Shown: piece by piece, positions 1-64,000 of the stretch
Position numbering within the stretch: the stretch's first letter is position 1
How the letters are laid out: the number at the start of each line of letters is the position of its first letter
From: Pycnococcus provasolii
Lineage: Eukaryota; Chlorophyta; Pseudoscourfieldiophyceae; Pseudoscourfieldiales; Pycnococcaceae
NCBI GenBank assembly: GCA_938743325.2
Contig: OW568861.1
Span: forward strand, 806,001-870,000
Reading direction: 5' to 3'
DNA length: 64,000 nucleotides
Made by a program: the position numbers and the translations under genes
Notes under the pieces: generated by a model
Told to the model about the DNA's origin: nothing
Database searches by the model: none
Seen by the model: only the letters and a program-made list of their open reading frames with translations

Positions 1-414
1 CGTGTGCGGGGTGCAAAGGCTCGTGAGCAGGTGCAGGCTATTCGCGAGGAAGCGCAGCGTGAAATGGATGCGGCGGAAGCGGCGGAGGCGGAGGCGGCTA
101 GATTGATCCAGGCACGTGTGCGAGGTGCAAAGGCTCGCGAGCAGGTGCAGGCTATGCGCGAGGAAGCGCAGCGTGAAATGGAGGCGGCAGAGATAATTGA
201 GGGCGACGAGGCGGAAGAGGCGGCGGCGCTGATGATTCAGGCCCATGTGCGAGGTGCAAAGGCTCGCGAGCAGGTGGAGGCAATGCGCGAGGAAGCGCAG
301 CGTGAAATGGAGGCGGCAGAACTTGCCGAGGCGGCGGTAGAAGAGGAGGCGGCTAGATTAATTCAGGCACGTGTGCGAGGTGCAAAGGCTCGCGAGCAGG
401 TGCAGGCTATGCGT
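1..414 (+). repeat. In-frame tandem repeat coding for IQ units
   Basis: Four copies begin at 1 (cut by the window edge), 115, 244 and 370, each starting with the codons for (R/H)VRGAKAREQV. Spacings are 114, 129 and 126 bp, all multiples of three, so the frame is kept. DNA identity between copies is very high, with only scattered changes, which indicates recent expansion or homogenisation. More copies probably lie upstream of the window. Confidence 0.9.
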
Positions 415-1722
415 GAGGAAAGCAGTCAAAAAGCGGCAGACACAGCGGATGAAGTGGACGTGAACGAAGCCAAAGAGTTGCGACTTGACGAACTTCAGAA
501 AGAAGTCAAATACACGGAGAGTGCTGCTCAGGAAGAGGAGCAGGAGGCCATCGCGCTTCGCAACGAGTTTGATGAACTTCAGCAGGACATCATGGCAGTA
601 GGTTCGCCCAGGCCAGAGGCTATGGCGGAGACTCGCAACCACAGTTCGTTATCATACCGGCGTTCGCAGATACTGCCGAGCGATGCGTTGGACGGCTTGG
701 ACTTGCCTGGCCTTGATGACGACGAGGACAACGATGCTGTGGCTCTTCCTCCTGCTGCTGAAGAAGAGGGGGAGGAACAGGGTAGCGCAGAGCTACTCAG
801 GAAGATGTCGTCTGCGACGGAGGCGGTGGAGGAAGCTATTGCATCGGCAATCGATGCTGCGATGGTGGAAACCCCGCGCGTATCTGAAGTTGCAGTTGCG
901 CCGCCCACTGAAGATGCGGAGGTTGCCGAAGTACCACAGCCATCTGAGTCCGCCGAAGATCTACAGCAACAGGCGGATACGGAGGGGGCAGACGAAGTCT
1001 TGGAAATGCTGCTGAGCGAGGTTGTCGATTCGAGTGGAAGGGAATCAAAGGATCCAGATGCTGAAATTGAGATTATACAGCGCGAGCTTGACGACGAGAT
1101 GTCCAAGGTTATGGAAGCTGAAGTTGGGTCTCTGTCGGAGGAGGAAGTCCAGGCCGCCAAGAATCTTTTCGAGGATGCTGACGCAGATAACAGCGGCGCG
1201 CTGGACATCAAGGAGCTGCATGTGGTGCTTGAAAGGCTCGGCATCCACATCGATCCCGCCACGGTTTTTGTTTACGTGCAGATGCTATTGAAGGACTTCG
1301 ACGCGAACGATAATGAAAAAATGGAATGGGATGAGTTTATCATCTTTTACGAAAAGTCTCTGCGCACGGAGGCGGTGCGCGCTCGCTACGCTCGCAAGGT
1401 GACAAAAATGATGGAGGCGGCGCACATGGAGGAGAGCAAACGGTGGTTTGAAAAGTACGATGCTGACCAAAACGGCTTTATCGATCTTGAGGAGCTCGAG
1501 TCTCTGCTCAAGGAGAGCTTAAGCTTGAACATGGAGGAGGAGAAGTTCAAGCACTTTGTTGCTGACGTGTTCCAGAAGGCTGACACGGACAATAGTGGGA
1601 CGATCGACGAGGAGGAGTTCGTAATCCTGTTCCGCGAGTGCTTGGCGAACGAGGATGTAGTGCGTGAGTACGAGGAGCGTGTTCGCATTCGCTATTCGAA
1701 TGGGCAGTGGACGGCGAGATGA
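1..1722 (+). CDS. IQ-motif and EF-hand protein (3' part; 5' end outside window)
   Basis: The reading frame is open from base 1, so the protein starts upstream of the window. The first ~140 residues are four near-identical 38-43 residue units, each with an IQ-type calmodulin-binding core (LIQARVRGAKAR). An acidic, low-complexity middle follows. The C-terminal half has four EF-hand loops at about 1174-1209 (DADADNSGALDI), 1294-1335 (DANDNEKMEWDE), 1453-1494 (DADQNGFIDLEE) and 1576-1620 (DTDNSGTIDEEE). All four keep acidic or Asn ligands at positions 1, 3, 5 and 12 and should bind Ca2+. Presence of both IQ motifs and EF-hands suggests a calcium-responsive scaffold; the specific role is unknown to me. 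The stop at 1722 is 138 bp from the convergent folate gene. Confidence 0.85.
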   Translation, partial: RVRGAKAREQVQAIREEAQREMDAAEAAEAEAARLIQARVRGAKAREQVQAMREEAQREMEAAEIIEGDEAEEAAALMIQAHVRGAKAREQVEAMREEAQREMEAAELAEAAVEEEAARLIQARVRGAKAREQVQAMREESSQKAADTADEVDVNEAKELRLDELQKEVKYTESAAQEEEQEAIALRNEFDELQQDIMAVGSPRPEAMAETRNHSSLSYRRSQILPSDALDGLDLPGLDDDEDNDAVALPPAAEEEGEEQGSAELLRKMSSATEAVEEAIASAIDAAMVETPRVSEVAVAPPTEDAEVAEVPQPSESAEDLQQQADTEGADEVLEMLLSEVVDSSGRESKDPDAEIEIIQRELDDEMSKVMEAEVGSLSEEEVQAAKNLFEDADADNSGALDIKELHVVLERLGIHIDPATVFVYVQMLLKDFDANDNEKMEWDEFIIFYEKSLRTEAVRARYARKVTKMMEAAHMEESKRWFEKYDADQNGFIDLEELESLLKESLSLNMEEEKFKHFVADVFQKADTDNSGTIDEEEFVILFRECLANEDVVREYEERVRIRYSNGQWTAR

Positions 1723-1860
1723 ACCTCAATACATACCAACTAAAATTCTGTAAATTACGAATAAAAACTAAAAACCAACTAAGGTTAGACTTATTTATAC
1801 ATTGATTTCAGGAAATATGTACAGTGCGTTTTTTTCCATGTACACGCGTCGAATTCTTGC

Positions 1861-2547
1861 TCATTTCGTGGAGAGGTAGTGCGTCGAATCGGTCACAACT
1901 TCGCCCATGACGATGTCGTATTCCCCACGTGGCACCTCGTCAACTACTTGAATGTCGAAGCACAACCCGAGCGTGCGCGGCGGCGCGTGCTTCGCATGCT
2001 TTGCCATACGGCACAGAAACGTGTCGTAGAACCCCGCGCCACGACCTAGGCGTCCTCCACTGCGGTCGAACGCGACGCCGGGGCACACGACGAGGTGCAG
2101 AGGCGGCGCGTCTTCGTCCTCGACGTCCGGTCGTGGCGTGATACCGTCGCTTAGTGTCGTCGAGGGTTCCTCGAGCTTCATAGTGGACGTTTCGTCCGCA
2201 GCTTCGATCTCGTCCATGCGCGTCACTTCCAGCATACGCATCGTCGCCGTGCCTGCGGCGAAGTCGCCGGCGACGCGTGGCAGGTAGACGCGTTTTCCGA
2301 GCGCGAGTGCGTTTGCGATGGCGTCACGTGTCGGCACCTCTCTGAGTCTTTCGCTGGCGACGTACAGTGCTATGGTAGTTGCAGACTGGAACGCTTGCGT
2401 TTGTGCTAATAATGCGTTGGCTTTTGCGCCAAGTTCACTTATCGTTCCTTCTCTTTCATCTAAGGTCTTCAGTGATGCTTTGATGTTCTTGCGGATCAGA
2501 GACTTCTGCGACGCCAGCATATCCAAAGATACTGCCGAAGATGCCAT
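1861..2547 (-). CDS. MTHFS: 5-formyltetrahydrofolate cyclo-ligase
   Basis: This enzyme (EC 6.3.3.2) uses ATP to convert 5-formyl-THF to 5,10-methenyl-THF and so clears an inhibitory folate. The family signature GRGAGFYDTFL is near the C-terminus, preceded by a conserved hydrophobic strand (LHLVVCPGVAFD) and followed by LGLCFDIQ. The N-terminus begins the usual Lys-rich helix (QKSLIRKNIKASL). I start at the ATG at 2547, giving 228 residues, close to the usual 200-230. The frame also stays open to an ATG at 2694, adding 49 residues rich in hydrophobic and acidic residues that do not look like a good presequence, but an organelle form cannot be excluded. It is transcribed toward the preceding IQ/EF-hand gene. 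Confidence 0.9.
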   Translation of the reverse strand: MASSAVSLDMLASQKSLIRKNIKASLKTLDEREGTISELGAKANALLAQTQAFQSATTIALYVASERLREVPTRDAIANALALGKRVYLPRVAGDFAAGTATMRMLEVTRMDEIEAADETSTMKLEEPSTTLSDGITPRPDVEDEDAPPLHLVVCPGVAFDRSGGRLGRGAGFYDTFLCRMAKHAKHAPPRTLGLCFDIQVVDEVPRGEYDIVMGEVVTDSTHYLSTK

Positions 2548-2921
2548 GAGGGCAAAGCAACCAGAAAACAAGGCCGCAACGTTTGCGATGGCGATGGCGG
2601 CGGCGTGAGTGATCGAGAGTGATCGATTCCATTCGGGGTTCACCAGAACTGGCACATCCGTGTAATGAAATGAATGAAGGTCGTCGCTTCCCATGACCAG
2701 TGGATGGTGGATGCTGCCTTAACATGCCTTGCCATTTTTATTTTTATTTTTATAAAAACCATTCCAAGAGTATGTAAGTTACACTCAAATTCCATGAACC
2801 AACTCTCTACCAACTCTATCACCAAAAAATGATTCAATTCAATTCAATTGCGCGACATGTTTTCTCGTTTCGTTTTCTATTTCCCATCCCACACGTGTCA
2901 ACACATGTGTCATCTAGATGT

Positions 2922-4523
2922 TCACTTCGCCACCGAGCTTCCGACGAGCCTGCGGCGCGTTGCGTTGGACATGGGCATGTCGCTGAGTGCGTCAACTCCC
3001 CCAGCCACCTGCGGTCGGCCATCCATCGCCTCGTACCGACGAAGCCACTCTCCGGTGTAAACCTGCTGCGGGCGAACGATGCGGCTGTCCTCGTCGTCGA
3101 GGCTCTCTCGCCAGTGCGCGAGATATCCGGCGGCACGCGGGATGGCGAAGAGCACAGTGAAGTACTCGGGGGGGAATCCCATGCTGCGGTACACGAGACC
3201 GGAGTAGAAGTCGACGTTCGGGTAGAGCTTGCGCTTGATGAAGTAGTCGTCTGACAGCGCGGCATCCTGCAGAGCCTTGGCGACGTCAATGAGAGGGTCT
3301 CGTCCCACAATCTGGAATACCTCCTCCGCCACGCGGCGGATGATCGTTGCGCGAGGGTCGAAGTTCTTGTACACGCGGTGCCCAAAGCCGAACAGCTTCT
3401 CGCGACGCGCCTTGACACCCTCGAGGAAGCGGGGCACCTCGTCCACGCTTCCGATGCGCATTAGCATTCGCAGCACCGCCTCGTTCGCGCCACCGTGAAG
3501 CGGGCCGTACAGCGCGCCGACGGCTCCCGCGACGCACGTGTACACGTCCACGCCGCTCGACGCAAGGTGGCGCATGGCGGCGGTGGAGCAGTTCATCTCG
3601 TGGTCGGCGTGAAGGATGAACATGATGTCGAGCGCACGCGCGAGCTTGGGGTGCGGGCGGTAGTTGACGTTCCCGCTGTGCGCGTCGAGCATGTAGAGGA
3701 AATTCTCGGCGTAGCCGAGGCTAACATTCGGCGAGGGCATGGTGCGTCCGGTGGCACGGTGGTACGCGAGTGCGGCGATGGCGGACATCTTGCCGATGAT
3801 GCGCACAATCTGCTTGTCGCGCACCTCGTTCTTGTCGCGTCCGTTGTACACGTTCTGCCCAGAGATGGCGGGGTTCGCCTCGGGGTGTTGCAGGCTGAGC
3901 GCGTTGATTCCCGTCAGCAGCACTCCCATGGGGTGCGCGTCGTGCGGAAGGCTGTTGACGGCGTCGATGACACTCTGCGGCAGCGCGCTGTGCTGCATGA
4001 CGGCTCGCTCCCACTGGTGCAGCTGCGTCTTCGAGGGCAGCGAGCCGTACATGAGCAGGTACGCGCTCTCGAGGTAGGTGCTATTTTCCGCGAGCTCCTC
4101 GATGGGGTACCCGCGGTAGCGCAGGATTCCCTTGTCTCCGTCGATGTAGCTGATGGCGCTCTTGCACGCGGCGGTGTTGACGTACCCCGGGTCGAACACC
4201 TTGACTCCGGCGCCGTCTCCTCCCGCCTTGATGTTCTTGAAGTCCGTCGCCTTGATGGCGCCGTTCTGGTTGATTTCAATCTGGTACGTTTTCGCGGTGC
4301 GCGAGTCCGTGACTGCCAGCGTACCTTTCCCTCCCCCGAACACGGGCTTTTTCGACGCCGACGACGACGCGGAGTGGGCATCTGATGCCACCTGTGAAGT
4401 TGTCGAGACGGATGCCGCGCAGGGGGCAACACAGACGGATTCATACGAATCAGCAGGAGCAGGAGCAGGAGCACCCCCAGAGAGATGATGAAACAACACC
4501 GAGAGACGGTGAGACGACGCCAT
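2922..4523 (-). CDS. CSY: Citrate synthase, peroxisomal (glyoxysomal) type
   Basis: It condenses oxaloacetate and acetyl-CoA to citrate. The 533-residue protein has the whole fold: the N-terminal [18 protein letters not shown] motif, the catalytic His regions [10 protein letters not shown] and [13 protein letters not shown], the oxaloacetate-binding FGFGHRVYK and the catalytic Asp in YPNVDFYSG. Residues 6-14 (RLSVLFHHL) fit the PTS2 peroxisomal import signal R-L-x5-H-L exactly, as in plant CSY proteins. About 70 further low-complexity residues precede the enzyme domain and would be removed with the PTS2. This places the enzyme in the peroxisome (fatty-acid oxidation or glyoxylate cycle) rather than in the mitochondrial TCA cycle. 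The ATG at 4523 is chosen because it supplies the PTS2. Confidence 0.96.
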
Positions 4524-5416
4524 GCTTCCTTACTAAAAAAAAGACAAACAAGAGGAGAACAAGAGGAGAATGACAAGCCAGCCTCGAGCCGAGGTGAGGT
4601 GAGGTGAGGTGGCAAGCACGGGAAGGGGTAGTGGTAGGGTATGGTGCCGCCAGCCGGACAAAACAGACCAGGGTTGCCGGGGGGCGCGTGCAGACGTGGA
4701 CAAAAGTCCTTTTAGAGAAGGCTGATGCCTTCCTCGGGAGCGGGGGGGCTTTTTTTCCCTCGGGTTCCTTTCTCCTTCCAAGACAAAAGTCTGTCCGAAG
4801 GTCCCCCCCCCTCCCTCTCGGGAAAAAGCGCTTCTCAAGATCTTTTCACGGGTTGTGCACGGGCTGTCTGCCGTGAACTTTGCTTTGAAGAGCTCTTGCA
4901 CTTGCCACTTGCCACTTGCCACTTGCCTGATGAGGCTTTCCCCCACGGGCACGGGCGTGCGGCTGGCACGCCCTTCTCTCGAGTCTCGACTGATGAAGGC
5001 AATCCGAAAAGGGATCATAAAAAGCACAAACAAACAACCAGTATTCTTAAACCTCACTCGTCCGGTCTGACGGACCGGACCATCCAGCCTCCAGCACGAT
5101 GTTTTGAGGCCGTTCGAGAGCGAAAGAAGCTCAGCACAAAACTCACCACAAATATCGGGGTTTGTTGCACTATGACTAACCCAGGCACGCCCACCTCCGG
5201 CCAGGTGGCTGGCTGCCTGGCGGCCTACTCTTTAGAATGTCGTGTGCTTGGTGTCACACAGTTGAGTTGAGTCAGGAACTTACAGTCTTAGCGCTTGCAT
5301 GAATACAAGTGCGTTGAAAACATTCTTTGGGAGATTCTACACTATGATAGAAATCCAGGAAGATTGTGGGAAGAGATATATAGGATGCTTGCCAAAGTCG
5401 TTACGGTACCTGTACG
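4524..5416. other. Intergenic: citrate synthase promoter and 3' region of next gene
   Basis: No convincing ORF. It contains a GGTGA pentamer run near 4592-4610, a tandem CTTGCCA run at about 4898-4926, and homopolymer C and T stretches (about 4750-4815). No TTAGGG array is present. Confidence 0.6.
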
Positions 5417-6691
5417 TTACTGCATCGCGCCGTACCCCAGCTCAGCCCCAAGGGCCGACACCGCCTCGCCGAGCTTCGCGTCAGACGCAGACAGGCGCGC
5501 GAGCGTCACCACGAAGCGATTCGGGCCCGTGTTGCGGCTGTTGAGGCGCTTGCCGTCGTCCTCGCCACGATCGCAGGCGGCGGCAACGTCGGAAGCGACG
5601 TACGGTGGAACCGGCGACTCGGACGGGACGTAGCCACCACCACCACCAACCCCCGTTTTCGCGAGCACTCCCGCAAGCTCGAGCACATTGCACGCACTCG
5701 TGTCCTCAACGCGGTACCACGCGTCCACGTGAGGCTGAATCGCGCGTATGTAGTCCACAACGTACCATCCAAATCGACGCGTGCATTCCCCGTGCGGCTT
5801 CGCGTCGACATCTCTACCCGTATCAACCACGGCCGGCGTGGGAAGGAGCCAGTGCGTTGCGTTGAGCTGCCTTGACACGTCAGCCGCCGCGACGGTGTCA
5901 TTTCGACAGAACACCTTGGCAAGCGTGGCGATGGTTTTCAGAGGGTGACGAACCTGCAGCAGCGTTTTCGCAAACGGCGAAGTGCACCGCCGCTGTCCGT
6001 CTGAAGGCGCTAGCGCGCATCCCAGCTCGGCAGACGCAATGCGCCTGCACTCCGACCGCCAGCAGTCGTCCCACCAGTGGTTGTGAGCACGCTTGCACAC
6101 GCCTAAACTTGCGTCGAACATCGTCGACGACCAAACCTGGAATCGAGGCTTGCTGCAAAGTCCGTCGATGACGCGCTGACGTTCCACGACGTCGTTCGTG
6201 AGGTGTCCGCCGAGAAAGCGCATGCCGTGTGCCCACGACACCGTTCCATCTCGCACGAGAACTTCGCGGCTGTCGGAATCTTCGTGTCCTATTTCTAGAC
6301 CGAGCTGCGTGAGTTTGTGCGCCATTTGCGTCGTGCCGCTTCCCATGGTTCCCACAACGAGCAGTGCCCTCGTTTCGTCGAGACGCAGTGCTGGCCTTTT
6401 GATCCACCCTCTCAAGTCGCACATCTTGTGCAAGTGCTGCGGTCCTCCCGCTACGAAGAACGACCCCACGAGCGAGATTGCGGTGAGTATGAGGAATACG
6501 CGCGCTTCGGCGTACATGCGTGCATTTTGATCACTTTCTTCATCAAGCGCTTGTGACGAAGTTGTTGGCCCAGGTTGGATCGAAGCGGAGTCTTGATCGT
6601 TATCGAAGCCACCACCACTGCCACTGCCACTGCCACTGCCACGGACAGGACGCTTCTTCAAGGCGCTGTTACCTTCAAGGTGACGTGGCAT
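5417..6691 (-). CDS. Sulfotransferase-like type II membrane protein
   Basis: The 424-residue protein has a basic, Ser/Gly-rich N-terminus, one membrane segment at about residues 64-83 (VFLILTAISLVGSFFVAGG) and a luminal catalytic-type domain. That domain opens with LLVVGTMGSGTTQMAHKL, which fits the 5' PAPS-binding loop of sulfotransferases (GxxGSGTT), and continues with a second nucleotide-type segment (QVRHPLKTIATLAK) like the 3' PAPS site. Architecture suggests a Golgi enzyme that sulfates a glycan or protein; the acceptor is unknown. A Gly run near residue 378 (GVGGGGGYVP) is low complexity. The start is the ATG at 6691, opposite the divergent PRKRIP1 gene. A kinase-like P-loop protein is the alternative. 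Confidence 0.75.
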   Translation of the reverse strand: MPRHLEGNSALKKRPVRGSGSGSGSGGGFDNDQDSASIQPGPTTSSQALDEESDQNARMYAEARVFLILTAISLVGSFFVAGGPQHLHKMCDLRGWIKRPALRLDETRALLVVGTMGSGTTQMAHKLTQLGLEIGHEDSDSREVLVRDGTVSWAHGMRFLGGHLTNDVVERQRVIDGLCSKPRFQVWSSTMFDASLGVCKRAHNHWWDDCWRSECRRIASAELGCALAPSDGQRRCTSPFAKTLLQVRHPLKTIATLAKVFCRNDTVAAADVSRQLNATHWLLPTPAVVDTGRDVDAKPHGECTRRFGWYVVDYIRAIQPHVDAWYRVEDTSACNVLELAGVLAKTGVGGGGGYVPSESPVPPYVASDVAAACDRGEDDGKRLNSRNTGPNRFVVTLARLSASDAKLGEAVSALGAELGYGAMQ

Positions 6692-6842
6692 GTTTTGGTT
6701 TTGGTTTTGGTTTTGGTTTACTGTTGGGAGGAGAGGAGAAGAACAAACTTAAGGGCTTAAGGGGGGCGGCCGCAGACTCGAGTCTTCATCAAAATAACTT
6801 TATTATTGGGAAACCAGAGCAGAAGAGCAGCAGGCGAGAAAA

Positions 6843-6902
6843 GGGTTAGGGTTAGGGTTAGGGTTAGGGTTAGGGTTATTAGGGTTAGGGTTAGGGTTAG
6901 GG
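6843..6902 (+). repeat. Interstitial TTAGGG array
   Basis: About nine tandem GGGTTA hexamers, interrupted once by an extra TTA (near 6878). The unit is six bases, not the seven-base TTTAGGG of most land plants. It passes directly into GGTTCGAGTTCGGG repeats. Confidence 0.95.
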
Positions 6903-6962
6903 TTCGAGTTCGGGTTCGAGTTCGGGTTCGGGTAATCGATTAGTACGGCGGCGGCGGTGCGT

Positions 6963-7060
6963 CCAAGTTAAAGCCCCCCGCAATGGGAAAGCGGGCCACC
7001 CCGGGGTGAAATTCCCCGCCGGGGTGGTTCGCTTTCCCATTGCGGGGGGCTTTAGTTTGG
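6963..7060. repeat. 98-bp inverted repeat (hairpin) before PRKRIP1
   Basis: A perfect 25-bp outer stem pairs 6969-6993 with 7030-7054. A two-base mismatch follows, then a 7-bp inner stem (CCACCCC 6996-7002 with GGGGTGG 7021-7027) and a small GGGG/CCCC stem around the loop. Beyond the outer stem the arms extend to 6963 and 7060 with two mismatches. The hairpin ends six bases before the PRKRIP1 ATG. It could be a miniature transposon-like element, a small-RNA precursor or a translational control element. Confidence 0.9.
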
Positions 7061-7066
7061 AATCAA

Positions 7067-7519
7067 ATGGAGCTCGCAAATGTTGACGTGTTAACTCGTG
7101 ACCACGTGGTTGTTGACGAAGAGGAAGCGCGCGTCAAGCGGCAGCGCGATGCCGAGGAGCTCAAGGAGAAACTTGACAAAATCGCTAGGAGCATGCCGAC
7201 GGTCGTCACGTCAAACAAGTTTGGCTCGCAGGCGGGCGCTGGTTCCGGAGAATTTCACACGTATCGAAAGGCAAGAAAAAGGGAAGTTGCAAGGCAGGAG
7301 GCGCTAGACGAAGTGGAGAGGTTAGAGGAGGAACAGAAGGAGTTTCAGGAGAAGCTTGCTGCGAACCAGCAAAGTGCAGAGGCGAAGACAGCGAAGAATC
7401 GGGCAAAGAGACTTGCACAGAAGGAAAAGCAACGCGCCAAGAAGAAAGCAAAGACGGTGACGGCGGCGGCTTCAGCGGACGAAGTTCAGGAGGAGGAGGA
7501 GGAGGAGGAGATAAGGTAA
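7067..7519 (+). CDS. PRKRIP1: PRKRIP1-like protein (DUF1168), spliceosome-associated
   Basis: The 150-residue, highly charged helical protein carries the family block GAGSGEFHTYRKARKRE (about residues 57-73), then a coiled, Glu/Gln-rich helix and the C-terminal AKTAKNRAKRLAQKEKQ with Lys/Arg tracts. In animals PRKRIP1 binds double-stranded RNA and is part of the catalytic-stage spliceosome; here that role is inferred from the family. The ATG at 7067 is the first in frame; the frame is open further upstream only through non-ATG codons of the hairpin. The 3' end faces the CGL160-like gene with a 95-bp gap. Confidence 0.88.
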   Translation: MELANVDVLTRDHVVVDEEEARVKRQRDAEELKEKLDKIARSMPTVVTSNKFGSQAGAGSGEFHTYRKARKREVARQEALDEVERLEEEQKEFQEKLAANQQSAEAKTAKNRAKRLAQKEKQRAKKKAKTVTAAASADEVQEEEEEEEIR

Positions 7520-7614
7520 CCTTAGTTGAAGAAAAGAAGCTTGCGATGTAACAAAAGAAAAGATTTGTGTGGCGTGTACAAAACAAACAAAACCAAAAAC
7601 GTTTGTTCTTTGTC

Positions 7615-8508
7615 TCAACGGCGTTTGTCTATGGGATTGCCGTAAATGTCAAAGCCGCTGTCCTCCGGTTCAACGAGCGTTGGTCTTTGTCGAGTGGAGA
7701 GTATCTTACCGCGCTCTTCGTCCATCATGCTCTCCTTCAAGTCGTCCCAACCAACGAGCAACATGGGCATCTTGTATCCAAGCCCGAAGCCGATGAGCGC
7801 CGGCGCAAAGCCCGCGTGAGGAAGGTTGTCCTGAACAACGTAGTTCCACGCCGTGGCTAGCAGCGTGATGGCAACAGGAATCCATACGCGTCGACTGCCA
7901 AGTGCCTGCGCGTACAGCGCGGGAATCAGCGCAGCAAGGCGAGGCAGCACATCTTCAATTTCCTTCGCCGCCACGACGGGGACGTTCGTCGACGGGCCCG
8001 GCTGTAGCTTTTCAATGTCGCTGGAGAGGTCCACAAGGTAGTATAGCGACCCAAGTGAGCCCAGCAGGACGCCAAGAGGCGCGCCTGGCGTTGGCGTTGT
8101 GACCGTGCAATATGCTGTGAGAGCGACGCCGACAATCGCAGAATTTGTCAGAAGTCTCGTTTTTAACGAGGAGTATGACGCCATGACTTCCTCGCGGGGG
8201 AGAGAGCGGTAGTGTTTCAATTCTCCGTCCTCCAATATCCAGTCTCCATTCTCCGTTGTGAGGTCTTCCACGAGCTGCGCCATCGGGGCGTCTGACGGCG
8301 ACGGCGACGGCGACGACGACGTCGACGTCGCAGTTGACGTTGACGAGGTGGACCCACTTGAGCCATCGGAGGCAACGGCACGCAACCCCCCACGTAGCGA
8401 CCCTGGCCTCCTCTTTCCGTGCGCCAAGGGAGCATGAGTGCGTGCTTGTGCTGCCAGCATGGCCGTGGGCGAGCGCGCAGGTGGGCGAGCGAGCAGCGAG
8501 GACGGCAT
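7615..8508 (-). CDS. Plastid membrane protein, CGL160/UncI-like
   Basis: The 297-residue protein begins with a basic, Ala/Ser/Thr-rich stretch of ~75 residues typical of a chloroplast transit peptide. A soluble segment (LTTENGDWILEDGELKHYRS) follows, then four hydrophobic helices: two near residues 117-160 (NSAIVGVALTAYCTV, LGVLLGSLGSLYYLVDL) and two near 205-245 (VWIPVAITLLATAWNYVV, APALIGFGLGYKMPML). The layout, with the LKTRLL lead-in and four C-terminal helices, resembles CGL160, the green-lineage factor with UncI homology that helps assemble the thylakoid ATP synthase c-ring. I assign that family tentatively by architecture. The second ATG (residue 17) is an alternative start. Confidence 0.6.
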   Translation of the reverse strand: MPSSLLARPPARSPTAMLAAQARTHAPLAHGKRRPGSLRGGLRAVASDGSSGSTSSTSTATSTSSSPSPSPSDAPMAQLVEDLTTENGDWILEDGELKHYRSLPREEVMASYSSLKTRLLTNSAIVGVALTAYCTVTTPTPGAPLGVLLGSLGSLYYLVDLSSDIEKLQPGPSTNVPVVAAKEIEDVLPRLAALIPALYAQALGSRRVWIPVAITLLATAWNYVVQDNLPHAGFAPALIGFGLGYKMPMLLVGWDDLKESMMDEERGKILSTRQRPTLVEPEDSGFDIYGNPIDKRR

Positions 8509-10203
8509 CGCGCGAGCTGCGTCGGCCGTCGGCGTCGGCAGGGATAAGGAATGGCAGGTCGTTGGAAGAAGCGATAAGGCGGACCACTTTTGTCGTTTCT
8601 AGGCTTTCGGTTCGGGATCCCTTCTTGAACAACAGACCTTCTCTAACCAGACCGCGGAAAAATTGGGGGTTTGGGGTCCCCTACGTCCTGGTTTTGGAGT
8701 TTTGAGTTTTCCCTATCCTCTGGACTTACCCTACCCGGGTACGGAATGGACGTGCACGTGGCCCAGCCACACTTTACTTTTTAGCGCTGGTGTCGTGCTG
8801 TGGCCCAGCCTTGCAGACGCGTGAGGACGCGTTCCTGCAGCTTATACGTCGTGCGAATAAGGCGTTGAAAAACGGGCTTTTCACCTTGTTCATCGCACAA
8901 ATAGTTCTTACCATGCTTTTTCCCTTTGTCCAAAGGGATATAAAGCGGGATTTTGTCGCAGCGGCTTTTCAAGACTCTTTTGCGCTCTTTTCGACTTTTT
9001 TTCGTTTTTTTGAGCGCTTTCAATCCGCCCTTGATGCGTTTCCAAGAAGGTTGCACGCAATGTGGGTAAAGGTGCGCGTGCACATCCACGGGGATGACGC
9101 TAAAGCACTGGGTAATTAGATTTGGTGCTCTGTGGGCAAATCTCCATCGCTCGTGCGACAGCCAGTCTGGGTGGACGCGACCCTCCCCGGGCCAACTCGA
9201 TAAGGCTTCGACCGGTGCTGGGTGTGCTTTCGGACACCTCACCCGCCCCCCCTCCCCCCCCTCCCGACCCTCGGACAGTCCCCTCCAAGCTCCGTGCGTC
9301 CAACCCAGCACGCCTTTGGGCACGACCCTACTCGTCCCAACGCGTGCCGTGCTGCACCACTAACGCTGCATCGCAAGAGCAAACGGCATTCGACCGCACC
9401 TGCCTGGCTGCTCTGCTGTTGCGTCGCTCGTCACCAGCTCAGTTGTCACGCGTGCTTTGCAAGTGACGGAAGGCGCTGTTCCAGCCAAACCATCTCCTTA
9501 GGGAAGCCGCGCGTCGGGACGCGTCAGGCCGCATCAGACCCTTGGAGTCAAGCAAGACGCAAGGCTCCACACAGCCAGGACGCAAAGAAATCAGCGCGGC
9601 TATCACTTGAAGCAATCAGCAGCACAGACCCTGAGCATTCGGCCAGCCGCCAGCCGCAAACAAACGCTGAGCATATCATCGCAAGCTAAGAGGACTCGCC
9701 GTTCGGAACCTATAAAGAGGCAGGACAAACAAAACCAAAAACAGGCACACAGATTCCCAACAGGTTCCCCTCTAAGGTGACAACGTTGCTGATAATCAAA
9801 CCACCACCAGTTGACTGATTCTGCAGCGTAATTCACCTGCCTGATTCTCCCAGGAAACCACCTGAAACCTGATTCGACTGAACTGGGATACAGCCAGACC
9901 ACCTAACAGTTATTATTTTTAACGGTTCGGTTCTCGTATTTCGAGCTCATAATCTATCCGGGAACTGAACAGCAGAACAGAGCAGACCTATTCTAGTGGC
10001 TGAAAAGAAAAGGGTTCTTATTTTTGGGAACAGAGATAGTTAGATATCTAACCTTACCTGCGGCAAATACCAGCCCCTGGAATCCTCCCTGAAACCTCCT
10101 GAGAGTTTTCTAACCGAACTTTTCGTATCTTTTTGGTGGTGGGACCCTTCGAGTGTCTTTATCCACTCATATCTCTATCTCCGGAGATTAACCAGTTAAC
10201 GTC
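8509..10203. promoter_or_regulatory. Long divergent gap before the Dof gene
   Basis: A 1.7-kb gap between the CGL160-like start (minus) and the Dof start (plus). Open frames here lack ATG starts, conserved motifs or plausible composition, so I see no gene. TATAAA motifs occur at 8939-8944 and 9711-9716; the second would leave a ~460-base leader for the Dof mRNA. It contains a CCCCCCTCCCCCCCTCC tract near 9248-9265. Confidence 0.5.
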
Positions 10204-12723
10204 ATGGCGCCAGTACCTGTCTCGGAAGTTGAAGGTGGTGATGGCGCGCGATACCACCATCATCGTGGTGGTTTATCACGTGGTTTCGTTGATCGCGTGG
10301 GACCCGCACCTCGACAAAACCTTGGTGAAAACGTTGCACCGGACGAGGAGGACCACGTGCGTTTGGAGGCAAATCGACCTAACCAAGCAACAGCAGCGAC
10401 AGTTGGAGCAGAGCAGCAGCAGCAGACGACGACGACGACGACGACGACGAATGCAGCGGCAACAACGACGCAGAAGAACTCAGAAACACAGAATAAGCAC
10501 AAGCTCCTAGGCGACGAGTTTCGCAGCTCTTCAGGGAGCACTTCAGGGGAGTGCAGCGGTGACAAGGATGGTTCTGGTGAGAAGCAGCGGGAGGATGATG
10601 GAATGCAGCAGAGGAATCCCGACGATGTCAACAACAGCAGCGATCCCACCGCCGCGGCGGACCAACCAGCGTCAGCACCTGCGCATGCATCAGGGGATGG
10701 CGACGACGAAGATGATGAGGGGAACAAGCAGCAGCAGAAGCAAGAGCAGCAGCGCCCAAATCGACTCGATGGCGACGATGATGGACCACCTGCTGCTGCG
10801 GTGGCGACGGCAGCAACGGGTGCTGCAGAGACTGTGGCGAATGATGCTGATGCTCCGCCACCACCGGCAGAGTCTGATGCGGACGGTCAAAAGGGACAGT
10901 TGGAAGCAGCTGCGGCTGCAGCAGCAGGAGAGGTTGTGCTGTGCCCTCGATGCAATTCGCCAGACACTAAGTTCTGCTACTTCAATAATTACAACACGAG
11001 TCAGCCACGTCACTTCTGCAAGGGATGCCAGCGATACTGGACTGCGGGTGGTACGCTGCGCAATGTTCCCGTCGGCGCTGGACGACGGAAGAACAAGCAC
11101 CGCGGTGGTGCTTCGGCTGCGGAGAAGCAGCAGCAGCATGGTGGGTTAGGTTCGCTGCCTCCATCGAGCACCGAGATGATGGCTGCCGCGGCTGCGGCTG
11201 CGCATGCCGCGGCAGCAGCACACGCACATCATGCCGTACGCCCTCCGCCTGGAATTCACCGACCTCAGCCTCACTTCCACCCTGGCATTCCGCCAACACC
11301 GTCTGCGCCGAACCTAATTCATTTGGACTCGCCTTACTCGGACGCGGCGCGTGCGCAGAGCGCGGTAGATCTTATGGCGATGGCAGCTGCGGCTGAGGCG
11401 GCACAGGCGGCGCAGGCAGCCCAAGCTGCTGGCGACCCGCAGAAGGCTGCTGCAGCTGCGGCGGCGGCTGCCGCAGCTGCTCAGATGGCTCAGCATGCTG
11501 CTGCCGCTCAGAGGCAGCACCAGTCAGCGAAGAGCGACCCCGGACCGAGCAAGTCAGGCTCAGATACTGCGACACGCTTTCCAGATGGCGCATCTGGTGG
11601 TATCGCGGATGGCACCGCGGCTGGCGCCTTCACGTCAACCAAGATGGGTGGTGGTCGAGGAGTCGTTCCGCCAGCGCTGCGTACGATGGGAAGCCTTGAC
11701 ATGCCCGATGCACGCCCGACCACGCCTGGCACGACCTCGTTGATTTCACCAAGCCCCGGATCGGCGGATGTCGCCAATTCTCTTCACGGCGTGGCACCTG
11801 AGCAGGCGATGCAAGCGATGTACGGCGCGATGGGAGGTGCACCGAATCCGATGATGATGATGTTGATGATGCAGCAGCAGCAAGCAGCCGCAGCCATGGC
11901 AGCGCAGCAGCAGCAGACTGACGGTGCCGCTGCGCCCACGCCCACATCCGGTGCCCCCGACGGAAGCGCGGCGGCGGATGGCGCATTGGCGAGCATGGCG
12001 GCCATGGCGTCTGGCCAATTTTCTCCCGCATCGTTCAGCCCTCATGGCACAGCAGCCAACCAGCAGATGGCGGCAGCGGCGGCGGCGGCAGCGGCAACGG
12101 GCTGGAATCCGATGATGCCCGGTTACTACCTCTGGCCGTTTAACATGGCTGCTGCGACGGGTGGCGCCGCACAAGGATCTGCTGTTCCTCCAGGCTTCGG
12201 CGGTCATCCAGGAGCAGTAGCAGCAGCTGGCGCGTTCAACATGGCAGGATCTGCTCCGTGGGCAGCGGCGGCTCTGCAAGCTGCGAGCGGTGGTGGTGGT
12301 GGATCGCACCAGCCACCACCACAACAGCGACGCGGCTCCTCAAACGCCGGCGGTTCCAAGGCACAGATCAACAAGCCAGTTGCTGCGTCGGCGTCAACCG
12401 TACCAGCACATCGTGTACCTCCTGAAGATGGTTCAGGAGTTGCACCGCCTCCGCCGCCAGCTGGTCCTCCTCCTCCTCCCCCGCCTCCGCCGCGAGCTGG
12501 ACAGAATATGGGTGCGTGGGGTTTTGCAAGCGTTCCACAAGCACCCGTGGGTGTGGCGAAGCCGGATGCAAGCAGCAATCCATCCGCGACGCTTCGCTCT
12601 CTCTACTTTCAAAAGACGCAGGGTGTCGTCAGCCGTGGTGTCGCGCAAGGCCGAACAGAGGATGCGCGAACGCTCGGTAAGCACAGCCGTGACGATCTGG
12701 AACGACCTCGAGTGGAAAAATAA
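10204..12723 (+). CDS. Dof-type zinc-finger transcription factor
   Basis: The Dof domain lies at about residues 247-300. It has the C-x2-C-x21-C-x2-C finger (CPRC ... CKGC), the signature [17 protein letters not shown] and the basic tail [17 protein letters not shown]. Dof proteins bind AAAG-core sites and are limited to green plants and algae. The 839-residue length is large for the family because of long Ala, Gln, Asp/Glu and Pro tracts before and after the finger, which look like disordered activation regions; a Pro run ([16 protein letters not shown]) is near residue 760. An (ACG)n triplet run at about 10423-10450 encodes poly-Thr. The ATG at 10204 is the first in frame. No intron is apparent. 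Confidence 0.95.
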
Positions 12724-12791
12724 TAATGAAACGAGAACGATAACCTTGTTTTGAGTAAAAAGTAGTCAAATAAAATGAGTATTACAATACT

Positions 12792-13277
12792 TCACCGAAG
12801 TTCGTAGTCTTCCCGAAAGAGGCGTGAGTTGTTGACGTAGTTGGTGAGCAGGTTTGTGTCAGATGTGAAGGCTTCGAAGTCCCAAGGAGTATCCACGAGT
12901 TCGCTCGTGGGTTGGTTCCACAGGTACAAGAATGCCGTTTCCGTTGTTGACGTTGTTGCTATTTGGACGTCCACTTGTATTCTTTCATATTCATCTTCGA
13001 ATGCGTCGAAGAGTTCGAGTTCGTTTGGTGTAATGTCACGCAGGAGCAATCCGTCGACTATACCACCTGAGGTGGTGGTGGCACTACTTCTTATGACTGC
13101 GGGATACGGCGCGTCACGCACGCACACGCGTTTGTACGCCGGCGACGCGAGCGATCCTTTTGCGCAGATTGGCGTTCTATGAAGGAGTGCGTGAAGCACT
13201 TCCGTGGAGCGCAGCGAGCCGTACACGAATACCTTTGACGTCGTCGTCGGCGTCGTCATCGGCGGCGTCGGCGACAT
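12792..13277 (-). CDS. AIG2-like gamma-glutamylcyclotransferase family protein
   Basis: The 161-residue single-domain protein has the family's nucleophile-free active-site loop VFVYGSLR at residues 17-24 and the segment FDAFEDEYERI, whose acidic residue matches the catalytic Glu of gamma-glutamylcyclotransferases. Relatives release 5-oxoproline from gamma-glutamyl peptides or amines; plant AIG2 members have uncertain substrates. The length is normal for the family. Its stop lies 68 bp from the convergent Dof stop. The start at 13277 faces the GDP-L-galactose phosphorylase gene. Confidence 0.88.
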   Translation of the reverse strand: MSPTPPMTTPTTTSKVFVYGSLRSTEVLHALLHRTPICAKGSLASPAYKRVCVRDAPYPAVIRSSATTTSGGIVDGLLLRDITPNELELFDAFEDEYERIQVDVQIATTSTTETAFLYLWNQPTSELVDTPWDFEAFTSDTNLLTNYVNNSRLFREDYELR

Positions 13278-14549
13278 ATGTTCATAGGTCTGTTGCTCAT
13301 TGGAATCGCAGAAATCGCATTACAATCTCCTAACCCCGAAACGCTCCCCTCGAATAGGGTTTTAGGGTTAGGGTTAGGGTTATTAGTCTAGGGAACTTGC
13401 GTTGGTTCCGATGGAAGTCATATAAAAAGAAGGGGAACGAAGAAACGTTCCTCTTTTCTGTGGTTGGTCATCCGTGTTCTCTGCCCCAACCATGGTGGCC
13501 ATCGGCCAGTCCCTGTTTTCCACGTCGCCCTGCCTTTTTTTAGGAGTTTGCCTTTCGTTCTTGGTTGCTAGATGTCCCACGTCGCTGAACTCAACAATGT
13601 ACCGCGTTAGAACGTGTGCGGATTTTATGCCACAACCTCGACAAGAATCCAGGAAGGGTTCGGCGTGCTTTGCATTTTTGACCGAAAAAAAGAGCAGAAG
13701 AAGACAATTTTTTCCGGATCATCTTTCCGCAATCCATTGGATCCCTGGCATCTTTTTCTGCACTCGAGTACTCACGCTGCTCCCAAGCTTCTTGACGCGC
13801 TTTGTTTTTGCCTTTTTGGTGGGTGAGCTTTGTTGGTGCGCGACCTTGCCAAACCTAACCTTAAAAATCATAAAATCATACCATGTGGTTGGTTGAAAAA
13901 CCGGGGTCCCCTTGCTAACTTGCTTGCTTGCTTCCCCCAAACAGCCAAATGCGTTTCTGGAAAGGGAGGCTTTTCCAGAACTCCAGTGCACGAGAGCACT
14001 CTCGAGAGCACGAGAGCACAAATAAGAGTCGCGAGATATGGCCAACCTTAACCTTACCTTCGGGTGACCCTGTTAAAGTTGTTCTTGATCAAAAATCAAA
14101 TGGACCCAAATGGGGATACCTCTTTTTGTGGCTTCTCCGGGCCTCCCCCCAGGGGCCCCCACCAAGCAGGCTCCTCCGGGAATTTCCCACGCGCCGCTCC
14201 TCCCCCGGGGGCCCCACACGCGCTCCCCTGGGATTCCCGCGGGACCACCACCTCTCCAGCGATTCCCGGCCATTCGCAGTCGCTGTTCATCCGTCTGAGA
14301 CACCGTCACAGCCACTCATAAGCACGTGCTTATACTTGCACTGCATTACTAGACTACTTCAAGTCTCTATAGACGTTGTCTGTTCCTGTTAGCTATAGAA
14401 CTCGTGCCGCTGTTTTTTTGGTTTTCCAGAAGCAGCCAAACCAAACCAAACCAAACAAATAATCTGTTTGCTGCTGCGCTATAATCTTCTTCATTTTTGA
14501 AGGAAGTGAAGTTTGTTTCAGCCTTAGTTTTAGTTTTAGCCTTTATTGA
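13278..14549. promoter_or_regulatory. Divergent gap with telomere-like array
   Basis: The gap lies between the AIG2-like start (minus) and the GDP-L-galactose phosphorylase leader (plus). A short TTAGGG array is at 13355-13384, next to a TAACCCCGAAAC motif (13331-13342). A TATAAA motif is at 13421-13426. The open frame at 13474-13896 lacks any family signal and I do not call it. The 14120-14270 segment is rich in GGGCCCCC-type sequence. Confidence 0.5.
13355..13384 (+). repeat. Short interstitial TTAGGG array
   Basis: Three to four hexamers, partly degenerate at both ends (TAGGGTTTTAGGG at the left, TTATTAG at the right, the same TTATTAG interruption seen in the 6843 array). Confidence 0.9.
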
Positions 14550-14801
14550 GAAGAAGTGCGAATCTACTTTCTCCTCGTAAAGTCACATCTGGAAGAATAC
14601 ATCGAACAAAGGGAGCACATTTTTAAAAAAAGGTTGGGTTTATGCGGAGGGGATACCGTGAGGTGTGCAAGGAAAGTGTGCAGAGCGTCGTCATGCATCA
14701 CGGCGGGCGTGGAGCTTCGTGTGCTGAGGGTGGCAGACCACAGGATATCTGCGCAGCTGCTGGAGGTGGACGCTTCTGCTAACCTCTGTACCTACCTATA
14801 A
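14550..14801 (+). CDS. Upstream ORF without ATG in the GDP-L-galactose phosphorylase leader
   Basis: The frame is open from just after a TGA at 14547-14549 to a TAA at 14799-14801 and contains no ATG. It encodes GDTVRCARKVCRASSC then ITAGVELRVLRVADHRIS and ends in LLEVDASANLCTYL. This looks like constrained protein: Cys- and Arg-rich, no low complexity. From memory, land-plant GGP/VTC2 genes carry a uORF of ~60-65 codons that starts at a non-AUG codon, ends in a very similar peptide, and blocks GGP translation when ascorbate is high. Candidate starts here are GTG 14556, CTG 14589 and TTG 14634 (the last with A at -3 and G at +4). The stop is 90 bases before the GGP ATG. Confidence 0.8.
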   Translation, partial: EEVRIYFLLVKSHLEEYIEQREHIFKKRLGLCGGDTVRCARKVCRASSCITAGVELRVLRVADHRISAQLLEVDASANLCTYL

Positions 14802-14891
14802 GAAAGATATAGACCTACGAGAGAGACAGACCTACCGACGAAACCGAATATACCAACAACAGCAACAACAACAGCAAACAAACCAAACATC

Positions 14892-16391
14892 ATGGATAAC
14901 TTTAACGCTACGACAATGTCGCGCGTGCCCACGCTCATCAGCCTGAACCAGCTTGCAGACTACTCGCCGCTCGACGAGATGGAGGGTGCTTCGCCACCCC
15001 GTGTTGAGGCCAACTTGGTCCACGCGATGAAGCCGTGCAAAAGCACCGTCGCATCCATCACGCGCGACGCGACGCCGTGCTACCTGTTCCCGGCGTGCCG
15101 GATGCCGAATGCGGTGCCGCCGCTGTCTGCTGAGCGACTTGCCGCGTCGCAGTCGGAGCAGCAGAAGACGATGAGCGACAGCGACGGCGAAAACGACTCC
15201 AACTCGGACACGCAGCTTTACGGCATTGGCGAGTACGAGACGGAGAGCGCGTCCGGCGAGTACGCGAGTACGCTCGGGCAGAGCGCATTTGACGACATCC
15301 TCCTGTCGCACTGGGAAGATCGCGCCGAGCTCGGACTGTTCCGGTACGACGTGACGGAGTGTGCCACCAAGGTGCTTCCCGGTGAGCTCGGATTCGTCGC
15401 GCAGCTGAACGAGGGTCGCGCGCTCAAGAAGCGCCCGACGGAGTTCGCCATCGACCAGGTGGCGCAGCCGTTCGATCCTACGAAGTTTAACTTCAACAAG
15501 GCTGGAATCAACGAGGTGCTGTTCACCTTCGGCGCCGCCACGGGCATCGCGACGTCCAAGTACAACGAGATTGACGCGACGATCGACGGGCTGTCCGCTG
15601 ACCTTGCGGTGGACAGCCCGATGTTTGACCCGAACCTCGTGCTCATCAACGTCAGCCCGATCGAGTACGGGCACGTGCTGCTCGTGCCGAGCGTGCTGAG
15701 CTGCCTCGAGCAGAAGCTTACGTTGCCGACGTTCCGCCTCGCGCTGGAGATGATTCGCGAGGCTGACAACCCAGATTTCCGCATCGGGTTCAACAGCCTC
15801 GGCGCGTTCGCCACCATCAACCACCTGCACTTCCAGGCGTACTACCTCTCGACCGCGTTCGCCGTCGAGCGTGCGACTCTGTCGGCTGTCACAGACGTGA
15901 CGTTCGTGCCGCCGTCGCCGGAAATGAACGCCGCTTGCCCAATGGAGTCTGCGTGCGGAGGTGCGTTCGAGGAGTCTGACTTCTCGAGTGTTCACATCTG
16001 CACGCTCGCGGACTACCCCGTGCGTGGCATGTGCTTCTACATCACGAGCATCGCCGACATTGCGAAGCTTGCGGCTGTGGTGTCCTCTTGCTGCGAGCGC
16101 ATGCACGATGCGAACATTCCGCACAACGTCTTTGTGTGCGATCGCGGTCTGCGCGCATTCGTGTTCCCGCAGTGCTTTGCGGCGAGGCAGGCTGCTGGAG
16201 AGGTGCCTGAGTCCGTGTTGGCGACGGGCGTGAATCCCGCCGTGTTCGAGATCTCTGGGCACCTCGTGCTCAAGCGCAAGGAGGATTACGACAATGCGGA
16301 CGAGACGTGGGCGCGCAACATCCTGAGCGAAGTCTCGCTGGATGCGCCAACGTTCTCTAGGGTTGTGTCGCTCATGCTCACTGGCAAGTGA
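14892..16391 (+). CDS. VTC2: GDP-L-galactose phosphorylase (ascorbate synthesis)
   Basis: This enzyme catalyses the committed step of the plant ascorbate (Smirnoff-Wheeler) pathway, GDP-L-galactose to L-galactose-1-phosphate. The 499-residue protein has the family blocks FNFNKAGINEVLFTFG, NVSPIEYGHVLLVPSV and GFNSLGAFATINHLHFQAYY; the last contains the HIT-type His-x-His-x-Gln active site at about residue 308-312, where the plant enzyme's nucleophilic His lies. The N-terminal ~140 residues include an acidic linker (SDSDGENDSNSD) unlike land plants. The ATG at 14892 is the first ATG in frame. Translation is probably controlled by the uORF 90 bases upstream. It acts in the cytosol or nucleus in plants. 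Confidence 0.97.
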   Translation: MDNFNATTMSRVPTLISLNQLADYSPLDEMEGASPPRVEANLVHAMKPCKSTVASITRDATPCYLFPACRMPNAVPPLSAERLAASQSEQQKTMSDSDGENDSNSDTQLYGIGEYETESASGEYASTLGQSAFDDILLSHWEDRAELGLFRYDVTECATKVLPGELGFVAQLNEGRALKKRPTEFAIDQVAQPFDPTKFNFNKAGINEVLFTFGAATGIATSKYNEIDATIDGLSADLAVDSPMFDPNLVLINVSPIEYGHVLLVPSVLSCLEQKLTLPTFRLALEMIREADNPDFRIGFNSLGAFATINHLHFQAYYLSTAFAVERATLSAVTDVTFVPPSPEMNAACPMESACGGAFEESDFSSVHICTLADYPVRGMCFYITSIADIAKLAAVVSSCCERMHDANIPHNVFVCDRGLRAFVFPQCFAARQAAGEVPESVLATGVNPAVFEISGHLVLKRKEDYDNADETWARNILSEVSLDAPTFSRVVSLMLTGK

Positions 16392-16661
16392 GCATATATA
16401 GCGCGTTTACGTTTTGATGTTTCAGCGCCACATCCCTTTTTCTCTGCGCGGCTTCACTAAAAAAACACATCTCTTTTGCGTTAAAATGACATAGATATCT
16501 ACTTTAGATCAATCATTAGTAACTGAATATACTTTACTTGTCCAACGAGACCTTGACCCGATAGACCCGACATGTTTGTTTTGGAAGAAGAGGTGGCGCG
16601 AATGTTACACGCGCAAAATTTCTTTTAAAGCATTCTTTTCTTTTCTTTTCCATTCGCGCTT

Positions 16662-17327
16662 TTACTTCTGCGCCCACGCGCTGATTGCGCGCGAATTGTG
16701 GATTTTCTTCTGAAGCTGAAGAATTCCATACAGCAGTGCCTCGGCAGTTGGCGGGCATCCAGGCACGTATATGTCCACCGGGACGATGCGGTCACAGCCA
16801 CGCACGACGGCGTAGCTGTAGTGGTAGTACCCTCCACCGTTTGCACAGCTTCCCATCGAGATCACCCAGCGAGGCTCCGGCATCTGGTCGTACACCTTCC
16901 TCAGCGCCGGAGCCATCTTGTTCGTGAGCGTACCCGCGACAATCATGCAGTCACTCTGCCTGGGGCTCGGTCGGAAGATGATGCCAAAGCGGTCGAGGTC
17001 GTATCGTGACGTGGCAGAGTGCATCATTTCCACCGCGCAGCACGCGAGTCCGAACGTCATGGGCCAAAGGCTTCCCTTGCGCGCCCAGTTGACAAGTGCG
17101 TCAACCTTGCTTAGGACGTATTCCCCACTGTTGCTCGGCGGAGGGTAGGCTGTTCCTCGTACACTCGGCGGCGTCGCGTTCGTCGGTATCGCGATATCCG
17201 TCGAGAAGATGCGCTTTGTCGACGGCGCTGATGCCAAGGCTCGCAAAGCTGGTGTTGTGGTTGTTGTTGCACTCGGCGCAAAAGCAGCCATGAGCGAAGA
17301 TGAGGTGAGAAGTTGTCGAAGAGCCAT
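16662..17327 (-). CDS. NDUFS7: Complex I subunit NDUFS7 (PSST, 20 kDa)
   Basis: This mitochondrial NADH:ubiquinone oxidoreductase subunit carries the terminal [4Fe-4S] cluster N2 that reduces quinone. The cluster ligands are visible in [18 protein letters not shown] and [11 protein letters not shown]. The 221 residues include a ~55-residue Arg/Ala/Ser-rich presequence from the ATG at 17327, then the conserved core from [20 protein letters not shown] to the end. It lies downstream of TOM7 on the same strand with only 98 bp between, so its promoter must be very short or overlap TOM7. It is convergent with the phosphorylase gene. Confidence 0.97.
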
Positions 17328-17425
17328 TTTCTTTTTCTTTTTTCTGTTCTGTCAAAGTAGTTTTGTTGTATTCTTTCTTATGTCAAAAGTATCAGTCGTC
17401 CAAAGTATCCGGAAAAAAAGCCAGT

Positions 17426-17590
17426 TTACATAGGCCCGAGGAGCTGCGCGAGTGACGGCTTAGGTTCCGTTTGCATGCCAATGATGATGACGAGCGGGAT
17501 GAATCCCCAGTGCAGTGCGGGCTTCGCGTACGTCCACGCGGTATCCAGATACGCGTCGATATCCTTCTTCGAGGGGCAGAACGACGCCAT
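17426..17590 (-). CDS. TOM7: TOM7, mitochondrial outer-membrane translocase subunit
   Basis: This 54-residue gene is easy to miss because of its size. Its second half, [19 protein letters not shown] then SLAQLLGPM, matches the TOM7 pattern of a single tail membrane segment (GFIPLVI..GM) followed by the PKP-x-L-x-QLL end seen in plants. The N-terminus ([19 protein letters not shown]) is a short cytosolic helix. TOM7 modulates assembly and stability of the TOM import pore. The ATG at 17590 is the only reasonable start; the TAA is at 17426-17428. It is followed 98 bp later by NDUFS7 on the same strand. Confidence 0.92.
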
Positions 17591-18175
17591 AAACCCAAGA
17601 AACAAACGACCACCCTACTAGGAGTACTAGAAGCAAGAACAAAAAAACCCTTGAAGCTGAAGTAAAAGAGTTCAACACAAAGGGACAAGTTTCAGTCGAA
17701 CAAAAATAAAATGAGATGAGAAACAAAATGAGAAACAAGATGAGTGACAAACACGCTGAAGACACGAGAGCACACCAGACACACACAGCTAAGGTAAGGG
17801 AGCCGTACAGACACAGACACAGAAAGCTTGTTAAGCAGAAGCGAAAATGAAAACGCGAAATGGCGACCTGTTCCAACCAACCCACGGTCCAAGGTGACGT
17901 CGACGGGGATCAGGAAAAAACCCCCCAGAGGGAGTTCCCAGTTCCCACTAGAACAATCCCTGTTTCCGGGGATACACCATGGCACCGCTAGATTTTTTTT
18001 TTCCATTTCCAGGTCGGCCTTGAGCTGCGTCTTCCAAACGCACGCGGGTAGGGTAAAGACTGTTGTCCCCGAAAACGATTTGCCACGGTGGAATACACAC
18101 GTGTATCCAGTGTCGTGCGCTGGTCGTTGCATGCTGGTACCGCAGAGCAAGTTGTCTTGTGCTCTGTTCCCAATC
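17591..18175. other. Intergenic, TOM7 promoter side
   Basis: No gene recognised. It is A-rich, with a degenerate GAAACAAAATGA/GAAACAAGATGA repeat at about 17710-17745. No TTAGGG array. Confidence 0.5.
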
Positions 18176-18694
18176 TCAGCTCCTGAGCAACAACCATATA
18201 GCTTGCTTCTTTGTAGTCGAACAGCTCGCTACAAGCTTTGCTACAAGCTTTGCTACAAGCTTTGTTCGGTCAGAGATCATAACGGCGGTGGTGAAATGCG
18301 AGTGGTCGTCGTTGATAGCACTATTGTTGAGCGCGGATGAGTAGGCGGTGAGTGACGCAGACACAACCTCGGAAACGAGATACGCTGAGCACCACTTCCT
18401 CTGTTTATGACATTGGAGGAGCCTTGCAATGTCGCTCGCAAGCTGTGCTGGCCTTCGCAAGTCCTCGCTCGTTAGAGGTACAATTGTGCTCGGGTGTGAT
18501 CGTGATGTGAGTATGCAGTACGGCTCCCGAGAAGCGTACTTGACAAGCAGTGCCGCGATGTCGTCGTCGTCAACCCCGTTATCTTTCATTTTGAGACCAG
18601 GCACGTGCGTCGCCCGCACTTGCGTCGTTCTCCTGCAACGCCGCGAGGACATTGCCAAGAGTCGGCGTGGGCGACTAGACGATACCGCGAGCAT
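18176..18694 (-). CDS. Hypothetical protein, doubtful
   Basis: A 172-residue frame from the ATG at 18694; the frame continues upstream to 18916 but without a better start. The N-terminus is Arg/Ser-rich (SSSRPRRLLAMSSRRCRR), which could be an organelle-targeting peptide, and the middle (PLTSEDLRRPAQLASDIARLL) looks plausibly helical. Near the C-terminus a 12-bp DNA repeat (three copies, 18229-18264) gives KLVAKLVAKLVAS. I recognise no family. It may be a real small protein or a chance open frame. Confidence 0.35.
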   Translation of the reverse strand: MLAVSSSRPRRLLAMSSRRCRRTTQVRATHVPGLKMKDNGVDDDDIAALLVKYASREPYCILTSRSHPSTIVPLTSEDLRRPAQLASDIARLLQCHKQRKWCSAYLVSEVVSASLTAYSSALNNSAINDDHSHFTTAVMISDRTKLVAKLVAKLVASCSTTKKQAIWLLLRS

Positions 18695-19007
18695 CGTGAG
18701 AATACTGAGCTGAGATATGGTGTCGCAAATAGCATATCGCGGCCTGGTGTCGCAACGTGCATTCCATTTGCACGTCACGTGGAGTGGAAGGCTGTTCCAA
18801 ATAAATGCACGTGGCGCAGGCACGCGTCCCCGAGACAGCTGAGACCTCTGGTTGTGAGACCAGGGCTGAGTTCGGGGTGAAGTTTCGGGGTTCCCTCCAA
18901 TCATAAGATTCCCCACCTGGGCCTGGCCCAGGCACAGGTGGGGGATCTCTCCCAGTCACGAATCAAATAGTAGTATGTATTTGTGTTACAGTCGACTGGT
19001 ACTTTAA
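18695..19007. other. Intergenic
   Basis: No gene seen. It contains the motif GGTTTCGGGG-type pair (GTTCGGGGTGAAGTTTCGGG at 18869-18888) shared with several other promoter gaps, and an imperfect inverted repeat around CCCCACCTGGGCCTGG...AGGTGGGG (18912-18942). Confidence 0.55.
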
Positions 19008-20417
19008 TCACGTCTCGCTCGGATCCGACGACGACGACGACGACGAAGACACGACGCTCGTTGAAGAACCGCCCATTGTGCCGCCACCGGAATTGATCCA
19101 GAATGCAACGCTCGCCGCAACGCTCACAAACGCGCTCACGAGCATGCCGCCGCCGGGAACCAGCGTGTTCGCGAAACCCAGTGACGCCGGACCAATGATG
19201 AAAACCAGGTCGCCAATTGACTTCGGCAGAGCAAGCGCCTCCGCGGTGGCTGACGGAGGTGCGCGACTCTGCGTAAACGTTTCCAACGCGGGTGCCGCCG
19301 CGCCAAAGCCAATGCTCCACAAACCCGTCGCGAATGCAAACGATTGCAGGCTGTGCGTCTGCACCGCAAGGAAGAACCCGGCGGCACTTCCCAGCTGCGA
19401 AAGGCATATGACGATCCTTGCGGCATCTGCTGGATCCGACGAGACGTTCTTTAGGCGGTCAACCACCAGGCCACTCGACCCCACGGCGACCAATCCTCCC
19501 AGAGACCACAAGCTGAACAGCGTGCCAAGCTCGTCGGGAGACGCGCCAAGCACGTCCGTGGCAAACAGAGGAACGGCAACAACCTTTGCCACGCGGCCGA
19601 TACCATTCGCCAAGGCTGCCGCGGCGATGGCGCGCTGCGACGGCTGACGCAGAAGCTTCGTCCAGCTGCCGGCGGAAGAGCCGCGCGACATCGACGCCGA
19701 CGAAGGCAGGTCCGCATTGCCGAGCGTCTCCGGTATCAGCCAAGCGTATCCCACGGCGGCGATCCCACTTGCAAGCGCCACGGCGCCGAACGGGCTTGCG
19801 GGCCCGTAGTTCTCCACGAGCACGCCTCCAATTTTCGGCCCGACAACAAAGCCGACGGCGACAACAGCCTGGTATGCGCCGACGATGCGACCTCGATTAC
19901 CTGGCACCCTCGCTGTCAAGTCCGTGAGAAACGCGCGTTCTCCAGCCTCGGCGTATGCCCTCCCTGCACCCAGAGCAAACCTTGCAATGATGATGACTGG
20001 CAGCGAAGTTGCCATTGCGGTGACGGCATCAGCGGCGGCGATTCCAAGCATGCCCCCTACGATATTCGGCTTTCTGCCGTGCGTATCCGAGCTCCGTCCC
20101 GCGGAGTAGTTGAGGAGAAGCATGGCAACGGCGGGTGCTGAGATGACGACGCCGGTCACCGTGTCTCCCAGTCCGATGTATTTCCCATAGAGAGGCAGTG
20201 CCGGTATGAGTGCGCCGACGCCGCAGAAGAGCAGAAACTGCCCGACGAGAAAGACTCCGAGCGGGAAGGAGACGGCAGACAGGCTCGTCGCGTTCTGGTC
20301 TTTCGCGCCGACATCTTTCCCTGTGCTGTCGTTGATGTTGATGGGTGCGGGTGCGTTGACGGACCTTTGTGCTGCCCAGAAGTTCAAGCCGGTTCCCGAT
20401 CCTGTTCGTGCGTCCAT
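19008..20417 (-). CDS. Major facilitator superfamily transporter
   Basis: From the ATG at 20417 the protein is 469 residues with about 12 hydrophobic segments in two halves. The MFS motif A is clear between helices 2 and 3 (AGRSSDTHGRKPNIVGG), and AYAEAGERAFLTDL follows helix 4. The pattern resembles TetA/MdtG-type drug or metabolite antiporters; the substrate cannot be told. The C-terminus is a Ser run. The frame is open upstream to 21023 with no ATG, and the upstream part looks like a transit peptide (VRASASADRGKS), so an extra 5' exon with the real start is possible. Membrane (plastid envelope or plasma membrane) unknown. Confidence 0.85.
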   Translation of the reverse strand: MDARTGSGTGLNFWAAQRSVNAPAPININDSTGKDVGAKDQNATSLSAVSFPLGVFLVGQFLLFCGVGALIPALPLYGKYIGLGDTVTGVVISAPAVAMLLLNYSAGRSSDTHGRKPNIVGGMLGIAAADAVTAMATSLPVIIIARFALGAGRAYAEAGERAFLTDLTARVPGNRGRIVGAYQAVVAVGFVVGPKIGGVLVENYGPASPFGAVALASGIAAVGYAWLIPETLGNADLPSSASMSRGSSAGSWTKLLRQPSQRAIAAAALANGIGRVAKVVAVPLFATDVLGASPDELGTLFSLWSLGGLVAVGSSGLVVDRLKNVSSDPADAARIVICLSQLGSAAGFFLAVQTHSLQSFAFATGLWSIGFGAAAPALETFTQSRAPPSATAEALALPKSIGDLVFIIGPASLGFANTLVPGGGMLVSAFVSVAASVAFWINSGGGTMGGSSTSVVSSSSSSSSDPSET

Positions 20418-21419
20418 TCCTACTCCTCCTGGCTTACTGATTTGAGCTTCGACGTCCCCACCACCGACACCAGGGGAATCCGCTCCACCAGCTGGCCCAC
20501 CACCCTCCTCAGCACCACCACTACCCCTCCCCTGGCACTCGCCGGACTTCCCCCGGTCCGCAGACGCCGATGCGCGCACGCCCCGGTGACGGTAAATTGC
20601 TGAAGGTGCTGGTTCCTTTCTGCGTGTATTCTTAAGCTTGTGAAAGCTAAAGGAAGACGACTCACCAAAGCTTTGGGAGAAGAAACAAGAGGAGAAGCCG
20701 AGGTTGCGTTGTTTGCCAAAACACAGTGACAAATGACGACGACAAGAAACAGCTGGACGACGCAGCTGATGAGGACGAGGACAAGGACAAGAAAGAGCCC
20801 CTGGACGAAGCTGACGACGCGGAAGAAGAATCTTGACCAAATAAATGAGCAGAAATCTTTCCAAATGAAAAAGTGAAAATATTAATGTGGCAGATGCAGA
20901 TGCAGATGCGACACGACAAGTAAGATGACAATGTTCAAGGGATGCAAGGCAAGGTGCCCACCGGTGAACTTCTTGATGAAAAAAACAAAAATAAAAAATA
21001 ACGATTGCGAGCGAGCGAGCCACAGATGACGGATCGGATCGGACGGGGACAAAACAAAACGGAACCCACTTAGGCGCGTGTACCCATCAACCACTCCCTC
21101 CCTCCCTCAGTCCACTCCAATACCGGGTAGGGGAGAGCACGCGGTTATTAGGGGTTAGGCAAACGAACACCCGAAGCATCATCATAACCCTAGTTCTTAG
21201 TTGGGGGGAATCTCAATGCCCTAATCATGATAACCCTAGTTCTTAGTAGAGTGTTCGGTGGGGGAATCTCCCTCCTACCCTAATGCCCTAATCCCGTCTA
21301 CATAAAATACCAGTCCTTCTTCCAAGTTCCCCGTCCCCCATCCCATCCCATCCGTGTCTCATGATTTCTTTACTTCGTGGTGGTGGTGGTGTCGCTCACT
21401 GCTCACTGAAATCGTTGAA
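20418..21419. promoter_or_regulatory. Upstream region of the MFS gene with degenerate repeats
   Basis: The first ~600 bp may include a 5' exon of the MFS gene (see finding). At 21183-21293 an imperfect tandem duplication of ~50-60 bp holds two copies of ATAACCCTAGTTCTTAGT (21184 and 21230) and two of AATGCCCTAATC, all variants of the TTAGGG motif. No other gene seen. Confidence 0.5.
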
Positions 21420-24400
21420 TCAGAGCCTCCAAGCCAGCTTACCTAAGGCGGCAACAGGCAAAGCCAACGCACCTACACCTACACTCGTGAGCCACTCTTT
21501 AGGAGTTAAGCTCGTCGTACCAACCACTGTGCCGAATGTACTCTCCACCAACAGAATCTGAAACAATACCGTCACCAGCAATACGATCACAAAGTACCTG
21601 TTTTTCCAAAAGCCGTCAAACACATTCAGAGAGTCGGGACGCCTCGCGTTGATCTCGTTGAAAACCTGCATGAACACAAACGTGTTGAAGATGAACGTGT
21701 TCGTGTGCTCGTCGTGATCGCCTTCGAAAAGAACGAAGTACATAAAACCAAGCACGGCGAGCTGGAAGATCGCCTGCACGGAAATATTGCGCCACATCAC
21801 GTCAGATATGAGAGGTGCCGTACGACCGTACGGCTTGCGATGCATGAGCTCCTCGCGTGGAGGCTCCGTCGCGAGCGCCAGTGCTCCTAGCGTGTCCATG
21901 ATGAGGTTCACCCATAGCAGCTGCACGGCATTCAGAGGAATCTCGCCGCTTGCCACCGCCGCGACGAAGTTCAGCGTCAGCGCGACGATGTTCACCGTAA
22001 GCTGGAACTGAACGAAATTTTGGATGTTGCTGTACACCGAGCGTCCCCAACGCACGATTGTGGATATGCTCGCAAAGTTGTCGTCAAGTACGACGATATC
22101 TGAGCACTTCTGCGCCACCTGCGTGCCCGCGATGCCCATCGACAGGCCGATGTCAGCCTCCTTCAGAGCGCGCGCGTCGTTCGTGCCGTCGCCCGTCACG
22201 CCCACCACTTCGCCGAGATTTCGAAGCATGTACACGAGGTCGTACTTGTCCGACGGACTGGAGCGGGCGAGCACGCGTAGTCTCTCGAGCTTTGGGCCGA
22301 AACGTGCAATGCGCTGTGCGTAAGACATCTCGCGGAACTCCTCCCCCTCCACCGCCAGCCCGACGCTGCCGACGCCGCCGTCGTCGTCGTCACTGAGAAT
22401 GTGGCACTCGCGTGCGATCGCCTCGGCAGTTGCCTTGTTGTCACCAGTCACCATGCGAACGACGATGCCCGCGCGCTGGCACCGTAGCACCGCCTCGGGA
22501 ACGCCAGGACGACAAGGATCCTTAATGCCCACGAGCAGAAGAAGTGTGAGCCCCGAGTCAGGGAGATCGTCGTCGTCGCCAAACGTAGTTCCGACAGGGC
22601 ATGGCGTGTACGCGACGCAGAGCGTGCGAAGTGTTCCCACCGCCATGTCAGCAATCAAATTGACGAGATCCTCTCGACGCGTTTCCGTCAGCTCACTCAC
22701 CGAGCCGTCGCGCAGCATCTCCTTGTCACACAGACCCAGGATAATTTCGCTCGCTCCCTTCCAGTACACGCGCACGTCACCCGTCGCCTTGGAGCGAACT
22801 GCAGTTCCCGCACGCTTCTTTGTGCTGTTGAATGGAACGACCTTGATCTTCTCCACATTCTCGTTGGCACACTCGAAGCTCATGCCCATCATCACAGTAC
22901 CAAAGCGTAAGATTGCCTGTTCAGTTGGCTTGCCTGAAATCACAGGCTCCTCCTCCTCGAACGTCTTATCTGTCGACGAGCAGCTGCTCACCGTTCCTTC
23001 AGCATTAGCAAATAGACCCTCGCTCACAAGTTCCAGGAGATTGCTTGAGATGTTGCAGCAGTCACATCGCCCGTTCGTCTCGTCAGGAGAGGGCACGTCA
23101 AGGATACACGCGCCGAGCATCGCTCGTGTCACCACCATCTGATTTGTCGTTAACGTGCCTGTCTTATCGGAGCAAATGGTTGTCGCGCTTCCCATAGTCT
23201 CGCAGGCTCTCAAGTTTCGCACCAGAGCTTGATCTGCCATCATTTCTTTCAAGCTGTAAGCCAGGCTGAGCGTAACGGCGAGGGGAAGGCCCTCCGGTAC
23301 GGCGACGACGACGATTGTCACTGCGACCACTGCCGCCTTGAGGATTTGCGTGATGTCGTCAGGCTCGATGACACCACCTCGTGATGCGATCTCGAGACCT
23401 GATCTTGCGAGAAGCACGCCAAACACCGCGATGCCGACGGCAACGCCGAGCTTGCCAATGTCAGAAGCGAGGCTGCTCAGCCGGATCTGCAAGGGTGTCT
23501 CTCTGCCAACATCCACGAAATTTTGCTCCACCTCCTTTTTCATTTGCGCGTACTCCTCTTCCGTAATCTCGCGAGCCTCCATCTTCTTCTTCAGCATTTC
23601 GAGCTGACCACCTGCGTCGTCGACGTCGATGCCACATGCCATGAGCCGTCCCCATTCCGTGTACGGGCCGACGGCGGTGACGAGGTACGTCCCGTATCCA
23701 TCGAGGACCTTCGTACCAGCCAGAAGGAAGCCTTCTCGGAGTTTCTCCACAGCGTCCGATTCGCCCGTCATGGAGGACTCATCTACCAGCAGGCTGCACG
23801 ATGTGACTACAACGCCATCCGTGCAGATTTGGTCACCAGACGAGACGACGACGACATCTCCCACGACAAGATCATACAGCGAGATGCTCCGTGGGACGGC
23901 ATTTCGAATCACGTTGACAGAGACATCTTTGTTCAATGCGTCCAGCTCGCGGAACTGTTTTTCTTGATTCCAGTCGTTGAACGACGTCACAGCCACGACG
24001 ATGACGACAGCGGCAAGAATGCCCACGCCGTCGTACCAGCCTGTCGCCCAACCTTCTGTGGAGATTTCAGAAAATAGAGCGAGCACAGCACACAGAATGA
24101 GTGCGAGCAGTGTCGGGTCATTTGAGGCGGAGGCGATGTAATCAAATAGCGATTTGGATGGATACGAAGGAACGGCATTTGTTCCAAATGTGAGTTTACG
24201 ACGCTGCATGTCCACGTCGTCGCCGTCGTTCAGACCGTCGTCGAGCGACGTGACGTCGAGCATTGATGCGACTCGTTCCACGCCGCCCATGTTCTCCAGC
24301 AGGCGCGCGTTTGTCGACGAGATTGGCATCTGCGTTAGTTTCGAGAGATCCATTGGCGTCAGCATTTGCTGCTGCTGCTGCTGCTGCTGCTGCACAAACT

Positions 24401-24668
24401 CTCCTTTTTCTTCTTCTGATGGCCAAGCACCCGCCACTGGAAGATCACTGTCCTTCTCGACGGCATGCTGCTTTATGATGAGGGAATGATGATCGCTACG
24501 ACTACGACGACGACGACGACGCGAGGAAAATTGACCACACGTGGAAGACGGTGCGGAGGCTCGAGCTACCGCTGGAACATCTCTGACGAACCCACCACCA
24601 CTGCGGAGGAGGGGGGAGCGACGACAGCCTGCTTGGTGTCGAACGCGAAGCTGCTGCGACAGAGCCAT
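21420..24668 (-). CDS. P-type Ca2+-ATPase, type IIB (PMCA/ACA-like)
   Basis: The 1082-residue pump has the phosphorylation motif CSDKTGTLTTNQM near residue 500, the helix-4 Ca2+ site VPEGLPLAVTLSLAYSLKEM, the hinge GDGTNDARALKEADIGLSMG, and the helix-6 segment WVNLIMDTLGALALATEPP that marks type IIB pumps. It exports Ca2+ from the cytosol into the outside or an organelle. The N-terminus is unusual: about 60 Arg/Ser/Ala-rich residues (including [15 protein letters not shown]) resemble a transit peptide, then a Gln run (24367-24393) before the usual lead-in. I see no long C-terminal calmodulin region; any autoinhibitory domain would be N-terminal as in plant ACA pumps. Start is the ATG at 24668. 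Confidence 0.95.
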   Translation of the reverse strand: MALSQQLRVRHQAGCRRSPLLRSGGGFVRDVPAVARASAPSSTCGQFSSRRRRRRSRSDHHSLIIKQHAVEKDSDLPVAGAWPSEEEKGEFVQQQQQQQQQMLTPMDLSKLTQMPISSTNARLLENMGGVERVASMLDVTSLDDGLNDGDDVDMQRRKLTFGTNAVPSYPSKSLFDYIASASNDPTLLALILCAVLALFSEISTEGWATGWYDGVGILAAVVIVVAVTSFNDWNQEKQFRELDALNKDVSVNVIRNAVPRSISLYDLVVGDVVVVSSGDQICTDGVVVTSCSLLVDESSMTGESDAVEKLREGFLLAGTKVLDGYGTYLVTAVGPYTEWGRLMACGIDVDDAGGQLEMLKKKMEAREITEEEYAQMKKEVEQNFVDVGRETPLQIRLSSLASDIGKLGVAVGIAVFGVLLARSGLEIASRGGVIEPDDITQILKAAVVAVTIVVVAVPEGLPLAVTLSLAYSLKEMMADQALVRNLRACETMGSATTICSDKTGTLTTNQMVVTRAMLGACILDVPSPDETNGRCDCCNISSNLLELVSEGLFANAEGTVSSCSSTDKTFEEEEPVISGKPTEQAILRFGTVMMGMSFECANENVEKIKVVPFNSTKKRAGTAVRSKATGDVRVYWKGASEIILGLCDKEMLRDGSVSELTETRREDLVNLIADMAVGTLRTLCVAYTPCPVGTTFGDDDDLPDSGLTLLLLVGIKDPCRPGVPEAVLRCQRAGIVVRMVTGDNKATAEAIARECHILSDDDDGGVGSVGLAVEGEEFREMSYAQRIARFGPKLERLRVLARSSPSDKYDLVYMLRNLGEVVGVTGDGTNDARALKEADIGLSMGIAGTQVAQKCSDIVVLDDNFASISTIVRWGRSVYSNIQNFVQFQLTVNIVALTLNFVAAVASGEIPLNAVQLLWVNLIMDTLGALALATEPPREELMHRKPYGRTAPLISDVMWRNISVQAIFQLAVLGFMYFVLFEGDHDEHTNTFIFNTFVFMQVFNEINARRPDSLNVFDGFWKNRYFVIVLLVTVLFQILLVESTFGTVVGTTSLTPKEWLTSVGVGALALPVAALGKLAWRL

Positions 24669-24849
24669 GGCGGAATTTGTTTTTTAATGACCTCCCAATG
24701 ACGTGGCGAAAGAAGGAATTGTCGATTTCAGCTCGGGGTTTAGGCTTTGTGAAATCCGTGAAAGATGAATTCTATGCTACTCCTAACGCCTAAATAAACA
24801 CCTATTGCTGTATGCTCGCTACCACACATCATCATGACGCGCATCGAGA

Positions 24850-26475
24850 TCAAGACTGTGACGCGCCCACACCGTGCAATCCAGACATGCCGTCGCTCGC
24901 GGAGAATTTCCAGTTCGATGTCACCGTCTTGTACTGCGTGTAAAATGCCACGCCGTTCTTGCCGTAGAAGTTGAGATCGCCGTGGAAGCTGCCGCGCGAT
25001 CCCGTGAAGCTGAAGTAGGGAACGGGAACGGGGATCGGGACATTCACGCCCACCTGTCCCACGTCGACGTTTGCCACGAAGTGCCTTGCAGCCGAGCCAC
25101 TGCTCGTGAAGATTCCACACCCATTTCCGTACGGGTTGGCGTTCAGCAGGCTGATAGCATCGTCGAGCGTGTTGACTGCCACCACGCTCACCGCGGGCGC
25201 AAAGATCTCTTCGCGGTAGCACGTCATGTCCGGAGTGACATCCGTGATGATCGTCGGCCCGAAGAAATTGCCCTTGTCAAATGGCGGCTCGAGTGCCACA
25301 GTGCGCCGGTCGAGGGCGAGCTTTGCTCCCTCGCTTCCGACGGACTTCTCCACAATCGCGAGAGCGCGCTGCTTTGCCTCCGGCGAAATGAGAGGCCCCA
25401 CGTCCGTCGCGTCGTCGCTCGCGGGGCCAACCTTCAGGCTATCGCCAAGCTGGGCAAGCTTGTCGACGAGCCGATCGCGCACGCCCATGTCCCCACCCGT
25501 GACGGTGACGATGACGCCGATCGCCATGCAGCGCTGCCCAGCGGCACCAAACGCCGCGCCCGCGAGCGCCTTCGCCGTGGCCTCCGGATCGGCATCCGGA
25601 AGCACAACAGCGTGATTCTTCGCGCCCATGTTCACCTGCGCACGCTTACCGTTCGCGCACGCGCGTGAGTAGATGTGCTTCCCAGCGGCATCTCCGCCGA
25701 CGAAGGACACAGCCTTGATCGTGGGGTGGTCGCAGATGGCGTTCACGACGTCGTGCGCTCCGTGTACCACCTGCAGCACGCCCGGCGGCAACCCCGCCTC
25801 GGTGGCCATCTCGGCGAGCATCATCGTCGCCCCTGGATCCTTTTCGCTCGGCTTGAGCACCATGGAGTTTCCCGTGGCAGCAGCGAGCGGGAACATCCAC
25901 AGCGGCACCATGGCGGGGAAGTTGAACGGGCAGATTCCTGCGGTGACTCCGAGCGGCTCTCGGATCGCCATGGTGTCGACGCCTCGCGCGACGTTATGCA
26001 CACAGTGTCCTTCGGAGAGCCAGCCTGCAGCACACGCCTGTTCGACGATTTCGAGTCCTCGGAACACGTCCCCGTGCGCGTCGCTGATGGTTTTTCCCTG
26101 CTCGAGTGAGATGCTCTTGGCGAGTTCGTCCTTGTTTTCGTTGATGAGTTGCTGCAGCTTGAGCATGACACGCTGGCGTGCTGACACGGGAACGTGTCTC
26201 CACGTCGCTGCGGCTTCTTTCGCGCCAGCGACAGCATCTTCGAATTCTTGGGGTGTACACATGGGAACTTGCGAGATGACTTCATTCGTCGCTGGGTTCG
26301 TGACAGGTATCCACGAAGAAGTCGTGGAGTCCTGGAAGGAGCCGTTAAGGAAGAGAGGAACCTTAGTAACCGAAGATGAAGACGAAGACGCTGAAGACGA
26401 AGACGCTGATGATGAGAAGACACGAAGAATAAGACGAGGAGAAGAAGAATAAAATCCCCGAAAGGTGAACGCCAT
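24850..26475 (-). CDS. ALDH6: Methylmalonate-semialdehyde dehydrogenase (ALDH6)
   Basis: This CoA-dependent mitochondrial enzyme converts methylmalonate or malonate semialdehyde to propionyl- or acetyl-CoA in valine and pyrimidine breakdown. The 541 residues contain the ALDH core: [16 protein letters not shown], the NAD-binding [22 protein letters not shown], and the catalytic Cys in GAAGQRCMA. In place of the usual ALDH Glu-Leu-Gly-Gly motif it has NMGAKNH, which is typical of ALDH6. The first ~40 residues (Phe/Ser/Arg-rich, then a Ser run) are a mitochondrial presequence. The C-terminus runs to VTVLYTQ-type KTVTSNWKF and 16 further residues. The start is the ATG at 26475. Confidence 0.96.
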
Positions 26476-27824
26476 TGTGCTGCGCGAGGATGAAAAGAAG
26501 AATGGCGGATAATGTGATTTGGGAAAAACAAAACAGACGTTACCACGAAATAGCCAAATACCGAAGGCCAGGAAAACGGGGAAAATACGAACCCCGAACT
26601 ACAACTGCGAACCCCGAAACCTAACCCCGAACGGCCTCGTTAACCCTAACCCTAACCTGGGAGTCCCCTGGGGAACCCACCAGGAACCCTCTCAAAACTC
26701 AAAAGGAGGGTTCGGGTGGTGAGGGGACACCCACCCTATGCGAGAGGTCCATACGGTAGACCTTTTGTTCCCTTTGTGCCCTTCCCCTTCCACTTCACGT
26801 CTTTCTCCCCGACCTAGCTAGCCGACCGATTCCTCGATCGGGAGAAATGCGCAAATTCGCACCTCCCTACCCTCTGGCCCTCTCATCACGGCCTCAGTAA
26901 AGTGGAGTGGGAAACTACCTTAGTCTATGTCCATCAGCAATCGCTTTCACGCTTTGCAAGCACTTGTTTCCAGCGTAGTTCTCTACTTACTGTAGAAGCT
27001 GTGGCCGATGTGCAGGCCGTGCAAGCCGTCGGGAAAGGCTGGGCAAAAGGCTCTGTTTTTTTTAATTACCGCCTTTACGGGAACAACAGACTGACATCAT
27101 GGTGACATCAATTTTTGGTCAAATTCCATCAAAAATGCCCATTTTCAGTGGAGCATGCATTTCTCGGCTTGCACACAGCACGGTTTGTGCACGTCGCTTA
27201 TTATCGTACAGTAGGGGATACCGTTAGGGGATTATCGTACTGTATACCATCGTGCTGCGGTTTTGTGCCAGGCACATACAACCAGACTTCGAAGCCGTCA
27301 AGCCGACTTCGAATCCTGCTGGTGATGAGGGTTAGGCAGGTAGCAAAGCAGGGTGGTGAGGAGCGCCTGCCGCCTGGTAGGTTGTGCGTGCGTGGAAAAG
27401 AAACCCAAAGAAAGTGAAAAGCAAGAAACTCAAAGCGTGCTCGGAGAAAAGGAGCCGCGTCAGGTTGCTTTTCCGCCTCCAGTTTCCGCGTCTGCTATCT
27501 TCCAAGTGCCCTCTGCGCCTCAGAAAGTGCCAGCGCGGAAACTTCGAAGTCTCGTTTCCGCGTCCGGGCTCGCCTACTCGCACTTTCTGCGCCTCTAGTT
27601 TATCTTGTCGTGCTCCAACACTCTCACAAAAGGGGGGACACGTCACCCAAACAAGCGAACAAGGCGGGACCTATGTGACCTCCCACCTCCGCCTGGGCAG
27701 GCGGCCTCACGTCATGCACTCACACACACTCCGCTTCGCACGTCTACCTTTAAGACATCATATAATACGCTAGCGTGTGCTTTGGCCAACAGGTGAGCAG
27801 GTGAGCCGTGCTGACAACTTCACC
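26476..27824. promoter_or_regulatory. Divergent gap with telomere-like motifs
   Basis: The gap lies between the ALDH6 start (minus) and the CW/Dam-like start (plus). AACCCCGAA-type motifs cluster at 26588-26632, followed by CCCTAA units at 26641-26657. A direct repeat GACTTCGAA(T/G)CC at about 27283 and 27305 was checked as a tRNA T-arm and rejected. A TATAATAC motif is at about 27760. No gene seen. Confidence 0.5.
26641..26657 (-). repeat. Short interstitial TTAGGG array
   Basis: Nearly three CCCTAA units (minus-strand TTAGGG) preceded by several AACCCCGAA variants. Confidence 0.9.
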
Positions 27825-28640
27825 ATGAACAGCGACAGCACGATGTCTCGCGCAGCGAGTACTCCGTGTTTAACTCGCTCGAATCATTCTCACGCCGAGT
27901 TCGACGCGGGAGGAGCAATCTTCGCCGCACAGAGCCTCGTGGTCGCGAACGGAACGTGGACCTTTTCTGATATCATCCGCGAGACGAACGAGCGTCCAAG
28001 GCGTGTTGTGCAAGCGTGGTCCGCCTTGAGCGTAACAATTGCACAGCAAGAAGCCGGTAAGGCTGATGAATCGGAAGACGCGTCGTGCTTCCGTGCGCTC
28101 GTTTCTGCTCTTCAAGCTCACCGCGACGCCATTAGTCGGGCCGCTTTGGGTGCGAGTCGCGGGGCTCTCCTGATACAGGTTGACCGAGTGTTCGTGCTTG
28201 AGTCGCTCACGGGCATCAAACTTCGCGTGCGAAGGGAAAGTCTGCGTCCCCTCTGGGAAGCCGCAAGAGACGCGCTGCGACAATTTCGCGAAGTGACTGG
28301 GTCGTCTTTTGAAATGCGGCTCCATGTCGAAGCTAATCCTCCTGATGTTCAAACGCCACAAGAGCAGCAGGTACGGCGGGAACATGAAGGCAAGGGAGAA
28401 GAAGAGGAGAAATTCAAGAGCTCAACTTGCGCAGGCTTGGCGCCGAGCTCATCCAAACCAGCTCTAGCCCCAAGATCGTACCACTTGGATTCAACGCCCT
28501 CGCTATCGCACAGATTCAACGCATCATCAACTCAACTATTGGCCGTTGCGTCTAACGATGGTGTGCACAAATCATCGCCACCACATTGCGTCATTTGCGT
28601 GGATCATCCAACGCCGCCCCCATATCAGCAGTCAACGCCG

Positions 28641-28684
<44 letters not shown>

Positions 28685-30629
28685 CCAGTACTACGACGGA
28701 GAACGCGAGAAGACGGTTGCGGGAGATTTCCTTCGGCTTATGAACGAGAGGCTTGGCGTGCCCACAATAGACGAGGCAATCAACTCCAAGAACGGACTCA
28801 CTCCAGACTGGATCATGGAGCTGGCGATCTTTGACGTCATGCGCCTACCACTTCCTCAACCTGGCGCCACTTGTATCAGAGGGCTTTGCGATCCGTGCAC
28901 CAACAACAAAGCCAGGCCGAACATCCCCGCAGAAATTCTGTACGACAAAAGTGACAATGGCCTGCTCACGAAAAACAAGTGGGATGGCTACTGCATCCTA
29001 CTCAATCCCGAGTACAAGTGTGACGTGCAGTGGCGATTCGTGAATCGAGCGTTGGATGAGGTGGAGAACGGCCGGTGCCCGATGATTATTCTGCTTTGTC
29101 GCAACTCCACGGATACCGCTTACTACCGCCGCCTTCTGCCGTACCCTCGCATTTTACTTCAGCGATCCAAAGTGCGCTTCAAAGACTACGAGAGGCCTCC
29201 CATCGGCTGGGGCACGGCTCTTTTCTGCCTCGTCGGGCCCGCATGTACTGAGACTCAGGTGGACGTCTACAAAAGATTCTACCAAAGCTTCTCACCACAT
29301 GGAGAGGCGAGCATCCCAGTGGATATGGAGTTTGTGCAATCATCGATCTTCTGCAACCTACTCGAGCGACTGCGCAAAGTTGCAAACGAGACGACGCGCG
29401 ACTTCTGGATACAATGCTCGGTGTGCGGCGTATGGCGCATGGTCCCACCGTCTGTCGTGGTCGACGCAGAGCATGACGACAACTGGAATTGCTCTAAGTT
29501 GCCCAACAACAAGGAAGGGTGCGACAAGAAGACATCTCACTCCGAGAACCGGGGCAACCTGTGGCAGCTCTACGCACCCCATGACACGGATACGCGTGTC
29601 GCTGAGAGGATAGCAAAAGGCATCTCCGATGCTGAATGGAATTCAAATCGGCAGCTTGCACGAAGCGGACGCAACCCTGCGGGCAAGTCAGATGCGCAAA
29701 GTGGCGAGCATTCAAAGGTTTGTGGTTGCACACAGTGCCGCTTCTTCCGTGCAGCTTTGGCCGTGAGGAAGTCGGCTCGGCGTGTGGACTTGCTTCACTC
29801 GCAAGAGACGGAGGCGATGGTGCTGGACTCAATAGCGCAGACTACCGTCGCCGCTGCAAAGATTGACGATGAGGAGGCGAGTGTGGAAGGTGAAGACGCA
29901 CGGCAGAAAGATGCAGCTGAGGAGTGTGGGGCGACAGATTTTACAACCGAGGACGGTATAAACGTCAAACTGCCCAGCTCTTGGAAAGATCGGCGCCCGC
30001 ACCCAAAAATGTGCGATTGCCTTGCATGCCAGTATGCGCGCGAGGCTGCGGCATGCCGCGGGTGTCCTGCACGCCTATGTTCGAAGCTTGAGACTGTCCG
30101 CGCTGCACAGATGGCAGTTAATCGCATCGCATTTCGTTTGTTCATGAGAAATGATGTGGGCGTTGAGAAGGTCCTTCCCTCGCTGGGCTTGCTAGCAAGG
30201 CAGTGGCAGGACGGTCAAATACTCGCAACGGCGGAGGTTTGTCACGCAAAGGCCAAATCAACGCTTGATAAAGAGAGAACGATCTTGCAAGCTCGTGTGA
30301 AGTCTGCCAAGGAGGAGCTCGACGCTGCAGAATATGCGTTTGAGATGGGGGTGGCTTCACTAGAGTCGTCCTTATCTTCCGCAGATGCTGATTTGGAGAG
30401 AGCGCGACAAGAAAAGCGTCGCGGCGAAAGTATGTGGAGTGAAGCCATCACGCGTGCTCAGCAACCTCTTCTTCTCGAATGCGCTGATAAATCAGCCGAG
30501 CCGAGCAATCTTGCCTCGTGGGTCACGCGCACCGTCGTTTCTCGCAAGCGCAAAGTCAGTTCGACTTGGAATTTCGCCGAGATTGGAAAGCCGCTTTCTA
30601 GCGAACTCAACAACCAAGACTCTGCATGA
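27825..30629 (+). CDS. CW zinc-finger protein with phage-type Dam-like methylase domain
   Basis: The 934-residue protein begins at the ATG at 27825. Order: an uncharacterised helical N-terminus (about 25-165), a poly-Pro run (about 270-286), a Dam-like domain (about 300-510), a CW finger (about 526-566), two Cys/His motifs (629-638 and 726-735) and a coiled coil (807-869). The Dam-like part has CDPCTNNKARP, then WDGYCILLNPEYKCDVQW (the family's NPPY active-site strand, here NPEY) and a C-terminal strand GWGTALFCLVGP, the usual order in phage N6-adenine methylases (PF05869). The CW finger keeps CSVCGVWRM and the later WNC. CW fingers usually read methylated H3K4. I infer a nuclear chromatin protein; whether the methylase is active is open. 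Confidence 0.75.
28633..28684 (+). repeat. (CCG)n microsatellite coding poly-Pro
   Basis: About 17 CCG triplets in frame inside the CW/Dam-like gene, just before the methylase-like domain; likely length-variable between strains. Confidence 0.95.
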
Positions 30630-31059
30630 GTTGATGCCAAAACTCGGGATGAGAAAAATGAATCGAGCCGCACCGCCGCCGCGGTGCTCACATCAGCAAT
30701 GTTAGAATACTCCTCAGTGCTGCTGCCCTTGTGTTGGAGATCAAGAGACACGCGGTGCCGGTTGAGTAGTTGACGCTTGCACGTATACTTTAAAAAAAAA
30801 TGATAGGTGACAGGGGTGCTCGTACCGTACATTGGTACAGCAATTGAATAAGGCTACGAGAAAGGTTTAGGAAGGAATGGAAGGAATAGAAGGCAGTACT
30901 ACGATATGATAGTAATTACACAAATCGAAAATATTAAACTAATAAACCCGAAAACACTACCCGTATTATTATGTACCTACGATATAGTTCCTGTGGTTCG
31001 TTTCTCGATGACTTTCACATTGTGACATGCCATCGTGGTTGATTGAGTGACGTCAAGCA
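30630..31059. other. Convergent intergenic region
   Basis: 3' regions of the CW/Dam-like gene and the bZIP gene. AT-rich, with an A9 run at about 30792. No gene and no TTAGGG array. Confidence 0.6.
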
Positions 31060-31893
31060 TCAAGGTCCGCCTTTTGCATTCACCTCGGTGGTGTGCAGTC
31101 CGCGGCCTGGTGCGTGGTCCAAGGACTCCGCCGCTTTCCGCCAACGATCGACCTCACGGCGCAACTCCAGCTCGACGCGACGCGCATCCGCAGCCTTCTC
31201 GTTCAACGCCGTGTTCTGCGTCAGCAGGATGTCGCGCTCCGCCTTCAGTCTCGAGAGCTCAACGCTCATATTGCTCATCGCCTTTAAAGATGCCAACTCT
31301 GCCTCCAGACTCCTAACCTCCGTTTCGAGCTCTTTCACGTACACCGCCTTGCGCTCCTTGCTGCGTGCCGCGCTCTGCCGGTTCGCCAAGATGCGCCGCG
31401 CGCGCTTCGGGTCCGCCATCGCGAGATCCTCGTCGCTCACGCCGTTTGAAGTCGCACGTACACGGTGCGAGCCGTCCACCGCCATGCCCACTGCCTTCAT
31501 CAGATCCTCTGTTGTGCCCACCAGCGGAAGCTTGTTCTGCTTTAGAATCGTCTTGTGCGCCTGGGCCTTTGCGTGGCACAGTTGCAGAGTATTCAGGGTG
31601 CTTGAGCCAGCCGCAAGAGGCGGAGGAGGTGGCGGAGGGGCATCAGCCGGTTCTCCTCTACTCGTAGTCACGCCTCCCAGAATACTCTGGAAGTCTCCTC
31701 CCATACCTTGTAGACCTACCGCCGCAAACGCAGCTGCGGTGACGGCGTTGTCTACGTGCGCATTCAGCCAGTCGACGGTTGTTTTCTCCCCCGCCACTTC
31801 AAGGCTATTGTTGTTATGCATTGCTGCTGCAGCCTGCACCACCTGGGCAGCCTGCACCACCGCAGCCGCCTGAGCCACGTCGGACGGGTTCAT
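31060..31893 (-). CDS. bZIP transcription factor, plant group I type
   Basis: The bZIP domain lies at about residues 163-225. The basic region DPKRARRILANRQSAARSKE with the N-x7-R (here Lys/Arg) contact and the following heptad Leu positions match plant group I bZIPs (VIP1/RF2a type), whose DPKR lead-in and Lys in the basic region are distinctive. The N-terminal half is Ala/Gln-rich and disordered. Plant relatives act in osmosensory and vascular responses; the algal role is unknown. I start at the ATG at 31893 (277 residues); the frame stays open to 31989 with an additional 32 residues. It is convergent with the CW/Dam-like gene. Confidence 0.93.
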   Translation of the reverse strand: MNPSDVAQAAAVVQAAQVVQAAAAMHNNNSLEVAGEKTTVDWLNAHVDNAVTAAAFAAVGLQGMGGDFQSILGGVTTSRGEPADAPPPPPPPLAAGSSTLNTLQLCHAKAQAHKTILKQNKLPLVGTTEDLMKAVGMAVDGSHRVRATSNGVSDEDLAMADPKRARRILANRQSAARSKERKAVYVKELETEVRSLEAELASLKAMSNMSVELSRLKAERDILLTQNTALNEKAADARRVELELRREVDRWRKAAESLDHAPGRGLHTTEVNAKGGP

Positions 31894-32200
31894 CGTTCGT
31901 AAGAGGTGCGAAGAGAGGTGGGACTGAATGCCACACACGTGCAAGTTGCCTCGAGCTACTTGGCACAAGCTACGAAGGCTCGAGAACACCTGCAGACGTC
32001 AAGCGTAGGTGCTATCAATACGCCGATATCGGCCGATATCGCACAATATTTCCGGATTACGAATTCAGCGGAAGTTGTATGGAGAGCTTTCTAGCTGTGC
32101 ACTGCTTGGCACAACTTCAACGGCTTCCCAATGACCTCTTGACTTCCTCAAGGAAATGTAGATACTCGTCGATGTACCGCAATAGTACCCTGCAATACAA

Positions 32201-32267
32201 ACCGATATTGCACGATATTGCACGATATTGCACGATATTGCACGATATTGCACGATATTGCACGATA
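32201..32267 (+). repeat. 10-bp tandem repeat (CACGATATTG)
   Basis: Five exact CACGATATTG copies at 32211-32260, with one variant copy before and a partial copy after. The 10-bp period keeps each copy on about the same face of the helix. Confidence 0.95.
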
Positions 32268-32672
32268 CGCAAGCACTCGCACTCACTCAATACGTACGCA
32301 CACACTCACACGCACACGAGCGCGCCTGGCCGGCTAGGCTGACGGCGTCGCCGTCTGGCTTGGCCAGGGTTTATTTTGTGAGGCGCACTTTGAGAGCAGT
32401 CCATAATAGCAAGCTAAGGCACGTGCCGTGTGCCCGTGTGAGGCTGTCTACAACGTTGTCTGACACAACGAGTTATGTGAACAGGACGTTGACAGGGTAG
32501 TGGTTCCGGTATCCCGCTTCCCATCCGCTTCCCGTACAGGTTGTACGTTGTCTGGCGATCGATCGAACGAATAACGAAAACCATTGGAATTTCGTTATGG
32601 TTTCGTAAACTAAGCCATGGTTTCGTTATGCTTCGTTATGGTTTAGTATAGGTAAGTTTCGAGAGCATTTGT

Positions 32673-32680
32673 TGACGTCA
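32673..32680. promoter_or_regulatory. TGACGTCA palindrome (CRE-type bZIP site)
   Basis: A perfect CRE site, the classic target of bZIP dimers, about 780 bp upstream of the bZIP gene's own start. Chance occurrence in a window this size is roughly one, so this is weak evidence. Confidence 0.35.
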
Positions 32681-32704
32681 TCGTTATTTTTCGTTAATTT
32701 CTGT

Positions 32705-33118
32705 GGATCTCCACAGACATTGACAGAATCCAGCTGGATTCGGGCTGGAAGGAACGCGTTTTTTGGTCCCTCAGCCAGGCCCATCAGCCAGGCCCCTCAG
32801 CCTTCTCCCGCGGACCAGCCTCGCTAGGGTCGTCGAAGGGTCGTCAAAGGGTCGTCGAGGGAAAACCAGGTTGGTTGTGAGGTGGAGGAGGGGAGGAGGG
32901 GGGGGGCAGCCGGATCTCCACAGACATTGACAGAATCCAGCTGGATTCGGGCTGGAAGGAACGCGTTTTTTGGTCCCTCAGCCAGGCCCATCAGCCAGGC
33001 CCCTCAGCCTTCTCCCGCGGACCAGCCTCGCTAGGGTCGTCGAAGGGTCGTCAAAGGGTCGTCGAGGGAAAACCAGGTTGGTTGTGAGGTGGAGGAGGGG
33101 AGGAGGGGGGGGGCAGCC
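32705..33118 (+). repeat. Perfect 207-bp tandem duplication
   Basis: Unit one is 32705-32911 and unit two 32912-33118, with no difference seen, including a nine-G tract. Each unit contains three GGGTCGTC sub-repeats. Very recent origin, or an assembly artefact. Confidence 0.93.
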
Positions 33119-33565
33119 GGTTAGAAGTAAAAAAAAGGTAAGTTTAGAATGAGCCAATTAGGGTTCTAATTAGGGTAGGGTTAGCCGGTTCGGCTCTTCC
33201 CTTTTCCTCCATTAGGGTTTCGGACATATTTTAGGGTTACGATAGGGCCGGCATCTTCTTGTTCTTTTTCTTTTTTTCAGGCGTCTCCCTCACAGCTCAC
33301 ACGCGCGCGCAACGCGTGTCAACGCCGTCGTCGTCAGCTTGTGTCTCCTCTCCGCGACTCGTGAACTCTGAGCCGTGTTCTTGCACCTCGTGTGCTTCTG
33401 CGTGTGTGTGGCGAACCTTCTAGCAGTCCGGAGCGTGAGTGAGTGTGAAGTGTTTCTGTTCAAGACTTCTACGTCCCATCCGTTCATACCCTTACTTAAG
33501 GCTCAGGTTGATAAGGCGTGAACCTGCAAGAATTGCTACAACTGCTACTCATAAAGTGACAAACC

Positions 33566-34097
33566 ATGATACGGTTCATCCTGCTTCAGAACCGTGCGGG
33601 AACCACGCGGCTGTCCAAGTAAGTCACGAGGAGACGTGCAGTGAGATGTGCAAGCTTTGCTTCTCGCAAAGTTGTGATACTCACTTCGTCGCCTTCTTCC
33701 CAAAACTCAAACGAATAGGTACTACTTCCCTGTCGAGGATGCCGAGAAGGCCAAGCTACAGTACGAGGTGCACAGGCTCGTCGTGAACCGCGACGCCAAG
33801 TTCACCAACTTCGTCGAGTTCAAACAGCACAAGCTCATCTATAGGCGGTATGCAGGGCTATTCTTCAGCCTATGCGTGGACGTGAATGACAACGAGCTCG
33901 CGTCGCTCGAGGCGATCCACCTCTTCGTGGAGGTGCTCGACCACTACTTCAACAACGTCTGCGAGCTCGACCTCGTTTTCAACTTCCACAAGGTTTACCT
34001 CATCGTCGACGAGCTCTTTTTGGCGGGCGAAATCCAGGAGTCGTCTAAGTTGGTCATACTCAACCGCCTTGCCGAGCTCGACCGCGTGCAGGACTGA
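33566..34097 (+). CDS. AP2S1: AP-2 complex sigma subunit (one intron)
   Basis: Exon 1 is 33566-33618 ([18 protein letters not shown]), the intron 33619-33718 (GTAAGT...AATAG, 100 bp) and exon 2 33719-34097. The intron splits the Lys codon AA/G. Spliced, it encodes 143 residues, the normal length of the clathrin adaptor sigma-2 small chain. Conserved blocks include [36 protein letters not shown] and [18 protein letters not shown]. The N-terminus and these blocks match AP-2 rather than AP-1 sigma. The subunit sits in the adaptor core that binds dileucine cargo at the plasma membrane. This is the clearest spliced gene in the window. Confidence 0.96.
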
Positions 34098-34788
34098 CCA
34101 GTTGACTTGTGTAAAACCACCTAGTACTAAGGTATTCTATTTGACCAAGACCAAATCAATCTGTCTCGGACATCGGACCTGACAGAATCTCCCTCCACGG
34201 ACATGGACATACTTAGAACTTCTGCACACACACTTCCATGAAAATGAAATGAGTTCACGAGCTTGAGAAGACGCAAACGCACGAAACGGACATATACATA
34301 TGTGGATGTGTACATAAGAACGATGTTGATGTTGATGTTGTGCTCCGTCAGTCACGACAACAGGACGACGGTCACACGTCACAGCAAGCCAAGCAGGAAG
34401 GAAAAGAAAGGGCTACTAGACCTACGATAGGGGTTTCAGTTCGGGTTTTCAGTTAGGGTTAGGGTTAGGATAGGTGGTTAGGATTAGGGGTTAGGGTTAG
34501 GGGTTCGGGTTTCGGGTTTCCGCTAGGGGGTTCCGCTTGTTACGATACCCGGTAGGGTAGTTGTTTTCGGGTTTGTCACCTCCCCTTCCACCCTTCCTCC
34601 TTGGCTGGGCCAGGTTCTGGTTCAGTCAGTTCTTATTACCGGGTAGAACTTTGTTGTTGTTGTTTTTTTTGATTTCCGGGTCCACTCGTTGTTTTTTTCC
34701 CCCTCTGTCAGTCCTGAAGACGGATTGATTTGACCGTGGGCAACAACAGACTGACTGACAGACCGGGTCGACCTATCCCCAAAACTAT
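34098..34788. promoter_or_regulatory. Promoter gap with telomere-like motifs
   Basis: Upstream of the glycosyltransferase gene. TTAGGG units at 34455-34503 are mixed with GGGTTTCGGGTTTCC-type units (34430-34525). TGATGTTGATGTTG at about 34323. No gene seen. Confidence 0.6.
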
Positions 34789-36780
34789 ATGCTTGATATG
34801 TCTCCTCGCATGGGGTGGATGATGAAGCTCGGTGGTGGTGATAGTGCTGATAATACTACTACTGAGGAGGATGCGAAGTTGTTGATGATGGTGAGAAGAG
34901 ATGTCGCGATCCGGCGCATGCACCAAATCCTCGCACTCATTGCAGGAGTCGCCGTCGGTTTCTTCATGTTCGCGCTTCTTGCTGGTGGTGGGGGTGACTT
35001 TGAGACACCCGCAGCAGTCCCACCGCCGTCGTCGCCGCGCGACGCTGCTAGTAATGTCAAGCATTTGTCGTCGTCGTCATCCGATGCCGCTATAGATGCT
35101 CACCACCTCGTCGGCGATGATAGGAGTAACGCTGCTGCCGTATTGCACGCATCATCATCATCGCCAACAAAGCCGACAAAGTCGCCATCATCATCATCAG
35201 CACCACCACCACCACTAGGAAGCTACTACGGAACGCGCGAGCTTGGTGAACGGTGCTTGCATGACACCGAATGTCAGTCGTACACCTGCGAATCTTTGGA
35301 TCCATTCGCGGACCAAGTCGTCTTCGACGATCGTCCAAACCAAGATCGATTCTGCAAACCTCATCGACCACGTCTCGTCATGACGCACTGGAACGGCAGG
35401 TTTGGAAATAGGATGCACCAGTACGCGTATGGCAGAGAAGTGAGCGAGCAGCTTGGCTATCGCTTCGAAATTCTGAGCAAGTGGGAGGGCGACAAGCTCT
35501 TCTGGACGCCGGCGGAGCAAGCCGCTTGGGAGCGCGCTCATCCTGAGCATGTCACGACGACAACAATGCACCCTGCTCGCATTCGCATCATCGACGATGC
35601 GGATCTGCTCGAGGACCTGCTGTCAACGAAAAAGGACTACAACAAAGGTGAGATGACGCGAGCTCAGAAGTTGGAGAAGTACTCCAAGCGAACAGGCGAC
35701 GACGTGATTTTGGTCTCCGATCCGGTGCAGATTCGCGTCAAGACGAGCATGGTGCATGGTCAGCCGCACGGACTGGAGATGGAGGATTTGCGTTACAATG
35801 ACACGTCACGCTCTAACAACTTTCCGTTCGGATTGCCACGCGAGCTGCGTTCCGAACAACATGGTAAGTCATGGGGTTCGCCTGACGTCGCATTTGACAG
35901 CATGTGCGCTTACGACAGCGAATTTTTCTACCACTTTCGCAGTGCCGAGCGCGTTGCGAGTTGGTTTCACTTCAGCGACCGTGTGAGGGCGCTACCTGTG
36001 TTCCGCAAGTGGCAGGCAAAAGCGGGAACGTACGACGTCGCTCATCTCCGACGCGACGACATTGCGAAGGAATCGTACAATGGTGGCCAAGGCTACTCCG
36101 TGGTTTCATTGCGAAGCTACTACCGAGCTTTCGAGACGGCTGGTGTCGATCCGAAGGATGTGGTTTGGGTTACCGACGACCGTTCGATGCGCTGGACGAG
36201 CAAGATATTTGGTGGCGAGCAAGCGGCACGCGAGTACCTTGCCGCGCAACGAAAAGCAGCGCAAATAAGACATAAGCCTAAGTGGAAATACCCAGAGGGT
36301 GAGATATCTGGCTTGTGCGGCGACGAGGATCCACACTGCGTGAATCTACTCTTTTTGGAGGACATGTTGAAGTTATACTTTGCACGTCGCATCTTTCGTG
36401 CCAATTCCAGCTTCAGCTGGTGGGCGGCATTTTTGGCGTACATGCATCGCCGTGGTGAAGTGGAGGTGTGGAGCCCTGTCTTGCACACGAAGAACTTGTA
36501 TGGCGGCCAGCATGGCGGCAAGGGAGCGACGCACACGACGACGGACTTCGAGTATATTCGCAGTACGGGACCGCACTGGATGTGTGAGAAGTTCCAACAT
36601 AAGTGCGGCGACATTGTATTTGGCGCAGACGCGTACGATCCCCGGCACCTCTTTTGTCCTGAGGCAAACCATCGTAATCGTGCAGCTTGCACGGAAGAGA
36701 CGGTGATCATGCACGAGAAGCTCAAGGTGGCTGCGAAGGAGACCTGGGAGAACACGCTTGGGTACGTGGACGACGAGTGA
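34789..36780 (+). CDS. Type II membrane glycosyltransferase, fucosyltransferase-like
   Basis: The 663-residue protein has a short cytosolic tail, one membrane anchor at about residues 46-66 (ILALIAGVAVGFFMFALLAG), a Ser/Pro-rich stem to ~145, and a luminal catalytic domain. The domain has WNGRFGNRMHQYAYGREV, which fits the GLGNQMFQYAFG start of GT11-type fucosyltransferases, then HLRRDD at about residue 419 (the GDP-fucose-binding HxRRxD motif) and RANSSFSWWAAFLAYM, the usual NSSFSWW block. I infer a Golgi fucosyltransferase; the acceptor is unknown. The protein is long for GT11 because of the stem and a Cys-rich insert (ERCLHDTECQSYTC) at about 152-165. The start is the first ATG in frame. 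Confidence 0.8.
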   Translation: MLDMSPRMGWMMKLGGGDSADNTTTEEDAKLLMMVRRDVAIRRMHQILALIAGVAVGFFMFALLAGGGGDFETPAAVPPPSSPRDAASNVKHLSSSSSDAAIDAHHLVGDDRSNAAAVLHASSSSPTKPTKSPSSSSAPPPPLGSYYGTRELGERCLHDTECQSYTCESLDPFADQVVFDDRPNQDRFCKPHRPRLVMTHWNGRFGNRMHQYAYGREVSEQLGYRFEILSKWEGDKLFWTPAEQAAWERAHPEHVTTTTMHPARIRIIDDADLLEDLLSTKKDYNKGEMTRAQKLEKYSKRTGDDVILVSDPVQIRVKTSMVHGQPHGLEMEDLRYNDTSRSNNFPFGLPRELRSEQHGKSWGSPDVAFDSMCAYDSEFFYHFRSAERVASWFHFSDRVRALPVFRKWQAKAGTYDVAHLRRDDIAKESYNGGQGYSVVSLRSYYRAFETAGVDPKDVVWVTDDRSMRWTSKIFGGEQAAREYLAAQRKAAQIRHKPKWKYPEGEISGLCGDEDPHCVNLLFLEDMLKLYFARRIFRANSSFSWWAAFLAYMHRRGEVEVWSPVLHTKNLYGGQHGGKGATHTTTDFEYIRSTGPHWMCEKFQHKCGDIVFGADAYDPRHLFCPEANHRNRAACTEETVIMHEKLKVAAKETWENTLGYVDDE

Positions 36781-37026
36781 TTGGTTGGTTGATTGACTCA
36801 TTGTCTCATTTGACATAGATAGATTTTGGTTTTTGTTACTACTTCTTGCTAATGCTGCTGAGCTAGTATCTATCTGTTTACTCACACACACTTCTTCAAA
36901 AATACATCCCAATCGGGACTCAAAAAGAACAAAAAATACGCACGACGACCGATCATGAAGAATTGGTTGTTGTTGGTTATTTTTGTTTGCGCCGTCGTGC
37001 TGCCGATGCTGATGCTTGGCGGCAAG

Positions 37027-37581
37027 TCACATCGTCTTTTTCTTGTGCAGTTGACTCGTCACTGCCGCCGCCGCATTTTTATCAAAGTGTCGTGGTGGAG
37101 GCGAGAACTTGCTGCTGGCGACTTGGATGGGCGTCGTCGTCGTACGAACATCTGGGACCTGTGGGCACAGTCGTTCGAAGACTCGGCTGTTATGTATGTC
37201 CTCCATGGACGACGGCCTGAACTTCGTCGTCGCGGCGAAACCCTGGTGGCGCAATCCACCCTGCGACCACGCCGCCAGCTCCGCCTCACGCTGCCTATTG
37301 TTCGCCTCGCGCACGGAGTGCACAGCTGGACGGTATGTTGTTCGCGACGACGACGCACCACGTGCTTGCTTTTTCTTTTCGTCCCAGCACGGCGCTTCCC
37401 ATGACGAATCGTCGTTGTTTTCTCCTCTCGTTGTCGTGGCACTGGTGACGCCCATCCACGTATGTTCGTTATTGGAGGAAGAGGTCGTCGTGATCATCTT
37501 CCTGAGGATGACGGACTGCGGTAGAACAGTAGTGGTACGACCGCAGCGCTGAAGAGAAGAAGAGACAGCCGCGAGCATCAT
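37027..37581 (-). CDS. Hypothetical protein, possibly mitochondrial
   Basis: A 184-residue frame from the ATG at 37581 (two adjacent ATGs). The N-terminus MMLAAVSSSLQRCGRTTTVL has the positive, amphipathic, acid-free character of a mitochondrial presequence. The middle (VREANNRQREAELAAWSQGG then LRHQGFAATTKF) and the Ser/Pro-rich end give no family match. It overlaps an opposite-strand frame that starts with a membrane-like segment at 36955, but the minus frame has the better composition. It is divergent from the PARP-finger gene. Confidence 0.45.
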   Translation of the reverse strand: MMLAAVSSSLQRCGRTTTVLPQSVILRKMITTTSSSNNEHTWMGVTSATTTRGENNDDSSWEAPCWDEKKKQARGASSSRTTYRPAVHSVREANNRQREAELAAWSQGGLRHQGFAATTKFRPSSMEDIHNSRVFERLCPQVPDVRTTTTPIQVASSKFSPPPRHFDKNAAAAVTSQLHKKKTM

Positions 37582-37931
37582 TGACAAGCGTAAGTATGAA
37601 GTATGCGATAAGGTAGCCTACTACGAGAGCACGTTGACGACGACACACACAGCAAGAAACAAATCAAGCGAGCGAGTGAATGACAAAGCACGACGAAGAA
37701 AAACAAGAAAAACAGAAGATAAACGAAAGATATGGTGGTAAAAGGTAAAAGGTAAAAGGGGGAATATCTCCATAATGCCGACCGGTGTCAGAGACATTCT
37801 GGACCTAATCGCATGCCTTAGAGGCGAGGGGCCGTAACGCAAAAGGGCCACCCAAAAACTTGTAGATTCGAGCGCACCTGCCCCAGCCCCATATTTATCG
37901 TCTTTGTTATTTGCTTCCGCCATTCATCGTC
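37582..37931. promoter_or_regulatory. Short divergent promoter gap
   Basis: The gap separates the hypothetical gene from the PARP-finger gene. It has a GGTAAAA triple repeat at about 37736-37757. No TTAGGG array. Confidence 0.5.
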
Positions 37932-38555
37932 ATGCCGTTCTGCGTCGCCCTTGCGAAGAGTGACCACGCCGTGTGCAAACACTGCGACAAGCACATACCG
38001 CAGGGTTCCGTGAAGATTGCAACAGCATTCCACTACGGAGGCACGGGATACACGGGACACGTGTGGAATCATCTGAAGTGCTTTAATGCTGGTCAGTGGC
38101 GCAACGTTCACGGAAGAGTCCAGGAGGTTCAGCAAGATGCTATGGAACTTGACGGACATGTCATGTCCGACGAGGTGGCTCTCGAGCAGGTGCTCGAGGG
38201 ACTCGGTGACCTCGACGACGAACACAAGGAGCGCATTTACAAGGCGAAGGCACGCGTAATCAAGGATCCAGCGGCAACTCCGGAGGCTGAGAGAATGGCT
38301 CGTCAGCTCGCAAACGATGCCAAAGCAGCTCAAGAGCGTTATATGGCGGACATCGAAGCGCGGGCTGACAGCGTGATGGCGAGAATCAACGCGCCTGTGC
38401 ACACGTCAGCACGTCTCGCCGCGAGTGCAGTTTCCAGGGTGGCATCAGCTGATACGCGACGTTCCATCACGTCACCAAAACGGCAAGAGCGACTCACCAC
38501 CACATCGTCAGGTATATCTGACGGATACAAAACGGATGTATCGAATCTGCACTAA
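37932..38555 (+). CDS. Stand-alone PARP-type zinc-finger protein
   Basis: The 207-residue protein begins with one PARP-type finger: FCVALAKSDHAVCKHCDKHI gives the first Cys pair (C-x2-C) and the Lys-Ser/Ala lead-in, then IATAFHY and VWNHLKCF supply the His and Cys. Such fingers recognise nicked or broken DNA in PARP1 and DNA ligase III. The rest is a helical segment (residues ~70-145, DEVALEQVLEGLGDLDDEHK) and a Ser/Thr-rich tail. No poly-ADP-ribose polymerase, ligase or BRCT domain is present. I infer a nuclear DNA-damage or chromatin role. The ATG at 37932 gives the finger its usual N-terminal position. Confidence 0.85.
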   Translation: MPFCVALAKSDHAVCKHCDKHIPQGSVKIATAFHYGGTGYTGHVWNHLKCFNAGQWRNVHGRVQEVQQDAMELDGHVMSDEVALEQVLEGLGDLDDEHKERIYKAKARVIKDPAATPEAERMARQLANDAKAAQERYMADIEARADSVMARINAPVHTSARLAASAVSRVASADTRRSITSPKRQERLTTTSSGISDGYKTDVSNLH

Positions 38556-38787
38556 GGTGGTGTGCTGATGGAACGACAAAATTCACATAATACTACACAC
38601 TCAGGAACAATAACGCAAAGCAAACAAGAGCGTGCACGTTTGTGTTTTTTTTTGGAGATGCAGCAAAATAAAACAATTTTTGTAAGAAAGTTTCTTTGGA
38701 ATCTTTTATTACCCTACAATCTGTTAAACACCCCAAAGTAGTTTTCTATTCTTTTTTTGCTTCAAGTCAAAGATGGATGCTGTGCGC

Positions 38788-40893
38788 TTATGCCACCTGT
38801 GGCTCCGCATCACGCTGCTTCACCTCGTCGAGGTGCTCCTGTGCCTGCGCCGCAACGCGGTTCTCCTCCGGGATGGTGGTGTACTCGCTCAGGATCTCGC
38901 GGAACTCCTTTCCGCTGATCGTCTCCTTCTCGAGAAGCACCTCGACGATCTTGTCAATCGCCTCGCGGTTGTCGCGCATCTGCTTGAGCGCAACATCGTA
39001 CGCCTCGTTGCTGATCTTCATCACGTTTGCGTCGATATCCTTCAGCAGCTTCTCCGACGCGCTGTTGCGCGACATCATGCGCATGATCATGTCTCCGCTT
39101 TGTGCGCCGGCATCCTGCAGGCTGTACTGGCCGATGTCGGACATGCCGAACACGGTCACCATCTGCTTCGCAATGTTCGTCACCATGTTCAGGTCCGACG
39201 ACGCACCCGTTGTCACCTCCGCCTCGCCAAATACAACCTCCTCAGCCGCACGTCCTCCGAGCGCGCCGACGATGCGTGCGAACAGCTGGCTCTTCGATAT
39301 GAGCGACGGATCCTCGCCGGGTATGAACCATGTCAGGCCACGCGCCTGTCCACGGGGGATGAGCGTCACCTTCTGCACGGGATCGTGTCCCGGCGTGAGC
39401 GTTCCACAGATGGCGTGGCCAACCTCGTGGTAGGCGACGAGGCTCTTGGAGCGTCCGTCCGTCATCGGCGTTCCCTCCATGCCCGCGACGATGCGATCGA
39501 TCGAGTCGTCAATCTCCTTAAAGGAGATGCCCGTCTTCTTGCGACGTCCCGTGAGGATGGCCGACTCGTTGAGCAGGTTGGCGAGGTCGGCACCGCTGAA
39601 GCCGGGGGTGCGCTGCGCGATGTTCTCGATGTCAACGTCCTCGTCGAACGTCTTATTTTTTGCGTGCACCTTGAGAATTTCCATGCGTCCCTTGACATCG
39701 GGAACGTCGACCGACACCTGGCGGTCGAAGCGTCCAGGTCGCAGCAGAGCGGCGTCGAGGATATCCGCGCGGTTGGTTGCCGCCACGACGATGACGCCCG
39801 TGTTCCCCTCGAAGCCATCCATCTCCGTCAGCAGCTGGTTGAGCGTCTGCTCGCGCTCGTCGTTTCCTCCTCCGATGCCCGTGCCACGCTGGCGTCCGAC
39901 GGCGTCAATCTCGTCGACGAACACGATGCACGGCGCATTCTCCTTCGCCTTCTTGAAGAGGTCGCGAACGCGCGACGCGCCGACACCGACGAACATCTCG
40001 ACGAACTCGGAGCCGGAGATGCTGAAGAAGGGCACGCCAGCCTCGCCGGCGATCGCCTTGGCGAGGAGCGTCTTACCCGTACCCGGCGGTCCGACGAGGA
40101 GCACGCCCTTGGGGATGCGCGCACCCACGGCGGTGAATCGCTCGGGACGCTTGAGGAAGTCCACAACCTCCATGAAGTCGTTCTTCGCCTCCTGCACGCC
40201 CGCCACGTCGTCGAACGTCACGCCGGTGTTGGGCTCCATCTGGAACTTCGCCTTGCTCTTTCCGAACGCGAGCGGGTTGTTTCCACCTGGACCTCCCATG
40301 CCGCCTCCGCCACCGCCACCCTGCGATCGGCGCGAGAGCAGGAACAGTCCACCGACGAGGAGGAGCGGGAAGGCGAGGTTTCCGAGGAGGTTGAGGAAGA
40401 CGGTGCCTCCATCCTCCTGCTGCGTGTGCGCGGCGAAGTCCACCTTCTTCTCGCGGAACTTCTGCAGGAGTTCCTGCGAGGTTCCAGGGAGCTGCACGCG
40501 AACGCGCTGCACGCGGTTTCCCAGCTCGGGGGAGACCGCCTCGACGATGGCGATGGTTCCGTTTTCGTACAGGTCCACCTTCTTGACGCGATCCATGTCG
40601 AGGTACTCGAGGAATCGGCTGTAGGACATGCGCGACGACGCGACGCCTGGGTCGTTGGCTTTTTCGTCCGCGGCGAGAGCCGGCTGAGAGGCTGCGAGTG
40701 TGGCGAGGACGCCAGCGAGTGGGGCGGCGGTCAGTACGGATCGCTTCGACAAGGCGGGCACCGAGGACGAAGACGCCTTCAAAGATCCCGAGGACTTCAC
40801 GAGTCGCGCGATGCGTCGGGGAGTGGGGAGTGCCCCGTTCCTTAGGGATCGCGCCATGGGAGAAAGCTTCAACTTCAAGGAGGCGAAGGCCAT
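38788..40893 (-). CDS. FTSH: Thylakoid FtsH protease (FtsH2/8 type)
   Basis: From the ATG at 40893 the protein is 701 residues. A bipartite leader has a basic transit part and a hydrophobic lumen-transfer segment ending in an AxA site ([16 protein letters not shown]), as in plant FtsH2. Then come one retained membrane helix ([14 protein letters not shown]), a Gly-rich hinge, Walker A GPPGTGKT, Walker [12 protein letters not shown], the second region of homology [20 protein letters not shown], and the zinc site HEVGH. The enzyme removes damaged photosystem II D1 protein. A longer frame upstream to 41052 lacks leader character. It faces the divergent SPOC gene. Confidence 0.97.
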
Positions 40894-41697
40894 GGTTGGT
40901 TGATGGAGGGAGAGTGAGAATGAAGGGAAGTGGTGGGATGGGAGGGGGGGGAACGCGTGGGCAGGACCCGTCGACTCCCTCACTGCCCCCAGGGGGTTGT
41001 TCTGTGGCTCACAGCTCTTGGTGGTCGCTCTCGAGCCACAGATGCAAATCATCGATCGAAATCAATCCCTCCCGGGGCCCCGGCTGGGAGAGAGATATCT
41101 TCGGCCTGGGCCTGGGGGGGGGATACCTCTTCCCTTTGTCGGTTTGGTTTGGTTTGGTTTGGTTGGTTGGTTTGGTTTGGTTTGGTTTGGTTTGGGGATC
41201 CGTCTTGGGACTTGTTTGTTGGGGATATCCGTCTTGGGACTTGTTTTTTTGGGGGTCCGTCTTGGTACAGGGTTTGTTTGGGGATCTGTCTTTGGCCTTG
41301 GCAAACCAATCCTCCTCCTCCAGGCTCCAAACAGTCAGACAACCCTTCGCTGACAACCGATACAGGGAGCTAATTAGGCCACAAGCACACCACAACACGG
41401 TGTTCAACTTCACAGACGGGGTTCACAGGACGCGGAACCAACTAGGGGATAGAACCAACTGGGGCCCAGCACAAGGGCATATCAACCCATGGGTTGATAT
41501 GCGCTTGCCCAGCAAACGATTGGGGTTGGTTTCGCCGGGACTGGGAGCCGGGAGGGAAAACCAGGTTGGGAAAAGAAAAACAAGAGACGGTTGAATCGCT
41601 TTTAATTAGGGGTTGGATTGAGAGAAGAATACCTTTAGGGGTTTCAGAAAACCAAACTTGCCTCAGACGTTGTGGATTCCCTACCTTTAGTCTATAT
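40894..41697. promoter_or_regulatory. Divergent gap with simple repeats and a palindrome
   Basis: It holds a GGTTT pentamer run (41141-41193), four degenerate copies of a 27-30 bp unit containing CCGTCTTGGGACTTG (starts 41194, 41221, 41251, 41280), a 36-bp palindrome (41472-41507) and TTTAGGGGTTTC near 41634. The short frames here are simple-repeat products, not genes. Confidence 0.7.
41472..41507. repeat. 36-bp palindrome
   Basis: A perfect 26-bp palindrome, GCATATCAACCC at its left half (41477-41502), extended on both sides to 36 bp with one mismatched pair. It could bind a dimeric regulator or form a cruciform. Confidence 0.93.
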
Positions 41698-43167
41698 ATG
41701 GCGGACAACACAGGAGGTGGTGTCGGCGTCGGCGTCGGCGGGCAGAAACGACGACGTGACGACGTGGACTTCTCCTTATCTCGTGATGATGATGATGATA
41801 ATAATAATAATAATCATAAGAAGAAGAAACAGGCTCAGGTATCGCACTCCTCCTCTCCTGTTCATCTTCATCTTCAACCTGAGATCTCAACGCAAAGACT
41901 CAAGGCTGTCATGCGAACACTCATGAGCTTGCAGATGCAGCATGATGTACAACCACCACCATCGTCCAACGCGACGATGACGACGACAGACATTTCAAGC
42001 CTTCTGAGTGATTTACTTACTTCGTCGTCGGCGGCACTAGCAACGTCGCAGCAGCAAAACGACAACACCACCAACAACAACAGGCAACTGACTTCTCCAT
42101 TATTAGCATACGCTCTCAGAATACTCGCAAAAACTCAACACCACAATATTGAGCCCGGCATACTATCCAAGCTAACCACCTTGGCAACTTCGTCGTCGTC
42201 GTCCGCTCTCATTCCCGCTCTCATGGCGTACCTGCTTCCATACAAATCCAAACACGACACCTTATCCGAGCTCGCGACATTTCTCGCACTCAACTCGTGC
42301 GAGGACGAGAGCATGATGGACGTCGCCGTACGGGTCGCGCCTCTGCACGTCCTAAAGGCGCTCTCTTCGGTGGAGAACGACGCGTCCTCAGCGACGCTCA
42401 GAAGGTGGACAAACCAACTAGCCTCTGGCTCGCAAGCAGTGAGTGCCAACGAACGCGTCAAGTCAGCGGCTGAAGCTGGCTCGTACGGAATTGCTGATCC
42501 GCCGCCGCCACCGCTTGCGGAAGCACTCGCAAGTGCCATCCTCGCGGACAAAAGTACAAGGACTACGCCCGCGCTGAAAGAACTTGTCGCTGCCGCCACG
42601 GCGTGGGCCGGGCCGCCGGGCATACGAACGTCCCTGAAATTGGCAGCCGCCACCGCCGAGGAGGCGTCCACGCCACGAGTTGACGCCATCACTGTTCCCG
42701 GGGGCGACGCCGGCAACACGGCGATAGAAGAAGAGGCTGCTGCTCCGGCAGAAATATTGCCAATCTGGCGCGGAGAGGTGCAGAAAAGCGGTGCCGGCAT
42801 GGGCGTCGCCACGGCAGTGGCTCATCGACTGTCAAAGGAATCGCGCGCCGCATCCGCACCTTGGCCGCCCAAGCTCAGCGTGGACCAGCGCGTTCGAGTC
42901 GAGCACGCGCTGGGACGCTACAATGCCACGGACGTTACGAAGAGGGCTGTTTACGTGCTTCGTCGTGACGACGAGAACAGCACACAAAGCGACGGCGCGG
43001 CGGCGCTTTCGTCGTACCTGGAGACAAAAGATCGCGCCGGCGTCGCGAATCTTGGTGAAGGCTTCTCCGTCTTCCTCCTCGCAGCGAGCAACAAAAGCGT
43101 GCGAGAGGTGTTTGGCGCAACCTCGCAAGGAGTCGTCTACGGGGCTGTGCTCCCGTCGTCTGGCTAG
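41698..43167 (+). CDS. SPOC-domain nuclear protein
   Basis: The 489-residue protein starts at the ATG at 41698. It has a Gly run, a basic patch (GGQKRRRDD), Asp and Asn runs, a Lys patch, and a helical middle (about 60-330). The C-terminal ~120 residues look like a SPOC domain: it opens with ILPIWRGEVQKSGAGM and closes with KDRAGVANLGEGFSVFLLAA, matching the start (W-x-G-x-I-x-K-S/G) and end (RAGVAKL-x2-G-x-LFL-x-PPS) of SPOC domains in FPA and SPEN proteins. SPOC domains bind phosphorylated RNA polymerase II tails. No RNA-recognition motif is visible. I infer a role in transcription or RNA processing. Confidence 0.75.
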   Translation: MADNTGGGVGVGVGGQKRRRDDVDFSLSRDDDDDNNNNNHKKKKQAQVSHSSSPVHLHLQPEISTQRLKAVMRTLMSLQMQHDVQPPPSSNATMTTTDISSLLSDLLTSSSAALATSQQQNDNTTNNNRQLTSPLLAYALRILAKTQHHNIEPGILSKLTTLATSSSSSALIPALMAYLLPYKSKHDTLSELATFLALNSCEDESMMDVAVRVAPLHVLKALSSVENDASSATLRRWTNQLASGSQAVSANERVKSAAEAGSYGIADPPPPPLAEALASAILADKSTRTTPALKELVAAATAWAGPPGIRTSLKLAAATAEEASTPRVDAITVPGGDAGNTAIEEEAAAPAEILPIWRGEVQKSGAGMGVATAVAHRLSKESRAASAPWPPKLSVDQRVRVEHALGRYNATDVTKRAVYVLRRDDENSTQSDGAAALSSYLETKDRAGVANLGEGFSVFLLAASNKSVREVFGATSQGVVYGAVLPSSG

Positions 43168-43684
43168 AGAAAACAAATTGTGTTGATTGCTCATTCAGTA
43201 ATTGAATGTACTTTACTTTGTCCAACGGTCTTATACAGGGCGCCATTATACCAAGGCTATCTATCTATCACGCCGCCATAAGACGAATGCGTACGGAGGT
43301 TTGTCGTAAGATTTGATCGGTTTGCACTATCCTCGGAACCATATTTGCAATTTTCCGAGAAAATAGGTCTGTAAAATTTTCCCTTTTGGATCCCGCTCCG
43401 GGCACAGACCTTTTGCTAAGTCGGTACATAACGACGCCATTTTTATGTTTCAGTTCACTATTGGTCAACCCAAAACTTCATTATTTTTATAACGAAAAAA
43501 AAAAGCGAAGGTTGCAGAATGATGCGCATGTCCTGCCCGCCATTTTCAGACACTTTTTTTCGACTTGCGGTGGGTGAAAGCGTTTTTAATGGTCGATTAA
43601 AGTTTACTTGTACTGTAAAGAAATATAAATAAATAAATAGAATAATATATATAATAGGTAGAGGCCTTCTAGAAGAAAGCCTGC
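43168..43684. other. Convergent intergenic region
   Basis: 3' regions of the SPOC and TTLL genes. AT-rich with an (ATAA)n-like stretch at 43619-43655. No gene and no TTAGGG array. Confidence 0.6.
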
Positions 43685-45985
43685 CTAGAAGGCTGGATTG
43701 CGAGGAGCGAGCTTCATCATCACACGGCGGTACGCACCAAGCGAGTTGCCCCCCACAACGCGGCTGATTGTCTTCATCGTCTGCTCGTCCGCCTCTGACA
43801 TCGTGTCAATGCCGCGCGTCCTGCTCGACGATGGCCTCGACGACGGTCGCACACCACCATGCAGCAGCGAAGGGTTGGTCGTGCCACCCGCGGTGCCGGT
43901 GCGAAGCGTGCGAAGCGGAGATGGACGAGAGCCGATTTGCGACGCGTTGTACTCGGGATACAACGTCAGCCTACCAGGGCTGTTGGCCGACCCCGCGCTA
44001 GAAGCACGCGGTGGCCGCGAGACTGATGATGATGATGAATATTTTCGATGCTCAGTCGACGGCCGCGATGGCGGCCCCGCGGGCGTGGGCGGCTTACTCG
44101 ATGGTGGGCTGCTGGCGTCCGACGAAGAAGAAGGCACATTATCCTTCGGCCCGTCGGCAAACCTTGGTAGCATCGCCCTCGTCTCCTTCATGCTCAACCA
44201 GAACGTGCGTGCCCTGCAAAAGCTGCACGTGCAACCTGGAACGTCGAAGAGCAGCATTGCGCTCTGCAAAATTTCGCGGTATTCCGCCGTGAGGCTGTCG
44301 CATCCATGCGGCTTCGAGCATGCCATCCACGCCGGAAGACTTTGGTGGTCTCCGCCATGAGTGCAGGAATGAAGCTCGCTGCTGTACGCCGCGGCGACAT
44401 CGTCGTCGCCATCCTCGTGTGCGTTCCATGCCGCGAGTCCCGCGCTGCCGTCTGCCGACGCGGACGCGGCAGCCTGTGCCCATGCCACCGTCTCAAGGCG
44501 GTCTGGAAGAGGCGGGAAGACGCGGGCAAATCCTCCGTGAACCATGTCAGCGCTGTCAGAACTCGCGAGGCTGCTGGCACCGCCACCGTAACGCTGACGG
44601 TTCGCGTTCTCCTCGTCCTCGGAAGGTACCATTCGTGCCGCCGCGCCACCGCGCCTTCGCCCCGAGCGAACACGCCCAAACGCGTCAGTTGTGCGGTAAA
44701 GGCGCAGGTCCTGCGCCTTGCGCTCGTCGCGTTCGTAGTTGCATCGTGCCTTCCCGTTGATTTGCAGGCTCTTCACCGCCGCGGTGAGGGTGGCCATCTT
44801 CACCCGCACGTCGACATCCTCGTCGCACCCGAACGACGGGCTGTGATTCACCTCGATCAGCCAAGGCTTGAGCGACTCATCCACCAGGACGTCGAGGCCG
44901 AGCATCTCCATGCAGCGGCTCGCCTCCTGCTCAGGCTGCACGGCACCTTGGTGATTCCACTCTTTCGAAGCCGCAGGTGCAGCAGCAGCAGCAGCAGCAC
45001 TCCTTGCGGAGTGCGGCCGCTTCGCCACGGAAACGTAGTTGTGAGCGAGCGTGGGCTGAATGGGCAGCACCGTTTTGACCACGAGCTTCTGGATTCTGCG
45101 CCACAGCTCGCCTGTGTCGGCTTGCTGCGCGCGGAGCGTGTCCATGACGGAAGACAGCAGGCGCTTGTTTCCCTGCGATCCTTTCTGGTATCCCTGCGAG
45201 TGCTTGTTGACGCTGTAGTTTGTGAGGTGCATGGTTTGGTTTCCGAGGTTGCCTCGGCTGGGGGAGTTGTACGGCTCGGTGGCGAATCTCGCGAGTCCCT
45301 CGCAGAAGAGGTAAACGCGCAGCGGGTCGACGCGCGTAACGAGCACGTACAGGCGCAGGTCGAACTTGCGCTGGTTGATGAGAAGCGGGCGAGGGATGTA
45401 CTCTTGCACGACGCAGCCGCGGCACAGCCGACCGTCGAGGTCCCTCTCGGAGCTGGCGAGGAAGATGCCTCGTCCCATGGCGCCTGCATCTGGCTTGACT
45501 ATAAACACCGGCGCAGGCTCGCCGTTCGCGTCGGCGACAGCCGCGCGCTTCCTCATGACTCCCACCACCTGCTCAAGTTCCGTGGACCTCGCGGAGGTGA
45601 CGATCAAAGTCTCCGGCGTGAAGTCAAAGTAGCGCGGCAGTGCCTCTTTCATTCGCCTGACGTGCCTTGCAAGAGAAGCTTTTCTGCAGATTTCCATCAT
45701 GCCCGGGAAGTGGTTGATGCGCTGGTACGGCTTAAGTCTCATGACGCGGTTCGGAGACACGCTCAGGTCGGACCAGAACAGGTCCCAGAGCGTGTCGGGC
45801 ACCTCCGCGGTTTCGACCATGCAGAGTGCCGCGGCGACGACGTGCATGATGGGGTACTTGCACTGCTCGAGGCATATGCGCGGCGCGGACGACGGTCCAG
45901 CAGGCACGAGTGACTTGTAGCTGATTCTGCGAATTCTGTGATTCTCGCTGCTAACATCACTGCTATGAGAAGAGGTGAAGGCCAT
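43685..45985 (-). CDS. Tubulin tyrosine ligase-like protein (probable polyglutamylase)
   Basis: The 766-residue protein has a TTL domain in residues ~40-430: the lead-in YPIMHVVAA, MRLKPYQRINHFPGMMEI, the ATP-grasp strands PVFIVKPDAGAMGRGIFL and VVQEYIPRPLLINQRKFDLR, MHLTNYSVNKHS, and LGLDVLVDESLKPWLIEVNH. The INHFPGM and KFDLR blocks fit polyglutamylating TTLLs. The C-terminal ~330 residues are disordered, Ser/Pro-rich and may bind microtubules. It would add glutamate to axonemal or cytoplasmic tubulin. An internal Ala run lies near residue 318. The start is the ATG at 45985, close to the divergent LRR gene's promoter. Confidence 0.92.
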   Translation of the reverse strand: MAFTSSHSSDVSSENHRIRRISYKSLVPAGPSSAPRICLEQCKYPIMHVVAAALCMVETAEVPDTLWDLFWSDLSVSPNRVMRLKPYQRINHFPGMMEICRKASLARHVRRMKEALPRYFDFTPETLIVTSARSTELEQVVGVMRKRAAVADANGEPAPVFIVKPDAGAMGRGIFLASSERDLDGRLCRGCVVQEYIPRPLLINQRKFDLRLYVLVTRVDPLRVYLFCEGLARFATEPYNSPSRGNLGNQTMHLTNYSVNKHSQGYQKGSQGNKRLLSSVMDTLRAQQADTGELWRRIQKLVVKTVLPIQPTLAHNYVSVAKRPHSARSAAAAAAAPAASKEWNHQGAVQPEQEASRCMEMLGLDVLVDESLKPWLIEVNHSPSFGCDEDVDVRVKMATLTAAVKSLQINGKARCNYERDERKAQDLRLYRTTDAFGRVRSGRRRGGAAARMVPSEDEENANRQRYGGGASSLASSDSADMVHGGFARVFPPLPDRLETVAWAQAAASASADGSAGLAAWNAHEDGDDDVAAAYSSELHSCTHGGDHQSLPAWMACSKPHGCDSLTAEYREILQSAMLLFDVPGCTCSFCRARTFWLSMKETRAMLPRFADGPKDNVPSSSSDASSPPSSKPPTPAGPPSRPSTEHRKYSSSSSVSRPPRASSAGSANSPGRLTLYPEYNASQIGSRPSPLRTLRTGTAGGTTNPSLLHGGVRPSSRPSSSRTRGIDTMSEADEQTMKTISRVVGGNSLGAYRRVMMKLAPRNPAF

Positions 45986-46633
45986 AGATCAAAAAACGTT
46001 TCACGAGCTCAACGAACGACTTAACTTACTGTAGAGAACTAAGGCTTAACTTAACGAATGACTTAACGACAAATATTGTCGCCGAGTATGCCGAGTGAGT
46101 GACAACGTGTGTTTGCGGCCGCGCGCGCAAATACTTTAAAAAAAAAAAAAAAAAAAAAAAATGGCCGGAGAAAAGCCGGAGGGGAGGGAGCTCCGGGAAT
46201 TAATTAATTATTTGGTCAACCTCCATCCATGGGCGAAAACAAATAGGGTAGACTTAATTAAGATGGGACCCGTGTGCTGAGTTGATCGGCGCAGTTTGAT
46301 GAAAAGGTCTTGTCAGGAAATGCGGTGGAGGCATCTCTCTTGCGAGGGATCCACCTGTGGTCGGACAAGCACCGTGACAAGCGAGAGCAGGGAGAGAGCA
46401 GGGGAGAAAGCAGCCTTGCCTCGGACTGCTCTCCTCGAACTTCACTTCACATAGTCTAAGCCGTGGTCACGCAGCTTCACCACGGAACTCTTCATGACTT
46501 CCCCTTCTTCATTCTCCACCCCCGCACGGGTCCACTCGCATCACAACGCATCGCAACGCAAGTACGCAACGCATCATCCGGCACTCTTGCACAGGTTCAT
46601 CGCATCAGCATCGCAACGCAAGTACGCAACGCC
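45986..46633. promoter_or_regulatory. Divergent gap with a poly-A run and short direct repeats
   Basis: A 24-base A run is at 46138-46161. Two 25-bp direct copies of GCATCGCAACGCAAGTACGC... lie at 46548-46572 and 46608-46632, the second ending one base before the LRR ATG. No gene seen. Confidence 0.6.
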
Positions 46634-48085
46634 ATGGCCGACGCGCACGCACCACAGACTTCGACGACGACCGTGCACTACCCAGAGGATTCTCGGAGAG
46701 AATCGCGATGGGATGATATAACAGAAACGCACGTAGAAATGCTCAGCGTGAATCGCCTACTCCCGGGCGAAATGCTCGCGCTAGCGGAGGCGCTAAGGAG
46801 CGACACGTGCACCTTACACACGCTGCGCCTTGGCAGCAACGGAGTGCTTGATGAGGGCGCACGCGCGCTAGCGGAGGCCATCAAGAGCGACACGTGCACC
46901 TTGCACACGCTGGACCTTTTCGACAACGAAGTGGGTGCTGACGGCGCACGCGCGCTCGCGGAGGCGCTGAGGAGCGACACGTGCACCTTGCACACGCTGC
47001 GCCTTTGGAGCAACGGAGTGGGTGCTGACGGCGCACGCGCGCTCGCGGAGGCGCTGAGGAGCGACACGTGCACCTTGCACACGCTGCGCCTTTGGAGCAA
47101 CGGAGTGGGTGCTGACGGCGCACGCGCGCTCGCCGAGGCGCTAAGGAGCGACACGTGCACCTTGCACACGCTGAACCTTGGGAACAGCAAAGTGGGTGAT
47201 AACGGCGCACGCGCGCTCGCGGAGGCGCTGAGGAGCGACAAGTGCACATTGCACGCGCTGGACCTTCACTACAACGGAGTGGGTGATGACGGCGCACGCG
47301 CGCTCGCGGAGGCGCTGAGGAGCGACACGTGCACCTTACACACGCTGAACCTTTGGCACAACGGAGTGGGTGCTGACGGCGCACGCGCGCTCGCGGAGGC
47401 CCTCAAGAGCGACACATGCACCTTGCACGAGTTGCACCTTGAAGACAACGAAGTGGGTGCTGACGGCGCACGCGCGCTCGCGGAGGCGCTGAGGAGCAAC
47501 AAGTGCACATTGCACACGCTGGACCTTGGTGGCAACGGAGTGGGTGCCGACGGCGCACGCGCGCTCGCGGAGGCGCTGACGAGCGAATCGTGCACCTTAT
47601 ACACGTTGGACCTTCGCAGCAACGACGTGGGTGCTGAGGGCGCATGCGCGCTCGCCGAGGCTCTCAAGAGCGACACGTGCACCTTGCACACGCTGAACCT
47701 TGAAGACAACGAAGTGGGTGCTGAGGGCGCACGCGCGCTCGCCGAGGCTCTCAAGAGCGACACGTGCACCTTGCACACGCTGAACCTTGAAGACAACGAA
47801 GTGGGTGCTGAGGGCGCGCGCGCGCTCGCGGAGGCTCTCAAGAGCGAGACGTGCACCTTACACACGCTGGACCTTGACGACAACGGAGTGAGTGATGACG
47901 GAGAACGAGACCTTGACGAAGCACAAGCTCTTTGCCGTGCACGTCGTCGCCGTCGTCATCATGGTTTGTTGCGCGCTATCGTGAGGCTCGCCATTTTGCG
48001 TCAGCGTGCCTGTGAGGTTGTGTTCCACCCCAAGCGCCTTCGTCGTGAGGGCGTATTCGACGCGTGGGCGCACGACTCAGGTTGA
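46634..48085 (+). CDS. Leucine-rich repeat protein (ribonuclease-inhibitor type)
   Basis: The 483-residue protein begins at the ATG at 46634. Thirteen 29-residue LRRs, starting near 46784, have the consensus LAEALRSDTCTLHTLxLxxN then GVGADGARA, the ribonuclease-inhibitor/NLR subtype (LxLxxNxxGxxGAxALA). There is no NACHT, signal peptide or membrane segment. An Arg/His-rich basic patch (RARRRRRHHG) and a ~40-residue tail follow. LRRs of this type bind proteins; partner unknown. Adjacent repeats are almost identical in DNA, so the array is evolving fast or is homogenised. Some neighbouring repeats differ mainly in the variable LxLxxN positions, which form the binding face. Confidence 0.88.
   Translation: MADAHAPQTSTTTVHYPEDSRRESRWDDITETHVEMLSVNRLLPGEMLALAEALRSDTCTLHTLRLGSNGVLDEGARALAEAIKSDTCTLHTLDLFDNEVGADGARALAEALRSDTCTLHTLRLWSNGVGADGARALAEALRSDTCTLHTLRLWSNGVGADGARALAEALRSDTCTLHTLNLGNSKVGDNGARALAEALRSDKCTLHALDLHYNGVGDDGARALAEALRSDTCTLHTLNLWHNGVGADGARALAEALKSDTCTLHELHLEDNEVGADGARALAEALRSNKCTLHTLDLGGNGVGADGARALAEALTSESCTLYTLDLRSNDVGAEGACALAEALKSDTCTLHTLNLEDNEVGAEGARALAEALKSDTCTLHTLNLEDNEVGAEGARALAEALKSETCTLHTLDLDDNGVSDDGERDLDEAQALCRARRRRRHHGLLRAIVRLAILRQRACEVVFHPKRLRREGVFDAWAHDSG
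46784..47905 (+). repeat. 87-bp tandem repeat array (13 units) coding LRRs
   Basis: Units are exactly 87 bp (29 codons); for example the AGG/AAG codon after the conserved Leu recurs at 46796, 46883, 46970 and 47057. Units 3 and 4 are nearly identical, as are units 11 and 12. Confidence 0.93.
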
Positions 48086-48779
48086 GTTGGCGTGCAACAT
48101 TTCGATTCTCGTGCAATCGTACGGACAGTTACCGTGGAGGCGCGGAGGGGAGAGTACGTACTGTAACAACTTCACCAGGTTCCAAACAACTTCACCTCCA
48201 AACAACCCACTAAACCTGGTACACATCCTCCGACCTCCGTCCCGTTCGTTTCCTGGATTACGAGAGTTTTTCGTCCTCGAGCGAGCACAACCAAGGTGCG
48301 AGCACACCAACTTCACCTACCGGCTGACCGGGTACCAGTACTGTACAGGTATGCAAGGACGTACAGTACAGTAATCTTAAACTTTAGCTACAGTACGGGT
48401 ACAAAGTATCTGTACGATACTTTAAAGCTAAAGTTAAGTAACTTAATGACGTGAGTGGTAGCTTTACCTTTAAAAGAAAACTCCGGACGAAATCTCAAAG
48501 AACGCAGAAGAACGGAACGTCACACGCCCCCACTCACGAGGTTCACTCACTTCTGTCACAACTTACAACAACGTTACAGTAGTAAACTTACTACTGTACC
48601 TTTTATTGTGCTTTTTAGGTAATATAACGACACACAAGTCAAGTGCTGTGGAAATTTGTCCAAATTGTTACAATCAAATAATGTGTTTTTCTCCCCCCCT
48701 CCCCTTCTTCTCCCCTTCTCTCTCTCTCTCTCTCTCTGACGGGATGCATTAGATACCCACATACACAGTCTCTTTCTTT
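48086..48779. other. Convergent intergenic region
   Basis: 3' regions of the LRR and dynein genes. It has GTACAGTA/TACTGTAC motifs (48340-48420, 48575-48600) and a TC microsatellite at 48713-48737. No gene and no TTAGGG array. Confidence 0.6.
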
Positions 48780-51700
48780 TTAGACACCGAGCTCATCCTG
48801 AAGCAGCAGGGCTACGCTTGCTAGCGTCCACTTATCAGGGTTGTCTGCTGACTTGAGCGTGAAGTTGCTCACCTGCGCGCTGTACACGTTCGCGCGCTGC
48901 ATGTTCATGTACACCGGGGTGACGTAGTATCCATCCGTGGTATATTTGTCAAACGTGACCGGGACGATGCGGATCACCGGCATCGAGAATCGAAGCTCGC
49001 CGGGCTGGGAGTCCTGCAGCTTGCCCGCCTTGACGGACCAGCGCGCACCCTCGAGCGTGAGGCCGTGCACGTACGCGCTCTCCGGGGGATACTCCGTGAT
49101 CGTCGAAGGGTCGACGCGAGTCGTCACGTCCGTCATAAACTTCATCACGTCGAGCGGCAGGCCATTCGCGCGCGCGTACACCTGCTGCACGGACGTGATG
49201 AACGCCTTGGCGTTGAACAGCCCGGGAAGCCAGACGCTCTTCGGGTACTCCTCCACCTTGCCGTCAGTCCACACCTCGAGCTGCGTCTGGCGGTCGAGAA
49301 CGTCCTTGAACCAGCGATCCAGCGAGTACACCTCCTGCACGCGCGTGGACATCTGCGCCATCCACGACGGGGGCACCTTGTTCGTCGCAATGCCGGTGAG
49401 CACCTGCTCCATCGCCTCGGACATGTTCAGCGAGCCCTCCAGGCCGAGCGTGAGCTCCTCGAGCGAGCGTCGGATGAACTCCACGAGGCCGTTCATTCGC
49501 GTCACCTCCTGGAGCATGCAAACGACGTAAGGATTCTTGTCGACAATCTTCGCCTCGAGCTCAACCATGTTGAATGTCTCGGGGAGACGATTCGTCATGT
49601 CCTCGACGCCCTGCTTCACCATCGCCTCGACGTTGCCGCCGCCGCCGCCGCCGCCACCGCCACCGCCGCCCATGACCGTGCCAACCGTGTCGAACAGGAT
49701 CTCGCCCTCCGTCGTGAGCAGAGACAGCTGCGCGTTCGGGTGCAGGCCGTAGATGGCAGGCGTCTCCGCGGGAAGGCTGTGCTCGACGTGGTATGTGAGC
49801 GTCTCGTACTGTCCATCCTGCGTGTCCGGCGCCCTGAGGCCAGGAGCGTAAATCTTCTCCGTCGGCTTCGTGTTGCCACCCTCGCCGTCGGGTCCTGGGA
49901 GCAGATCCGGCGTGCAGATAACATCCAGGTACGTGATGCAAAGGCGTCGGTCCATCGCATCGGTGATGTGACCACCGTAGAACACCTCGCCGAACATGTA
50001 CCGCAGATCCTCCCAAGGGATGCTTTCGTTCGCCTCCAGGTAGTTGTACAGCACCTCCGTGCAGTTGATGAGATCTCCCATGTTGAAGCTGTATCCGCGG
50101 CAGAAGCCGAGGCCAGAGCCTGCGCCAATGCCAATACCAACGCCAAACTTCTTTCGTCCGAGCAGAAGCGAGTGGTAGAAGCACAGGCAGTACATGATGC
50201 CCGCGTGCGCCACCTTCTTCTCGTGCGTCGTGCTTCGGTCGAGGATCTCCTGGCTGAACGGCGCGAGCGCGCGGCGCATGTTGCTCTTCATGTCCGACGG
50301 AGGCTCGTTCGAAACCTTGATGCACGTCTGCAGAATGCTCTCCGGTACAATCTTCGCGAAGGGCGCCCCTGCGATCGGCTCCGCGCTGAAGAAGCAGCGG
50401 AAGTCGCGGTGCGCCGTCTCCGCGGCAATCTCGAGCTTTCGCTCGAGGTTGGGAATCCATCCCTGCATGAGGTGAACGTTGTCGAGGAACACCCAACCAC
50501 CCGTGGCGGTGTACTTGTCCAAGCAAGCCTCGGCCACGGGCTCCTGGCCTTGACCCATGCTAATGAGCGTGAGCTGCCCGTTCTCCGTCGTCTTGCCCAT
50601 GCTGTTGGCGAGCACCTCAATGTCCTTGGACGGCGAGTAGCCGGGGAAGAGAATGAAGAAGATGGGCGTGGACGGGCCGGACTCGTCCATCATCTTCGCC
50701 GCGTTGAACGCTTGCTGGTTCACGAAGGTTTCGCCCATGGTGTGCTCGACAAACCGGAGCAGCCCCGCCGTGATGCGATCGGGTCTCATGGCGCGGAGCA
50801 GGATGAGCTTGCGGAACTCGCTCAGGTTCTTCTCCCACTCGCCGGGTAGCGGATGCGTCTCCGCCGCCTCCTCGGCGTTCCAGTGCTCCCAGTCCTCGCT
50901 CGCCTTCTCCATCGTCTTGGTTAGGTTCGCGAACGCGGAATTCTTCTCCAGAGGGAGCAGCGACGCCCACTGGGCGTCGTTCATCCAGTTGGAGAGGTCG
51001 TCCGCGATGGGAGGCGGCGAGAGGTTCTTCGGAGCCTTGAGAAGCGTTTCGTAGTCTTCCACGTCAATCCTCTGTTCTCGCAGCAGGATCTGGAGCGTGA
51101 GCGTCGTGCTGACGATGAGCTTATCCTTGTCGAACAGCCCGCGGCGCGTGTAGTCGAACACGGTGAACGTGCAGACGTCGACGAGAGCCTTCAGGCGAGC
51201 CTCGAGCTGCTCGGGCGTCGGCTCGGGAATCGCTTCCGTCTTCTTGCCGCCTTTCGCCGACGGGAGCATCGACTTCAGCAGGTCGGAGTTCCAGTCGAAC
51301 TTGCCCATGACGCGCTTCGCAATGGAGCGGAAGCTCATCTTGATCTTCGGCTTTCGCCCTCCTGGCGTGTTGTCAATGCCACGTGCAAACACGACGACAA
51401 ATGCATTCAGGCTGAAGGCGTAGAAGGCGTGCACCTTGTTGAGCGAGTTGAGAAGGAAGAAGAGAAGCGAGCCTCGCGAAGCCACCGGGCGGTACTTTTC
51501 GCGCGACTCGTTGATGGTCACCTCGGTCACCTTCGCCTCCTCCACCTTGATCGAAATCTCGTCCGCGACAGCCTTCGCCTCCTCGAGCGACTCGATGAGC
51601 GCCACGTCCTCCGTGAGATCGCCCTCCGCGGTCGCCAGCTTGTAAAGCAGAGTGTCCTCAATTTCTTTTAATTTGATTGTGAACTGGTTATTTTCCACAA

Positions 51701-54700
51701 TCAGACGCGTCTTGGTTTCCTCTAGATCGGGTCGCTCCTTGTTGACGACGAGAGCCAGAAGCTGATCCTCAAGACCATCTGGTGTGACTGTGAAATTAAT
51801 TAACGTCGTCTCCGCCTGAATCTCAGGAGGGAAGTGAGGGTTCGAAAGTTTCGTGTGCAGGTACAGCTTGAAGTCCGGGCTCACGTCGACATCCTTGTCG
51901 CCAATCTTCACGACGAAGTTGCGACCCTTCTTGACGAAAGCGCGCGTGACGACGGGCGTGAGCACCGCGTCGATCGACTCGCCCATGTTCTCGATGATCA
52001 CCGAGTTTCCAGCCTCCACGGCGCGCTCCATGGCCGTGACCGTTTTCGGGTTGCCCATGCGAAGAACCTTCACGTCGTTCTTCGACTCGCGCTCCTTGAT
52101 CCATCCAATGCCCTGAAGCTGAGGGTCGCACAGCAGCGGCCAGCGCTCGCTGCGCGTGGTGATGACACCATTCTGCACGGACGTGTTGTCAGACGGAAGT
52201 CCTTCGCCCACCCAGCCGGCGACGTCGGCGGCATCCACGAGAACTTTCAGCACGTCGATGTTCTCCGTCATCGGCATATGGTGGTCGTGCATGTACTTCA
52301 GCCATTCTTTCATGAGTTTCTCACGGAATGGCGCGGTGAACGGTCCAGAGTAGCTGACGAACGCCGCGGCGACAAGCATGTCTCCCGTGAGGACATCGTA
52401 GTCCTTCTTGAGCTGAATGACTGTCAACTTCCACGTTTCCGCAGACGAGGCGAGCGCATTCACGAGGCGATTCGCAAGCCCGAGCTTGCGGTTCGTCGCC
52501 TCCTGCTCCGCGATCGCGTTGTTCTTTTCGGCCATCGCCTCGTCGAACTGCCTCTCGAGCTCCGCGACGAGCGCATTCAACTCTGCCACCTGGTCCTGCA
52601 CCTCCTTCAGCTTCGTGTTCGCCCCATCGAGCTGCTCGTTCGCCTCGCGCAATTCCTGGCGCTTCGGCTCGATCATCGTCACGACATCGTAGTACTTGAT
52701 GATGTTGATCGCGAACTCGCACAGGCCGGCGGCGGCGCGCGACTTGTTGTAAATGGTCTCCTTGTTAAAGTGAGGCAGCTCGAGGTACGGGCGGCACGCA
52801 TCCACAGACTTCTGCGGAACGTTGCCCTCATCAATCTCGGCCTTGAAGCCTTTCAACGTTTCCATGAACTTGTCAACATTTCCCATCATCTTCGTGGCTG
52901 CCTGCCATGATTTGTCCTTAGGATTTCCCTGGAGCAAAATGATAACGACAGCCGTGATGTCGTCGACACCCGCCGGCGGCTTTTTAAGGGACTTGGCCTC
53001 GCCTAAGTCTTTCTTATTCAGAGTGTCCAGTGCAGCGAGTGCAGCCTCAACGAGAGGCTCGGCGCCGTCCAGATCGGCCTGCACCGACTTCTGCTTCGCC
53101 GCAACTTCGACGGCAATCACGCCGCACTTCTCAGCCTCCACCGCAGCGGCGGCGTTCTCCTCGGCTGCCTTCTCTTTCTCAATGCCAACCTTCTCACTGA
53201 ATGCGTCGGCATTCACCACCTTCTCCTCCACTTCGACCGCCTTCACTTTTGCTGCTTCGACGAGCACGTCGACGTCTTTGCTGACCTTCTCAAGTTTGTC
53301 GAGTCCATTTTGCAGGCGCTCGATGGCGTTGGTGGTGTTGGTGCGGTTGGTATCAAGCAGATTCTTGTAGAGCGCGATGAGCTCAAGGAAAGTCTTCGGA
53401 GTAGTGTAGCAATAACGCCGCTCCTGCAGCAGGTAGTCCTTTGCAGCTTTCTCGACGCCAGCGAACGAGATGGGCATGAATTCGATGACAGCCTTCGCCG
53501 TGGCAGGCTCTCCCAAGTCGAGCTCGCCCAGGAAGCGGTTGGCGACGCCAAGCAGAGCAGACTGCGGCCACGGCTGGAACCAATCAATGACAGTGCTGTT
53601 CACAATGGCCAAGAAGCGCTGCGCTCTGATGCGGAACTGCTCACCCACTGGCGAGTGCGTGAAGCACATGTGAAGATTCTTCCTGGCATTCGCGATGAAG
53701 AAATTCCAGCAGTTGTCGCGCGTGTCGACCAGTCCCGCCGCCTTAACCTCACCACGGATGGCGTTGACAATCTCGTCCGCGTCCTCGGCCGCAAAAAGCT
53801 CAGGCACCTCGCCGCTAGCAAGCAGGTCGTTGATCGGAACGAGGAACTGCTCGTTCGTGATCTGAGCGTCCGTAAAGAGCCAGCAGATGCCCTCGCCCTT
53901 CAATCCTGACCTTTTGAACATCTTCTGCAGGTCCTCCTTGAGCGAGTTCATGTTGTACGATCCGGAGATGACAATCTGGTAAGTTGTCATTCCGCAGATG
54001 TGTGCAGCCAGCTTGCTCAAACTCTGCTTGCCGCTTCCGCCAACGCCCACCAACAGCGCGTGGCCACCAGGGTTTGAAATAATCCTACTGATTCGGCACA
54101 CGTGCTTCATCGCGTCCTCGAACAGAACCAAATTCATCACGGCATTCGTCTCGTTGTACTCAGCCAGCGCCTCCTCGAGCGTTTTGCTCAGCGACGCGTA
54201 GTCCTCGACGACGTCATACTTCTGTTCGCCAAGGCCTCCGGCGAAGTGGCAGAAGATGAGCGGTTTGGCATTCTCCTTCTTGTAGTACTCCGGCAGGTCC
54301 GGGATCTTAAAGTTCTTCGTCGCAATCGCCTGAACGTTCTTGTTGTACTTGCCCAGGTCCTCGACGGACACGAGGCGATCCGCGTACACGCGCTCGCTCT
54401 CGTGCAGCCAGAGGGTGGAGAACTTATCCACGTTGTTGAACGTTTCCGGGTTGGACATGAGAAGTCCTTGGAAGACGTTCGACAGGTGGCGAATCGTGAA
54501 CTCGTAGTGAAAATTCACGGCAGACTTGCGGAACGTCGCCGTCACCTTCTCGTGGTTGCCGAGGGCAGCCTGAAGGATCTTCGTGCCATGGTCCTGCAAA
54601 TCGGTGCTGAAGCGCTTCAGGTGTCCTTGCAGGAAAACGCCGTAAATCTGCATGAGGCTGTCCTTGCCGGGGAAATCGAACGCCAGCGTGAGGAACAGGC

Positions 54701-57700
54701 GCTGCAGGCGCGGGTTGATCACAAAGGCGCCCGCGGTGGGGTTCATCGCGGAGATGTACTGCGTGTTGCCGATATTCTTCGGGGACAGCTTCTGGCGATC
54801 GAACCAGTGGCCCCACCCGAGGTGCTGTCGAATGAGCGAGATGGGCATTGCCGTGTCGTACTTGTCAAGCGCTGCCAGGTTGATGTTGTCAACGAAGTAG
54901 ATGAGCTTGTTCGTTCCCGGAGGTCCGAAGTTAATGCCTGCCTTCTTCTCAAGCTTGGACTCGAGAATCTTCTGGAACGAGATGACGTCGGTGAAGTAGT
55001 TGAAGGAAACGGTCTGGGCAAGCAGGCCGTCTTTGAGACTGCCGAGCTTGCCGTTCACCAGCTGAGTCTTACCCGATCCTGCGGGACCCACGAACATGAT
55101 CGGCTTACCCAGATCAATCATCATGTCGAGGAAGTACGTGAAACTCGACGACTCGGGCGTGGGCACGAACACGGAGCTCATGTCCTGCGTCTGGCTGTCG
55201 AACTCAATCTCCGTCACGAGGTCTGCCCAACCTGAGAACTTCGTCGTCTTCGGGTTTATGTAGTAGTCGAACACGCTTCCCTTTCCGGGGAACTTGACGG
55301 TAGTCCATGTCTGCTTCCAATACTTGTCGAACATTCGGCGGTACTCGATGCCATCCTTCGGCGCAAGCCCTCCTCCGAAAGCCCAGACGCAAGCGAGCAC
55401 AAAGTACATCTCGAAATCCTCCGGGGTGGCGCGGCTGTTCAAGTTCGCCGGCGTGATCAATCCCTGCAGTATGTTGACAAGAGAGGTCACCCAGTTCATG
55501 GTTGCCAGTGGTGTTAGGTGCTGATACGACTTCTTAAGCTCGAAAATCGTGTCCGGGCAGTACTTATCAAACAGCGCAATCACGGTATCCATGGGAACTT
55601 TCTCGTCCTTCCACTTCGCCGCCTTGGCGTACTCGGGAAGGTAGCGAGTTGCCCACGCAGTCGTCATGTTCTGCCACTGCCTCTCCTCGCTGATATACAG
55701 AATGCCCGCGCGCGTCGCCGTCGCCGGCGTCGCGAACTTCAGGTCACGAATCTCGAAAATCAGCTTCATGTGCGGGAGCAGTCGAATGCGCTCGTTGGAT
55801 GGGAGCGTCAGGAGCTTGTTGTCGTCCATGGTGCTGTTCATCGACTCAATCCAGTTGGCGTCAAGGTCTCCGTCGAGAATGATCCACTTCGGGTCCTCGT
55901 CCGGTATGTTGGAGAGCTCTCGCATGTAGAAGCTCATCAGACCATCCTTCCACTCGCGCGTCGCCATGTTGACGAAGCCATAGAACTCCTGCGTGCTAAT
56001 GGACTTGGGGTTGATGTCCTGGATCGTGATCTTACGCTTGTTGTTCGGGCGCAGGTAGTCGTTCACAATGTCGTCCTCAGGAATGTCCACGCCGCGCGTG
56101 ACCGCCTTGGCACACATCCTATAGCATTCCGTGCGTCCCACGCCGGTGGGTCCCATGAGGAAGATGCAGTGGCGAATCGCCAGGAGGTCAGCAAGCTGCG
56201 TGACACGCAAAATGAAGTTGGGCTCTACCGTGAGCCCCGACTCCGTTGTAACCGTCTCGATCACCTTCTCAAAGTCCGTGTCGCGCTTGCGCGGCGGATC
56301 GGTGCCCGGGAACAGGTCGACCAGCAGACCCATGAAAATCACCATGTCCGCCATGAGAATCTTCGGGATGTTGAAATCACGCAGCGCGCGGAAAAGCACG
56401 TCTGCCTCCACCTGACCAGCCTCGGCACGGAGCAGTGAGCCGGCGACGACGAGCACAGACTTGATGGCGCGCAGCCCCCAGTCGTAGTGCTTCTGCGGCG
56501 AAAGCATGTCCTCGAGCAAGTAATAGAGCGAAGCGAACTTCTTCGCGAGCATCTTCGCGTCGACGAAGCCCTCAGCCATAAGCATATTTTCCATGATCAA
56601 CTGTCGATCGGGCACCATGACGGTGATGGGGCGGAACAGAGCCTTGAGAGACTCGGGAAGCTCGGCGCGGCCGATGTAACCCGGGTTCATCGTGATGAAG
56701 GCAGATGTGCCCTCCTCGAGTGGCATCTCGACGCCGTCTGCCGCGACAAACTTGTAACCCTTAATCTCCTCGTGGAAGGTACCCTCCGCATCGACGTAGT
56801 CGCATCCGCGTCCAGGCAAGTACGTCTTCTTCTTTTGAGCGTCGGTCACACACTTGTACTGGACGCTGCACACGGAAAGTACCTCCGGCACAAGGCGATT
56901 GAACTCGTCGAAGCATCCCCACGAACCTGAGGCTGCCAGTCCCTTGAAAATATCTCCCATGCTGCGGTAGTCCATCTCCGGCGCGCAGTTGAACACGTAG
57001 ACTGACTTGCCCAGCTGCGAGGACAGGTCTTTCGTCGTCTCCGTCTTGCCCGTCCCGGCCGGTCCGGCTGGGGCGGTTCCCATGGACAGCCAGCATCCCT
57101 GCGTGGCCGTGATGTAAATGCGATCTGTCAGCGGAGTGATCACCAGACGGCCGCCGTTTCCGAGGTACTCGTATCCGTAGGGGAAGATGGCGTCGCAAAT
57201 CTTGATCAGGCAATCTTTCACGGCAGGATCCCAGTACGTGCGCAGCTGCGCGAGCCACAGGAAGGCTTTCATGTGCAGATCTCCCTTCTCCATCAGATTT
57301 ATGACCGCATCTCGAGAGTGTGCGTCAATGGTGATCATATTCATCACCTTCTGCCTGTCCGGCTTTGACAGGTTCTCGCGCGTCGCGTGGATGAGATCCG
57401 TCAGCTGCTGCACCTGCTTTCCGTTGTAGTCCTTGACGGCGTTCGCCTCTCCGCCCTCGACCGCCTGCAGCGCAGCCTCAACCTCCTGGCACCAGTACAC
57501 CTGGTTGACGACGAGAATCATTTGCGACGTCCAGTCAAGGCACCACTCGTGACGTGGCTTGTTGGGATACGCCTGAATGGAATCGAACAGATTTTCCTTG
57601 AGCTCACTGCGCATTTTGTTGATGATGTCATTCATGTACATCTCCACCTTGCCCACGAGCTTCATGTCAGTCTTGAACGGAACGTACTCCTTTCCGACGC

Positions 57701-60700
57701 AGGAGACCATTCCCTTGGAGACTGGACGGTCACCGCCGGTTTCCAACTCCAGCTTGTCAATGGCCTGGAATACTTTGGAACAGTGAATCATCACCTTCTC
57801 TGGATTGTTGCCGTTCGACAGAATGTCAAGCAGGTCTGCCGTCGACACGAAGTAGAATCGGGGGAAGGCGCGGCGCTTGCTCTCCATGTAATCCGCGAGA
57901 GCCTTCTCGCACATCTCGAGCTCCTTCTGCTGCGTCTCGAGATTCTTGAAAAGGCCGTCCTCGGTGGAAACGTCGACAACATTCTTCGTTTGGCCAGCCT
58001 TCTTGAGGATGCGGCGAACCTCCGAGTCAATGTCCTTGAAGCGAGCAGCAGCCTCAGGAAGCTCCTTCTTCACCTCGTCGGAATCGATGAACAGCGAGAC
58101 GAGGTACGACCACGTGCGCTGAATCTCGCTGCAGATCTGGTTCACGTCCGCGACGGCATTCAGCTTCTTATTCCATCCGAGGATGTCGTCTTCGAACGTC
58201 TTCATGTACCTGTTGGCAATCATTCCCTGAACAAGCAATTGGTTGTCCTCGAGCGTCTCGAAGTCCTCCTCACCCAATTTGATGAGGTGGACGTCGCTGT
58301 CCTTGAATTGGGTGAACAGCCACTCCACCTTGCCCCACGTCTCGCGCAATTTGCCAAGAGAGACCTCCATCTTCGCCTCCTTCTGAGCGCGGTCAACAAT
58401 CTCACCGACGTCATCCTCGAACTTGTGAAGCTGCAGCGCAAGCAGGTCCGCGAGCTTGAACTTGTCGTCGATGGTAAAGTGAACGCTGGTCGTCTCCATG
58501 AGCTGCTCCCAGTGACGGTCGCGCATGTCGGGGCTGCGAAGGTCGTTAATCAGCGGGATGGAGGTGAGGAAGTTCTTCACGCTCTCGTCGAGGCCGGTGA
58601 AAACCTTCCACTGGCGGCATTTCTTCGGAAGCGCCTTGACATCTTTCTGAAACACCTTCGTGGCGTCCTCCATGGTTGTGCAATCGATGTCCGCCCACTT
58701 TGTGTCCTTCCACTCCTCGATGGTGTTGTCCACGACATCGATGGTGTCCCACAGCTGGCGGATAGTTGCGAGATCGTCGCGGCACTCGGCGAGCACCGCT
58801 TTCGGCGTGTCCATGAGCTCGGGGAACTCGAAGTTGTTCGCGTAGGTCTGGAATTCCTCCGCCTCCTGCTCAAACTCCGAAAGCGCCTTATGCTGCGCCT
58901 CCACTAGCGGGTAAGCCTTCTCCGCCTCCGTGTCGTAGCGGTAGAATCCGTTCTGCTCAAACTCCGCGCGGTACGCGTGCACGCGGCCGTCAAACTCAGC
59001 GATGCGAGCCTTGATCTTCTCACCCTCGACGCTCTGGATCGGCTCAATGTCGTTCTTGAAAACGGGTGCGTCGTTCTTGATCTGCGCGAAGCGAGTCCTG
59101 AGGTCCGCGAGCTGGTCGACGCGAGCCGTGACGTTCACCTTGTGTGCTGCCAACACGGCGAAGCTCTCCTCCATGCAGTCGATCATCAGATCCAACTCCA
59201 ATTTCCTGGTCTTGATGTTGTACATCACAGACATTACCTCGAGCAACTGCTCGAAATCCTGCGCCAAGGCGTCGAGGTCCTCGCACGCATGGAACGCAGC
59301 CTCAGCCTTGTCGACGAAGTCCTGCAAGTCCTTTATCTGCTCCTCGGTCACATCCATCATTTGCTTGTCAAATGAGTACTCCTTGCCCTTTCCAATAACG
59401 TCCAGGTCGTACAGGTCGTTGTACTTCAGCGATCCGGGGCCAACCTCAGCCTTGATGATCGTCGCCTTGAACGTGCAGACGCACATGCCAGACGGCATGG
59501 CCGTGGCCGGGTCATCCCACATTACCTGCCTCCACTTCGGGTTAGGCGTCGCTGCCGTGTCGAGCGCAAACGCATCCGCGAGCACGGCGCCGTGCTCATC
59601 AAGGCCGCCCGTGAGCATGAGCTCCGTCTGGTTGAACTTGCCGTAAGGCTCGAGGCGGCACCCGTAGCGCGGGCTCGGTGCATCTCCGTCAATCTTGAAG
59701 TCAGGCAGCAGCGTCAGCGTGTTCTTCTTGTTGTTCCACTCGAACACGAACACGTCGTTGTGGTGCACCTCGTCTCCCTCGTCATTCCAGCTCGTTCCGC
59801 CGAACAGGTAAACGTGCTTGTCAATGCATCCCATGGAAGAGTTCTTGCGGTAGCCAGGGTGCTCTCCGCCGTTCAGGTCAATGATCGGCTCCTTCCACGC
59901 CCACTTACCGTCACCCTTGGAGATGTCCAGGAGGAAGAAGTCTCCAAGAGGGGCCCCGTAATTCTCGCCTCCGTAGAAGAGGAACTTCTTAATGCCGTCG
60001 CCAAGCGAGCAGCATGCCGCGAAGCATCGCTCCTTCGGGGGTCCAGCGCCCTCCTCCTCCGGCTCATCAACTTCCTCCTCCTCCTCCTCCTCGGCGGGAG
60101 CGGCAGCGCCTTCCTCACCCTCGGCGGGGGGTGCAGCACCCTCCTCGCCTTCCGCGGGGGCGGCAGCGCCCTCCTCGCCTTCCGCGGGGGCGGCAGCACC
60201 CTCCTCGCCTTCCGCGGGCGCCTCCTCAGCAGGGGCAGCCTCCTCGGCGGGGGGAGCAGCCTCCTCGGCGGGGGCAGCAGCCTCCTCGGCGGGGGCAGCA
60301 GCCTCCTCGCCCTCGGCGGGGGCAGCAGCCTCGCCGCCCTCCTCGCCCTCGGCGGGGGCAGCAGCCTCGCCACCCTCCTCGCCCTCGGCGGGGGCAGCAG
60401 CCTCGCCACCCTCGGCGGCCTCGCCGCCATCCTCAGCCGCGGCGGGCGCGTCATGCGGATTGAATGGCAGCTCCTGACGCATCACGTAGCCCTTCACATG
60501 TCCGACGTCCTTCCATGTGAAGCTCACGGTGCCATCCTCAGCCTCCTCCCTGAGGATAACATAAAGATCATTCTCGTCGTGACCCTCAACATCGTCCATG
60601 CCTCCAAAAATCATCGTCATGTCGCGGTTGAGTGCGAGCTGCACATGGCCGTGGCGGCTGTCGCACAGCTCCTTGTTCGGAGCATCTTCTACCGTCGTCG

Positions 60701-62534
60701 GCGGACACTTATCGGGGCTAATCCATGTCCACACCGTGGAGTCGGGGTGCAGGATGCACACCTTGCCGTCGTCTCCAGCCGGATCTCCACCGTACGCGAT
60801 GATGTAGTCGCCCATCTGCGAAATCGTCATGGCCTTTCGCTTAACCGGCTGCACGCCGAGGATCCTGTGGGTCTTCCACGGCGCCACGCACTCGACGACG
60901 AACGGCGATCCACGAACTGGGAGTATCTCGACGTTTCCACTCTTCGTGTCCTCGTCAAGCTCGTCGAACCCAACGTGCACCTCGTACTTGCCAGCCGTTG
61001 GCACGGCGTAGTCCACCTCGTACGTGCCGTTGTCGAAGTCGGTGATACGGTGCGATCCGAAGTACAATCCCTTTGGATCCGGCGGATCGACGCGCTTCAC
61101 CTCGATGACGAACTCGTCGCCTCCGGACGTTCGCTTCTGGTTGCACGTATCCTTCGAGAGGATGAGGAATGGAACCTCGACGCCTGATATGCACTTCTCG
61201 AGGCCCGGCCCGAAGGCCATACAGTTCTTCGCCGCGGTGTTGGCGAAGTAGCGGAACTTCACCTTGTTCACCGTCCATCCCTCGCCAGAAATGGACACGC
61301 GCACGTCCACCTCCTGCGCGCCGAACTGCTCGTAGTTTGGCGTGAGGCACGAGACGGTGGATTCGTCGACGAAATGGCCTTCGACGGTCATTTCCGTCTT
61401 GCCGCTGCCGAAGCGAACCTCGATCTTGCTGCTCGGCTTGAACTGCATGCCGCGCACCCTGATCTCGCTGTCTCCAAAGACGGGGCCCATGTCCGGCTCA
61501 ACGCCCATGCACGCGTACGGCGGTCCGATGATGGGCGAGACGTTCAGCGTCCACAGGTCGCCGAGCCAGCGCGACGACCAGCCGCCAAAGAAGATGAGGC
61601 GGCACGACTTGTTGTCGTACGTCATCGCCGTGTCCTCGCGCGCCTCCATCGGCGTGCCGTGCACCTCCGGCACGGTCCACACCATGTTTCCGACGTCCAT
61701 CACCTCGACGGTGTTGGAGTACTGCATCGAATCCATCTTGCCACCGATGACGAACGTCTTGTAGTTGGGCACCGACTCGATGCAGTCGCCGTTGTGGTTG
61801 CAGATGGGGTACGTGTAGTTGGGCGCCTTTTGGGACGGGTCCTCGATCCACGTGTGCGTCGCGATGTCGAGCATGAACGTGTCCTGGTAAATCTCGCTGT
61901 TGTCGCGGCCGCCGAACACCATGAAGTAGCCGGGGTACGTCGCGGCGGCATGGCTAAAACGCGCAGGCGAGAAGACGGTGCCGCCCTCCTTCTTGAGATT
62001 CGGGCAAGACCACGTCATCGGGCGCTCCTTGTCGCCTTCGACGTACCCACCAAAGTCGAGAATCCACAGGTCGCTGAACGTCTTGCCGTGACCACCGTAG
62101 CCGCCGAAGATCCACAGCTGCCCTTCGACGATCGTCGCCGTGTGGTGCGCGCGCGCGTGCGGCGTGCCAACCTCGCTAGCGATTTCAGGCTGGTCCCAGC
62201 TCTTCTCGGCAACGTCATAGACCCACACGTCGCCGTACCTCTCGCGGTGGTTCATTCCACCGAAAACGAGGAACTTCTTAGCCGAGATGGGGGTCATGGT
62301 GAAGTGGCTACGTGCCGACGGGAACTTGTCACCGCGCGGGTGAAGCTCCGTCCACTTGAATTGTTCGGCGTTCGAAATGTCGAGCTCCTGCAGGTCGCTG
62401 AGCGCCTGCGGCTTACCATCCTTGCGTCCGACGCCACCGTAGAGGAACACCTTTCCGGCAGTCGTACACATGCGGTGCCCCGATCGCGGCACCGGCGGCG
62501 TCCCCTTGACGGGTGTCTCCTCCCATGTCACCGA
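48780..62534 (-). CDS. Outer-arm dynein heavy chain, alpha (ODA11)-like
   Basis: A 13.7-kb exon encodes ~4,580 residues. Order: kelch propeller (1-345), IPT (~350-440) and filamin (~455-560) modules, a second kelch propeller (~570-1070) interrupted by an Ala/Glu/Pro acidic insert (~697-829), tail and linker, then six AAA modules. P-loops are AAA1 GPAGTGKTETTKDL (~1825), AAA2 GPTGVGRTE (~2130), AAA3 GPAGSGKTQ (~2484) and AAA4 GVGGSGKQS (~2830). The stalk coiled coil and microtubule-binding tip follow (~3080-3350). Kelch plus IPT plus filamin is the layout I recall for the Chlamydomonas alpha chain; the gamma chain is the alternative. The frame has no ATG at its start; a first exon is proposed separately. 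Confidence 0.95.
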   Translation of the reverse strand, partial: SVTWEETPVKGTPPVPRSGHRMCTTAGKVFLYGGVGRKDGKPQALSDLQELDISNAEQFKWTELHPRGDKFPSARSHFTMTPISAKKFLVFGGMNHRERYGDVWVYDVAEKSWDQPEIASEVGTPHARAHHTATIVEGQLWIFGGYGGHGKTFSDLWILDFGGYVEGDKERPMTWSCPNLKKEGGTVFSPARFSHAAATYPGYFMVFGGRDNSEIYQDTFMLDIATHTWIEDPSQKAPNYTYPICNHNGDCIESVPNYKTFVIGGKMDSMQYSNTVEVMDVGNMVWTVPEVHGTPMEAREDTAMTYDNKSCRLIFFGGWSSRWLGDLWTLNVSPIIGPPYACMGVEPDMGPVFGDSEIRVRGMQFKPSSKIEVRFGSGKTEMTVEGHFVDESTVSCLTPNYEQFGAQEVDVRVSISGEGWTVNKVKFRYFANTAAKNCMAFGPGLEKCISGVEVPFLILSKDTCNQKRTSGGDEFVIEVKRVDPPDPKGLYFGSHRITDFDNGTYEVDYAVPTAGKYEVHVGFDELDEDTKSGNVEILPVRGSPFVVECVAPWKTHRILGVQPVKRKAMTISQMGDYIIAYGGDPAGDDGKVCILHPDSTVWTWISPDKCPPTTVEDAPNKELCDSRHGHVQLALNRDMTMIFGGMDDVEGHDENDLYVILREEAEDGTVSFTWKDVGHVKGYVMRQELPFNPHDAPAAAEDGGEAAEGGEAAAPAEGEEGGEAAAPAEGEEGGEAAAPAEGEEAAAPAEEAAAPAEEAAPPAEEAAPAEEAPAEGEEGAAAPAEGEEGAAAPAEGEEGAAPPAEGEEGAAAPAEEEEEEEVDEPEEEGAGPPKERCFAACCSLGDGIKKFLFYGGENYGAPLGDFFLLDISKGDGKWAWKEPIIDLNGGEHPGYRKNSSMGCIDKHVYLFGGTSWNDEGDEVHHNDVFVFEWNNKKNTLTLLPDFKIDGDAPSPRYGCRLEPYGKFNQTELMLTGGLDEHGAVLADAFALDTAATPNPKWRQVMWDDPATAMPSGMCVCTFKATIIKAEVGPGSLKYNDLYDLDVIGKGKEYSFDKQMMDVTEEQIKDLQDFVDKAEAAFHACEDLDALAQDFEQLLEVMSVMYNIKTRKLELDLMIDCMEESFAVLAAHKVNVTARVDQLADLRTRFAQIKNDAPVFKNDIEPIQSVEGEKIKARIAEFDGRVHAYRAEFEQNGFYRYDTEAEKAYPLVEAQHKALSEFEQEAEEFQTYANNFEFPELMDTPKAVLAECRDDLATIRQLWDTIDVVDNTIEEWKDTKWADIDCTTMEDATKVFQKDVKALPKKCRQWKVFTGLDESVKNFLTSIPLINDLRSPDMRDRHWEQLMETTSVHFTIDDKFKLADLLALQLHKFEDDVGEIVDRAQKEAKMEVSLGKLRETWGKVEWLFTQFKDSDVHLIKLGEEDFETLEDNQLLVQGMIANRYMKTFEDDILGWNKKLNAVADVNQICSEIQRTWSYLVSLFIDSDEVKKELPEAAARFKDIDSEVRRILKKAGQTKNVVDVSTEDGLFKNLETQQKELEMCEKALADYMESKRRAFPRFYFVSTADLLDILSNGNNPEKVMIHCSKVFQAIDKLELETGGDRPVSKGMVSCVGKEYVPFKTDMKLVGKVEMYMNDIINKMRSELKENLFDSIQAYPNKPRHEWCLDWTSQMILVVNQVYWCQEVEAALQAVEGGEANAVKDYNGKQVQQLTDLIHATRENLSKPDRQKVMNMITIDAHSRDAVINLMEKGDLHMKAFLWLAQLRTYWDPAVKDCLIKICDAIFPYGYEYLGNGGRLVITPLTDRIYITATQGCWLSMGTAPAGPAGTGKTETTKDLSSQLGKSVYVFNCAPEMDYRSMGDIFKGLAASGSWGCFDEFNRLVPEVLSVCSVQYKCVTDAQKKKTYLPGRGCDYVDAEGTFHEEIKGYKFVAADGVEMPLEEGTSAFITMNPGYIGRAELPESLKALFRPITVMVPDRQLIMENMLMAEGFVDAKMLAKKFASLYYLLEDMLSPQKHYDWGLRAIKSVLVVAGSLLRAEAGQVEADVLFRALRDFNIPKILMADMVIFMGLLVDLFPGTDPPRKRDTDFEKVIETVTTESGLTVEPNFILRVTQLADLLAIRHCIFLMGPTGVGRTECYRMCAKAVTRGVDIPEDDIVNDYLRPNNKRKITIQDINPKSISTQEFYGFVNMATREWKDGLMSFYMRELSNIPDEDPKWIILDGDLDANWIESMNSTMDDNKLLTLPSNERIRLLPHMKLIFEIRDLKFATPATATRAGILYISEERQWQNMTTAWATRYLPEYAKAAKWKDEKVPMDTVIALFDKYCPDTIFELKKSYQHLTPLATMNWVTSLVNILQGLITPANLNSRATPEDFEMYFVLACVWAFGGGLAPKDGIEYRRMFDKYWKQTWTTVKFPGKGSVFDYYINPKTTKFSGWADLVTEIEFDSQTQDMSSVFVPTPESSSFTYFLDMMIDLGKPIMFVGPAGSGKTQLVNGKLGSLKDGLLAQTVSFNYFTDVISFQKILESKLEKKAGINFGPPGTNKLIYFVDNINLAALDKYDTAMPISLIRQHLGWGHWFDRQKLSPKNIGNTQYISAMNPTAGAFVINPRLQRLFLTLAFDFPGKDSLMQIYGVFLQGHLKRFSTDLQDHGTKILQAALGNHEKVTATFRKSAVNFHYEFTIRHLSNVFQGLLMSNPETFNNVDKFSTLWLHESERVYADRLVSVEDLGKYNKNVQAIATKNFKIPDLPEYYKKENAKPLIFCHFAGGLGEQKYDVVEDYASLSKTLEEALAEYNETNAVMNLVLFEDAMKHVCRISRIISNPGGHALLVGVGGSGKQSLSKLAAHICGMTTYQIVISGSYNMNSLKEDLQKMFKRSGLKGEGICWLFTDAQITNEQFLVPINDLLASGEVPELFAAEDADEIVNAIRGEVKAAGLVDTRDNCWNFFIANARKNLHMCFTHSPVGEQFRIRAQRFLAIVNSTVIDWFQPWPQSALLGVANRFLGELDLGEPATAKAVIEFMPISFAGVEKAAKDYLLQERRYCYTTPKTFLELIALYKNLLDTNRTNTTNAIERLQNGLDKLEKVSKDVDVLVEAAKVKAVEVEEKVVNADAFSEKVGIEKEKAAEENAAAAVEAEKCGVIAVEVAAKQKSVQADLDGAEPLVEAALAALDTLNKKDLGEAKSLKKPPAGVDDITAVVIILLQGNPKDKSWQAATKMMGNVDKFMETLKGFKAEIDEGNVPQKSVDACRPYLELPHFNKETIYNKSRAAAGLCEFAINIIKYYDVVTMIEPKRQELREANEQLDGANTKLKEVQDQVAELNALVAELERQFDEAMAEKNNAIAEQEATNRKLGLANRLVNALASSAETWKLTVIQLKKDYDVLTGDMLVAAAFVSYSGPFTAPFREKLMKEWLKYMHDHHMPMTENIDVLKVLVDAADVAGWVGEGLPSDNTSVQNGVITTRSERWPLLCDPQLQGIGWIKERESKNDVKVLRMGNPKTVTAMERAVEAGNSVIIENMGESIDAVLTPVVTRAFVKKGRNFVVKIGDKDVDVSPDFKLYLHTKLSNPHFPPEIQAETTLINFTVTPDGLEDQLLALVVNKERPDLEETKTRLIVENNQFTIKLKEIEDTLLYKLATAEGDLTEDVALIESLEEAKAVADEISIKVEEAKVTEVTINESREKYRPVASRGSLLFFLLNSLNKVHAFYAFSLNAFVVVFARGIDNTPGGRKPKIKMSFRSIAKRVMGKFDWNSDLLKSMLPSAKGGKKTEAIPEPTPEQLEARLKALVDVCTFTVFDYTRRGLFDKDKLIVSTTLTLQILLREQRIDVEDYETLLKAPKNLSPPPIADDLSNWMNDAQWASLLPLEKNSAFANLTKTMEKASEDWEHWNAEEAAETHPLPGEWEKNLSEFRKLILLRAMRPDRITAGLLRFVEHTMGETFVNQQAFNAAKMMDESGPSTPIFFILFPGYSPSKDIEVLANSMGKTTENGQLTLISMGQGQEPVAEACLDKYTATGGWVFLDNVHLMQGWIPNLERKLEIAAETAHRDFRCFFSAEPIAGAPFAKIVPESILQTCIKVSNEPPSDMKSNMRRALAPFSQEILDRSTTHEKKVAHAGIMYCLCFYHSLLLGRKKFGVGIGIGAGSGLGFCRGYSFNMGDLINCTEVLYNYLEANESIPWEDLRYMFGEVFYGGHITDAMDRRLCITYLDVICTPDLLPGPDGEGGNTKPTEKIYAPGLRAPDTQDGQYETLTYHVEHSLPAETPAIYGLHPNAQLSLLTTEGEILFDTVGTVMGGGGGGGGGGGGNVEAMVKQGVEDMTNRLPETFNMVELEAKIVDKNPYVVCMLQEVTRMNGLVEFIRRSLEELTLGLEGSLNMSEAMEQVLTGIATNKVPPSWMAQMSTRVQEVYSLDRWFKDVLDRQTQLEVWTDGKVEEYPKSVWLPGLFNAKAFITSVQQVYARANGLPLDVMKFMTDVTTRVDPSTITEYPPESAYVHGLTLEGARWSVKAGKLQDSQPGELRFSMPVIRIVPVTFDKYTTDGYYVTPVYMNMQRANVYSAQVSNFTLKSADNPDKWTLASVALLLQDELGV
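60045..60440 (-). repeat. Acidic Ala/Glu/Pro repeat insert in the dynein gene
   Basis: Imperfect 39-48 bp units coding EEGGEAAAPAEG and EEGAAAPAEG variants, plus EEAAAPA units, followed by a Glu run. All are in frame and lie inside the second kelch propeller. Confidence 0.9.
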
Positions 62535-62661
62535 CTGTGGTTTTTGCGTGCGTGTGTGTGCGTGTGTTAGTCATGTTTAGTTTAGTGTTAAGCCTCTAAG
62601 AAGGTTGCGTTCGCTTCGTCGCGCGGCCGAAGCGACTGACTTGCGACGAGCCGCGGCTCAC

Positions 62662-62802
62662 ATCTCCCTCGTTGCCGACACCTCTCCCCTCTCTCTCCTC
62701 CGTCTCCTCGCCGTCGCGCGTCGCGCCAGCCTGCACGTGTGTGCCCGAGCACTTGCTCACTGGCTTCAACCGGTTACCGGCGTTACTTCGGCGTCGACGC
62801 AT
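62662..62802 (-). CDS. Proposed first exon of the dynein heavy chain
   Basis: The dynein frame has no in-frame ATG before the stop at 62571-62573. A splice acceptor (CCACAG, ending at 62535) has an ACTAAC branch-type motif at 62566-62571 upstream. A GTGAGC donor begins at 62661. The frame before it runs from an ATG at 62802 for exactly 47 codons (ending VGNEGD) and joins the dynein frame in phase 0 with SVTWEETP. The 127-bp intron is close in size to that of AP-2 sigma. The exon itself is Arg/Glu-rich with no known motif. Confidence 0.45.
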
Positions 62803-64000
62803 ACACGCGCGCACGCGCGCAACCACCAGCCAGCCGCCAGGCCAGCCCCTTCCAGCTCCCTCTGACGCCCACAACCGAGAAGACCACAGGGAGAAGCGCG
62901 ACGTACCATGTTGTGCACACGCCTGCGTGTGTGAAGGTGTAGATGAGCCTAAGTACAGGAGCCTAAGTAGCACGGTGCGACCCAAGTTGCGTGGGCGCAA
63001 GACTCTGCGAGTCCTCACTCACCTGGCAAGAGGTGGGGTGGGAGCAATGGCCGAGCCAAGTTGGCTGATGGGCGTGCAGCACGGCCACGAGAGCGAGCTT
63101 AGGGCCACGACTCACGCACGACCTCCAGGCGCTGGGCCAGCGAGCCAAAGCCAGGCGGAGAGAGGCGAACGAACTACGTCGTAGGTTACGCGCAACACGC
63201 CTCTAGCTCTAGAGTAGAGCTCCTCGCAGCGAACTCGCAGCTCCTCGCAGCTCCTCGCAGCTCCTCGCAGCGAACTCGCAGCTCCTCGCAGCAGAGCTTG
63301 CTTTAATGCTTTCCTGCTTTCCTGTAGAGTGTAGACCCTTCGCCCCTTCGTCTCGAAACCCTTCGTACGTGCTACGGTATGTACGGTACCCTTGCAGCTG
63401 TTGCTTGGTTGGCGAGGGTTGACGAGCCTCCCTCAGCCCTCAGGTTGCTTTGGACCCTTTGGAGGAGTGATTGCCTCGAGAGTGACGACAAGCATCGATT
63501 CCAAGACGATGTGCATCAGTGCATTGTGCAGTGCAGACGATGTGCAGACGATGTGCAGGAGGTCTCTGCCCTCTGGACGACTCTTCGATGACTCTTTCAG
63601 CGTTCTCCAGATGCCAGACTCAAAGGGGACCCACAAAGGCGTTCTCAACTCAAAGTCGTGCGCGTTGCGCGGTGCAATCAAACCACAGCTAGGACTACCT
63701 TTGCAGCCAGCCAGCTGCAAAGGCTCGCTACCAGTCACCAGTCTGCCAGAGAAGTCTGCCAGTCGCATAGTCTACACAGTGCATACACAGTAGTATCCCC
63801 TCTGTACACTCATTCAACGAGTGGCACCCCTTAATGCACCGATAACTAGCGACGCGAACCCGCGCGAGCAGGTCTGCAGGAGGGACGAAGGGAAGCTCAA
63901 GGGAAGGGGGGGGGGGAGGGAGGCCCACTGTAAAGTCTCGTTGTTTCAGAAGGATTTTCATGTTTCTTCCATACTGAATTTCCATATCAATTTCCTGAAG
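62803..64000. other. Region upstream of the dynein gene to the window end
   Basis: No convincing gene. A 10-bp tandem repeat CTCCTCGCAG with interspersed CGAACTCGCAG lies at 63219-63297, and GCAGACGATGT repeats at about 63531-63560. The frames at 63392-63985 lack family signals. Confidence 0.5.

Follow-up and report, generated by a model that had tools for sequence, protein, structure and literature searches.

A putative relative of the land-plant GDP-L-galactose phosphorylase uORF in the leader of the GGP gene of the green alga Pycnococcus provasolii

The GGP gene and its surroundings

The window analyzed here is a 64,000-nucleotide stretch of Pycnococcus provasolii DNA (contig OW568861.1, positions 806,001 to 870,000). 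At positions 14892 to 16391 of its forward strand lies the main open reading frame of GDP-L-galactose phosphorylase (GGP), which comprises 499 codons from the ATG at 14892 and needs no intron. A search of the protein database gave 1,272 matches at an E value of ≤1e-10 out of 7,999 scored candidates, and the named matches among the 120 GGP homologues listed were mostly plant and algal GGPs. The homologues carry two GGP Pfam domains (PF26216 and PF26217), precomputed in that database, whereas a Pfam scan of the window protein assigned it to no family. The gene occupied a single place in the 32.3-Mb genome in a whole-genome search, and its start codon lies in a strong context (A at -3, G at +4). 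No matches were obtained when the GGP alignment (A1) was run against GTDB and IMG/VR contigs in search of stray algal or plant DNA. One database entry, P0006 (ENA), has a C-terminal part that is the GGP of this alga and an N-terminal part which, by eye, is like P0099, a pattern as in an assembly chimera from a mixed sample.

Upstream of GGP, a gene for an AIG2-like gamma-glutamyl cyclotransferase was located on the reverse strand, divergent from GGP across the leader (12795-13319; PF06094, E 3.1e-16), and a Dof zinc-finger gene on the forward strand at 10192-12723 (PF02701, E 1.5e-31). On the other side, the gene for the 20-kDa subunit of complex I (16662-17351, reverse strand; PF01058, E 3.9e-28) is convergent with GGP, and at 17429-17590 of the reverse strand a gene of 54 codons encodes a member of the Tom7 family (PF08038, E 5.2e-14) and is small enough for annotation to miss. 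Elsewhere in the genome, the ALO family (PF04030) was matched at two places (G000 C14:778191-778748, L010, E 5.6e-14; and C5:345355-345822, L011, E 1.6e-8); both are candidate genes for the final step in making ascorbate, of the galactonolactone dehydrogenase or gulonolactone oxidase type.

The 529 bases from 14113 to 14641 of the forward strand, likely the upstream portion of the 5' leader of GGP, contain no ATG. Among 1,000 dinucleotide shuffles of this segment, the mean number of ATGs was 3.7, and 1.5% of the shuffles had none. It is the second longest ATG-free gap on the forward strand of the window. The longest, of 1,107 bases (9097-10203), stands right before the Dof gene frame and is perhaps a very long leader free of uORFs; given this position, extended leaders without an ATG may be a frequent feature here.

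Two overlapping frames and the plant peptide set

Downstream of the ATG-free segment, two overlapping frames of the forward strand are open. One of them opens after the TAA at 14624-14626, is open from 14627 and closes at the TAA at 14780-14782, 109 bases before the ATG of GGP. From its ATG at 14642 it forms a uORF (14642-14782) of 46 codons, with the peptide MRRGYREVCKESVQSVVMHHGGRGASCAEGGRPQDICAAAGGGRFC. A second in-frame ATG at 14693-14695, one codon ahead of the conserved core described below, would yield 29 residues. The context of the first ATG is weak (T at -3, C at +4), and that of the second (G at -3, C at +4) was counted with the weak uORF contexts. Ahead of the core, the frame has no ACG or ATC codon and two GTG codons, and the start of the uORF is probably an ordinary AUG. 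The other frame, at 14550-14801, is the one put forward in the preliminary description as a uORF begun without AUG. As described there, it is stop-free over 83 codons without an in-frame ATG, its peptide reads as quoted and ends in LLEVDASANLCTYL, and it stops 90 bases before the ATG of the 499-codon GGP.

The letters of the plant GGP uORF peptide were not found printed in the available portions of the literature searched (PMC7640755, PMC11066804, PMC6878703, PMC11066809, PMC12559526, PMC9305500, PMC11440899, PMC9916717, PMC6191929 and PMC11062462). The entry point was a gene model of Asimina triloba (P0115, 583 residues), in which the leader is translated as an N-terminal extension; among the 120 GGP homologues listed, this extension matches the window in a frame other than 14550-14801 (BLASTP E 3.3e-7). 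For a query of the protein database, the last 34 residues of the 14550-14801 peptide were fused with 35 residues from the Asimina extension; no query that retrieved plant peptides contained the homologous window frame. This joined query gave 53 candidates, the best 51 of which were P0002 and 50 short proteins (P0123-P0172). The Asimina-type core was present once in all 50, and all 50 aligned to the overlapping window frame. Their commonest core, HGGRGALPSEGGSPSDLLFLAGGG, had no match to the 14550-14801 peptide.

Species names accompany 20 of the 50 peptides, all of them flowering plants (Dipteronia, Tagetes, Trifolium, Brassica, Hibiscus, Linum, Gossypium, Arachis, Cichorium, Olea, Lithospermum, Acer, Ipomoea, Populus and Mikania, and the grasses Puccinellia and Digitaria), and the remaining 30 presumably come from land plants too. 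The residues ITA occurred in 36 of the 50, and TA followed by I, F or C in 43, as read at the protein level with putative start codons; counted from this Thr to the end, these 43 peptides had 55 to 80 residues (median, 62). Position 10 of the core was Glu in the 18 named non-grasses and Ala in the two named grasses. In a wheat study, the start codon of the plant uORF is given as AUC (Ile) or ACG (Thr), and one residue is said to be Ala in grasses and Glu elsewhere (PMC6878703); a rice paper gives 60 residues and an ACG start (PMC12559526). Since the Ile-Thr near the start, the length and the Glu/Ala split match what these papers describe, the 50 peptides are, on the grounds of sequence, the published plant GGP uORF.

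A profile of 55 positions, from ITAI to AGGG, was built from the 50 plant peptides and compared with all 1,620 stop-to-stop frames of the window of at least 20 residues. It ranked 14627-14779 first, with an E value of 1.2e-8 (runner-up, 0.18), and a profile of the core alone gave 2.3e-7 (runner-up among the window open reading frames, 0.11). In an ungapped comparison with the plant consensus, the 24-residue core scored 80, and the runner-up among 75,304 stop-free stretches scored 37. A 26-residue fragment of the plant core had one match in the 32.3-Mb genome (E 0.0037), located directly upstream of the lone GGP copy found. The core itself, HGGRGASCAEGGRPQDICAAAGGG (14699-14770, forward strand), agrees with the commonest plant core at 15 of 24 residues, in the pattern HGGRGA..EGG.P.D....AGGG. 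Of the 18 core columns that are invariant in the plant peptides, 13 are kept in the window (GGRGA, GG, P, D and AGGG) and five are changed (P57, S58, S64, F68 and L69 in the numbering of P0123). Among the changed residues is the Phe-Leu of plant LLFLAGGG, where the window has CAAAGGG. The N-terminal half of the plant peptide was not recognizable in the window uORF, and the profile aligned only from position 21 of 55. A sub-threshold Pfam match of the uORF to DUF3086 (E 0.0052; 16.3 bits, cut-off 24) was taken as chance. A degenerate DNA pattern of the plant and window core had no match in IMG/VR and hit six bacterial records in GTDB contigs, where a few chance matches are to be expected.

The presence of the land-plant GGP uORF in this alga is therefore supported by the profile, the whole-genome search and the position, while the frame and the start codon proposed for it are not. 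The homologous peptide lies in 14627-14782, and the idea that 14550-14801 is a non-AUG homologue with a conserved C-terminal end is refuted; we read that frame as an overlapping one with no demonstrated coding role. Its peptide end, said to be like the plant ends, reached a best ungapped BLOSUM62 score of -5 against the 24-residue plant core, versus 80 for the overlapping frame, and its alignment with the 50 plant peptides gave short matches with E values of 1.1 or worse. Its openness is unremarkable, since chance suffices to produce it: a frame with 83 or more codons and no stop was present in 57% of the 500 dinucleotide-shuffled versions of 14113-14891, the six frames of the window hold 332 stop-to-stop frames of at least this size, and of 5,000 synonymous recodings of the overlapping frame, 29% left 14550-14801 open over 14627-14779. 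The peptide had no match in IMG/VR contigs and none besides itself in its own genome. Its sole relative in the protein database was P0002 (ENA, from a 670-base contig), which is identical to it over 75 residues, so that the source organism is probably the same as the window alga or very near to it. After these 75 residues P0002 departs into KRAQPAPSSWNL, a tail that one degenerate pattern did not find in the genome; P0002 is probably an assembly chimera.

Proposed function and rival readings

Taken together, the comparisons support the homology of the uORF at 14642-14782 to the GGP (VTC2/VTC5) uORF of land plants, for which the reference is reportedly Laing et al. 2015. Both stand in the leader of the same gene and stop before the main ATG (for plants, PMC6878703, PMC12559526 and PMC11066809), and both share the core and a short variable tail, of three residues in the alga and 1 to 23 in the 50 peptides. 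They differ in the start codon, AUG (14642 or 14693) in the alga versus ACG or AUC in plants, and in length, 46 codons versus about 60. In addition, the algal peptide is without a recognizable N-terminal half (ITA...VRRKGC), the plant core residues LPS, PS and LLFL are replaced, and the alga stands outside the land plants. With two ATGs in place of an ACG or AUC start, the algal uORF would be a variant related by descent rather than a plain member of the plant group.

Because of this homology, the mechanism proposed for plants may be extended to the alga. We consider it rather probable that the uORF is leaky and that its nascent peptide attenuates GGP translation, more so at high ascorbate; presumably the leader is transcribed in a single piece, the uORF is translated and represses GGP, and ascorbate is the signal. 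Scanning ribosomes would first meet the weak AUG at 14642 and then the in-frame AUG at 14693; part of them would translate the uORF, and the rest would leak to the AUG of GGP at 14892 in its strong context. The weakly placed AUGs would thus play the part of the plant ACG, letting some ribosomes pass. Within the ribosome, the nascent segment GGRGA..EGG.P.D....AGGG would hinder elongation or termination, and the hindrance would rise with ascorbate or a proxy of it, so that less GGP would be made. According to a review (PMC11066804), the plant uORF reduces the translation of GGP, and an altered amino acid sequence of the peptide abolishes the feedback. Similar devices, in which a nascent peptide and a metabolite are proposed to hinder the ribosome and lower the main open reading frame, are the SAMDC/polyamine, S1 bZIP/sucrose and PEAMT/phosphocholine uORFs, which involve other genes and other metabolites and are likened here by their proposed logic. 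Weighing against the proposed mechanism are the five changed invariant residues, the unrecognizable N-terminal half, the E value of 0.0037 in the genome-wide search with a single sequence, the reported lack of ascorbate feedback in Chlamydomonas (PMC9916717) and the fact that this analysis found no further algal uORF of the type.

The first two of these points make a plain damper the chief rival, since neither the Phe-Leu of the core nor the N-terminal half is kept. The uORF would then be homologous and translated and would act constitutively, using up scanning ribosomes with no response to ascorbate. Such a reading also agrees with published accounts, in which it is unproven, for plants as well, that ascorbate is sensed directly (PMC11066809) and the VTC2 gene of Chlamydomonas reinhardtii, likewise a green-algal GGP gene for the key step of the L-galactose pathway, is reported to be without negative ascorbate feedback (PMC9916717), a comparison made by description. 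However, GGRGA, GG.P.D and AGGG were kept, although a damper could do without conservation of its peptide, and we regard this reading as somewhat unlikely. The weak context of the AUG at 14642 and the lost residues would also suit a relic, that is, a frame descended from a functional GGP uORF and now untranslated or without effect; but an unconstrained frame would hardly have kept 13 of 18 invariant residues and 51 stop-free codons over a long divergence, which makes a relic improbable.

Readings that do away with the peptide of the 14642 frame fare worse. Since the plant side was compared as peptides only, a codon-level sign of selection on the peptide is missing, and the conserved stretch might act within the leader as DNA or RNA instead of as a coding frame. 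No Rfam family reached the cut-off in 13800-15000, however, the best match being a sub-threshold one to PhotoRC-I (14039-14067, E 0.016), and in plants it is the amino acid change in the peptide that removes the feedback, as noted above; we give this explanation little credence. Least credible of all is a functional uORF at 14550-14801 from a non-AUG start. In its favor, it has 83 open codons and an ATC-ACG-G at 14697-14703, where A stands at -3 and G at +4, in agreement with descriptions of the plant start; but its openness is expected by chance, it has no plant uORF match, the ATC-ACG-G arises from the His-His-Gly codons of the true core, and translation from that ACG would give 33 residues, versus the plant-type median of 62.

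Age and meaning of the uORF

The phylogenetic position of the gene was studied with a GGP tree for which the author chose 37 sequences from the 120 listed; in it, the window was represented by P0003, listed as 100% identical to the window GGP yet different from it at residues 322 and 325. The clade that unites Zygnematophyceae with land plants (support 100/99) did not include the window sequence or P0005, whose GGP is 65% identical to that of the window; both sat on a long stem weakly placed near other green algae. The GGP, the Dof-domain gene and the genome size are the grounds on which the organism was judged to be a green alga. Joining the two to the land plants was rejected by the AU test (p 0.024), whereas joining them to the whole group of Zygnematophyceae and land plants was not (p 0.386); the test is weakened because the two groups were defined once the tree had been inspected.

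Conservation of the GGP uORF is described for the range of plants between mosses and angiosperms (PMC12559526, with reference to Laing et al. 2015), and some other plant peptide uORFs extend to green algae (PMC9305500). None of the available portions of the papers searched described a GGP uORF for an alga, although an earlier mention is possible, and the present analysis found no second algal uORF of the GGP type. The data support an origin of the uORF before land plants, if it was inherited vertically. More tentatively, and with somewhat less than even confidence, the alga may stand outside the streptophytes, and a GGP peptide uORF, perhaps begun with AUG, may have been present in the green-plant ancestor, lost in lineages such as Chlamydomonas and, along the line to land plants, later given its ACG start and N-terminal extension.

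In plants, the GGP uORF acts as a main brake on vitamin C synthesis at the level of translation, and crop editing is directed at it; a homologue outside land plants would take this device back to unicellular ancestors. Comparison over so long a distance separates the residues that persist (13 of 18) from those that were dispensed with, and the algal uORF, as a natural, short and AUG-started version, could be used for asking how the peptide responds to ascorbate. If the reading of a green-plant ancestor is true, the shared GGRGA, GG.P.D and AGGG would be the minimal sensing or stalling unit.
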